The translations under genes were made by a program, and so were the position numbers. Positions 1 to 44,263 of a DNA stretch of 44,263 nucleotides are shown piece after piece (position 1 is the stretch's first letter; each line of letters starts with the position of its first letter). The notes under the pieces were generated by a model. That model did no database searches. It worked only from the letters and a program-made list of their open reading frames with translations, and was not told the DNA's origin. The DNA lies in contig DASPRM010000129.1 of NCBI GenBank assembly GCA_035624455.1, positions 1 through 44,263 of the forward strand, given 5' to 3'. This stretch comes from Terriglobales bacterium (GTDB taxonomy: Bacteria > Acidobacteriota > Terriglobia > Terriglobales > Acidobacteriaceae).

Positions 1-461
1 CTCTCGGTGACATGAAGGGACAAAGGCCGGGTCTGCCCATGGAGAGTCAACTCCCCCTGCACCAGCCACTCTCGTTTGTCTCCGCTGTCCCCACGTGGCT
101 CCACGGATCGGGAAGTAAAGCGGATTTCAGGATAGTGCTCAACGTCCAGGACCTCGGGGCCCACCATTCTGGTCTGCACTTCTTGGCGCTTGGCCGGATC
201 CAGACTCAAGTCAATGACCTTGAGGTCCGCGGAACGAATGGTCAGTTCGACCTTTCTGGCATCCTGATCCAGGCGGCCCGAAGCAATCGTGCCCGAAATG
301 TCATGATTGTCTGCAAACGCAGAGAACAAGCCTGACTTGAAGACGCGAATAGTGATGGTAGAACGCTCGGTATCAATAGCTCGAGGCGCAGCGAAGAGGG
401 AATTCGCCGCCAACAGCAAAACAACTACAAAAGGCAGTTGGGGCCTGCGCCAGAATGTCAT
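1..461 (-). CDS. YceI-like secreted protein, partial (C-terminus beyond window)
   Basis: The visible 153 residues start with a signal peptide (basic MTFWRRPQ, hydrophobic core, cleavage near LFA-AP). The rest reads as a YceI-type lipocalin-like beta barrel: an opening IDTERSTITIRVFKSG, then SAFADNHDISGTI, VIDLSLDP and QGELTLHGQTRPLSF, all in the order expected of the family. YceI-like proteins are periplasmic and bind long isoprenoid or lipid molecules; the ligand cannot be read here. The ATG at 459-461 overlaps the TAA of the upstream gene (TAATG), so translation is probably coupled to the TPR-like protein. The gene runs off the left edge, so its true end is unknown. Confidence 0.85.
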   Translation of the reverse strand, partial: MTFWRRPQLPFVVVLLLAANSLFAAPRAIDTERSTITIRVFKSGLFSAFADNHDISGTIASGRLDQDARKVELTIRSADLKVIDLSLDPAKRQEVQTRMVGPEVLDVEHYPEIRFTSRSVEPRGDSGDKREWLVQGELTLHGQTRPLSLHVTE

Positions 462-1321
462 TACTGGCCGGAATCGAGGCGTGCCAGTTCGCGTGCGAAC
501 AGGGGATTTCCGGGAAAGTCGTCTCGCAAGCTTGCAAGCAACACTCGCGCGGATTGGGGTTGCTTATCCCGTAAATAAGCGATGGCAAGAAGTATGCGCG
601 CAAACGGAGCCAGGTAGTGACCTTTTTCTGCCGCCAGCCGCAACTCTGAAATTCCCTGCTGCTTATCGCCGGCAAAGCCACCCAGCCGCAACATCCACCG
701 GAAAGGCGCCGAGAGGCTGCCGATCAGATACTGACTGATACCAGTCGCGACGTATGCGTCGTAGCAGTCCGGGCATACTTTCAGCAGACGCTGTGCAGAC
801 TCAGTGGCCTGCTTGGTGTAAGTCAGCGATGCCGTATTTTTCTTTTCGATGAGTGCCGAGTAATCGGCATTCAGCCCCGAAGTCAAGGTAGAGGCGAATA
901 ATGCACCCTGATCATTAGCGTTGGTCTTTAGCCGCTGGTCAGCCAGGGTCTGAGCGCGTTGCAGAGCCGCATGGAATCGCTCACGGATCATTGGATCCGG
1001 AGTCAGTTTGCTCCTTGAGCTAAAGCTGGAATCCTTGACGAACATCTGCGCCTGCAAAATCCCCAGGCGATTCATCTCGGAGAACAAGCAGCCTGCGGCT
1101 TCGGAAACTGGACCTAGCGGGTCATCGGGATGTTGATGCTGATAATCACTGAATTGCTGTTGCGCCGAGTCGAAATCCAGGTTGTACAGAAGGCGAAAGC
1201 CCTGGTCCAGGAGCGGGACATAGGTATCGACCGCCAGCGCGGGCAGGGCCGCCATCAGCATGCCAAGCAAGGAAAGGAGAAAGATTCGTTTTGCGGCCAT
1301 AAAGTAAGAATCCAGCGTCAC
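461..1321 (-). CDS. Secreted TPR-like helical-repeat protein
   Basis: About 286 residues with an N-terminal signal sequence (AAKRIFLLSLLGMLMA, cleavage near ALA) followed by helix-rich sequence with TPR-like spacing, for example a YNLDFDSAQQQFSDYQHQHP repeat near the start and a DKQPQSARVLLASLRDDFP repeat near the end. A CPDCYDAY segment gives two nearby cysteines. It probably acts as a periplasmic scaffold; no catalytic motif is visible. A GTG start at 1321 has GAGAAG six bases upstream. An ATG at 1300 would give a more standard signal peptide but has no clear ribosome site, so the start is uncertain. The stop overlaps the start of the YceI-like gene, which points to an operon and a shared envelope role (inference). 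Confidence 0.75.
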   Translation of the reverse strand: MTLDSYFMAAKRIFLLSLLGMLMAALPALAVDTYVPLLDQGFRLLYNLDFDSAQQQFSDYQHQHPDDPLGPVSEAAGCLFSEMNRLGILQAQMFVKDSSFSSRSKLTPDPMIRERFHAALQRAQTLADQRLKTNANDQGALFASTLTSGLNADYSALIEKKNTASLTYTKQATESAQRLLKVCPDCYDAYVATGISQYLIGSLSAPFRWMLRLGGFAGDKQQGISELRLAAEKGHYLAPFARILLAIAYLRDKQPQSARVLLASLRDDFPGNPLFARELARLDSGQ

Positions 1322-1468
1322 CCTGGACTTCTCAGGATCCCCACGTTACATACTTAAACCCGGCCAACGGTACAGAGACTCTAAGCTATCTCTGACCTCT
1401 GCGCAACTAGCTTCTCGTATCGGTTAGGCACCGTCGTACTGGCGGGGGTGCTGCTAAAGTAATCTGCA

Positions 1469-1858
1469 ATGTTTGATGCGTTTCGACGCACGATCCGTCA
1501 GATCCCCAAGGGAAAAGTGTCCAGTTACGGCGCCATTGCCCATGCAGCAGGATATCCCGGTTCCGCGCGGCAGGTTGCTTGGGCGCTCCATGTCTCCGAT
1601 GGCCTGCCCTGGCATCGCGTTGTCGGGTCGGGTGGAAAAATTTTGCTTACCGGCCATTCCGCACAGGAACAACGCCTGCGGCTGGAGATGGAAGGCGTAG
1701 TTTTTGCTGGTGCCCGTATCCCTATGAAAATGTATGAGTTCAAATTCCTCAGCGGGCAGCAACAGAAGAAGAAGAGGAAGAGGAAATCCAAGGGGAAGAA
1801 ACAAGGGTCAATCGGGAGTGGGCCTGGGCGAAGCTTACGGTCCGGCCGGAGCCTCTAG
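1469..1858 (+). CDS. DNA alkyltransferase-like (ATL) protein with basic C-terminal tail
   Basis: Residues 1-92 match the DNA-binding domain of O6-alkylguanine-DNA alkyltransferases: FRRTIRQIPKGKVSSYGAIA, then GYPGSARQVAWAL containing the recognition-helix and arginine-finger region. At the active site the usual PCHR is PWHR (residues 47-50), with Trp48 replacing the alkyl-acceptor Cys. That change defines ATL proteins, which bind O6-alkylguanine without repairing it and hand the lesion to nucleotide excision repair (established for the family). Residues 100-111 form an almost pure Lys/Arg run and the protein ends in a Gly/Ser/Arg-rich stretch; typical ATLs stop at about 100-110 residues. The last 24 bp overlap the 3' end of the convergent RNase H-like gene. 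Confidence 0.88.
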   Translation: MFDAFRRTIRQIPKGKVSSYGAIAHAAGYPGSARQVAWALHVSDGLPWHRVVGSGGKILLTGHSAQEQRLRLEMEGVVFAGARIPMKMYEFKFLSGQQQKKKRKRKSKGKKQGSIGSGPGRSLRSGRSL

Positions 1859-2266
1859 AAGTCCTGCCCCTTGGCGGGATCGAACGGCATGATTCGCCAG
1901 AAGATTGGCTTCCCGGTTCAACTCGCGGGGAATATGAGTTATGTAGAACTCCAGGAACCGAGCCAGCCTGCGGCAGGTCCAATTCAGGGAATATAGGCGT
2001 GGGCTGTTGCAGGCGTACTCGCCGGTCATTTGCTTTACTACCAGTTCCGAATCCGAAAACACCCGCAGGACGGTTGCTCTAAGCACAAGGGCGTGCTGCA
2101 AAACCTCCAGCAGCGCTACGTATTCAGCGACGTTGTTGTCCTGGTGACCAATCCACTTGGAGATGCGGAGGCGCTCGCCGCCGGGATGCTCAATGACGAT
2201 TCCGATACCGGAAGGCCCCGGGCTCCCGTGCGAACCGCCATCGATGTACGCCGTTAAATCTGACAT
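1835..2266 (-). CDS. RNase H-like protein (RNase HI fold)
   Basis: 143 residues with the order of an RNase HI domain: TAYIDGGSHGSPGPSG with Asp9, AEYVALL with Glu48, FSDSELVVKQM with Asp72, and the final IPRELNREANLLAN. In the family the last block is normally ADxLAN; here the fourth metal-binding Asp is Asn121. The first three carboxylates are intact. It belongs to the short YpeP/RnhA-like group that cleaves RNA in RNA-DNA hybrids, though activity is not certain. I chose ATG 2266 because homology begins there; a longer reading to 2341 adds 25 residues that look like upstream DNA. Convergent with the ATL gene. Confidence 0.82.
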   Translation of the reverse strand: MSDLTAYIDGGSHGSPGPSGIGIVIEHPGGERLRISKWIGHQDNNVAEYVALLEVLQHALVLRATVLRVFSDSELVVKQMTGEYACNSPRLYSLNWTCRRLARFLEFYITHIPRELNREANLLANHAVRSRQGAGLLEAPAGP

Positions 2267-2356
2267 ACGGCTCGTTCTGCACACAATGCAGTAAGCGCGT
2301 CGCTGGGTCAAGAGATTCGTTTGTTGATATCTGGGTTTCATGATTGTGCAAATCGT

Positions 2357-2365
2357 TGTGGATAA
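2357..2365 (-). promoter_or_regulatory. DnaA-box-like 9-mer (TTATCCACA on minus strand)
   Basis: The plus strand reads TGTGGATAA, the exact reverse complement of the consensus DnaA box TTATCCACA, within an AT-rich patch about 90 bp upstream of the RNase H-like gene. A weaker relative (GCATCCACA) lies at 2431-2439. There is no dnaA, dnaN or box cluster, so this is not evidence for an origin. It could be a DnaA-titrating or regulatory site, or chance. Confidence 0.25.
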
Positions 2366-2469
2366 TCAGGTAAATACAATTTCCCATTCTGGCAAGCCTG
2401 TATTTTTGTGTGAATTGCACAGCACGGATGGCATCCACAAACAATTGCCATTTGCACAAATCTTGGGTC

Positions 2470-2497
2470 TTGACATCGCGTCACGATGAATTAGGAT
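2470..2497 (+). promoter_or_regulatory. Sigma70-like promoter with no gene downstream
   Basis: TTGACA (2470-2475), a 16-bp spacer, then TAGGAT (2492-2497). The -35 is perfect and the -10 matches TATAAT at four of six positions. No plus-strand gene follows until 4656, so if used it would drive a small RNA or antisense transcript into the permease gene. Confidence 0.3.
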
Positions 2498-2694
2498 TCG
2501 GCGCGTCGACGGTCGAAAGGGTCAGCTTCAATAAACAGTAGCTGGTCCGAAGTAGACTGAGTGATTCGGTGCGGTGGAGCAATCCACTGGACGCCCAAAC
2601 CCGAAAAAACCGACGGCTCTGCGAGGAGACCGTTGGGGTTGGGGACTGCGAAAGCGGTGATCGCATCAGGGGCTGTGACGGTACATGTCTCCAC
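2491..2694 (-). CDS. Orphan small reading frame, doubtful
   Basis: A GTG-started frame of 67 residues; the open frame extends upstream to a TAG near 2724. The composition (VTAPDAITAFAVPNPNG, then FSGLGVQWIAPP) looks more protein-like than most shadow frames. No Shine-Dalgarno site, signal peptide or family match is recognised. It could be a decayed gene end, a small unknown protein, or noise. Confidence 0.18.
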   Translation of the reverse strand: METCTVTAPDAITAFAVPNPNGLLAEPSVFSGLGVQWIAPPHRITQSTSDQLLFIEADPFDRRRAES

Positions 2695-2826
2695 GTTGTT
2701 GACTCCCTCGCAGGAGTTGGCGGCTAGAGCATAACCAATGTCACAGCCTTTCTAATTTTTCCCGCCTTTTTCTGATCCTGACCGCTTACGACTACGATTT
2801 AACCCGATTATCAGTTCCCTCTGATG

Positions 2827-4212
2827 CTACTCGTAGCGAAGAGCCTGTATTGGATCCAGCCTCGCCGCCCGCGCCGCCGGATACACTCCCGCCACCAGGC
2901 TCACAATGATCGCGAAACCTATTGCACCCGCAACCAGCCACCACGGTACCGCCCAGAAGGTGTCGCCAGTGAGATCGCGGCTGCGCAAATAGGCATTGGT
3001 TCCAGCATTGATGAGCCGGCCAATTGCCCATCCGAAGGCTACCCCGATCACCCCGCCAATGAATCCCATGGCTCCTGCCTCGGCAAAGAACAAGCGACGC
3101 ACGTCGGCCTGGCTGGCGCCCACGGCTTTCATCACGCCGATCTCATGGCGTCTCTCGAGGATCGCCATAACCAGCGTGTTGACAATCCCCAACGAAGCTA
3201 CCGCCAGCGCCAGGCTTCCGAAAATGCCTAGAAACAGGTCTACTACGGTAAAGAAGCGCCGCAAGCTGCGGCTCGCGTCCAGCATGGAGAAGGCGGAAAA
3301 GCCCATCTTCTTGACCGCGTCTTCCACCGCTTCCACTTGAGAGGGTTTGCCAACTCGCGCGGTGAGCGCGAGAAACGTCATGCCACTGGAGGTTGAGCGT
3401 GCGATCTCTCGCAAGTCCGATCCCAGCATAATGTTCATGCTTTGGGCGAGCTGAGTCGGTATGAAGACCCGCGCGCGATTTGTGCCTCGCAGGGCTGGCT
3501 CGGGTTCCCCTTCCATCACACCTACGATCTTCAACCGCTGCTGCTTTCTGACAATGGAGAACCCGGACGAGAACAACTGCTCCGTTGCCTCACCCGAGCC
3601 ACTATTCTTCGAACCCGGGGAATCGCCGGCGGTCATTCGCTGCGCATAATTCAGAACCAATTCTTTGCCGATCAGCGCTGATGTGTCCTTACCCAGTTGC
3701 TTGGCGAAATCGTTATGCAGGATGACCTCTTCAGCCTGCGGCCCGGAAAAGAATTTCCCCTTCAGGTTGTCGAATACCTCGCGTTCCCGCGAAGACTGAG
3801 GAAGCGCCGCGACGGGAGCAAAATGTGATTGCTCTCCGAATCGCATTTCAGCCATAAAACGGATCTCGGGATAGACCTCAGTGACATTAGGAAGCGTTGC
3901 GATCTCCTGCTGCGCCTTGATATCCAGCGCCCTGACTTCTTTTGGCTGCGTGTCGGGCCGGCTGCCCATGCTGTTGAACTGATCCCACTCCCGGGATGTA
4001 ATGATCACGGAGTCGAACAGACCGGAGCGGTTCAGGCGTTTCGTGGCTAGCTGCTGCAGTCCAATTCCCAGCGACAGCATCGCCACCAGCGAAGCCACAC
4101 CCACCGAAACCCCGAGGGTGGTTAAAGAGTTTCGCAGAAGCGAATCGCGCAGATGTTGGACCGCGAAACCCAGGAGATCGCCAATTCGCAGGACTGGCTT
4201 GCCGTTAGCCAT
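2827..4212 (-). CDS. ABC transporter permease, FtsX/MacB type
   Basis: 461 residues with the MacB-type permease plan: a first membrane helix near 28-52 (NSLTTLGVSVGVASLVAMLS), a large periplasmic domain (about 55-325), then three membrane helices near 330-355, 380-405 and 425-450 with the FtsX signature FLGIFGSLALAVASLGIVNT and MAILERRHEIGVMKAVGAS. The C-terminus PAARAARLDPIQALRYE is the classic MacB/LolC tail. Such permeases move lipids, peptides or drugs by mechanotransmission rather than through a channel. No ATPase lies on this strand; the divergent operon at 4656-9103 supplies one that could serve it (inference). The periplasmic part contains a Ser/Gly-rich loop (SPGSKNSGSGEA). Confidence 0.9.
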   Translation of the reverse strand: MANGKPVLRIGDLLGFAVQHLRDSLLRNSLTTLGVSVGVASLVAMLSLGIGLQQLATKRLNRSGLFDSVIITSREWDQFNSMGSRPDTQPKEVRALDIKAQQEIATLPNVTEVYPEIRFMAEMRFGEQSHFAPVAALPQSSREREVFDNLKGKFFSGPQAEEVILHNDFAKQLGKDTSALIGKELVLNYAQRMTAGDSPGSKNSGSGEATEQLFSSGFSIVRKQQRLKIVGVMEGEPEPALRGTNRARVFIPTQLAQSMNIMLGSDLREIARSTSSGMTFLALTARVGKPSQVEAVEDAVKKMGFSAFSMLDASRSLRRFFTVVDLFLGIFGSLALAVASLGIVNTLVMAILERRHEIGVMKAVGASQADVRRLFFAEAGAMGFIGGVIGVAFGWAIGRLINAGTNAYLRSRDLTGDTFWAVPWWLVAGAIGFAIIVSLVAGVYPAARAARLDPIQALRYE

Positions 4213-4655
4213 ACGAGTAGGACTTTCAGTCTATACTGAGCATTAACAGCTTAGACTTTCGAGCCAGACCAGGGTTCACCTCAAACGGGTTGTAACCAGC
4301 TAGCACGTGTGTACCTCTTCGTGTACGTAACCGTTCCTTCCCACGGCAGTTTCTAAATAGGAGGGATGTGTCCTTCCAACGCTTTACCGACACCGACCAG
4401 GGCCGAAAATGGCTAACCCAGCCCTGGATTCGGAGTCTAATTCGGGAGGGAGGCGTACAAGCTGATATGAAAGTTCTGTTAAAAGGGCTGACGTTAGTCG
4501 AGTAGGGCGATAATCTCCAGTAGTTCGGTTAAACCCTGTGTAACTGGTCGCTTGGCTCTTCCCATGTTTGACACGAGGCGATTCTCCTTATTGGGGAACC
4601 TTCAGCACGGGACCCTCGTAGCTATTGCAGGGCTGGCCCGTAATTTGGAGTCGCG
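4213..4655. other. 443-bp divergent intergenic region
   Basis: This lies between two divergent ABC permease genes and should carry both promoters. On the minus strand a TATAGACT element sits about 20 bp upstream of the 4212 start. On the plus strand TTTGACAC at 4566 resembles a -35, without a convincing -10 at the right distance. GTGTAC is repeated at 4309 and 4321. No RNA gene or protein is recognised. Confidence 0.4.
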
Positions 4656-5807
4656 ATGACCCTCACGCAGTTCGTTGCCAAGAACACGTTTCGGAATCGC
4701 CGCCGCAGCATTCTCACGATTATCAGTATCAGTGTTTCCCTCCTGCTGCTTACGCTGATGATGACCATCTGGCGAGCCTTTTACATAGACAGCGGCCCAC
4801 CGGAATCGGCCCTGCGCCTGATCACGCGCCATCGGGTGTCGCTGACTTTCGCTCTGCCCATGGCCTACCGTGAGAAGATTCGCGCCATTCCTGGTGTGGT
4901 CAACGTCGCTCCCGAGAACTGGTTTGGCGGCAGGTGGAAGGACGACAAGCCAGAAAACTTCTTTCCTCAGTTCGGAACCGATCCGGAAGAGATCACCAAG
5001 GTCTACACCGAATGGAGAATTCCCCCTGATCAGTTTCAGACCTGGATCCACGATCGGACCGGCGCGCTGGTCGGCCGCACGTTGGCGAATAAACATGGCT
5101 GGAAGCTTGGCGACCGCATCGTGCTGCAGGGAACGATTTTCCCGACCAACCTGGAACTTAGCATTCGCGCCATCTATGACACCGACGACCCCGACGCTGC
5201 AAATGTTGTGTATTTCAATCAGAAGTATGTTTATGAATCGGTCAAATACATGAAAGATCAGGTCGGAGTCTTCGCCATTCGCGTGGATTCTCCAGAAGCC
5301 GTTCCCAGGGTGGCCAAAGCCGTCGACGATATGTTCCGCAACTCGCCCCAGCCTACGAAGACCGAAACCGAGAAGGCATTCGGTCTGAGTTTTGTTGCCA
5401 TGCTGGGAAATGTAAAGGCGTTCATCCTGGGGATTTCGCTGGCGGTGGTGTTCGCGATTCTGCTGGTTTCCGCCAATACTATGGCGATGTCAATCCGCGA
5501 GCGGGTACGCGAAGTGGCGGTGCTTAAGACACTCGGATTCACGCGTGGCGGCATCCTGGCATTGTTTGTGGGTGAGGCGATCTCGCTGGCGCTGGTGGGC
5601 GGTATTTTAGGAGCGCTGCTCGCCACATTTCTAGTGAGAGCAATTGCCGAGAGTGGACAGTTTTTCGGCCCTGGTCTTAGGGTGACATTTCCCACAATGG
5701 TGGTCGCCCTGCTGGTCGCCGCTTTTGTGGGCTTCGCCAGCGCGTTTCTGCCTTCTTACCGGGCGTCTTCGCTGAATATTGCCGAGGGACTGCGGCATTT
5801 GGGCTAG
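4656..5807 (+). CDS. ABC transporter permease, FtsX type
   Basis: 383 residues. A basic N-terminus (KNTFRNRRRS) leads into the first membrane helix (about 18-40), a periplasmic domain of roughly 210 residues, and three C-terminal helices near 255-285, 300-330 and 345-370. MSIRERVREVAVLKTLGFTR is the conserved cytoplasmic loop that contacts the ATPase, and the tail is YRASSLNIAEGLRHLG. GGAG sits five bases before the ATG. It is the first gene of a co-directional set (permease, permease, adaptor, ATPase) with short gaps, so it probably forms a heteromeric permease pair with the next gene. Confidence 0.9.
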   Translation: MTLTQFVAKNTFRNRRRSILTIISISVSLLLLTLMMTIWRAFYIDSGPPESALRLITRHRVSLTFALPMAYREKIRAIPGVVNVAPENWFGGRWKDDKPENFFPQFGTDPEEITKVYTEWRIPPDQFQTWIHDRTGALVGRTLANKHGWKLGDRIVLQGTIFPTNLELSIRAIYDTDDPDAANVVYFNQKYVYESVKYMKDQVGVFAIRVDSPEAVPRVAKAVDDMFRNSPQPTKTETEKAFGLSFVAMLGNVKAFILGISLAVVFAILLVSANTMAMSIRERVREVAVLKTLGFTRGGILALFVGEAISLALVGGILGALLATFLVRAIAESGQFFGPGLRVTFPTMVVALLVAAFVGFASAFLPSYRASSLNIAEGLRHLG

Positions 5808-5841
5808 AACACTGAGAACAGAGGAACGGGAGCAATTTTGC

Positions 5842-7002
5842 ATGGCGATTCCGATTTCCTACAACATCCGTAATCTGCGTTTGCGGCTGGGAGCAACTGT
5901 GATGACCGCGCTCGGCATTGCCCTGACGGTCGCGATTGCCATCTTCATCATGGCGCTGCTGAGCGGACTCAAGCAGGCGTTTGCGAGTACCGGCAATGCG
6001 CTGAACGTCATGGCGATGCGCAAGGGATCCGACTCCGAACTCTCCAGCATTATCAGCCGCGAGCAGTTTGGCGTGATCAAGGATCTACCCGGAATCGCGA
6101 AGGATTCCCACGGTGATCCCCTGGCTTCAGGCGAGATGATGGTGGCGATCGTGCTGCCGCGCTCGGACGGAACCGGCGAAACCAACGTCAGCGTTCGAGG
6201 CATGAATCCTGTGGGCTTTGAGATGCGCCCCGAAATCAAACTCGTCGAGGGTCGCTGGTTCGCAACCGGACAACGCGAAGTCGTCGTCAGCAGGTCGATC
6301 AGCAAACGCTTCGCGAATGCCAACATTGGCAATACTCTGCAGTTTGGTAAAGGATTGTGGACGGTGGTAGGGGTCTTTGACGGTGCCGGCTCTGCCCACG
6401 ATTCTGAAATTTGGGCTGACGTCAATCAGATGGCTTCCGATTTTGATCGCCCAGTCTTTTCCTCGGTCGTCTTGCAGGCTAGTGATGCGGTCGCGGCCGA
6501 TGCGCTCGCCAATCGCTTGAGCGATGACCAGCGGCTTAAGCTGGACGGCATGTCAGAGAACAGCTACTTCGACAAGCAAACCCGGAGCGGCGCCGCGATC
6601 AAATTTGTAGGGACGCTGGTGGCCATCATCATGGCGATTGGCTCCTGCTTCGCAGCTATGAACACGATGTATGCGGCGGTGGCCTATCGGGGGCGGGAAA
6701 TTGCCACGCTGCGTGTTCTTGGTTTCTCGCGGCCAAGCATCCTCACGTCTTTTGTCTTCGAAGCGTTGTTAATTTCGCTGGTCGGGGCCGTAATAGCGGT
6801 GATTCTGATGCTCCCATTCAACGGCCTGACCACCGGCACCTCGAACCAGGTGACCTTCAGCGAGGTAATTTTTCAGATGAGGATGACTCCGGCCGTGATT
6901 GCGACGGCCATTCTGTTTGCAGCCCTTATGGGAGTGCTGGGCGGTCTGGCGCCGGCCTGGCATGCGGCAAGGCAGAATATTCTGGCAGCCTTGCGAGGAT
7001 AA
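5842..7002 (+). CDS. ABC transporter permease, FtsX type (second subunit)
   Basis: 386 residues from ATG 5842, chosen because GGGAG lies upstream and the membrane-protein sequence starts there; the open frame continues upstream into the previous gene without meaning. The first helix is at about 20-42 (VMTALGIALTVAIAIFIMAL), followed by a periplasmic domain that is rich in small beta elements (VVVSRSISKRFANANIG), then three helices. The coupling loop YRGREIATLRVLGFSRPS and tail APAWHAARQNILAALRG are typical. It is 34 bp from the preceding permease, and the two are probably a LolC/LolE-like or MacB-like heterodimer. Confidence 0.9.
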   Translation: MAIPISYNIRNLRLRLGATVMTALGIALTVAIAIFIMALLSGLKQAFASTGNALNVMAMRKGSDSELSSIISREQFGVIKDLPGIAKDSHGDPLASGEMMVAIVLPRSDGTGETNVSVRGMNPVGFEMRPEIKLVEGRWFATGQREVVVSRSISKRFANANIGNTLQFGKGLWTVVGVFDGAGSAHDSEIWADVNQMASDFDRPVFSSVVLQASDAVAADALANRLSDDQRLKLDGMSENSYFDKQTRSGAAIKFVGTLVAIIMAIGSCFAAMNTMYAAVAYRGREIATLRVLGFSRPSILTSFVFEALLISLVGAVIAVILMLPFNGLTTGTSNQVTFSEVIFQMRMTPAVIATAILFAALMGVLGGLAPAWHAARQNILAALRG

Positions 7003-7024
7003 GCACGGCTAGAATTGAAAGGCA

Positions 7025-8374
7025 ATGTCCACCAAGCTTGACGAACTCAAATCGCTGCGGATCGAAGACTCGCACCGCACGGGGGCGAGCGAGCCGAAGT
7101 GGTCCAAGCGTTGGATCCTTACCGGCATCGGCATACTCGTGCTCCTCGGAATCGCCGCCACCGTCTACCGCATTACCGCCTCTACCGCGCCGGAAGTGGA
7201 AGTCACGCGTGCCGTTGCCGAGAGCAGTTCGGCGCCCGGGGTAATCTTGAATGCCTCCGGCTACATCGTGGCCCACCACAAAATCAACGTGAACTCCAAA
7301 GTCACCGGCCGCGTAGCCTGGGTGGGGGTAGAGAAGGGCGACAAAGTCAAGGAGGGCCAGGTAGTTGTCCGGCTCGAAGACCAGGAATTTCGCGCTCAAT
7401 ATGAGCAGGCGCGGGGTAATTTGGAGTACGCCAAGGCCCGGCTGGCGGAGCTTGAGGCGGGCTCTCGTCCGCAGGAAATTGAGCGTGCCCGGCACGATCT
7501 CGAACAAGCCAAGGCCACGCTGATCGATGACAAAGCCAATCTGGACCGCACGCGCCCGCTGGTGGCTGAGGGCGTCATGTCCCGCCAGGCGCTCGACGAT
7601 GCCCTGGCCCGCTACGAAGCGTCCGCGCAGCGGGTGAACTCGCTGCAGCGCACCTATGATCTGGCCAAAATTGGTCCGCGGATCGAGCAGATCGATCAGG
7701 CCCGGGCCCAGGTCATCCAGGCGCGGGGGCAACTCGACTACGCACAATCTCAGCTGGACGCCACCCAGATCCGGGCTCCTGTCACTGGAACAATCCTGGA
7801 GCGTACAGCCGAGAAGGGGGAACTGATCACGGCACAATTCGCCAGCACCGCCGAAGGCGGACCGCAAGGGTCGGTAGTCGCTCTGGCTGACTTGAACGAT
7901 CTCCAGGTCGAACTCGACATCGCTCAGCAGGATTTTGCCAAGCTTGGCCCCAAGCAGAAGGGAATCGTGACTACCGACGCGTTTCCCGATCGCAAGTACG
8001 ACGGCGTCATTGCCGAGATTTCTCCCGAAGCCAACCGCCAGAAGGCGACGGTGCAAGTCAAAGTGCAGGTCTTGAATCCCGATGGCTTCCTGCGCCCGGA
8101 CATGAACGCCAATGTGCAGTTCCTGTCTGAGGAAAAACCCGGAGAAGTCACGACCGGCAGCGTGGTGCCTACGAATGCGCTGCGCGATCGGTCAGGCAAG
8201 AAGGTGGTTTTCGTGGCCTACAACGGCAAGGCTGTAGTTCGGGAAGTGAAAGTTCTCGGCCAGCGCAGCAACGGCTATTTGGTGGATGGACTCACCGGAG
8301 GCGAGCTGTTGCTGTCCAACCCGCCGGCCGATTTGAAAGATGGCGACAGAATTCGCATCAAGAGCAGCAAGTAA
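7025..8374 (+). CDS. Periplasmic adaptor (membrane fusion) protein, MacA/HlyD type
   Basis: 449 residues. A cytoplasmic leader of about 28 residues precedes one membrane anchor (30-50, ILTGIGILVLLGIAATVYRI). Then come a lipoyl-like half (NVNSKVTGRVAWVGVEKGDKVKEG), a long alpha-helical hairpin (about 120-245, rich in Ala/Glu/Gln/Arg) and the returning half (IRAPVTGTILERTAEKGELI). A beta-barrel and a membrane-proximal domain end the protein. This is the layout of adaptors that link an ABC pump to an outer-membrane channel. The gene lies 22 bp after the second permease and 21 bp before the ATPase gene. No outer-membrane factor is encoded in the window. Confidence 0.9.
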   Translation: MSTKLDELKSLRIEDSHRTGASEPKWSKRWILTGIGILVLLGIAATVYRITASTAPEVEVTRAVAESSSAPGVILNASGYIVAHHKINVNSKVTGRVAWVGVEKGDKVKEGQVVVRLEDQEFRAQYEQARGNLEYAKARLAELEAGSRPQEIERARHDLEQAKATLIDDKANLDRTRPLVAEGVMSRQALDDALARYEASAQRVNSLQRTYDLAKIGPRIEQIDQARAQVIQARGQLDYAQSQLDATQIRAPVTGTILERTAEKGELITAQFASTAEGGPQGSVVALADLNDLQVELDIAQQDFAKLGPKQKGIVTTDAFPDRKYDGVIAEISPEANRQKATVQVKVQVLNPDGFLRPDMNANVQFLSEEKPGEVTTGSVVPTNALRDRSGKKVVFVAYNGKAVVREVKVLGQRSNGYLVDGLTGGELLLSNPPADLKDGDRIRIKSSK

Positions 8375-8395
8375 TTTATTGCATTCGAGGTGAGG

Positions 8396-9103
8396 ATGAG
8401 CTCCCAGGAAACCGCAACCGCAACCCGCACCAAGGTAGTGGAGACCCGGCACGTCAGCAAAATCTTTCGCCGCGACAGCTTCGAGGTCAAAGCCCTGGAC
8501 GATGTCTCCATCGACATCATGGAAGGCGAGTTCATTGCCTTGATGGGGCCCTCCGGCTCCGGCAAGACCACCCTGCTTAATATGATTGCCGCCATCGACC
8601 GGCCCAGCTCCGGCCAGATGCTGGTCATGAACGAGGATGTTTTCAAGTTGAACGATCAGCAGGCCGCGCAGTGGCGCAACCACAAGATCGGGTACGTCTT
8701 CCAGACGTTCAATCTAATCCCCGTGCTCACCGCTTTCGAGAATGTGGAACTGCCGCTCTTGCTCACCAAACTGAACAAGCAGCAGCGGCGCGATCACGTG
8801 ATGACCGCACTAAAGCTGGTTGGGCTCGAAGACCGGGTGAATCATCTCCCCAAACAGCTTTCGGGCGGACAGGAACAGCGCGTCGCCATTGCTCGCGCCA
8901 TCGTGACCGATCCCAAGATCATTCTAGCCGACGAGCCCACCGGCGACCTCGACAGCCACTCGGCCACCGAGATTCTGGAGATTCTCAAGAAGTTGAATGA
9001 AGAAGACAGCAAGACCATCGTGATGGTTACTCACGATCCGCACGCCGCGGCCTACTCACACGTGACACGCCACCTGGAGAAGGGCATGCTATTGCCGTTG
9101 TGA
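8396..9103 (+). CDS. ABC transporter ATP-binding protein (MacB/LolD type)
   Basis: 235 residues with every nucleotide-binding motif: Walker [10 protein letters not shown] (51-59), Q-loop in [21 protein letters not shown], signature LSGGQ (155-159), Walker B IILADE (175-180), D-loop GDLDS and switch His213 in VTHD. The Q-loop sequence is that of the LolD/MacB class, which pairs with FtsX-type permeases. ATG 8396 follows GAGG; a GTG six bases earlier is an alternative. It closes the four-gene operon and is the only ATPase for the three FtsX permeases in this region. Confidence 0.95.
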
Positions 9104-9147
9104 GCGAAATTACGATTTCTTTCAGTCCGATGCCCACTGCAGACTGC

Positions 9148-10281
9148 TTACACCTCATCCGGCAGCCTAGCCAGTACCTTGCGCGAAGTTTCCGGCAACG
9201 CCACCTTCCCCCACTGACTGGTCTGCCAGTTGTCAGCCTTAAGTTTGTCCGGTAACCACTGCGGCAGCGGGAAAAGCAGCCTTTCCGACAGCGCATTCAC
9301 ATACGGTTCATACATGCTGCGCAATTTATTCAATTTGTCTGTTACCTCCGGTCCACGCTTAGAGGCCAAGCCGGCAGCGGACAACACATTCTGGAAGTGC
9401 TCCAGTTCCGCCGGTGGAAGCCGGTCTTGTGGGGGTGAACTGGGCGTGGTCCGAAACACTGCTGCGAGATCGACCGCCGCATGCCGGCCTAGGGCAAACG
9501 TCAACTCCGCCTGATATGTGCACTCTTCCGAAAGCGCTGCCATGGCAAATGCGCTCGCATCCAACACTGTGGTCAGCGCCGCCAGCCACGACTGGTTGTC
9601 GTGCTGCGAGCGGAAGAATGCCAACACCGGATAAGACAAATGGCTCTCCAGCAGCCTCGCTGACCAGCTTTCCCAGTCAGCGAACAATTGGCGCAGTTGT
9701 CCGCTGGGTGCTTGGCGTCGCAGGAATTCTCCCGCAGTCGGCGGTGAACCGGCGCGCGCATCCAGCAGTGTGATATTTGCTTCCCGGATGGAAAATGCGT
9801 TGTACAGCACCGGCAGGTATCCCAAAATCAGCGCCAGGAACCCGAATCCCATTCCTCCCTCCATGACCGTCAGGAAACGCGACAGGCCGCTGGCGGGGCT
9901 TATATCTCCCAGGCCGAGCGTAAAGAACGTGGTGCCGGAAAAGTAAAGCACGATGGAAAAATCCAGGGCGTGGTCGGATACATGTATCTGCTCACCTGCC
10001 GCCCACTGCAGGAGAGCAAACGCGAAGACCAGCCCCAGGGCCCACAGGGTCAACAGCATCGGCAACGACAGTGGCCCGTAGTAGCCGATAAAGCTCTCAC
10101 GTCGTTTCTTGGTTTCGATCTTCTGCGCCGCTGCAGCTACTGGCTTCCAGGTGAGGCGGTAAAAGGCGGTTGCCAGACGAAAGCGGCGGGTGACACGCCT
10201 GGGCAAAATGACCGTTTCGAAGGCGTCCCACAGGATGATCCACATGATCAGGAGCCCCAGGATTGCAGCCAGCACTCTCAT
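9148..10281 (-). CDS. Potassium-channel-like ion channel (Ion_trans_2) with long cytoplasmic domain
   Basis: 377 residues from ATG 10281, which has AGGAGAAG just upstream; a GTG at 10296 is less likely. Hydrophobic segments lie near 3-20, 70-93 and 140-162. Between the last two is a pore loop, FSGTTFFTLGLGDISP, whose TLGLGD (121-126) corresponds to the TVGYGD selectivity filter, with Leu in place of Val and Tyr. The remaining 210 residues are soluble and helical and lack the RCK/TrkA Rossmann motif usual for such channels. K+ is the likely ion, but the altered filter leaves this open. It is convergent with the ABC operon. Confidence 0.8.
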   Translation of the reverse strand: MRVLAAILGLLIMWIILWDAFETVILPRRVTRRFRLATAFYRLTWKPVAAAAQKIETKKRRESFIGYYGPLSLPMLLTLWALGLVFAFALLQWAAGEQIHVSDHALDFSIVLYFSGTTFFTLGLGDISPASGLSRFLTVMEGGMGFGFLALILGYLPVLYNAFSIREANITLLDARAGSPPTAGEFLRRQAPSGQLRQLFADWESWSARLLESHLSYPVLAFFRSQHDNQSWLAALTTVLDASAFAMAALSEECTYQAELTFALGRHAAVDLAAVFRTTPSSPPQDRLPPAELEHFQNVLSAAGLASKRGPEVTDKLNKLRSMYEPYVNALSERLLFPLPQWLPDKLKADNWQTSQWGKVALPETSRKVLARLPDEV

Positions 10282-10428
10282 GGCTTCTCCTCGCACCTCG
10301 ATGTCGCTGGTCGGGTGCTCGCGCGCATACCCAGCCTACAGGAAAATCCCAGCAGAGGCTGCCGACCGAAGGGATAGAATACTGGCTGGCGCCGTGGGTT
10401 GTGAATCTGGGGCGCAGGAGGGATGAAG

Positions 10429-10746
10429 ATGTTTGGGGATTCCGATGATCGCAACAGTGTTGGAATTGCGCTTACTTTCCTGTTTATCGGATTGGGCATT
10501 GGCGCCCTATCCGCTCTCCTGTTCGCTCCGTCCTCCGGGAAGCAAATGCGCAAGAATTTGCGCCGCAAATACGAGGGCGCCCGCGAAGCTCTCGATGAAT
10601 GGACCGATCAGGCTTCGGACATGATCGACCGGGGCAGCGATATCGCCAACAAGGTTCGGGATCGTGGCCGCGACTGGGCAGGCAAGGCTGCGGAAAAAGC
10701 CCGTGACCGGGTCGCCCCAGTTACCCGCGCGCTCAACCGCGATTAG
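10429..10746 (+). CDS. YtxH-like small membrane protein
   Basis: 105 residues: one N-terminal membrane helix (about 10-32, VGIALTFLFIGLGIGALSALLFAP) followed at once by the SGKQMRKNLRRK motif typical of YtxH proteins and a long charged amphipathic helix with repeated Asp/Arg/Ala. YtxH-family proteins are stress-associated and their molecular role is poorly known. AGGAGG at 10416-10421 is seven bases from ATG 10429 but only one base from ATG 10423, so the later start is preferred. Divergent from the channel gene. Confidence 0.8.
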   Translation: MFGDSDDRNSVGIALTFLFIGLGIGALSALLFAPSSGKQMRKNLRRKYEGAREALDEWTDQASDMIDRGSDIANKVRDRGRDWAGKAAEKARDRVAPVTRALNRD

Positions 10747-10779
10747 CCGAAGTTATTCATCGCCGATTTTCAAGAGCGA

Positions 10780-11747
10780 TTAGCGCCCACGGAAATGTAC
10801 CGTCAGCGCCACTTCGTGGGCATCGGGTTTGCCATTGCACATTGCCGGCGCAAAGGACCACTGGCTCACTGTAGCCAGCGCCTCGGGGTTCAGGTCCGGC
10901 CGCTCAGAGGTCTGTACCACAGGCTGGAACAGTTTCCCACTCACCCCGACTATGCCGCGCACCACGATATCGACACTCTCTCCGCCATTGCCGGCCTTGG
11001 GTTGAGGCATGTAGACCCCGAACGGGCGGCGGAAGGTCGTACAGAGTCCATGAATCTCAGCGTTGGGAGGTGCAGCGAGAACGTTAGGGCTGGGATTGTC
11101 CAGGACAGTCATAGTCTGCGCGACTTCCATTTTCCGCGCTTCGCCGAAGGAGTAGCTGATTTTTCCCGGCATCAATGCCCCCGCAAACGGAAAGAAGTCG
11201 CTGTATTCGATCAACTCGGGACCTAATTTTTCCAATATCAGGATCCCGTTCGCACGATCCATGCAAAGTTCGTTGCGGTCCGTTTTCTCGCCCCGGATGG
11301 TATCGAACTCGATACAGCGAGCCGCATGCCCGCTCACATCTCGATCGCTGATCGAGTGGATGACATCTTCGCCATCGAAACTCACGCGATAGATGGGCGC
11401 GATTCGCATTAAAGTCTCAATTTCTGGCGGAGCCACGGCGGGTGTTCCCACGACCGCCACCTGCCTCTGCGACCACACGTTCAGCAAATGGAAACTGCCG
11501 AACGTGTATTCATCGCGCCGTCCTGTGCCCTGAATGACCACGCGGCTAAAGCTGCACTCCCGCACCCCAGCTTCGGCATCGAACACGCGAAATGTGTCCA
11601 CACGTTCCAGGTTAGGAGGTCAGGGGAAGTGCTAAGGGCGTCGGCCCGCTCCAGCATATGAACAGCTTCTTCCCTGACCTTCACATCCTGGGCGGAACAC
11701 TGCAGACGCAGCAAGGCAAGCATGAGGAGCGTCAGCGTCAGTTTCAT
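10780..11747 (-). pseudogene. TonB-C-domain secreted protein, frameshifted
   Basis: Two overlapping frames make one protein. The first (from ATG 11747, GGAGG eight bases upstream) gives a signal peptide (MKLTLTLLMLALLRLQCSA) and EEAVHMLERADALSTSPDL, then loses sense and stops near 11481. The second resumes at PNLERVDTFRVFDAEAGVRE and runs to 10780, preceded by a TGA in its own frame at 11620-11622. At the junction GAC is followed by CT then CCT AAC, consistent with loss of one base between about 11617 and 11624. The C-terminal 90 residues (VVVQ-type GVSGKLFQPVVQTSERPDL, ATVSQWSFAPAMCNGKP) resemble a TonB_C domain. It could be a real pseudogene or an assembly error. Intact length would be about 322 residues. 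Confidence 0.75.
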
Positions 11748-11888
11748 CTGCATGGCCTCCAAAAGACTGGCCCGAATCGCAGACCGCTTTGGGTTGCATA
11801 GTGTATCGCTCGTTGTGAGCTGGTCACGAATTTTCCAGGAACGTTAACGGATTGCGGAATCGCTGTCCCCGAGCTTCCAGAAAAGACA

Positions 11889-11914
11889 AAGGCCAAGCAT
11901 TCGCGCTTGGCCTT
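11889..11914 (-). terminator. Stem-loop terminator after the TonB-like gene
   Basis: AAGGCCAAGC and GCTTGGCCTT form a perfect 10-bp stem around a 6-nt loop (ATTCGC on plus). On the minus strand it starts 22 bp past the stop of the 12830-11937 gene and is followed by TGTCTTTT, a moderate U tract. This fits a rho-independent terminator for that gene. Confidence 0.75.
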
Positions 11915-11936
11915 CAAACCCGAAATCTCCGAATAT

Positions 11937-12830
11937 CTAATACAGCCGGAAGTTCACTTCCACGTTGATCTGGACTGCCACTGGTTGTCCATCTTTGCGC
12001 GCGGGCTCGAATTTCCAGTTGCGCACTGCTTCCATCGCTTTCTCATCCAGCCCCAGGCCCAGGGTGCGTTGCACGCGGATGTCGTGCACGCGTCCATCCG
12101 GTCCCACGACCACCCACAGCACGCAGGTCCCCTGATATTTGGCTTTGCGCGCTTCTTCTGAATACTCAGGATCAGGAGAATACAAGACGCGCGGCGCCGA
12201 CACCCCACCGCCTACGCGGAAAGCTCCACCGCCGATGCCGCCACCCCATCCCGGCCCAACTCCCGGCCCGCGACCGGAACCAACGCCGCCACCGCTGCCG
12301 CTGCCAATACCACCACCAGAGCCGGTGCCGTTGGACGACGGCCCTAGTACGGCGGAAAGGGGATCGCCTAGCTGACCCGATTGCGGCAGCTTGATCTCAG
12401 GTGGAACCACCACCGTCGGCTCTACGGCCAGCTTGGGATTCGGGTTGCGGATTACGACCGCGGGAGGCGTAATCTGTTCCCAGGCAGATTTTGGCAGAGC
12501 ACCCTTAGGCGCCTGCAGCTTGTCACGGTCGCCGCCGCCGCCACCGCCGCCGGCCCGGGTGGCCGCAGGCGGCAGAATATAAGGACTGATATCCGTAACC
12601 AGGTTGGACACCTGGAGCTTGATTTCCTGCTTGTGTTGCACCATCCAGTAGCCTGAGGTCAACAGCAGGATCGCCGCGAGGGTGTGCACTAAGAAAGATA
12701 AGATGAAGTTCTTGGAATCGGCCTTGTAGGTTCCGTAGCCCGCACCAAATAGCGTAGGCAGAATCTCAGGTTCTTCCCGGCGCACAACAGCTGGGGACTC
12801 GGATGTTCGAACAACTTCCCCGGTGGACAT
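11937..12830 (-). CDS. Energy transducer TonB-family protein, Gly-rich
   Basis: 297 residues: a cytoplasmic N-terminus of about 40, one membrane helix (42-64, FILSFLVHTLAAILLLTSGYW), a periplasmic linker with glycine runs (near 94-101 and 170-210), and a C-terminal TonB domain (about 210-297) with VLYSPDPEYSEEARKAKYQG, VVGPDGRVHDIRVQRTLG and AVRNWKFEPARKDGQPV. TonB proteins pass proton-motive energy to outer-membrane receptors. The N-terminus is longer than in classical TonB and no ExbB/ExbD gene is near. AAGG lies eight bases before ATG 12830. A strong stem-loop follows the gene. Confidence 0.9.
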   Translation of the reverse strand: MSTGEVVRTSESPAVVRREEPEILPTLFGAGYGTYKADSKNFILSFLVHTLAAILLLTSGYWMVQHKQEIKLQVSNLVTDISPYILPPAATRAGGGGGGGDRDKLQAPKGALPKSAWEQITPPAVVIRNPNPKLAVEPTVVVPPEIKLPQSGQLGDPLSAVLGPSSNGTGSGGGIGSGSGGGVGSGRGPGVGPGWGGGIGGGAFRVGGGVSAPRVLYSPDPEYSEEARKAKYQGTCVLWVVVGPDGRVHDIRVQRTLGLGLDEKAMEAVRNWKFEPARKDGQPVAVQINVEVNFRLY

Positions 12831-12926
12831 AATTCTTGCCTTAAAAGTATAGACCCGAACTCAGCCGAAAAACGGGGAAAAGTTCGTCGCCTGAGGAATT
12901 CATTCGTTCCCACTGATTGATGCAGG

Positions 12927-13859
12927 CTATTTGAATACCGCTGCGAAGAATGAGCGAACCTTCCCGAAAAGGCCCTTCTTGGGGGGTGCTTCCTTGGGAG
13001 TGCTTGAGGCGGTTACCGTAGTCCCCTGATTCGCGTTTGCGCTGGCAGTTGTGGGCGGCGACCCCACGGGGGTCGGCAGCTGCGACCCGGAGGTCAGCCT
13101 CAGTTTCGCAACCCCTTGAGCGATTTCCTCGTCCTGATTTCCCGCCTTGAACACGAACGGGGCGTCCACCTGAACATGAACATCCTGCGCGGGAGGCCTG
13201 GACGTGGGAACTACCGCTGGAGGCTCCGCCGGCTTGGGTTGGGGACGGGGCGCGGGCTTTGCCTCGGCCAGGCTCACCGGAGGCGGCGGAGGGCATCCAC
13301 ATCCTGGCGGGGTGAGATGGTCATACTCGCTCACCTGCCCATTCTTGAAGAAAATTTGCTCATTCGGCTTGACCTGGTACGCACCGGCGCCGGCCAATTC
13401 CGATACGATCAGCGATGCCGTATTCGAAGCCAGCGCCTTGACACATGCGTTGCCGCGAGCATCAGCACTGATCGCGAAATGGAATATACCCGGCCCGGCG
13501 AGCAGAATTCGAAAGTCAGGAGTGAGCACGGTGTCGGCCGAGGCTTGCAATTGATAATGCGCCTCAATGGCGCCGGTATTCATCGCCAGCATCAATTCTC
13601 GGCCGTTTCCCGAGGATGTGACGGACAACTGCGTGCCTGGGCACACTCGTACTTCTCCGCCCCTCACTAGAGACAGCGTGGCGGGAATTTCTCCGGCGGT
13701 TACCGTCGAGCCGCTGGTGATTTTCGTGCCGCTGCTGGCAAACAGCACCGACCCGCGCACGCTGGCGTCGCTGGCAAACAATTCTCCCACTGGTGCCTGG
13801 GCTAGCGCCGAGGTCTCCAACAGGATGAGCAGCAAGGATAGAAGCCCGATTGACCGCAT
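12927..13859 (-). CDS. FecR-like secreted protein with Pro-rich linker
   Basis: 310 residues: signal peptide (1-20, cleavage ALA-Q), then a FecR-type beta-strand region (about 30-160; GSVLFASSGTKITSGSTVTAG, GGEVRVCPGTQLSVTSSGNG, MNTGAIEAHYQL). After this come a CGCPPPPP segment, a Pro/Ala/Lys linker (about 195-225), and a short C-terminal amphipathic piece (KKGLFGKVRSFFAAVFK). The domain layout is common in Acidobacteriota (recalled), where such proteins are of unknown function, not true iron-sensor FecR. Three cysteines at 98, 138 and the CGC cluster could form disulfides. No good Shine-Dalgarno site precedes ATG 13859. Confidence 0.72.
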   Translation of the reverse strand: MRSIGLLSLLLILLETSALAQAPVGELFASDASVRGSVLFASSGTKITSGSTVTAGEIPATLSLVRGGEVRVCPGTQLSVTSSGNGRELMLAMNTGAIEAHYQLQASADTVLTPDFRILLAGPGIFHFAISADARGNACVKALASNTASLIVSELAGAGAYQVKPNEQIFFKNGQVSEYDHLTPPGCGCPPPPPVSLAEAKPAPRPQPKPAEPPAVVPTSRPPAQDVHVQVDAPFVFKAGNQDEEIAQGVAKLRLTSGSQLPTPVGSPPTTASANANQGTTVTASSTPKEAPPKKGLFGKVRSFFAAVFK

Positions 13860-13955
13860 TCGGTAAAGGATACCGCCTTTGACGTTGGGATGTTGTTAAA
13901 ACCCGGAGGGAGAGTGCCTCACGAAAGCCGCCACAGGTCCATCACCAACGGAGAT

Positions 13956-14276
13956 CTAAGTATCAGAAAGAAACTCGTAGCGCTCAATAATGGCGGCGAT
14001 CCCGACACGCCCCGGCGCATGCTGCTCGACCCTGACCACCCGGCCCTTGCAGTGCACCCGAATGCTCTCGGTGAGGGTGATCTCTGGAGGCAGCGTCAGA
14101 GTGAACTCAATGGGAGAACCTTCGGCTACGACGTTATCAATAAAAAATGAAATTCCCCGCGCGCTGACGTCGCGGGTTTGTGCTTCCTTTTCTTCCCCGT
14201 GAGCGAATTTCACGGTTAGGGGCAGTCGCAACGCAAACCGCCGTGTCGCCCGCTGCTCCTGCTGCGGCTCGCCCAT
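13956..14276 (-). CDS. PilZ-domain protein, probable cyclic-di-GMP binder
   Basis: 106 residues, a stand-alone PilZ domain. The two binding motifs are present: RxxxR as R13 FAL R17 in RRFALRLPL, and DxSxxG as D36-S38-G41 in TRDVSARGISF. The rest is beta-barrel (VHCKGRVVRVEQ, GRVGIAAIIERYEF). Single-domain PilZ proteins relay cyclic-di-GMP to motility, secretion or envelope machinery by protein contact; the partner is not visible. GGAGG lies seven bases before ATG 14276. It precedes the FecR-like gene on the same strand with a gap of about 96 bp. Confidence 0.88.
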   Translation of the reverse strand: MGEPQQEQRATRRFALRLPLTVKFAHGEEKEAQTRDVSARGISFFIDNVVAEGSPIEFTLTLPPEITLTESIRVHCKGRVVRVEQHAPGRVGIAAIIERYEFLSDT

Positions 14277-14448
14277 GCCTGATCCTCCGTGAGGGGTGCC
14301 ATAGCATCTACTTAAATCCTGTGAGGTGTCAACAACGTATTTAGTACGTGGTCCCTTCTGTGCCTGTCCCAGTTACTAGTACCCGACAGGCGAAACCAAA
14401 GTCAGGAAATGCTCCCGGAATGTGGTTTGTGCTGAGATGGGGCGGGAA

Positions 14449-14492
14449 GGGCTGGGCTGGTCGGGTATGCCACAGATGTAGCGTCCCAGCCC
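14449..14492. repeat. 8-bp inverted repeat downstream of trpG
   Basis: GGGCTGGG (14449-14456) and CCCAGCCC (14485-14492) are perfect inverted arms 28 bp apart, 40-80 bp past the trpG stop on the minus strand. No U tract follows, so it is at best a weak terminator or a repeat remnant. The rest of 14277-14531 holds nothing I recognise. Confidence 0.35.
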
Positions 14493-14531
14493 GCTACTGG
14501 GAAGTAAGCGGTGACTCTGAACTGTCTTTGC

Positions 14532-15107
14532 CTACAAGCTTAGGAAGTTCTTTAGTAGTTTCTTGCCTTCGCCAGTCAGGACACTCTCGGGGTGAAACTG
14601 GACACCTTCAATGGGGTATTTGCGGTGCCGCAGTCCCATGATCACACGATTTCCATCCTTGTCGCAGGTGGAGGCGCTCACTTCCAGGTCATCGGGAAGA
14701 CCCTTTTCCGCCACGATCAAAGAGTGATAGCGGGTGGCCTCCATGGGGGAAGGGATGTCGCGGAAGATGGTCCTTCCGTCGTGCTCGATGTGGCTGGTCT
14801 TACCGTGCATCAACTGACGTGCGCGTACCACTTTGCCGCCGTAAGCTTCGCCAATTGCCTGATGCCCCAGACAAACTCCAAGAATGGGCATCTTTCCTGC
14901 AAAGTGGCGGATGAGCTCAACACTGATGCCAGCCTCCTGGGGCGTGCACGGCCCCGGCGAAATGACGATCCGCTCTGGGGCGAGGATGTCCAACTCGGGA
15001 ATCGTAATCTGATCATTGCGCCGCACCACGACATCCTGCCCCATCTCCCCAAGGTATTGGACCAGGTTGTAAGTGAAAGAGTCGTAGTTATCGAGCACGA
15101 AGATCAT
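14532..15107 (-). CDS. trpG: Anthranilate synthase component II (glutamine amidotransferase)
   Basis: 191 residues, a class I glutamine amidotransferase: [19 protein letters not shown] at the start, oxyanion [14 protein letters not shown], nucleophile Cys79 in [15 protein letters not shown], and the His172/Glu174 pair in [10 protein letters not shown]. It releases ammonia from glutamine for TrpE to make anthranilate, the first step of tryptophan synthesis. It may also serve 4-amino-4-deoxychorismate synthesis, as in organisms with one shared TrpG/PabA. It lies six bases after trpE on the same strand. No other trp gene follows. Confidence 0.94.
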
Positions 15108-15113
15108 AGGAAC

Positions 15114-16595
15114 TCACAACCCATTGCGCGCGACCTCCACTGCTTTCATCAGAGCCTTGGCTTTGTTGAGGCACTCTTCGTATTCACGCTCCGGCACTGA
15201 GTCGGCAACAATGCCGGCGCCGGTCTGGAGGTAGGCGCGCTTTCCTTTGATCATCATGGTGCGGATGGCGATACAGGAATCCAGATTTCCCGCAAAGTCA
15301 GCATACAGTACAGATCCGCCATAGATCCCACGGCGCAGCGGTTCCAGCTCTTCGATGATCTCCATGGCTCGAACCTTAGGAGCACCGCTCAGCGTGCCCG
15401 CCGGGAAGCAGGCTACGAAGACATCGAGCGCATCCAGATTGGGGCGCAACTCGCCCTCGATCGCCGACACCAGGTGCATGACGTGCGAATAACGTTCCAC
15501 ATACATCAGGTCGCGCACTTTCACGCTGCCATATTTGCTTACCCGGCCCACGTCATTGCGGCCCAGGTCCACCAGCATGACGTGCTCGGCACGTTCTTTT
15601 TCGTCGTTGCGCATGGCCCGCTCGATCCCTTGGTCCTCGGCTTCTTCCTTTCCCCGAGGGTGGGTCCCAGCGATCGGCCGGTACTCCACTTTGCTTCCTG
15701 TAACTCGCACCAGCATCTCCGGCGAGGATCCCAGCACCACCATGTCATCCATGCGCAGGAAGTACATGTATGGCGAGGGATTCACCGCGCGCAGAGCGCG
15801 GTAGATGCTGAAGGGAGAAGTCGTGGGCTGGAAGTCAATTCGTTGCGATAACACCACCTGAAAGATATCTCCCGCCGCGATGTATTCTTTGGCCGCATTC
15901 ACGCTGGCCATGAAGGTTTCCGGCGAGGTGGTGTGGTGTATGCGCATCCGGCCGCGGGTTGGCTTCGATAAGGCGGCCAGCTCCGCAGGTCTTACACCTG
16001 CCCGCAGCTTTTTCTCAATAGCCTCGATATCGGCTGCCGCGCGGTCATATGCCGATTTCGGCTTTTCATGCGCGACGTTCGCAGATGCCATGATGTGAAT
16101 CTGGTGGCGCAGGTGATCGAAGGCCAGCAGGCGGTCGAAGAACATCAGCCCGCAATCGGGTATATGCAGGTCGTTTTTCGCTGTCTCCGGCAGCTTTTCG
16201 AACCTACGTACCATGTCATAGGCAAAGAATCCCACGGCGCCGGCGGTGAAGGGAGGTAGGCCGGGAACCTTAGCGGGCCGATGCGTGGACAGCAACTCTC
16301 GCAAGATTGCAACCGCGTCTCCGATGCGGGCCGCGCATTCGCCATCGCGCTCAATCTCGATTGCATTCCCCAGGGCGGTGACCCGCATGTAAGGACGCGA
16401 CCCTAGAAAGGTGTAGCGCCCGATCTTTTCCCCGCCTTCCACCGACTCCAGCAGGAACGAACACGGCTCCTTTCCAGCAAACGCCAGGAAGGCCGAAACT
16501 GGGGTTAGCAGGTCGGCACTGATCGATTTGACCACTGGAATCAGAGTCGCATGACGGCTAAACTCCTGGAACTCTTTGAAGGTCGGGCGCAGCAT
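15114..16595 (-). CDS. trpE: Anthranilate synthase component I
   Basis: 493 residues with the chorismate-utilising fold. The N-terminal domain has LLES (48-51), the element that binds feedback-inhibiting tryptophan. The C-terminal domain has GDIFQVVLSQRIDF, NPSPYMYFLRMDD, PIAGTHPRG, LVDLGRNDVGRVSKYGSV, FPAGTLSGAPKVRAMEII and LQTGAGIVADSVPEREYEE, the chorismate and Mg binding set. LLES favours TrpE over PabB. Only trpG follows, so the other trp genes lie elsewhere. A TATAAT element sits 22 bp upstream. Confidence 0.95.
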   Translation of the reverse strand: MLRPTFKEFQEFSRHATLIPVVKSISADLLTPVSAFLAFAGKEPCSFLLESVEGGEKIGRYTFLGSRPYMRVTALGNAIEIERDGECAARIGDAVAILRELLSTHRPAKVPGLPPFTAGAVGFFAYDMVRRFEKLPETAKNDLHIPDCGLMFFDRLLAFDHLRHQIHIMASANVAHEKPKSAYDRAAADIEAIEKKLRAGVRPAELAALSKPTRGRMRIHHTTSPETFMASVNAAKEYIAAGDIFQVVLSQRIDFQPTTSPFSIYRALRAVNPSPYMYFLRMDDMVVLGSSPEMLVRVTGSKVEYRPIAGTHPRGKEEAEDQGIERAMRNDEKERAEHVMLVDLGRNDVGRVSKYGSVKVRDLMYVERYSHVMHLVSAIEGELRPNLDALDVFVACFPAGTLSGAPKVRAMEIIEELEPLRRGIYGGSVLYADFAGNLDSCIAIRTMMIKGKRAYLQTGAGIVADSVPEREYEECLNKAKALMKAVEVARNGL

Positions 16596-16616
16596 GCAGT
16601 GATCTCAGAAAGCCCG

Positions 16617-16622
16617 ATTATA
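16617..16622 (-). promoter_or_regulatory. Candidate -10 element for trpE
   Basis: A perfect TATAAT reads on the minus strand at 16622-16617, 21 bp ahead of the trpE start. No clear -35 lies 16-18 bp upstream. It implies a very short leader with no room for a Trp leader peptide or attenuator. Confidence 0.4.
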
Positions 16623-16689
16623 CGTGGCCTCTCGCTCTGCCCATTCCGCCGACCATTGAACGATCGTTTGCCGGTTCCTAGTTCGCAAA

Positions 16690-16720
16690 TTGACGCATCA
16701 CTGCGATCGTGGCTTATACT
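16690..16720 (+). promoter_or_regulatory. Candidate promoter for the MBL-fold gene
   Basis: TTGACG (16690-16695) and TATACT (16715-16720) are separated by 19 bp, slightly longer than ideal. The site lies about 110 bp upstream of the ATG at 16831 and diverges from trpE. Confidence 0.35.
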
Positions 16721-16830
16721 TCGTTCACTTGGAGACCCGACTCTCCTGCTTTAAGCCACAGTATTGCAGGGACCGGCAGCGATTGCGGCGGTTCGAATGC
16801 GGGCTTTAGCGGGGCGGTTAAGAGAGATAC

Positions 16831-17655
16831 ATGCACATTAGATTCTGGGGGGTCCGCGGATCTACTCCCACTCCCCAGCCCGAAAACATGCGCTACGGGG
16901 GCAATACCTCCTGCTTAGAAGTGCGCATCAACGGTCACCTGTACATCTTCGACTGCGGAACGGGATTCCGTAATCTGGGCAAGCACCTCTCGCGTCAATC
17001 GGAGGCCACGGGTCATCCCATTCAGGCGCACATATTCCTTTCGCATTTCCATTGGGACCATATTCAAGGGATCCCTTTCTTTACTCCTTTGTATGAAAAC
17101 TCGGAAAATCGCTTTCTCTTCCACTCCTCCAGCCGCAGCCGCGGTTTGCAGCGCGCGCTGGAAGAGCAGATGACCGATCCGTATTTTCCCGTGGACATGA
17201 GCCAGATGGCAGCGCATCGTCACTTCTATGACATCGATGAGGCTCGTCTCGACTTCGATGACTGCACCATCCGGACGATGTGGCTCAATCATCCTCAAGG
17301 CTGCCTCGGCTTTCGCATGGAGACGCCGAGTGGCATTCTGGTTTACGCCACCGACAACGAACCTGGTCACACCCTCTTTGACCAGAACGTTCGGCGCCTG
17401 GCCGAAGGCGCAAATATTCTGATCTACGACGCCCAATACCTGCCGGAGGAATACGAAGCCAAGAAGCGTGGCTGGGGACACAGCCATTGGCGCGAAGCGG
17501 TGAACATCGCCATGGAAAGCGGAGCCCAGGAACTGGTCCTCTATCATCACGATCCGGATCACAGCGACGAGTGCATCGATTCCATCGTCCGCGAAGCGCG
17601 CAATTACTACCCGCGAGTGCGTGCCGCCGCCGAAGGCTTGGAAATGCAGCTGTGA
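16831..17655 (+). CDS. MBL-fold metallo-hydrolase
   Basis: 274 residues of the metallo-beta-lactamase superfamily. The N-terminus (IRFWGVRGSTPTP, YGGNTSCLEV, FDCGTGFRNLG) is that of the phosphodiesterase/RNase Z-like branch. Metal ligands are the HFHWDH motif (72-77), Asp in VYATDNEPGH, and a late His in GWGHSHWREAV or LYHHDPDHSD. Relatives hydrolyse cyclic nucleotides or phosphodiesters, but the substrate is not readable. AGAGAGAT precedes the ATG. Confidence 0.88.
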   Translation: MHIRFWGVRGSTPTPQPENMRYGGNTSCLEVRINGHLYIFDCGTGFRNLGKHLSRQSEATGHPIQAHIFLSHFHWDHIQGIPFFTPLYENSENRFLFHSSSRSRGLQRALEEQMTDPYFPVDMSQMAAHRHFYDIDEARLDFDDCTIRTMWLNHPQGCLGFRMETPSGILVYATDNEPGHTLFDQNVRRLAEGANILIYDAQYLPEEYEAKKRGWGHSHWREAVNIAMESGAQELVLYHHDPDHSDECIDSIVREARNYYPRVRAAAEGLEMQL

Positions 17656-17734
17656 ATTCGCATTGCCAACAGTTGTCATCGTGAGGCGTGGCGCATTTTT
17701 GGCACTTCCGCTCAATCCACTAATCTTCGTGATC

Positions 17735-17763
17735 TTGCCTGCCTTCTCGCACGTGCATATACT
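17735..17763 (+). promoter_or_regulatory. Sigma70-like promoter of the glutamate dehydrogenase gene
   Basis: TTGCCT (17735-17740), an exact 17-bp spacer, then TATACT (17758-17763). Four of six and five of six bases match consensus. The start codon lies about 90 bp downstream. Confidence 0.55.
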
Positions 17764-17855
17764 CAAACTTCGCACCCGCCCTCATGGCGGGCTCAAGGTG
17801 CCACTATCAAGCAGCGGAATCATCCCCGACCAATCCGCTCTGCTCGGAGACATGC

Positions 17856-19130
<1,275 letters not shown>

Positions 19131-19196
19131 CTGCGGGACATAGTAACGAGCTCCGAATCGCTCCACGGTATCTGGCGAGAGCGCACAACCAGCGGA

Positions 19197-19225
19197 CTCG
19201 GCTTTCCCGCCGAGCTTTTTCTTTC
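19197..19225 (+). terminator. Rho-independent terminator after gdhA
   Basis: CTCGGC (19197-19202), loop TTTCCC, GCCGAG (19209-19214), then CTTTTTCTTTC. A six-pair GC-rich stem directly followed by a U tract, 67 bp past the gdhA stop. Confidence 0.85.
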
Positions 19226-19260
19226 TAGAATCACCAGCGACCGTCCTAAGACCACAATGT

Positions 19261-21849
19261 ATGCGAAGTCTCGCCTCCATTCCGCGGCCCGTGCTGCTGA
19301 CGACGGCTATCCTCTTTGCTGCGGCGACGGTTTTTTATTCCGCAGCCTGGATGTACTACATCCGCTGGCAACCACCTGTCGAGATAGGAGTTGAACTCGG
19401 CCCACTCCAGCCGAAAGGCTACCTCCAGATTGCGCGCATCATTCCCAACGGCCCCGCTGCCCAGGTTGGACTGCAAGCTGGTGACCGCGTGGTTGAGGTC
19501 AATGGCGAAAAGCTCTCCGGACTGAGTCTCCCTGATGCCGTAGCTCGCGGAAAGCCAGGCGAGGTGATTTCATTGCTGATAGAGCGTCCAGGAACCGGCC
19601 TGGTCCGTGCCTCCCTCGCGCTCATTGCCTATCAACAGTCCACCCTCTATACCTCTTCGCAGCGGTTAATGAATTCCATTTTGAGTCTTTACCCTGTGCT
19701 GTTTCTGGTAGTCGGGCTGCCAGTTCTGTTCCTTCGCCTCGAAAATCGCAACGCCTGGCTTCTCGCCATAATGTTTGCGGGCTTCATTGCCGCAGCTCCT
19801 CTCGCATTTTTGGAAGGGGCCATAAGCCCACCCCTTCGGCGATTCCTGTTCGCGTATATGGTTTTCTTTTATGGCTGGCTGCCGGCCATCTTCTATTGTT
19901 TCTTCGCCACTTTCCCTGCCTCCTCACCGATCGATCGCCGTATCCCTTGGTTGAAAACTGCGCTGGTCGTAGGCGGTGGCGCAGTAGCTCTAGCCTGCTC
20001 CGTGGTCGTGCTGGCGGGTGGAGGCATGTACTCCCTGTTGTTTGCAGTACTGCGGCCTGTGCCCGCGAAATTAGTGGTTATAGTGACCTCAATCTACAGT
20101 TTTGGAGGGTTTATTCTTGGCCTGGTTTCTTTGGTGTGGAACGACATTAGCGCACCAACTTCGGATGCTCGCCGCAAGACCCGCGTGATGGTTACGGGTA
20201 CTGTGGTGGGAGTTGCGCCCATCCTTGTTATCCGGTTTGTTGGGCTTTCTTCTCCCCTGAGGCGGCCAACCAACATTCCGTATTGGGTGCTGAGCTTCGC
20301 CATTGCTGCCCTGTTTCTAATTCCATTGTCTTTCGCCTACGCCGTGGTGAAACATCGCGTGCTCGAAATTCCCGTACTCTTGCGGCGAAGTGCGCGATAC
20401 GTTTTGGTGCAGCGCGGATTCGTCGTCTTGCTGTTTGCGGTGGCTGCCGCTGTCACTGCGTTGTTTACTCGCTTCTTTTCCCGCTTCTTCCAGGCCGAAT
20501 CGAACGCCGGCATGATCGCCAGCGTCGCCCTGGGAGTCGTGATGGTCTGGAGCTTTGCCCCGGTAATCAAGCGGGGTACGGAGCGCATCGACAAGGCCTT
20601 CTTCCGCAGCACCTATGATGTACGGCTCATCTTGCAGGATCTGGCAGAGAAAACCCGCTCGGTTGCTGACCGTCACGAGCTCGCAGCTCTGCTGCAGAAC
20701 CAGATCAACGGCGCCTTGCACCCGAAAACCTTCGCTTGCTTTTTTCGCAACGAAGATGGCGAGCTGACACAAGAGTCGGGGATTCCTGATGTCTCGATGA
20801 CAATTCCTGAGACCCATCCCATCGTGCAGGAGTCGGCGAACCGCGGCCGCTCCTGGGATGTTCTCCCCTCCGGACCCAATGGTGAGGATATGGGACAACT
20901 TCGCAATCTCGCACCCGAGTGCGTGGTTCCGATTCTCGGCCGTGGCGGCCGCCTGATCGGGTTGCTGGCGCTTGGGGAGCGCCTGTCGGAAGAGCCTTAT
21001 TCGCGAGAGGACAAGCGCCTGCTCGACTCGGTGGCCAGCCAGGCCGGCATGGCCCTCGAGAACATCCATCTAGCGGAGGAAATGGCGGCGCGCCTTGAGG
21101 CCGAGCATCGTGCGCATCAGGAAATGGAGTTCGCACGACAGGTTCAGAGCCGCCTGTTTCCTCAAAAGACGCCTCCTTTGGAGACGTTGGAGTACTCCGG
21201 AGTTTGTATCCAGGCGCGGCAAGTAGGTGGCGACTACTACGATTTTCTGGAACTGCGTCGCGGACGTCTAGCTCTGGTTCTGGCGGATATCGCAGGAAAG
21301 GGAATATCTGGGGCACTGCTGATGGCAAATCTCCAAGCCAACCTGCGCAGTCAATACGCCATGGCGCTGACGGACCTGGCTCAACTGCTGGTCTCGGCTA
21401 ACCGCCTCTTTTACCAGAACACGGGCGACAGCAGTTACACCACCCTTTTCTTTGCCGACTACGATGATCACAGCCGCCGTTTGCGTTACGTGAATTGCGG
21501 GCATCTTCCTCCTCTGGTGGTGCGTGGCCGCGCCAGCCATGAGCCACAGGTAGAACGACTCGAGAGCACCGCCACAGTTATGGGATTGTTCGAGCAGTGG
21601 GAGTGCGGCATCGCCGAAATTGACATGCATCCCGGTGATGTCCTGGTGATGTACACCGACGGGGTCACGGAAGCTTCCAATAGCGCAGACGAAGAATTCG
21701 GTGAGCAGCGCCTGGCAAGAGTGATTGCCGCCAACCGCAGCCTGCCCGTTTCTGACATTCAGCAACACATTGTGGCTGCGGTCCAGCAATTTTCGGGCGG
21801 CGAGCAGGCCGACGACATTACCCTGGTGGTCGCGCGCTGCCGTCCATGA
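19261..21849 (+). CDS. PDZ - membrane - GAF - SpoIIE/PP2C-type Ser/Thr phosphatase
   Basis: 862 residues. Order: a membrane helix (12-33); a PDZ domain (about 45-122; IARIIPNGPAAQVGLQAGDR, VVEVNGEKLSGLS); about nine further membrane helices (roughly 140-440); a GAF domain (about 455-610; TFACFFRNEDGELTQESG, DSVASQAGMALENIHLAEE); a short coiled coil; and a SpoIIE/RsbU phosphatase domain (about 640-860). The phosphatase metal residues are in GGDYYDFLEL, LVLADIAGKGISGALLMA, VMYTDGVTEASN and ADDITLVVAR. RsbU-type phosphatases dephosphorylate anti-anti-sigma factors in partner-switching pathways; no STAS or anti-sigma gene is adjacent. The PDZ domain probably faces the periplasm and could sense unfolded or peptide ends (inference). 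Confidence 0.9.
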   Translation: MRSLASIPRPVLLTTAILFAAATVFYSAAWMYYIRWQPPVEIGVELGPLQPKGYLQIARIIPNGPAAQVGLQAGDRVVEVNGEKLSGLSLPDAVARGKPGEVISLLIERPGTGLVRASLALIAYQQSTLYTSSQRLMNSILSLYPVLFLVVGLPVLFLRLENRNAWLLAIMFAGFIAAAPLAFLEGAISPPLRRFLFAYMVFFYGWLPAIFYCFFATFPASSPIDRRIPWLKTALVVGGGAVALACSVVVLAGGGMYSLLFAVLRPVPAKLVVIVTSIYSFGGFILGLVSLVWNDISAPTSDARRKTRVMVTGTVVGVAPILVIRFVGLSSPLRRPTNIPYWVLSFAIAALFLIPLSFAYAVVKHRVLEIPVLLRRSARYVLVQRGFVVLLFAVAAAVTALFTRFFSRFFQAESNAGMIASVALGVVMVWSFAPVIKRGTERIDKAFFRSTYDVRLILQDLAEKTRSVADRHELAALLQNQINGALHPKTFACFFRNEDGELTQESGIPDVSMTIPETHPIVQESANRGRSWDVLPSGPNGEDMGQLRNLAPECVVPILGRGGRLIGLLALGERLSEEPYSREDKRLLDSVASQAGMALENIHLAEEMAARLEAEHRAHQEMEFARQVQSRLFPQKTPPLETLEYSGVCIQARQVGGDYYDFLELRRGRLALVLADIAGKGISGALLMANLQANLRSQYAMALTDLAQLLVSANRLFYQNTGDSSYTTLFFADYDDHSRRLRYVNCGHLPPLVVRGRASHEPQVERLESTATVMGLFEQWECGIAEIDMHPGDVLVMYTDGVTEASNSADEEFGEQRLARVIAANRSLPVSDIQQHIVAAVQQFSGGEQADDITLVVARCRP

Positions 21850-21973
21850 GTGGCCCTTCCGCTGGTCAGAATTTACAATCAAAAATGTTGAACCGCATCG
21901 CCAGCCTCTGCGTAACTATCGCCAGTCCTATGGGGGATTTCGGCCCAGTCTTCGCAATCCAAGGAGACATCTC

Positions 21974-23803
21974 TTGAACAAGAATTTTGTTGTTTCTTTC
22001 AGCCTGTGGCTGGCCTCGATCACGATAGCCGTGCCGCTGCTAGCGCAGTCCAAGCCCACTCAAGCAGTCAAGCCGGCGCCTAAGGCGTGGGTAGTGCGCA
22101 GCGATGAGAATGCACAGATTCTTATCCAAATCATGGCTCGCTTTACGCCGGAAGACGCGAGCTCTTTCGGCGCCGAGGGATTTGACGAGCAGATCATCGA
22201 CCTGAAACCGAATTTTGTTGCGCGCGAGCATGTCGCGGTTGAGCAGGCCATACACGACTTGCAATCCCGTCTGGCTTCAGAGAAGGATCCGCTGGTCCGG
22301 CAGGATCTCGAGATCCTTATCGATGCTGCGCAGAGGCAGAATCGTGAACAAGAACTGGAGGAGAAATATCAGATCCCTTACCTGGATATGAGCCGGACCG
22401 TGTTTCTGGGCATGCGCTCGTTGCTGGATGATCAGGAACCACAGGAGCGGCGGCAGAAAGCATTAATTCGCCTCAAACGCTACGCCGGAACTGAGCCCGG
22501 ATACGAACCCATTACGGTTCTGGCCGAGCGATACACACGCAGCCGCATGAACACACCTGGGCTGATTGGTCCCTACAAAGGCGAATTGGAGAAGGACCTG
22601 GCTCAGAGCCAATTCTTCGTCGACGGCATTGCGAGACTCCTGGCGAAATTCCAGATTTCCGGTTACGAACAGTCCTACGCCAAGCTCAAAGTGCAGCTCA
22701 CGGCGTACAACGACTTCCTGCGCAAAGAAATTGCACCCAAGGCTCGCAACGATTTTCGTCTGCCAGCGGAACTCTATGCCTTCCGGCTGGAGGACGTCGG
22801 AGTCGACATCCCTCCTGCTGAGTTGGCGGGGTTAGCGCATGCTGCCTTTGACGGCATCCAGAAACAGATGCAGGCGCTTGCGCCGGCGGTGGCAAAGCAG
22901 CGCGGCTTCTCTTCCACAGATTACCGCGATGTCATTCGTGAGTTGAAGAAAGACCAGTTTCAGGGTGATGCCATTCTCGCCCATTATCAAAAACGAATTG
23001 CGGAAATCGAGCAGATCATCCGCAGGGAACACCTGGTCACCTTGCCCGACCGTCCTATGCGAATCCGCCTGGCCAGCGAAGCAGAGGCTGCCAATATTCC
23101 AGCCCCCAACATGCACATGCCGCGTTTGATCGGTAATACCGGTGAAGTGGGTGAATTCGTGCTGCCGCTGACCATCCCCTCTGCAGCCGGTGCTAAACCG
23201 GGCACGATGCAGAACTTCGACGACTTTACGTTTTCCGCCGCCTCCTGGACCCTGACCGCCCATGAGGGGCGCCCGGGACATGAACTCCAGTTCGACTCCA
23301 TGATTGAGCGCGGTGTGTCTCTGGCTCGTGCCATCTTTGCTTTTAACAGCACCAATGTCGAAGGCTGGGGGCTCTATTCTGAGTACATCATGCAACCGTA
23401 CATGCCGCCAGATGGCCAGCTGGTTTGCCTGCAACATCGCCTGCTGCGATCTGCTCGCGCTTTTCTCGACCCCGAACTGGAGTCGGGCAAGGTAACTCCG
23501 GAGCAGGCCAAACGAGTGCTTACGCAGGATGTGGTGTTATCAGATGTAATGGCCAATCAGGAAGTGGAGCGCTATATGTTCCGGGCCCCCGGCCAGGCGA
23601 CTTCTTATTTCTACGGCTACACCAAGCTGGTTGAGCTTCGCAAAGATACGCAGCAGGCTCTGGGCAAGAACTTCGATCAGCAGAAATTTCACGACTTCAT
23701 TCTTGCTCAGGGACTCCTTCCGCCAGCTCTGTTGCGCAAGGCAGTGATGGAGGAGTTCGTGCCCCGGGTGAGAGCGAAAACAAACGCCATAGCTTGGAAC
23801 TAG
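21974..23803 (+). CDS. DUF885 family secreted hydrolase (metallopeptidase-like)
   Basis: 609 residues from a TTG start at 21974, chosen because AAGGAGA lies seven bases upstream and a signal peptide begins there (NKNFVVSFSLWLASITIAVPLLAQ). The open frame continues upstream but without sense. The body is long and helical, and carries HEGRPGHE (430-437), the HExxPGH motif typical of DUF885, followed by NVEGWGLYSEYIM, which supplies the next Glu ligand. Some relatives are annotated as dipeptidyl peptidases or carboxypeptidase-like enzymes; the substrate here is unknown. Located in the periplasm or outside the cell. Confidence 0.85.
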   Translation: MNKNFVVSFSLWLASITIAVPLLAQSKPTQAVKPAPKAWVVRSDENAQILIQIMARFTPEDASSFGAEGFDEQIIDLKPNFVAREHVAVEQAIHDLQSRLASEKDPLVRQDLEILIDAAQRQNREQELEEKYQIPYLDMSRTVFLGMRSLLDDQEPQERRQKALIRLKRYAGTEPGYEPITVLAERYTRSRMNTPGLIGPYKGELEKDLAQSQFFVDGIARLLAKFQISGYEQSYAKLKVQLTAYNDFLRKEIAPKARNDFRLPAELYAFRLEDVGVDIPPAELAGLAHAAFDGIQKQMQALAPAVAKQRGFSSTDYRDVIRELKKDQFQGDAILAHYQKRIAEIEQIIRREHLVTLPDRPMRIRLASEAEAANIPAPNMHMPRLIGNTGEVGEFVLPLTIPSAAGAKPGTMQNFDDFTFSAASWTLTAHEGRPGHELQFDSMIERGVSLARAIFAFNSTNVEGWGLYSEYIMQPYMPPDGQLVCLQHRLLRSARAFLDPELESGKVTPEQAKRVLTQDVVLSDVMANQEVERYMFRAPGQATSYFYGYTKLVELRKDTQQALGKNFDQQKFHDFILAQGLLPPALLRKAVMEEFVPRVRAKTNAIAWN

Positions 23804-23996
23804 CATTGTTGCGGCTGCTCCCTGCTGGCTTTCGGTCTTTGGGCATGGGGAGCATCTGACCTCTCGACCTTGATCTGGATCGGGTAAAAAATCATCAGGG
23901 CACAGTTACCGGCAACGGTCCAACAGTCGTAAAATCTTGCTACGGCCAGATTTTCAGACTCCCAGGGCCCGGCATTTCCGGGGAAATGGTTTTTGC

Positions 23997-25412
23997 ATGT
24001 CGATCGCAAAAATTCGCGACGGCCTTGTCGAGATTTACTGCGATGGTGAATGCCGTTACGTCCGGCCTTCCTTCTGGGAGCGCTCCTATCTGCTGTGGGT
24101 TTTTCGTAATTTTCGCCGCTTGCCAGTGCAAGTTCTAAGCTCGGGGCAGCAACAAATGCTGGAACGGCTGGCGCGGCGCGCTCGCGCCCCCCTCCGCAGC
24201 GAGCGCATCGATCCCCTGCTAGTAATCGGGCGGGCAGAGTTCTCACGCTTGGGAAGGAAGCCCGTTTCGCGTCTCGCGCCCAAACCGGCTTTTGAGAAGC
24301 TGCTTGCGACGGGCTCCGGCCCGCAAGCGGTTTCCGCCCCCGTCCCAGATACGGCAAGTCCGCCGGCGAGTACTTCTCTTCCACCCAAGCCGGAGTCGCC
24401 TCACTTGCCGGTCTTGGTAAAGCCCACGCCAGCTCCCATTCTTTTGCCCGGCAAGAGCCGCGTGTCCAGACCTTCCGCTGATCGAAACCGCCTTGCCCAT
24501 CCAGACTGGATCCCAATCTCTTCCCGTTCACGGGAATCAGCAGAACCGCGCTCGGCATCGCCGACAGATTCGAAATCGAACGTGCGATGGGCATGGCTAG
24601 CCATGGCAGCAGCCGCGGTCATTCTGTCCGCAGGGCTTGTCCTGCGGCTCCGTACCAGTCCAGACACCGTCCAGCAGGCCCGGCCTCAAGCGGCGAGTAC
24701 TGCTTCCCCAGCTACGCATTCATCCTCCAAATCTCAGGGAGCGCCCACTGCGTCAAAAACCTCCTCTCCAATGAATGAGACCCGAAGTCAGGCATCGCAG
24801 CCCACACTAGCTTCACAGCCTATAGTCGACCCAGCTAGCAGATCCTCGCTTGCGACGCCCGGCCCAAACCGAATTTCCCCACGGAGTGCACCCAATACGG
24901 CGGTGACGCTTGCGCCGCCACCCGAGGCCGCGGCTCTTCCTAACGCTATTGCGGTTTCACCCAACCTTGGTTCTGTGCCCCTGGATGCACTGCCGGCTGA
25001 TGCGTCCGGTATCGCCACAGGGTTCACCCAATCCCCTGGACCATCTTCAGACCCACTGTCCTCCGAGCGGATAAATACAGCGGCTGCCAACGGCACACCA
25101 ATTACCCGGCCGCTCGGGGCTATGCTCGCTCCTCAACACGTGATTTATCCGGCCTTCCCCAAGTCTGAAAAGCTGGGAACCGGCAAGGAAGAAGTCATCG
25201 TCAGGGCTGTAGTGAGTGCAAAGGGAAGCGTGGAAAGCGTGCAAATTGTGAAGGGCGATCCAGCGCTGGCGTCAGCGGTTGCCAACGCGGTCCGACAATG
25301 GCGCTATTCGCCATACATTGCGAACGGCCATGCCGTCTCAGTCGAAACCACCACCGCTTTTACGATTCTTGGACCGGACGCGGTCACGGTCCGGTTCCTT
25401 CCCGCGCAATAG
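23997..25412 (+). CDS. TonB-C-domain protein with atypical N-terminal domain
   Basis: 471 residues from ATG 23997. Residues 1-85 form a basic soluble domain I do not recognise (VEIYCDGECRYVRPSFWERS, LLWVFRNFRRLPVQVLSSGQ). A Pro/Ser-rich stretch follows, then one membrane helix near 198-220 (WAWLAMAAAAVILSAGLVL), a long Ser/Thr/Ala/Pro-rich linker (about 220-370), and a TonB_C domain at 375-460 (VIYPAFPKSEKL, VVSAKGSVESVQIVKGDP, AVRQWRYSPYIANGHAVSVE). The membrane helix lies much further in than in a normal TonB, so an unknown domain of about 200 residues sits in the cytoplasm. Ends 58 bp before the interrupted hydrolase. Confidence 0.78.
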   Translation: MSIAKIRDGLVEIYCDGECRYVRPSFWERSYLLWVFRNFRRLPVQVLSSGQQQMLERLARRARAPLRSERIDPLLVIGRAEFSRLGRKPVSRLAPKPAFEKLLATGSGPQAVSAPVPDTASPPASTSLPPKPESPHLPVLVKPTPAPILLPGKSRVSRPSADRNRLAHPDWIPISSRSRESAEPRSASPTDSKSNVRWAWLAMAAAAVILSAGLVLRLRTSPDTVQQARPQAASTASPATHSSSKSQGAPTASKTSSPMNETRSQASQPTLASQPIVDPASRSSLATPGPNRISPRSAPNTAVTLAPPPEAAALPNAIAVSPNLGSVPLDALPADASGIATGFTQSPGPSSDPLSSERINTAAANGTPITRPLGAMLAPQHVIYPAFPKSEKLGTGKEEVIVRAVVSAKGSVESVQIVKGDPALASAVANAVRQWRYSPYIANGHAVSVETTTAFTILGPDAVTVRFLPAQ

Positions 25413-25470
25413 AATCGCACTTCGCGCCTCGCCTTGCTTCCCATCCCAAGCCCCAGTAAGCTCTCCGCCC

Positions 25471-26547
25471 ATGAAAATACGCACTGGGCACCTGCTCTTC
25501 GCTTGCATTTTCCTGCTGAAGGTAATCGCGCTTTCCCAGGAGCCGCCCAAGCCCACCGAGGGCGATTTCGTCACTCGCAACTTCCGATTCCGCTCCGGCG
25601 AGGTCTTGCCAGAACTGTGGCTGCACTATGCCACCTATGGCAAGCCGGTGACCGACTCCTCCGGCCGTGTCACCAACGCCGTGATCGTCCTGCACGGCAC
25701 CGGTGGCTCCGGACAGCAATTCACCGGCGCGCGCTTTGCGGGCGTGCTTTTCGGTCCCGGCCAACTGCTCGACGTCAGCCGCTACTTCATCATTCTTCCC
25801 GACTCCATCGGACACGGCCATTCCAGCAAGCCGAGCGATGGCCTGCATGCCCGCTTTCCACACTACGATTATGACGACATGGTTGCCGCTCAGCACCTGC
25901 TGCTTACCGAGGGACTCAAGGTCGACCATCTGCGTCTTGTGATGGGCACATCTATGGGCTGCATGCATTCCTGGGTTTGGGCGGAGACCTATCCCGATTT
26001 CATGGACGCGGTTATGCCTCTGGCTTGCCTGCCGGTGCAGATCGCTGGCCGAAACCGGATGATGCGCAAAATGATTATGGATTCCATCCACACCGATCCT
26101 GATTGGAAGAACGGCGAGTACCAGCAGCAGCCCCGCGGGCTAGAAACCGCCCTCTACGTTCTCCTGATCATGGGAAGCAGCCCGCTGCAGATGCAGAAGG
26201 AGTACGCCACGCGCGAACAGGCCGACAATTTTCTCAGCAATTTCGTGAACACCCGCATGGCTACGACGGACGCGAACGATCTCCTTTAGCAGGTCGACGC
26301 CTCGCGTGACTATGATCCTGCACCCCACCTGCAGGAGATCCGGGCACCAGTAATGTTCGTCAACTCGGGAGACGATCTCATCAACCCGCCGGAACTTGGA
26401 ATCGCCGAACGGGAAATCAAGAAGGTCAAGAATGGACAATTCATCCTTCTACCCATCACTGACCAAACCCGCGGCCACGGCACGCACACTTATCCCGCGA
26501 TCTGGAAAGAACACCTGGCAGAACTGCTGCAGGAAAGCCAGCGCTGA
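25471..26547 (+). pseudogene. Alpha/beta hydrolase (homoserine acetyltransferase-like), interrupted by TAG
   Basis: The first 272 codons encode a signal peptide (MKIRTGHLLFACIFLLKVIA) and a MetX-like alpha/beta hydrolase: LHGTGGSGQQF, PDSIGHGHSSKPSDG, and nucleophile Ser161 in VMGTSMGCMHSWVW. Codon 273 is TAG (26287-26289). The same frame then continues for 85 codons with clear family sequence: QVDASRDYDPAPHL, VMFVNSGDDLINPPELG (catalytic Asp, about 301-302) and LLPITDQTRGHGTHT (catalytic His, about 336), ending in TGA at 26547. In relatives as I recall them this position is Tyr (LLYQ), one base from TAG. The truncated product would lack Asp and His. The secreted form makes a role in methionine synthesis unlikely. 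Confidence 0.85.
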
Positions 26548-26569
26548 ACTCGCATCCTGGGTTGACCTC

Positions 26570-28411
26570 TTATGCGGCGGGTGCTTTGTCCGATGCGGAC
26601 TGGACAGCATACCCAGCGGTTGCCGGCTCGCCTAACGGGATGCGGATTGTGACACAAGTGCCGCTGGGGCTGGAATCGATCTCCACTGTCCCGCCGAGTT
26701 CATGCACGCGCTCGTGCATGCCCGCCAAGCCAACCCCTCCCTCACTGCCTGAAACTCGGAGGTGTGCCAGCAAGGCATCAGGAATCCCTTCTCCATAGTC
26801 CTGCACTTCGAGACCAACTGCATTGATGGGGCGCTTGATTCGAACATCGACCATGCCGCTGCCAGAATGGCGGTGAACGTTGGTCAAACATTCCTGCAAG
26901 GCGCGAAAGAGCGCCAACTCCACACCTTCGGGAAAGCGGCCCAGGTCAGGAGGAATCTCCAGATTCACGCGGATACCGCTGCGATTGCCGAAGCCTTCAA
27001 CATACCAACGAGTCGCGGAAGCCAGTCCTGCTTCATCCAGCAGAGGCGGATGCAGCAGATGCGAGATCGTGCGCGTTTCTGCAAGAGCTTTCTGTAGCAG
27101 TTCGCGTGTTTCGGCCCATAGACTGACTCGGTCCTCCGAGGAGTCCATGGGCTCTTTTTCGCAACTCAGCCGCTCGATGAATATGCTCAAGGCGGTCAGA
27201 TACTGACCCAAGCTGTCGTGCAGCTCGCGCGCCATCCTCCGGCGTTCTATATCCTGCATGTGCAGCAGACGACTGCTCAATCGGCGGGCCGCATCCTCGG
27301 CCCGTCGTAGCAGTGTGACGTCAAGAACTACCATGCCCACCTGATTGCACTGCCCCTGCTCGCGATATAAGGGGAAGTAATTAACGATCCATTCGCCGCG
27401 TGAGGAATCGTCAGTGGACGTGCGGCTTAACTCCTGGTTCAAGACCGGCTGTCCGGTGGCGAGCACCTGCCGGCACGGTGGTTCGATGGTGAAGCCAAGC
27501 TCTCCCCAGACCTCGTTGATCTTTCGTTCCGCATGTTGTGCGACAGCCAGATGGTTCATGTCCGCCAGAAAGGTGTTCACCTTCTGGAAGCGTAGATCAG
27601 AGTCAACAATCGCCAGCCCCACGGGAGATGAGGCGAAAAATGCGTTCAGCACATGTTCTTGCGATCGCGCGCTCTGTTCGGCCACTCTGCGGCGACGCAG
27701 CTCCTTGAGAAGGGCGTTAAAGCTGACGGCCAAAACCAGAACGGCAATTACGAACGCGGTGGTAAGCAGGAGCAATGTCCGGCTGTAGGTCGCACCCGAT
27801 CGATTTTGTTGCTGGAGGAGCTGCCTGCCTTCCTCGCCGTCCATCTGGGCAAGTATTGCTACAATCTGGCCCATCAACTGAGTGCCGGCCTCGGTCAACC
27901 CGATTTGTCCTTCCATCCCGGGTTTGGCAGGCTCATTGCCAATCGACTGCCGGATCAACGTCAGCTCCCGCTGCACCAGCGGCTCAAGGCGATCCAAAGA
28001 GCGCTGCTGAGCAGGATTGTCGGCCGTCAGTTTTCTGAGATTCCTCAGCTCGCTGGGAATGATTTCCAGCAGAGGTCGGATGGGTCCGAGCTGAGTTGCT
28101 TCTCCGGTGATCGTGTATGCCCGGCGAGCACTTTGTGCGGTGAGAATATCGGCACGAAAATCCTGCAGGGCGGCTTGCACACTGTGACTATGTGCTACCT
28201 GCTTCTCACTAGTCACAAGGGCAACGATCGTGCGATACGCAGAGGCAAAGATCAAACACAGCAATATCAGGGCCAGGCCGACTACAGCCCAGGCAACTCG
28301 CTCCGGAAACTCCCGGCTTTTTTCCAGTGGTCCAAGACTGGCAGGGGGGAATGGTCCGCTGCTCAAACTCGCACGCTCCTGGTGGACCTTAACAAGTCTA
28401 ACCATTAACAC
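26570..28411 (-). CDS. Membrane sensor histidine kinase (CHASE3-like, PAS, HisKA_3)
   Basis: 613 residues from GTG 28411 (ATG 28405 is an alternative; neither has a clear Shine-Dalgarno site). TM1 is at 39-58, an extracytoplasmic helical CHASE3-like domain at 60-205, TM2 at 211-231, and a PAS domain at about 254-375 (FFASSPVGLAIVDSDLRFQK). The HisKA_3 domain has phospho-acceptor His398 in RMARELHDSLGQYLTALSIF. The HATPase domain has its N-box in ALFRALQECLTNVHRHSG and G-boxes in DYGEGIPDALL and GGVGLAGMHERV. This is a NarX/LiaS/DesK-class kinase whose partners normally carry NarL-type receivers. The regulator 158 bp upstream on the same strand is the obvious partner. Confidence 0.93.
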   Translation of the reverse strand: MLMVRLVKVHQERASLSSGPFPPASLGPLEKSREFPERVAWAVVGLALILLCLIFASAYRTIVALVTSEKQVAHSHSVQAALQDFRADILTAQSARRAYTITGEATQLGPIRPLLEIIPSELRNLRKLTADNPAQQRSLDRLEPLVQRELTLIRQSIGNEPAKPGMEGQIGLTEAGTQLMGQIVAILAQMDGEEGRQLLQQQNRSGATYSRTLLLLTTAFVIAVLVLAVSFNALLKELRRRRVAEQSARSQEHVLNAFFASSPVGLAIVDSDLRFQKVNTFLADMNHLAVAQHAERKINEVWGELGFTIEPPCRQVLATGQPVLNQELSRTSTDDSSRGEWIVNYFPLYREQGQCNQVGMVVLDVTLLRRAEDAARRLSSRLLHMQDIERRRMARELHDSLGQYLTALSIFIERLSCEKEPMDSSEDRVSLWAETRELLQKALAETRTISHLLHPPLLDEAGLASATRWYVEGFGNRSGIRVNLEIPPDLGRFPEGVELALFRALQECLTNVHRHSGSGMVDVRIKRPINAVGLEVQDYGEGIPDALLAHLRVSGSEGGVGLAGMHERVHELGGTVEIDSSPSGTCVTIRIPLGEPATAGYAVQSASDKAPAA

Positions 28412-28569
28412 GCCGGAAGGGAAAAAGTTCCGAAAAAATCGTGCGGATCCAAGATGCTGATTTCAAAGGTTCTGTCGACATTGCGGAGCGGAGCCAGGTC
28501 TAAGATGAAGAACGATAGAAGTCTTTGAAAGTGGAAAACAGTAGAACGTCTTTATCAGTACTTCCGACT

Positions 28570-29061
28570 TCAACCGGCTTTCAGGCCGCTTGATCGCCCA
28601 TAGCTCAGGTCATCAGTTGTGGTGCTAAGCCCGGTATCGGTGGCGGGTGCCGTTTCCCGCTGGTTCGACAATCTCTCACCGGCGGGTATTTTTTCGCTCA
28701 ACAGTGATTCTATGGTGTGAATCAGGACCGCAGCACCGTCTGTTTTCGAGACGACGTTCTCCACTCCGACCTTGCGGGCCTCGATTTCGATCTCCGGGCC
28801 GTGATGCAGGGTGTGCATCACGATTCGTGTGCTCGGTGTGGCTTTTAAAATCTCGCGCGCGGCCTGCAATCCGTCACCCCCAGGCATCACCCAGTCGAGA
28901 ATGATCAGGTCAGGATGTAGCTTTTGTGCCTTAGTCACAGCCTCACGACCGTCCCGCGCTTCCCCGCAAACCTCCCAGTCATGGGCGCAGCTTTCCAGGA
29001 GAACGCGCAGACTCCTGCGTACGAACTCATGATCGTCGGCTATGAGGATTCGAGTCGCCAT
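28570..29061 (-). CDS. Receiver-only response regulator
   Basis: 163 residues. Residues 4-122 are a NarL-type receiver: acidic pocket Asp9/Asp10 in LIADDHEFVRRSLRVLLES, phospho-acceptor Asp56 in LIILDWVMPGGDG, switch Thr84 and Lys106 in VVSKTDGA. After the receiver there is no helix-turn-helix, only about 40 residues of Ser/Thr/Gly-rich tail. It therefore cannot act as a DNA-binding regulator on its own and probably works by protein contact or as a phosphate sink. GGAG precedes ATG 29061 by four bases. Transcribed ahead of the kinase gene on the same strand. Confidence 0.92.
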   Translation of the reverse strand: MATRILIADDHEFVRRSLRVLLESCAHDWEVCGEARDGREAVTKAQKLHPDLIILDWVMPGGDGLQAAREILKATPSTRIVMHTLHHGPEIEIEARKVGVENVVSKTDGAAVLIHTIESLLSEKIPAGERLSNQRETAPATDTGLSTTTDDLSYGRSSGLKAG

Positions 29062-29272
29062 TTTCTCCAGGCCTAACTGCGAGGCGCGCGACCCAAACCT
29101 TGCCTAAGTGACGCCCCCGAAGCGCTTACATCGAACATAGAAAAGCTACGCCTAGTGGTAAATACAGTGAAAGCCCTAGTTGGCAGGATTATTTCCCCCC
29201 AGCTCGCAAGTTACCAACAAATCTCTTCTTCCCTCGTGTGGTTTTGGGCATCCCAAGTGGGGAATTTGCACG

Positions 29273-30016
29273 ATGATCGATCTCGGAACTGCAAAAGCCG
29301 GCGAGCGCACAAGCCCAGAAGGCAAAGCTATTCGCAACCTGATTCTGCTTGCTACCCCGAAGAGTGAATACGCCTACCTCCGGCCGCACCTGGAATTGGT
29401 GCCTTTGCCTCACCACAGCAGCCTGCACGAACCTCGCCAAGCTCCAGACCACGTTTACTTTCCTAACTCTGGATTAGTCTCCCTGGTGGTGGTCACCCGC
29501 GATGGTAGATCCGTGGAGACCGGTGTGATCGGAAGAGAGGGTATTGCCGGCCTCTCTTCGGCTTTCGGTTTTTCTCGAACCTCGCAACGCGCGGTGGTTC
29601 AAGTCTCCGGTGATGCTGCTCGCATCGGGGTGCAGTGGTTGTTACAGGCACTGCCGCTTACTCCTGGCCTTCAAATGCTGCTTGCCCGCTTTGCTGTGGC
29701 ACAGGGTGTCCAAGCGGCCCAGACAGCGGCCTGCAATCGCCTTCACGATGTGCAACAGCGGCTTGCCCGCTGGCTCCTGATGAGCCAGGATCGGCTAAAT
29801 TCGGGGTTTCTGCCCATCACCCACGACTTCCTGGCTACCATGCTGGGCACCGATCGGCCCAGCGTGAGCCTGGCTGCACGCGACCTGCAGAAAAAGCAGG
29901 TGATCGACTATAGCCGGGGCGACTTGCGGGTCATCGATCGCAAGGGGCTTGAGGGCCTGTCGTGCGAGTGCTACAGCGTCCTACAGCAGCTGAACGGTGA
30001 AGTCGGACTCACCTGA
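29273..30016 (+). CDS. Crp/Fnr-family transcription regulator
   Basis: 247 residues from ATG 29273 (GGGGAA upstream). A cyclic-nucleotide-binding-like beta roll spans about 35-130 (FPNSGLVSLVVVTRDGRSVE, GVIGREGIAGLSSAFG), but the cAMP pocket signature (RxS) is absent. A dimer helix follows (about 132-172), then a winged helix-turn-helix at about 183-205 (THDFLATMLGTDRPSVSLAA). No N-terminal Fnr cysteines are seen; cysteines at 154, 231 and 233 are elsewhere. Its signal is unknown. Divergent from the receiver-only regulator with 211 bp between, so they may share control. Confidence 0.88.
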   Translation: MIDLGTAKAGERTSPEGKAIRNLILLATPKSEYAYLRPHLELVPLPHHSSLHEPRQAPDHVYFPNSGLVSLVVVTRDGRSVETGVIGREGIAGLSSAFGFSRTSQRAVVQVSGDAARIGVQWLLQALPLTPGLQMLLARFAVAQGVQAAQTAACNRLHDVQQRLARWLLMSQDRLNSGFLPITHDFLATMLGTDRPSVSLAARDLQKKQVIDYSRGDLRVIDRKGLEGLSCECYSVLQQLNGEVGLT

Positions 30017-30030
30017 CCACTGCCTCCCAT

Positions 30031-30060
30031 CAGCCACAGACCCACGTGCATCTGTGGCTG
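30031..30060. terminator. Perfect 10-bp stem-loop between convergent genes
   Basis: CAGCCACAGA (30031-30040), 10-nt loop, TCTGTGGCTG (30051-30060). It lies 15 bp past the Crp/Fnr-type stop and 50 bp past the stop of the convergent small gene. No U tract on either side, so it may be a rho-assisted stop or an mRNA-end stabiliser. Confidence 0.5.
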
Positions 30061-30109
30061 AAGCGCTTGTCGATAGGAGCTGATTCCGCCGGGCGAATCG
30101 CGCCTTGGA

Positions 30110-30367
30110 CTACTTGCGATCCGCGATCCGTTCATCCTTGCTCATGCGGGCGATGTTCGACTCATCCGCCTTCTTGCGGTTGGATGCCAGCTTGTCACTA
30201 TCGGCCTTGCGAACCCGCACGCAGCTGTACTCGGGATGAACCGTGCAGACTTCTTCGGTGTTGTCCTGCTTCTGCAGGTTGCGTCCATTCCCCGGTACTT
30301 CCGCCGCGATCAGCGAAGAAGTCATCAACCCCAATGTCGCGAGTCCGAGCAGTATCTGCTTTTTCAT
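30110..30367 (-). CDS. Small secreted protein, unknown function
   Basis: 85 residues with a textbook signal peptide (MKKQILLGLATLGLMTSSLIAAE) and AGGAGG five bases before the ATG, so the gene is credible despite its size. The mature part is about 63 residues and highly charged. It has two cysteines (VCTVHPEYSCVRV) nine apart that could form a disulfide, then a Lys/Asp/Arg-rich C-terminus. No family is recognised. Confidence 0.72.
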   Translation of the reverse strand: MKKQILLGLATLGLMTSSLIAAEVPGNGRNLQKQDNTEEVCTVHPEYSCVRVRKADSDKLASNRKKADESNIARMSKDERIADRK

Positions 30368-30653
30368 AATGCCTCCTCAGGGGCCAGCCCCCCATCATCT
30401 TCGGAAGCGAGAAGAAGCACATCGACGGCCAATCCAGGTGCGATCAACGGAAAACTTCCGAGCCTTGGCTAAGTTGTTGAATTGACCGCGTAAGTCTGGG
30501 CGCTAAAAAGCTATCGAGTTGGAAAGAACGGCGTAGGAAATGGATAAGTGTAACCGGCAGGATAGACTGCTCTCACCACTCGGATAGGGCAAGGCCTTCG
30601 AACTGGCCCGTTGGGACCGCCGGGCAGGATATGGAACAGAAATGTCGATGCCG

Positions 30654-31598
30654 CTATACGCCCACAGTCTGCTTCGCGCTGACCGGAACCGCTGTGAACC
30701 AATTGTGCCGGTCGTGCTGGCGTCCTTCGACGATCCCGTAAAACTCCTTCTGAATCGTCTTAGTGATCGGCCCGATCATGCCCTTGCCCACTTGAATCTT
30801 ATCCACGGAATGGATTGGCGTCACCTCTGCTGCCGTGCCGCTGAAGAACACTTCGTCGGCGATATAGAGCATTTCGCGCGGAATCATCTGTTCCATTACC
30901 GGGATCTTCAGGTCGCGTGCTAACTGCAGAACCGAATCGCGGGTGATGCCCGGCAGCACGGAATTGGCCAATGGAGCCGTGTAGAGGGTTCCCTGGCGGA
31001 CAACAAAAAGATTTTCGCCTGAACCTTCGCTGACATAGCCGCCGGCATCAAGCGCAATGCCCTCGACATAGCCGTTGATGATGGCTTCCATCTTGATCAG
31101 CTGCGAGTTCATGTAATTGGCGCCTGACTTCGCCATCGCCGGCAAGGTGTTCGGCGCGATCCGGGTCCAGGAGGAGACGCAGACGTCCACGCCCTCGTCG
31201 CCCTTGGCAAGATATTTTCCCCAGGGATAATTACAGATATAGACCTCGGTCGGCGAGTTGAAGGGGTTCACGCCCGCTTCGCCATAGCCGCGCAGAACGA
31301 TGGGCCGGATATAGCAGGGCCACACTCCATTGCTGCGGATCAGCTCCACCATGCCCTGCACCAGTTCGTCGCGGGTGAAGGAAACCTCGATGCGGTAGAT
31401 CTTGGAAGAATCGAGCAAACGCTGCATGTGCTCGGCCGCACGGAAAATAGCGGGACCACTAGGCAGCTCATAACAACGGATACCCTCGAACACCGAAGAG
31501 CCGTAATTCACCACGTGCGACATGACGTGGATGTTCGCGTCATCCCAGCGGATGAGCTTTCCGTTGTGCCAGACATGCTCGGTCTTCTGAATGGGCAT
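30654..31598 (-). CDS. ilvE: Branched-chain amino acid aminotransferase
   Basis: 314 residues of fold-type IV PLP aminotransferase. It transfers the amino group between glutamate and the 2-keto acids of Val, Leu and Ile. Visible are VNYGSSVFEGIRCYE, YIRPIVLRGYGEAGVNP, the PLP lysine Lys157 in LPAMAKSGANYMNSQLIK, Glu191 in YVSEGSGENLFVV, and the phosphate-binding LPGITRDSVLQLA. GGAGG is seven bases ahead of ATG 31598; a TTG two codons earlier is less likely. No other ilv/leu gene is adjacent. Confidence 0.95.
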   Translation of the reverse strand: MPIQKTEHVWHNGKLIRWDDANIHVMSHVVNYGSSVFEGIRCYELPSGPAIFRAAEHMQRLLDSSKIYRIEVSFTRDELVQGMVELIRSNGVWPCYIRPIVLRGYGEAGVNPFNSPTEVYICNYPWGKYLAKGDEGVDVCVSSWTRIAPNTLPAMAKSGANYMNSQLIKMEAIINGYVEGIALDAGGYVSEGSGENLFVVRQGTLYTAPLANSVLPGITRDSVLQLARDLKIPVMEQMIPREMLYIADEVFFSGTAAEVTPIHSVDKIQVGKGMIGPITKTIQKEFYGIVEGRQHDRHNWFTAVPVSAKQTVGV

Positions 31599-31881
31599 CC
31601 TCAATCCTCCAACGCCAGTTTACAGCATTAGAGGCTGATTCCAATGTGTGTGGCGCGGAGGCTCCTGTCCGCGGTCGCGGGTTACAAGCATGAACCTTGA
31701 GGGTGCCTCGTTCAAGAGCAGCTTGGCGGGATGGTTGATTGGTGTCGAAACTCAAACGGGGTTGCCTCACCTTGTCGCTCGGCTGTTGGAGACACAGGCT
31801 GGGCTGGCTGCTGCGATCTTTAGTGGGTGGTGGGTGGCCCAGGTTCGCGCCGTGCTCTTCGGCGCTAACCTGGGGTCTCCA

Positions 31882-33381
31882 CTAACTGCTGGCCTTGATC
31901 TTCACCGCTGCCTTGGCTTGGTTTCCCGGCAACTCATCTCCGCGCAAAAATTTTCCATTCTTGTTGCTGCGCATATCAGGCATCGCGGCAAAAGGTTTGC
32001 TGTAATCGTTGCGGGCGTTCCAGAACAAGAAACCTATCCCGCCCTTATCCTTGGCCACGGCAACCTGCGTCTCGATGTAAACAGGTGAATAGGTCTTGGT
32101 CCGCCAGGCAAAGGCCTGCAACCACGGGCGCAGCACAACGCCGGAATCCTTGGTGATCAGGCCGAAGCGGTTCATAGACTCGGAGATGAAGTGCTCGGGC
32201 GCATCACCCGGCAGCTTGTAGCCATCCATGCCGAAGAAGTGAGAGGGGTAGATCATAGGCGATAGAATGTCGCACGCCTTCGCCATGCGCACGATGTCCT
32301 GTCCGGTATGCGAGAGATCGATCGGCCGCTGCCAGGCCATCACGCCGAAAACATCCAGCGAAACCAGCACGCCGTCCTGGTGCAGCTCAGCGTAAGCGCG
32401 AGTCAGGAAGTCGGCAATCACGTCCGCGCGCTTCCAATCCGGATGCGTCGCCTCAAAAGCAAACTTCGCGTCTTTCTGATCACCCTCGGCAGGGAAGCGC
32501 ACGTAATCAAACTGAATCTCGTCTACGCCAGCTTCGGCCGCATGCCGAGCCAGCGCGATGATGTAATCCTGATAGTCCGGATTCGACGGATCCAGCCAGA
32601 CCAGCTTTCCATTTTCTCGCCAGGGTTGGCCGGTGCGGCGCGAATGCACTGCCAGCTGACTGCGGTTCTCCGCCATCCATTGATCGCGGAAGATGGCAAT
32701 ACGGGCGATGGCATGCATGTGCAGCCCATGCAGGAAATGCGTGTACTTGGGAAGATTGCTGATCACCGGCTTATGCCCGGTGGGCGCCAGCTTGTGCTCG
32801 AATGGAATATTGATGATGCCGTCGCTGTCTTTCACGTCGAACACCACAGCATTGCCGCCCGCCTTACGCCACTCGCGCACCAGGTTAACGCCCTTCTGGC
32901 TGCCCGCCATCGTGCCGGTGAGATAGATGGCGCGTACTTCGTAATCCTTAGGTACCGGGATCGATTTTTCCGACCAGTTCGTGATGTCCATCCCAGGCAC
33001 AATGATTTGCTCGTCCGCCTTGAAATAAGCGCTGTGCGCCAGGTTCGCATTGGCAGAGCGGACCGCCTCGCGGAACTCCGATCCGGTCATGAATGTGCTC
33101 TGCGACAGATAGAGGTGGACCAGAGTGTCCATGGTCTGTCCACGTTTGGCAGTGAAGAGAATGCTGCCCGGCGGTAGAACTGGAGCTGCCGGAGAGGCAG
33201 GAGTGGTCGTCGTCGCGGAAACGGTCTTGAACTCAGTAGAGTTGGCGCGTCCCGATCCTGCTTTGGCGGCCGGACTGGAAGCTGCTACCAGCCGGTAATG
33301 TGGTACCGCAATCACCAGTACAGCGATAAACAGTGAACAGATAAGGGCCGCAAGGGCCGACAGCCGTAGGGTCCTGGACAT
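31882..33381 (-). CDS. Putative secreted glycoside hydrolase (DUF4015 type) with LysM-like segment
   Basis: 499 residues. An N-terminal membrane anchor or signal sequence (about 8-28) is followed by a Ser/Thr/Pro/Ala linker and a LysM-like stretch (about 74-130; RGQTMDTLVHLYLSQS, FKADEQIIVPG). The TIM-barrel domain (about 148-470) has RAIYLTGTMAGS, VVFDVKDSDGIINI, DEIQFDYVRFPAEG, LVSLDVFGVMAWQ and DILSPMIYPSHF, the pattern of the DUF4015/GH-like family. The substrate is unknown; a peptidoglycan or exopolysaccharide target would fit the LysM-like part (inference). GAGG precedes ATG 33381. A 30-bp palindrome lies directly upstream. Confidence 0.88.
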   Translation of the reverse strand: MSRTLRLSALAALICSLFIAVLVIAVPHYRLVAASSPAAKAGSGRANSTEFKTVSATTTTPASPAAPVLPPGSILFTAKRGQTMDTLVHLYLSQSTFMTGSEFREAVRSANANLAHSAYFKADEQIIVPGMDITNWSEKSIPVPKDYEVRAIYLTGTMAGSQKGVNLVREWRKAGGNAVVFDVKDSDGIINIPFEHKLAPTGHKPVISNLPKYTHFLHGLHMHAIARIAIFRDQWMAENRSQLAVHSRRTGQPWRENGKLVWLDPSNPDYQDYIIALARHAAEAGVDEIQFDYVRFPAEGDQKDAKFAFEATHPDWKRADVIADFLTRAYAELHQDGVLVSLDVFGVMAWQRPIDLSHTGQDIVRMAKACDILSPMIYPSHFFGMDGYKLPGDAPEHFISESMNRFGLITKDSGVVLRPWLQAFAWRTKTYSPVYIETQVAVAKDKGGIGFLFWNARNDYSKPFAAMPDMRSNKNGKFLRGDELPGNQAKAAVKIKASS

Positions 33382-33699
33382 CGTAATCCTCGGAAAAACC
33401 GCAATTTATGGATTTTTCCGGATGCTACCACCTACATAGATGCGGGCTAGGTATCGGAAGGAGTACATCTTCAGGCGTGGGATATCCTCCACTGTGCCCA
33501 TTTGGGCTTGCACTTCGGTAGATGAGTTTCCTATTGCCCCTCTACGAGCGGTGTGGCTGATACCTTTCGAACTCCACGGCCTGACTTGCATCTCGTTTCC
33601 TGAAGCTGGCATCTTTCAGTAGGGTGGTGTCTCCAGGCAAATAGTTGCCCTTAGGGCGGGGCGGACTTTGCTGTATTTCTAAGATCGAGGCCTCAAAGA
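33382..33699. other. 318-bp divergent intergenic region
   Basis: This separates the glycoside hydrolase gene (minus) from the M48 protease gene (plus) and should hold both promoters. Apart from the palindrome at 33391-33420 I see no clear -35/-10 pair, RNA gene or protein. Confidence 0.45.
33391..33420 (-). promoter_or_regulatory. Palindrome next to the ribosome site of the glycoside hydrolase
   Basis: CGGAAAAACC (33391-33400) and GGATTTTTCCG (33410-33420) are inverted arms with a single-base bulge and a 9-bp centre. On the minus strand the second arm ends within three bases of the GAGG site for ATG 33381. It could be an operator or a leader hairpin controlling translation. Confidence 0.4.
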
Positions 33700-35106
33700 A
33701 TGAACACCCTGAAGCTGTGCAAGCCGTTATTGGCTCTGATTCTCGTGCTGTCATTAAGTTTCCCGGGTTGGGGACAAGCGCTGGTCTCCCTACCCAAGCC
33801 AACCGGGTTCAATGTCTTTTCCGCTGAGCAAGACGTTGAGCTGGGCAGGCAAAATGCGGCCCAGATACGAAAGCAGCTGCCGTTGCTCCCCGATTCCAAT
33901 CCCGTTACGCAATACGTGCAGCAGATCGGTAGAAAGCTGGTGGCCACCATGCCCCAGCCGACCTGGCCTTACGAATTCCACGTTGTTCAGCAGAAAGATA
34001 TCAATGCCTTCGCTCTGCCCGGCGGTCCGATCTTTGTGAATCTGGGCACAATTCAGGCAGCGGACAACGAAGCCCAATTGGCAGGTGTGATGGCGCATGA
34101 GATGTCGCACATCTATGAACGCCACTCCACCAAGCAAGCGTCTAAGCAGGCAGCTCTGCAGCTTCCGCTTGGAGTGCTGGGGGGGCTGCTGGGAGGCAGT
34201 GCGGTCGGACAGTTAGCAGCAGCCGGCATCGGGTTCGGTCTGGGGTCGGTTTTTCTCAAGTACTCCCGCGACGCTGAGGCTCAGGCCGACGCCGTTGGCG
34301 CTCGCATCATGTACAACGCTGGCTATAACCCAGTGGAGATGGCCAACTTCTTCCGCAAGCTGGAGGAAGAGGGCGGAGCGCGCGGTTCGCAATTCTTCAG
34401 CGATCACCCCAATCCGGGAAACCGCGTGCAGGCGGTGGAGAAGGAGATCGCCGAGTTCCCGCGCAAGAACTTTGTCACCACCAGCGCAGAATTCAGCCGC
34501 ATTCATCAGCTCGCGCTGAACACGCGTGCTTATAGTGCGCAGGAAATTCAACAGCGGGCGCATTACGCCAGCGCCGGCTCGACGGCCGATAGTTCCGGCG
34601 GCACGATTTCAGCGAATTCAATTCGGCCCAGTGCGAATTTCACCAGCTTCCAGCATCAGGCCTACACACTTAACTATCCCGAGAATTGGCACGTATTCGG
34701 CGACTCCACCTCAGACGTTACCATCGCCCCGGAGGCGGGAGTCTCTCAGAATGTAGTGGCGTTCGGCGTAATCATCAGTGGCTTTCAGCCAGAAAGCTCC
34801 AATTCCATCGACGGAGCTACCCGTGAGCTGATCGATTCTCTGCGGCACTCCAGTCCTGATCTCCGGCCCGTAGGCACCGAGCAGGAGATTCGTGTGAACG
34901 GCATCACTGGACGCTCGGTGGACCTTATGGGCCGCTCCCCCTTGCGAGATAGTTCGGGCCAACCGGTTCAGGAGCACGACTGGCTCGTCATCCTACCGCG
35001 CGGGGACGGCACAGTTCTCTATGCCGTCTTCATATCTCCCGACAAGGACTTTACTGTGCTTCGCCCCACCTACGAGCGCATGCTCAAGAGCCTGCAGATG
35101 CGGTAG
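33700..35106 (+). CDS. Secreted M48-family metalloprotease with extra C-terminal domain
   Basis: 468 residues. Signal peptide (1-26, cleavage near WGQ-A). The M48 catalytic domain (about 40-265) has the zinc motif HEMSH (133-137) in GVMAHEMSHIYERHS, the third ligand Glu193 in SRDAEAQADAVGARI, and a Gly-rich hydrophobic pair of helices between (155-185) that may associate with the membrane. This is the BepA/LoiP-like periplasmic quality-control group. Residues about 305-468 form an added domain starting NFTSFQHQAYTLNYPENWHV and resembling the PsbP/DUF1795-like fold. GAGG lies nine bases before the ATG. Confidence 0.9.
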   Translation: MNTLKLCKPLLALILVLSLSFPGWGQALVSLPKPTGFNVFSAEQDVELGRQNAAQIRKQLPLLPDSNPVTQYVQQIGRKLVATMPQPTWPYEFHVVQQKDINAFALPGGPIFVNLGTIQAADNEAQLAGVMAHEMSHIYERHSTKQASKQAALQLPLGVLGGLLGGSAVGQLAAAGIGFGLGSVFLKYSRDAEAQADAVGARIMYNAGYNPVEMANFFRKLEEEGGARGSQFFSDHPNPGNRVQAVEKEIAEFPRKNFVTTSAEFSRIHQLALNTRAYSAQEIQQRAHYASAGSTADSSGGTISANSIRPSANFTSFQHQAYTLNYPENWHVFGDSTSDVTIAPEAGVSQNVVAFGVIISGFQPESSNSIDGATRELIDSLRHSSPDLRPVGTEQEIRVNGITGRSVDLMGRSPLRDSSGQPVQEHDWLVILPRGDGTVLYAVFISPDKDFTVLRPTYERMLKSLQMR

Positions 35107-35125
35107 TCCGGCCCTGGGAGCCCAA

Positions 35126-35151
35126 CCCTTCCGCCCTCTTTTGGCGGAGGG
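35126..35151. terminator. Stem-loop between convergent genes
   Basis: CCCTTCCGCC and GGCGGAGGG pair around a CTCTTTT loop, with one G-U pair. It lies 20 bp past the M48 stop and 15 bp past the stop of the convergent gene, a fair position for a bidirectional terminator, but there is no U tract. Confidence 0.5.
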
Positions 35152-35165
35152 TGGCTATGAAATCG

Positions 35166-35708
35166 CTATTTCTTAGCCGAAACCGGAATCATTGCATGTT
35201 CGTATGGCGTACCCGCCCACATCATGTACGGCTTGGTGGGATCGGGGTCGGGAGCTTCTGTGTAACCCAGGGTCTTGCTGGGCGGACCGAAAACCATGAT
35301 GTGGGGGCCGGTAACGATCCAATGATTGTCCGCAGTCTTGCCCGTGGCGTAGGGATCGGTATTGCTCGCACCCTCGTCGCCAGCCAGCATGTAGGAAATG
35401 CCGACCTTATTTGGCGGTGGCTCGTGCCTCATCATGGCATGGATGAATTCCATGCTGTTAGCGTCGTTGCACATCTTGTCCGTGCCCATAACCATGCATG
35501 TGAACCCGTTCTTTCCCTCCCGCAGGGTGCGCATGCTCCCATCGCTTTCGACCCGGACCACTGCGGCGCCATCGGCAACGCCCTTCGGTGCAGCGGAGAG
35601 AGCCTGCGTGGTGTATTCGGAGTCCGATAGTTTTTTCTGAGCCCCTGCCGTGCACGCGATCGCCACCAGCGATACGGTAGTCATGAGCATCGTCCTCACC
35701 CTTGGCAT
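35166..35708 (-). CDS. Secreted protein, unknown function
   Basis: 180 residues from ATG 35708, which has GGAGG upstream. Signal peptide about 1-23 (MLMTTVSLVAIACTAGAQ). The mature part contains ALSAAPKGVADGAAVVRVE, DGSMRTLREGKNGFTCMVMG, DKMCNDANSMEFIHAMM and a C-terminal YMMWAGTPYEHAMIPVSAK. Two cysteines could form a disulfide. It resembles conserved hypothetical secreted proteins seen in soil bacteria; I cannot assign a function. Confidence 0.75.
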   Translation of the reverse strand: MPRVRTMLMTTVSLVAIACTAGAQKKLSDSEYTTQALSAAPKGVADGAAVVRVESDGSMRTLREGKNGFTCMVMGTDKMCNDANSMEFIHAMMRHEPPPNKVGISYMLAGDEGASNTDPYATGKTADNHWIVTGPHIMVFGPPSKTLGYTEAPDPDPTKPYMMWAGTPYEHAMIPVSAKK

Positions 35709-35816
35709 GTTTTCCTCCACAGCTTCGCGCTGAACCTCAAGTTGCACTCAAGCAGGCGGCATTTTACAGCCGCTGTTCCCGACGTCAAGTTGAGGCCGGT
35801 TTGCGGGCGTGAGCGA

Positions 35817-35857
35817 AGCGGGAACCCGCTGGCGAAATCCCGAGTGTAGCGAGGGAT
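35817..35857. repeat. Short palindromic intergenic repeat
   Basis: Two adjacent inverted repeats: AGCGGG-AA-CCCGCT (35817-35830) and ATCCC/GGGAT (35837-35857, holding GAGTGTAGCGA). They lie in the 256-bp gap ahead of the haem-sensor gene. I recall similar 'CGAGGGATCT' elements in Acidobacteriota intergenic DNA, but cannot verify copies. Confidence 0.35.
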
Positions 35858-35964
35858 CTGTTGTTGCAGAATGCTCCGACGGCAAGGGTATCGGTTTCAT
35901 TTGGCGAGGCTTTTGAGGAGAACTGTGCTCGGATTATTCTTACCTCAGGTCAAGGAGCAAGCGC

Positions 35965-36840
35965 ATGAAGCTGGTTGCCAAATTTAACTTGATACTCGTG
36001 ATTTTATTCGGCGTTGGTCTTGCCGTGATCGCGTACATGTCCTACAGCTTCCTCATGTCGAACGCGCGCGATCAGGTTCTGCAACAGGCTCAGTTGATGG
36101 TCGAGAGTGCCAGTTCGACTCGCGAATACACAGCGCAGGAGCTGACGCCGCTTCTGGAAGAAAATCCGCGGCACCTAACGACCTTCTTGCCGCAAACGAT
36201 TCCTTTCTATGCTGCGACGGTGACTTTTGCTCGCCTGCACGGGAAATATCCGGACTACACATACAAGGAAGCCGCACTTAATCCTTCCAATCCCCGCGAC
36301 CGGGCCGTGGAATGGGAGTCAGACTTGATTCAGTATTTCCGCAATCATCCCGGGCAAAGGGAACTTGTAGGTGAACGCGAAACCCCGACAGGACGCTCTC
36401 TGTACCTGGCTCACCCTATTGCAGTTGGGAAGGAATGTCTGGACTGTCACGATCGTCCAGAAACCGCTCCGGCAACGATTGTGCAAACCTATGGCACTGC
36501 CAACGGTTTTGGCTGGAAGCTGAATGAGATCAACGCTGCGCAAATCGTATCCGTGCCCATGACAGTTCCGGTAGGGATCGCAAATCGGGCATTCCGCCGT
36601 CTGATGACGTATCTAACCGTGATCTTCCTGCTGACGCTGGCGGCTATGGATGCAGCGCTGTACTACATGGTGATCCGGCCATTGCGCCGACTCTCGCACG
36701 CAGCGGACAAGATCAGCAAAGGGGACAAGGATTTACCCGAGTTGCCGGTTCACAGCACCGATGAGATAGGCACAGTGACTGCTTCTTTCAACCGCATGTG
36801 TGTGAGCTTGTCGAAGGCGCTGAAGATGCTGAATGAGTGA
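35965..36840 (+). CDS. Membrane c-type-haem sensor (DUF3365) with HAMP domain
   Basis: 291 residues: TM1 (8-28), an extracytoplasmic DUF3365/Tll0287-like domain (about 32-205), TM2 (214-236) and a HAMP domain (238-288) at the very end. The sensor domain contains a CLDCH haem c attachment motif (Cys158, Cys161, His162), so haem should be covalently bound. Domains of this type are thought to sense redox state or small gases. There is no kinase, cyclase or methyl-accepting domain after HAMP, so output must go through a partner. AAGGAG lies seven bases before the ATG. It ends eight bases from the end of the Ser/Thr kinase gene on the opposite strand. Confidence 0.88.
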   Translation: MKLVAKFNLILVILFGVGLAVIAYMSYSFLMSNARDQVLQQAQLMVESASSTREYTAQELTPLLEENPRHLTTFLPQTIPFYAATVTFARLHGKYPDYTYKEAALNPSNPRDRAVEWESDLIQYFRNHPGQRELVGERETPTGRSLYLAHPIAVGKECLDCHDRPETAPATIVQTYGTANGFGWKLNEINAAQIVSVPMTVPVGIANRAFRRLMTYLTVIFLLTLAAMDAALYYMVIRPLRRLSHAADKISKGDKDLPELPVHSTDEIGTVTASFNRMCVSLSKALKMLNE

Positions 36841-36848
36841 TGCGGGTT

Positions 36849-37952
36849 CTAGGAACCGTTCACCGGCTTGGAACGCAAGAACCGCTCGCGCGCCTGGCTG
36901 GAGTCGATTTCCTCTGCCAGAGAGCGGTAAAGCTCGTCGAGGGTCGCATTCTTGACCGCGGCACGCTTTACGATCACCTTGGCAATAGGTCCCACGTACT
37001 CAGCAAGGTCTTTGCTGACACGCTCCAGCACAGCAGGCTCGAAAGCATGGTTGCCGGCTCTCGGGGATACTGGGCCTATCTGAGAAGTTGTCGCGCTCCC
37101 CCTGGAGAGAGGCGCGGGTTTTTGCAGACTTGCGGTTTGTGCCATGCGGACAGCGTCCAGTGCCTGCAGGAATTCCTCTGCCGACTGGAAACGTTCGCCC
37201 GGACTCTTAGCTAACGCTTTAAGAACGATTGCGGAGAGCTCAGCCGAAACGTCGGGGTTTAACTCTGAGGGCGGCCGCGGCGCCTCCTTCAGGTGAGCAG
37301 TCAGCAACGCATACTCGCCCTTGCCGTAAAACGGCACCCGTCCCGTAATTACTTCGTATAAGGTGACCCCCAGTGAATAGATGTCGGACCTCAGGTCTAC
37401 CTTTTCACCGCTCACCTGCTCGGGCGACATGTAGTGAATCGACCCCAATACGGCTCCGGATGACGTGAGCCCGGCCTCGCGATTGCTGGCCGCCAACCCG
37501 AAGTCGAGTAGCTTCGCCTGCCCGTCCGCCGTGATCATGATGTTCGAGGGCTTGATATCCCGGTGCACTACGCCACGGCGATGGGCATAAGCCAATGATC
37601 CCAGCACCTGCGATATGTAGTCGAGGCCTTGCCACAAGCTGATGCGCCCTCTCTTGGCGCCCAAGGTCTCGCCTTCCACGAACTCCATGACCATGACCAA
37701 CTGGTCCTGGTGTTGGAACGCAGTGTGAAGCAGCGCGATATTGGGGTGATGAAGGCTGGCGACGACTCGGACTTCGCGAGTGAATCGCTCTGCGAGTTCC
37801 TGGGTCTGTCGGAGGTCTGGCAGAAGGATCTTCAGTGCCTCGACACGCTGAGAGATACGATGGCGGACCTTGAAGATCTTGCCTATGCCACCTGCTCCCA
37901 GCTCCCCGATTACCTCGTATTCACCGATCAGATCTCCGACTGCAATCGACAT
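36849..37952 (-). CDS. Soluble Ser/Thr protein kinase (Hanks type)
   Basis: 367 residues. Kinase domain about 12-275: glycine loop IGELGAGGIGKIFKV, ATP Lys41 in VEALKIL, catalytic HRDIKPSN (Asp132), DFG (150-152), activation loop to HYMSPEQV (APE equivalent) and SDIYSLGVTLYE. There is no membrane helix and no PASTA repeat, unlike PknB. The last 60 residues form a conserved-looking helical module (YVGPIAKVIVKRAAV, LDELYRSLAEEI) that I recall from other bacterial kinases and cyclases. The gene lies tail to tail with the haem sensor. No strong Shine-Dalgarno site precedes ATG 37952. Confidence 0.93.
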   Translation of the reverse strand: MSIAVGDLIGEYEVIGELGAGGIGKIFKVRHRISQRVEALKILLPDLRQTQELAERFTREVRVVASLHHPNIALLHTAFQHQDQLVMVMEFVEGETLGAKRGRISLWQGLDYISQVLGSLAYAHRRGVVHRDIKPSNIMITADGQAKLLDFGLAASNREAGLTSSGAVLGSIHYMSPEQVSGEKVDLRSDIYSLGVTLYEVITGRVPFYGKGEYALLTAHLKEAPRPPSELNPDVSAELSAIVLKALAKSPGERFQSAEEFLQALDAVRMAQTASLQKPAPLSRGSATTSQIGPVSPRAGNHAFEPAVLERVSKDLAEYVGPIAKVIVKRAAVKNATLDELYRSLAEEIDSSQARERFLRSKPVNGS

Positions 37953-38317
37953 AAGGCCTATGCTGTTACTTATAGATGCGGAGACAAGTAGGAAGGATTG
38001 AGTATCATCAGCTTGAAACTGGCGTGTTGAGAAGCTATCGGTGAAGGCCCGAATGTAAGAGGGTTTCAGAGCTGATCCGGATTATTTGTGATATGGCGAT
38101 GGTACGACAGCTATCGGCGACGCCCGGCGGTTAGACGCTCTCGAACTGCTCCGCATTTTCGTCTGGTCTCTCACCCCGAGAGAGATGTTTGCACCCAAAC
38201 CCACAGTGACCTTCGGAATTCCGAGCGCGGATGCCAACGCTCCGTGCCTCCCGACGGAACGTGCCCTGTCGGCTGGGTCGGTGTATCGCCGTCCAGTGCA
38301 ATTCCAGGTCGAAATCC
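37953..38317. other. 365-bp intergenic region
   Basis: It should hold the kinase promoter on its left side; TATAAG reads on the minus strand about 25 bp from the ATG, without a clear -35. A small TCTCTC-ACCCC-GAGAGA hairpin lies at 38167-38183, about 135 bp past the esterase stop. No gene or RNA is recognised. Confidence 0.4.
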
Positions 38318-39991
38318 TTAGTATTGCTGCGCCACTGTCTTCTCGGCGGCGGGCAGGTGCTTGGTTACGTGGTCTGCCATCATCCTGACTAAGTCGGCGT
38401 TCGTCATCGGCTGCCAGCCGTGTCCTTTCATCGGGCGTCCGTAGGCGAACGTGGCATGCGCCGGGGGGCTTATATTCGTCAGGAAGTCTTCCATCCTGTA
38501 CACCGCAAGATTCAGGTAGTAGTCATCCATATCGCCGCAATAGATGTGGATTTTGCCGTCGAGCTGGTTGCCGATCTCCGACCAGTGTTTTTCCAGGTAG
38601 GCGCGCAGATCGTAGCCGTGATCGCGCATGTAGGTGGCAACCGCGTGATCGATCTCGCCGGTCTCCTTGTTCCAGACCGGCTTTGGATAGCCATCCTCAT
38701 CGATAGGACCATAGACAGCTTCCCAGGCCTCGAGTTGCTGGGCGGAGCGCCCATGGGAACCGAGCGCAGCTTCAAACTGGCTCATCTGGCGCATTGTGAG
38801 GGTGACCTGACCTTCTGGGGTGCGCATCAGGGGACGCTCTGGTGCGGGCGGGGCAAACCCCGGTACTTCAAAAGCGCTTTCATCTTCATAGATGTCCACC
38901 ATGCCATAGCGGTGGAAGTCGATGGGATCAGGATAGAAGGTCCAGGCGCCGCCGAAAAAATCAGGGTGGAAAACTTCGAGCGCCAGCGACTCCCATCCTC
39001 CTGTCGAACCTCCGGTCAGCAGGCGCGCATACGGCTGGCGCAAGATGCGGAAGTGATCCTCCAGATACGGGATCAACTCCTGCATGATGGCGTCGCCATA
39101 AGGGCCGTTGTTGGCCGAGTTCACGGCATAGGAATCATCGAAGAAAGGCGTGGGATGTTGAAGAGTGACAGCGATCATGCGCGGGAAGTTGTCCGAGCGC
39201 CAGGCATGGGCCAGAGAAGCATCGGCGGGAAGTCCGCCGTCGTCGCCTTCCTTGTCTGGAAAGCTGAATGGCGCTCTCAGGCTGAAGTGACCCTGTATGT
39301 AGATGACGGGATAGCGCACGTCCGGGTGCTGCTCGTAATCCTTGGGAAGGAGGACAGTGGCGCCGAGATAAATTGGCGTTCCCCAGAAATGCGTGAGCAT
39401 CTGGCTTTGAATTCTGATGTGCTTGACCCAGCTTGTGTCCGCCGGGAGTTCAATGGGCGGAATGACTTTACTCAGAGAGAGCTTGAATGTCTGCGATGAG
39501 CTTGAATCGAGGTGAACTCTCTGGACTTCGCTGTAGAGATTCCCGGGAGAGCGGGTGAAGTCCTGCCCCTCCCACTGATCCAGGTGCACCCACAGGGTCT
39601 TGCCGTCAGCGCGTTGCACGCGCGTATAAACACTCATTAATGCCTGCACGAAATAATCGCCTTCGGGAAGGTCTTTCAGGCCGGCCAGGGGAAACCCGGA
39701 AGCGGTGCTCTGCAGCAGGATTCGCTGTCCGGGTTTGATCTCGCTGACATCCAGGCCGAAGAAGGGGGTCCGCTGATACCATGCGCCGATTTGCAAGCGC
39801 GGCTCCTTATTATTCTTTTTCGCCAGGATGACGAATACCCGGCCGGTGATCGGCTGCTCGTGAACCGAGGCAAGAAAGGAAATCTCGAATCGGGGGCCGC
39901 GTGCCCAAGCCGCTTGGGTTGCGCAGAATAAGACTTCGCAAAAAAGAACCAGGAGTTGAGCGATGAGAACTCTTGACGCACGCCTTCTCAT
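38318..39991 (-). CDS. Secreted esterase-like alpha/beta hydrolase
   Basis: 557 residues from ATG 39991 (AAAGG just upstream; ATG 40036 adds 15 residues). Signal peptide about 1-31 (RVLIAQLLVLFCEVLFCATQ). An N-terminal beta-rich domain (about 35-185; GRVFVILAKKNNKEP, FGLDVSEIKPGQR) precedes an esterase-D-like hydrolase domain (about 195-540). The nucleophile is Ser329 in LLTGGSTGGWESLALE and the probable catalytic His is in MKGHGWQPM near the end. The sequence PKDYEQHPDVRYPVIYIQGH is typical of the family. The substrate is unknown. Divergent from the nucleoside-salvage operon. Confidence 0.85.
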   Translation of the reverse strand: MRRRASRVLIAQLLVLFCEVLFCATQAAWARGPRFEISFLASVHEQPITGRVFVILAKKNNKEPRLQIGAWYQRTPFFGLDVSEIKPGQRILLQSTASGFPLAGLKDLPEGDYFVQALMSVYTRVQRADGKTLWVHLDQWEGQDFTRSPGNLYSEVQRVHLDSSSSQTFKLSLSKVIPPIELPADTSWVKHIRIQSQMLTHFWGTPIYLGATVLLPKDYEQHPDVRYPVIYIQGHFSLRAPFSFPDKEGDDGGLPADASLAHAWRSDNFPRMIAVTLQHPTPFFDDSYAVNSANNGPYGDAIMQELIPYLEDHFRILRQPYARLLTGGSTGGWESLALEVFHPDFFGGAWTFYPDPIDFHRYGMVDIYEDESAFEVPGFAPPAPERPLMRTPEGQVTLTMRQMSQFEAALGSHGRSAQQLEAWEAVYGPIDEDGYPKPVWNKETGEIDHAVATYMRDHGYDLRAYLEKHWSEIGNQLDGKIHIYCGDMDDYYLNLAVYRMEDFLTNISPPAHATFAYGRPMKGHGWQPMTNADLVRMMADHVTKHLPAAEKTVAQQY

Positions 39992-40075
39992 CGCCTTTAA
40001 TCCCCCTTTCAGTTTGCGGCAGGACATTTTTTCCATTTTGCCAGTCTAGCAAGCCTCCGGCAGCGGCAAGAGGTT

Positions 40076-40528
40076 GTGGCTGCTCAGGAGAACTTTTATG
40101 TCCGCGAATCCGGGAAGCCGATGTCCGTAGCGCCTCTCACTGCGGAGGAGAGCCGCAATCTCATTGAAGCAGCCCGCAAGGCGCTGGACAACGCTTATGC
40201 ACCGTACTCCAAGTTTCACGTCGGGGCGGCCATTCTCACTGAGGCTGGCAATATTTATACCGGCGGAAACGTGGAGAACGCCTCTTACGGTCTGACGATT
40301 TGTGCTGAGCGCTCGGCGATCGTGGCGGCGGTTGCGGCAGAGGGGCCGGGAATGCGACTGCGCGGCGTGGCCGTTCTCAATGGCAACGACGTGCCGTGTT
40401 CGCCCTGCGGGGCCTGCCGGCAGGTGATTTTCGAGTTCGGTCCACATGCCGCGGTTCTGTTTCAGGGGAAAGACGGTATAGAAGAATCCACCGCCGAACG
40501 CATGCTGCCGGCAGGATTTTCGTTTTGA
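40076..40528 (+). CDS. cdd: Cytidine deaminase
   Basis: 150 residues from GTG 40076 (AAGAGG just upstream). An ATG at 40121 would give 135 residues, nearer the usual length, so the start is open. It hydrolyses cytidine and deoxycytidine to uridine and deoxyuridine. Motifs: APYSKFHVGAAI, zinc Cys76 and catalytic Glu78 in ICAERSAIVAA, and zinc Cys111 and Cys114 in SPCGACRQ. This is the tetrameric small-type deaminase. First gene of a four-gene salvage operon; 13 bp to the next gene. Confidence 0.93.
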   Translation: MAAQENFYVRESGKPMSVAPLTAEESRNLIEAARKALDNAYAPYSKFHVGAAILTEAGNIYTGGNVENASYGLTICAERSAIVAAVAAEGPGMRLRGVAVLNGNDVPCSPCGACRQVIFEFGPHAAVLFQGKDGIEESTAERMLPAGFSF

Positions 40529-40541
40529 GAGATAGAACGTT

Positions 40542-41849
<1,308 letters not shown>

Positions 41850-41872
41850 CGCGGCTCACCTAAGGAGAACGA

Positions 41873-43135
41873 GTGCGATTCATTGGACTTCTGGGTATGG
41901 TGGTTCTGCTGGCGCTGGCTTATGCCTTTTCCACCAACCGTCGCGCCATCCGTGTCAAGACGGTTGCCTGGGGACTGGCGCTGCAGGTTATGTTCGCGAT
42001 CTTTGTGCTGCGCTTTCGAATCGGAAAAATAATCTTTCAAGCCGCTGGCAACGCAGTAGACAAGCTGCTGGGCTACTCTTACGTCGGTTCCGGGTTCGTG
42101 TTTGGCGAAATCGGCAAGAGGGTCTCGAACATGGGATTTTCCTTCGCCTTCCAGGTCTTGCCCACGATTATCTTTATTGCCGCTTTTTTTGGCTTGCTCT
42201 ACTACTGGGGCATCATGCAGTTCATCATTCACCAGCTAGCTAAAGTGATGGTGCGGTTTCTGGGCGCCAGCGGAGCGGAATCGCTGAACGTAGCCGCCAG
42301 CATTTTCATGGGACAAACCGAGGCTCCGCTGACCATCCGCCCATTTCTGCCTGTGATGACTCGCTCGGAGCTGATGACCATTATGACTGCGGGCATGGCG
42401 CACGTTTCCGGCGGCATTATGGCTGCATACATCGCGTTCGGAATCAAAGCCGAACATCTGCTGAGCGCCGTAATCATGACGGCTCCGGGAACCATTCTCA
42501 TGGCCAAAATGCTGGTGCCTGAGACCGAGCAGCCAGTCACCGCGCCTCAGGCAGGCAAGATCAGCGAAGCGGAGCACAAAGTCGAACTGGAGGTAGAGAA
42601 GAAGGATGGCAACGCGCTCGACGCTATCGCGCGCGGCACCATTGACGGCCTTCACCTGGCGCTAAACGTCGCCGCCATCCTGATCTCGTTTATCGCACTC
42701 ATTGCTCTTCTTAATGGCATTCTCGGCGGCACACACAACTGGCTCGCCGCGCACGGCTTCCCATGGTTCCCCTCCAGCCTGGAAAGGATCTTTGGCGTCA
42801 TCTTCGCTCCCGTCGCTTTTCTCATTGGAGTGCCATGGCGAGACTGCGTCAGCGTTGGCGATCTGCTGGGCACGCGCATGGTGATCAACGAACTGGTTGC
42901 GTTCTCTAAGCTGGGTCTGGAAAAGAGCGCGCTCGATCCTCGCTCCGTGACCATCTCCACCTTCGCCCTGTGCGGCTTTGCCAACTTCAGCTCCATTGGA
43001 ATTCAGATTGGCGGCATCAGCGCGCTGGCTCCCAATAAGCGCACTGAACTTGCCAAGCTCGGGATTCGCGCCATGATTGCGGGCACCATGGCCAACCTGA
43101 TGTCGGCCTCTATCGTTGGACTACTGATGCGATGA
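41873..43135 (+). CDS. Concentrative nucleoside transporter (CNT/NupC family)
   Basis: 420 residues from GTG 41873 with AAGGAG seven bases upstream. Many membrane helices. Family motifs are GQTEAPLTIRPFLPVMTRSE (the re-entrant loop), MSGG-like AHVSGGIMAAYIAFG, GTRMVINELVAF and a C-terminal CGFANFSSIGIQIGG. CNT proteins import nucleosides with Na+ or H+. A charged loop of about 40 residues (220-260) is inserted before the gate region. Sits 23 bp after the phosphorylase and its stop overlaps the next start by four bases. Confidence 0.93.
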   Translation: MRFIGLLGMVVLLALAYAFSTNRRAIRVKTVAWGLALQVMFAIFVLRFRIGKIIFQAAGNAVDKLLGYSYVGSGFVFGEIGKRVSNMGFSFAFQVLPTIIFIAAFFGLLYYWGIMQFIIHQLAKVMVRFLGASGAESLNVAASIFMGQTEAPLTIRPFLPVMTRSELMTIMTAGMAHVSGGIMAAYIAFGIKAEHLLSAVIMTAPGTILMAKMLVPETEQPVTAPQAGKISEAEHKVELEVEKKDGNALDAIARGTIDGLHLALNVAAILISFIALIALLNGILGGTHNWLAAHGFPWFPSSLERIFGVIFAPVAFLIGVPWRDCVSVGDLLGTRMVINELVAFSKLGLEKSALDPRSVTISTFALCGFANFSSIGIQIGGISALAPNKRTELAKLGIRAMIAGTMANLMSASIVGLLMR

Positions 43136-44004
43136 AGCCAACTGCAAAGAAAAAAGAGCTGCATGATTACGAGCTCGCTGGTGAGGCGGCAAAGTTCATC
43201 CGCGCGCGCACCAAGCTTGCTCCCAAAATCGCGGTCGTACTGGGCTCCGGCCTGGGATCGTTCGCTGACGATCTCCCCAACGCGGTGCGTATTCCCTACG
43301 CAAAAATCCCGCACTTTCCGCGCTCGACAGCCATCGGTCACGCTGGGCAGCTCGTAATGGCGAGAGTCGGCCAGGTTGCAGTGGCGCTTATGCAGGGCCG
43401 CGTTCATTTCTACGAAGGCTATTCGCTGCCGGAAGTGGTTTTTCCGATCCGCGTGCTGGGCAGGTTCGGTGTGAAGGCTGTCATCCTCACCAACGCGGCG
43501 GGCGGCATTAACACGAGCTATAAGCAGGGTGCGCTGGTGGTGCTGTCGGACCACATCAACCTGCAGGGATCGAATCCGCTGATCGGCGATAACGATGAGA
43601 GATTCGGTCTCCGCTTTCCCGACCTCACCATGGCCTACGACCGCAAATTCCGCAAAATCGCGCTGGAGCAGGCAAAGAAGATCAATCTTGATGTGTACGA
43701 GGGCGTGTACGTCGCGGTGTCCGGCCCCTCGTATGAAACTCCGGCGGAGATTCGCGCCTTTCGCGTGCTCGGCGCTGATGTTGTTGGCATGTCGACGGTG
43801 CCGGAGGTGATTACCGCGCGCCACATCGGCATGCGCGTGCTAGCGATCTCGTGCGTGACCAACATGGCGGCCGGTATGCTCGACCAGCCGCTCCATCACA
43901 AAGAAGTGCTTGAGACTGGAGAGAGGGTGAAGGGCCAATTCGTTGCCTTGCTGGAGGCCGTGATTCCGCAGATCGCAAAAGAGCTGGAGCCGGCTGAAAC
44001 CTGA
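43132..44004 (+). CDS. punA: Purine nucleoside phosphorylase (trimeric type)
   Basis: 290 residues. It splits inosine and guanosine with phosphate. Phosphate site: GSGLGSF (38-44), His70 in IGHAGQLV and GRVHFYEGY (89-97). Purine site: Glu202 in SGPSYETPAEIRAF and Asn244 in SCVTNMAAGML, the Glu/Asn pair of the trimeric 6-oxopurine-specific enzymes. TNAAGGIN (120-127) is also typical. The ATG overlaps the transporter stop (ATGA), so translation is coupled. It completes the salvage operon. Confidence 0.94.
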   Translation: MKPTAKKKELHDYELAGEAAKFIRARTKLAPKIAVVLGSGLGSFADDLPNAVRIPYAKIPHFPRSTAIGHAGQLVMARVGQVAVALMQGRVHFYEGYSLPEVVFPIRVLGRFGVKAVILTNAAGGINTSYKQGALVVLSDHINLQGSNPLIGDNDERFGLRFPDLTMAYDRKFRKIALEQAKKINLDVYEGVYVAVSGPSYETPAEIRAFRVLGADVVGMSTVPEVITARHIGMRVLAISCVTNMAAGMLDQPLHHKEVLETGERVKGQFVALLEAVIPQIAKELEPAET

Positions 44005-44263
44005 TTGCGCTTCGACGGGTGGAGCAGGCCTTTAGGCGGGCATCCAGGCGCATAGCTTTAGCCTCTGAGAGTCTGATTCAGTACAGAGCGAGCTTCCCTC
44101 AGCGGCTGAAGCCTGGGTTATCATGCATTGCACAAAGGCAGGGCTGAAGCCCTGCTCCACTCCAAGTCTCGCCGCCCGGGTACGCGCGCCTGGTCGGTGC
44201 CTGACCTGAGTTACAACGAACCGCGTCTTTCACGGCTTTGTAATAAAGACTCTCTATGTTGAA
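44005..44263. other. Intergenic right end of window
   Basis: Holds the composite palindromic repeat at 44019-44160. From 44161 to the edge there is only GC-rich then AT-rich spacer, ending in TAATAAAGACT, which could belong to a promoter of a gene beyond the window. Confidence 0.4.
44019..44160. repeat. Composite palindromic repeat with 10-bp terminal inverted arms
   Basis: GTGGAGCAGG (44019-44028) and CCTGCTCCAC (44151-44160) are exact reverse complements. Between them lie four related mini-palindromes: GGCCTTTAGGC (44028-44038), AGCTTTAGCC (44054-44063), GGCTGAAGCC (44104-44113) and GCAGGGC-TGAA-GCCCTGC (44138-44155). The last is a perfect 7-bp stem with a TGAA loop. The element starts 15 bp after the punA stop. 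Confidence 0.65.

Follow-up and report, generated by a model that had tools for sequence, protein, structure and literature searches.

The STAC domain is a four-helix bundle of 2 alpha-hairpins (PMC4834066). Stand-alone STAC proteins have 60 to 90 residues and an LGPx(x)A motif and are often genomically coupled to Af1503-like receptors, in which HAMP is the sole cytosolic part; translational coupling joins Af1502 to Af1503, a HAMP-terminal receptor, and STAC also links SLC5 transporters to histidine kinases (PMC4834066). Cryo-EM of CbrA shows STAC packed against the membrane module, and a role as a coupling element relaying motion was proposed for it (PMC13022988); counting against a relay, CbrA/CrbS variants lacking STAC showed no obvious difference in growth (PMC5715377). 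The role of STAC has been termed unknown (PMC5715377) and unclear (PMC13022988), and Af1503, a model HAMP receptor, is without a recognizable effector (PMC4834066). On the sensor side, sCache_heme NO sensors are characterized by a Cache domain lacking an axial Cys and by a complex that is stable with NO and not with O2. A membrane sCache_heme-HAMP protein, Target 2 of P. azotoformans, binds NO (koff 6.25e-4 per second; PMC12889525, 2026).

The STAC domain and its pairing with HAMP-terminal receptors in archaea are already known, as are SLC5-STAC kinases and the NO-sensing role of sCache_heme. In the literature searched on STAC, HAMP, DUF3365, and Tll0287, we found no STAC-tailed soluble effectors, no bacterial pairing of STAC with HAMP-terminal receptors, and no partner for HAMP-only sCache_heme proteins; the founding paper (J Mol Biol 2015) may describe fused forms and thus contain part of this already.

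The receptor and kinase genes

Within a stretch of 44,263 nucleotides, referred to in its entirety as the window, we identified a receptor gene and a kinase gene that converge on each other (Table 1). The receptor matched PF11845 (E 4.8e-36; 124.8 bits against a Pfam cut-off of 24.1) and HAMP (E 1.1e-12, Pfam), has 2 hydrophobic segments, and ends at a stop codon 13 residues past the HAMP match. HAMP is its sole cytosolic part, as in Af1503-like C-terminally shortened receptors, and the sequence-only reading of a sensor that ends at HAMP with no output domain was thereby borne out. Cysteines were identified at residues 158, 161, and 279 only, the last lying after the second transmembrane (TM) segment, so the Cache domain has no distal (axial) Cys ligand. 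By analogy, the signal is probably NO or the redox state; this ligand is proposed because the membrane sCache_heme-HAMP protein of PMC12889525 holds NO. An AF2 model of the sensor (pLDDT 48, pTM 0.30) was too poor for structure search.

Table 1. Features of the receptor and kinase genes, with positions given in the window
Feature	Positions	Strand	Evidence or remark
Output-less receptor, 291 aa: TM - sCache_heme (PF11845) - TM - HAMP - stop	35965..36840	+	
sCache_heme / DUF3365 / Tll0287-like extracytoplasmic domain, residues 33-198	36061..36558	+	
CXXCH c-heme attachment motif CLDCH, residues 158-162	36436..36450	+	sequence
HAMP domain, residues 234-278	36664..36798	+	
HAMP AS2 C-terminal end RMCVSLSKA, residues 277-285	36793..36819	+	fits R-M-x-x-S-L-x-x-A signature; putative docking surface
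Gap between the 2 convergent stop codons, 8 bp	36841..36848	.	
Soluble Hanks-type Ser/Thr kinase with C-terminal STAC-like module, 367 aa	36849..37952	-	
STAC-like module, residues 303-362	36867..37046	-	VGPIA = (L/I/V)GPxA motif
Protein kinase domain, residues 12-262	37167..37919	-	Pkinase E 2.8e-52

The kinase has the GAGG, VEALK, HRD, and DFG motifs, and the best-scoring solved kinases for its kinase domain were PknB and PknA. It scored below the cut-off of the PknB/Stk1 equivalog NF033483 (296.9 bits against 450), the match spanning residues 10 to 290 only, and PASTA repeats had no Pfam match in it. No hydrophobic segment was identified in the kinase with a Kyte-Doolittle window, and no Pfam match was found to its C-terminal module, in agreement with the earlier description of a kinase that has no sensor of its own and carries a distinctive C-terminal module. 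The tail-to-tail arrangement with eight bases between the genes was likewise confirmed. A single gene that had been split or frameshifted was considered and rejected, the pair being convergent in the window and divergent in 1 other locus.

Identity of the kinase tail

The best PDB match of the receptor HAMP was Af1503 of Archaeoglobus fulgidus, which we take to be a receptor without output, and its neighbor Af1502 was for that reason named for checking before the structure search. With profile A4 of the module (34 rows, built from the window, the MAG L002, and genomes of 2 bacterial groups), Af1502 (5a1q) came first of 177,635 PDB sequences at E = 3.2e-4, aligned over 41 residues only, and the next match, an unrelated one, stood at 0.068. 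Profile A3, which also held 2 rows from 1 Skermanella plasmid, again placed Af1502 first of 177,635 sequences (E 0.016); the narrow first profile A1, consisting of nine module copies, did not list Af1502 and gave hydrogenase and other unrelated matches instead. In the 34 rows of A4, the G and P of the GPxA motif are invariant, and the L is often replaced by I, V, or other residues. From its sequence, the tail module of approximately 60 residues is classified as a divergent STAC domain.

An existing Pfam or NCBIfam family for the module was considered and rejected, as none of the families listed matched more than 1 of 25 members; Mer2, in 1 row, had the lowest E value (3.7e-4). The AF2 model of the module, made from the window and 4 MAG copies, reached a pLDDT of 86.6 and has 3 DSSP helices against 4 in Af1502. 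Foldseek placed 5a1q first among 350,542 chains at a level that was not significant (E 1.7, TM 0.55 to 0.56), and VIA-align gave the module and Af1502 a Z of 5.0, tied with the unrelated folds of NorQ and KIX, so that fold alone decides nothing. The window pair has no SLC5 domain and carries the module as a C-terminal tail, unlike the CbrA subclass, in which SLC5 stands before STAC and two-component domains after it. In the gammaproteobacterial set, every A1 and A4 match lay in a frame shorter than an SLC5-STAC histidine kinase.

Pairing of the module with HAMP-terminal receptors

A full-length sensor was identified in 4 of 60 relatives, and the same convergent kinase with the same tail stood beside it in 4 of 4, with identities of 56% to 61% for the sensor and 48% to 57% for the kinase. 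Together with the window's own genome, 5 of 61 genomes had a full-length sensor and 5 of 5 had the tailed convergent kinase, at gaps of 8 to 344 bp. The recurrence of the convergent tailed kinase in all 4 sensor-bearing relatives indicates that the pair is not a product of chance, and chance neighbors were rejected on the recurrent pairing across genomes. Further, in an Acidiferrobacterales MAG (Gammaproteobacteria; 49% identity), 1 receptor is flanked by a kinase and a class III cyclase, each bearing 2 copies of the module.

The A1 profile matched in 14 of 199 genomes of the window's phylum and in 25 of 274 genomes of the gammaproteobacterial set. A HAMP-terminal neighbor, ending 5 to 17 residues past HAMP by a local HAMP model, was identified at 14 of 14 loci in the phylum and at 24 of 26 loci in the 25 gammaproteobacterial genomes. 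At 1 of the 2 exceptions (G340), the module gene lies 145 bp from the contig start; the other (G415/L134) was rejected as a spurious match, its frame resembling a CorA-type transporter by eye and the match being gone with A4. Searches made after the pairing rule had been set down gave 34 loci, all of which obey it: 28 of 28 new A3 loci (396 genomes of the window's phylum; 27 neighbors within 400 bp and 1 at 983 bp) and 6 of 6 new A4 loci (gammaproteobacterial set). The 6 plasmid loci, from Skermanella and Rhodovulum (Alphaproteobacteria) and Caballeronia and Paraburkholderia (Betaproteobacteria), also had a HAMP-terminal neighbor in every case, five of them having been found by module and receptor and 1 by receptor alone.

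The sequence-only reading had named co-occurrence across genomes as one check of its proposal and its absence as a refutation, and co-occurrence proved near complete: at 82 of 84 module loci, a gene ending 5 to 20 residues after HAMP lies within 1 kb of the module gene. The 84 loci comprise the 14 of the phylum, 4 relatives, 26, 28, the 6 on plasmids, and 6; since close relatives occur among them (e.g., G560/G655, G179/G221, and G088/G100/G125), they are not all independent. All 16 receptors checked against Pfam across the sets had a HAMP over the cut-off near the C-terminus. The receptor frame is broken in at least 3 loci (L071, L114, and L127). Among relatives of the window's family, the kinase frame is in pieces at L221 and L222 and the receptor runs over more than 1 frame at L071, and these are probably decaying copies of the pair. 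At L124, the full-length receptor (5191-6063) is accompanied by a second, shorter frame (2431-2829) that encodes just the C-terminal half of such a receptor and is a partial duplicate.

Variation among effectors and sensors

The tail is also carried by cyclases, TIR proteins, and other effectors, a distribution absent from the sequence-only reading. We identified the module in Ser/Thr kinases and class III cyclases, each with 1 or 2 copies and tandem copies being common in both, in TIR_2 proteins of 2 genomes, in DUF4388 proteins, and in Robl_LC7 (Roadblock) proteins, of which 1 was over and 1 below the Pfam cut-off. Other module proteins had a weak ACT-like match below the cut-off or were small proteins without a Pfam match. 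The input domains of the receptors include DUF3365, dCache_1, dCache_3, sCache_3, and others, and the genes are convergent in the window's own family, co-directional in most other loci, and divergent once. Effectors and sensors swap, while the module and the HAMP at the receptor end stay constant.

The HAMP-terminal receptors share a signature at the AS2 end, R-M-x-x-S-L-x-x-A, with R in 99%, S in 93%, and A in 91% of 73 unique sequences; fused HAMPs (n = 31) had R in 55% at the first position and mostly E (48%) at the S position, a comparison that is biased, the local HAMP model having been derived from the terminal class and the fused HAMPs compared numbering just 31. The fused HAMP of G000 (RMRQS) fits part of the signature. 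The HAMP of Af1503 fits the signature of the HAMP-terminal receptors.

Several loci have arrangements of their own. At L002 (3957-8055), L116 (5917-9867), and L118 (4600-8594), 1 output-less heme receptor lies between a STAC-kinase and a STAC-cyclase, and 1 sensor may drive 2 outputs there; the kinase and receptor are spaced by approximately 0.5 kb, with a small gene in this interval in L002 and L116, that of L002 being IalB-like at E 0.0011, below the cut-off. In 2 genomes of the window's family (L074:7421-8170 and L215:3314-4201), a TIR_2-STAC gene is convergent with a DUF3365-HAMP receptor, a possible heme-sensor-controlled TIR protein. Gene triples of kinase, small STAC protein, and HAMP-terminal receptor were identified at L238 (2132-5057) and L241 (1963-5013), where the small STAC protein could bridge the kinase and the receptor as an adaptor of its own.

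Type VI secretion systems (T6SSs) have a threonine phosphorylation switch. We identified T6SS genes (tagF, tssM, tssH, hcp, or tssBC) within 4 kb of 5 of the 6 plasmid pairs of STAC-kinase and DUF3365-HAMP receptor (L175, L176, L179, L181, and L182, from Skermanella, Caballeronia, and Paraburkholderia), and a PP2C phosphatase gene follows the kinase in 2 of the 6 plasmid loci. The plasmid pairs may be a split version of this switch, and the T6SS proximity suggests one use of split kinases.

Controls and counter-examples

No DUF3365 or HAMP-terminal neighbor was identified up to 5 kb on either side of any of the 7 closest kinases in which no module is visible, and as these kinases appear to bear a membrane segment of their own, they represent anchored relatives rather than matched soluble kinases. 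They are the remaining matches of the kinase search at E <= 1e-70 (L157 to L163); six are complete and module-less by A4, and that of G015 (L159) is cut at residue 429 by the contig end. Their flanks measure 2.4 to 5.0 kb, with none downstream for L159.

We also compared the 45 Pfam HAMP matches of 4 module-bearing genomes (G000, G195, G113, and G152). Only 4 of them end their protein 9 to 13 residues later, and these are the 4 that adjoin a module; the other 41 continue for 217 to 461 residues. By counting, the chance of this exact 4-of-45 match is 1 in 148,995, in genomes that had been chosen for holding a module.

HAMP-terminal receptors away from modules were identified as well. From the PF11845 matches listed, 28 loci away from modules were taken, with open frames of 225 to 433 aa (not all matches in this size range); the protein stops at HAMP in 2 of the 28 (L145 and L146), a count for which the local HAMP model could miss weak HAMPs. 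The gammaproteobacterial L145 has no module gene on its 3.2-kb contig, and downstream of the receptor of L146 lies a kinase truncated by the end of the contig. On a plasmid of Rippkaea orientalis (L178:4974-5894), a HAMP-terminal DUF3365 receptor has no module gene within the 8.5 kb read; it is either an orphan or has its partner encoded elsewhere. In Kovacikia, the DUF3365 chain extends well beyond the HAMP-like part, and no module lies nearby, as expected.

Proposed mechanism and alternatives

The explanation we favor, with a probability of roughly 0.77, is that the 2 genes encode halves of 1 receptor kinase, with STAC docked on HAMP. That the pair are 2 halves of 1 such kinase had been proposed from the letters alone, and it gained support from the co-occurrence, from the lack of pairing in the 7 module-less kinases, and from the STAC homology of the tail. 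The receptor half, a c-heme Cache-TM-HAMP protein and presumably a dimer, would respond to a signal on the outer side of the inner membrane, with nitric oxide or the redox state the most likely candidates. For the soluble kinase half, we infer that the STAC-family tail would bind physically to the cytoplasmic HAMP, probably at its AS2 end, and that this docking would bring the kinase to the receptor and relay the HAMP switch to it, thereby regulating the kinase. A two-fold symmetric HAMP would take 2 STAC copies, in tandem in 1 chain or 1 per chain of a dimer, and room for 2 STACs on a HAMP dimer would fit the tandem copies as well as dimeric single copies. The same plug and socket would serve other outputs (class III cyclase, TIR, DUF4388, Roadblock, and perhaps ACT-like) and other Cache inputs. 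As a counterpoint, convergent genes cannot share 1 promoter.

The site of docking is the element for which another reading retains most weight, unlikely as we consider it: STAC would dock on the transmembrane or juxtamembrane part of the receptor rather than on HAMP, or would act back on the kinase alone. In CbrA, the tips of STAC are inserted into the base of the transporter on its cytoplasmic side (PMC13022988), which speaks for such docking, but HAMP is the cytoplasmic part common to the varied receptors, and it is the AS2 end of HAMP that bears the common signature.

It is improbable that the tail serves as a dimerization or folding module of the effectors and that the receptor shares only regulation or a pathway with them, without contact. 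Tandem copies, common in kinases and cyclases, would suit a self-association module, yet Af1502 is monomeric in solution (PMC4834066). The convergence of the genes in the window would suit the absence of contact; nevertheless, the module tracks the HAMP-terminal receptor and not 1 effector class, close kinases without the module are also without the receptor, and the receptor has no other output.

We give very little credence to a heme redox protein or NO scavenger with a vestigial HAMP and an unrelated kinase kept by synteny, for although close to half of all sCache_heme domains occur alone and probably have redox activity (PMC12889525), the 1 membrane sCache_heme-HAMP protein tested bound NO like a sensor (PMC12889525), the receptors have a conserved HAMP AS2, the pairing holds across classes and phyla despite differing orientation, sensors, and effectors, and loss of the kinase beside a kept sensor was not seen in the 5 of 5 genomes with full-length sensors.

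Implications

We lean toward the wider view that STAC is a general plug allowing HAMP-terminal receptors of bacteria and archaea to drive a range of interchangeable soluble effectors in trans. If this is true, these proteins would form a split, modular class of transmembrane signaling, parallel to two-component systems and operating with no histidine kinase phosphotransfer, that takes in NO- or redox-responsive Ser/Thr kinases, cyclases, and TIR proteins and would give a function to the STAC domain and to output-less HAMP receptors. The STAC-tailed effectors beside such receptors make the questions around Af1503, STAC, and sCache_heme-HAMP proteins testable with 2 purified proteins. Further, the pair is a possible small natural plug-and-socket pair for synthetic receptors, and the plasmid loci give a hint of NO- or redox-gated control at some type VI secretion loci.

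Comparison with known systems

The window kinase has the kinase domain of PknB-type transmembrane kinases, whereas its chain lacks their TM and PASTA parts, and the sensor would come in trans. LapD is a receptor with an output fused to HAMP in the same chain, and its HAMP relays an outside signal; the HAMP relay is alike, and the output in the same chain is unlike the window. Like the window receptor, P. azotoformans Target 2 has a c-heme Cache domain, 2 TM helices, HAMP, and no axial Cys, and the redox-type Target 1 of PMC12889525 differs from the window receptor in its Cys ligand. No partner effector is named for Target 2 in the available part of PMC12889525; the window receptor has a proposed partner. 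In CbrA/CrbS, STAC likewise stands between a membrane input and a catalytic output (PMC13022988, PMC5715377), although these are single polypeptides with an SLC5 input and STAC in mid-chain, whereas the window has 2 genes and a C-terminal STAC. The Af1503-Af1502 pair likewise places a receptor ending at HAMP beside a gene for a STAC with a GPxA motif; that archaeal STAC is a separate protein of 68 residues and carries no effector, whereas in the window STAC forms the tail of a kinase and the sensor is of the c-heme type.
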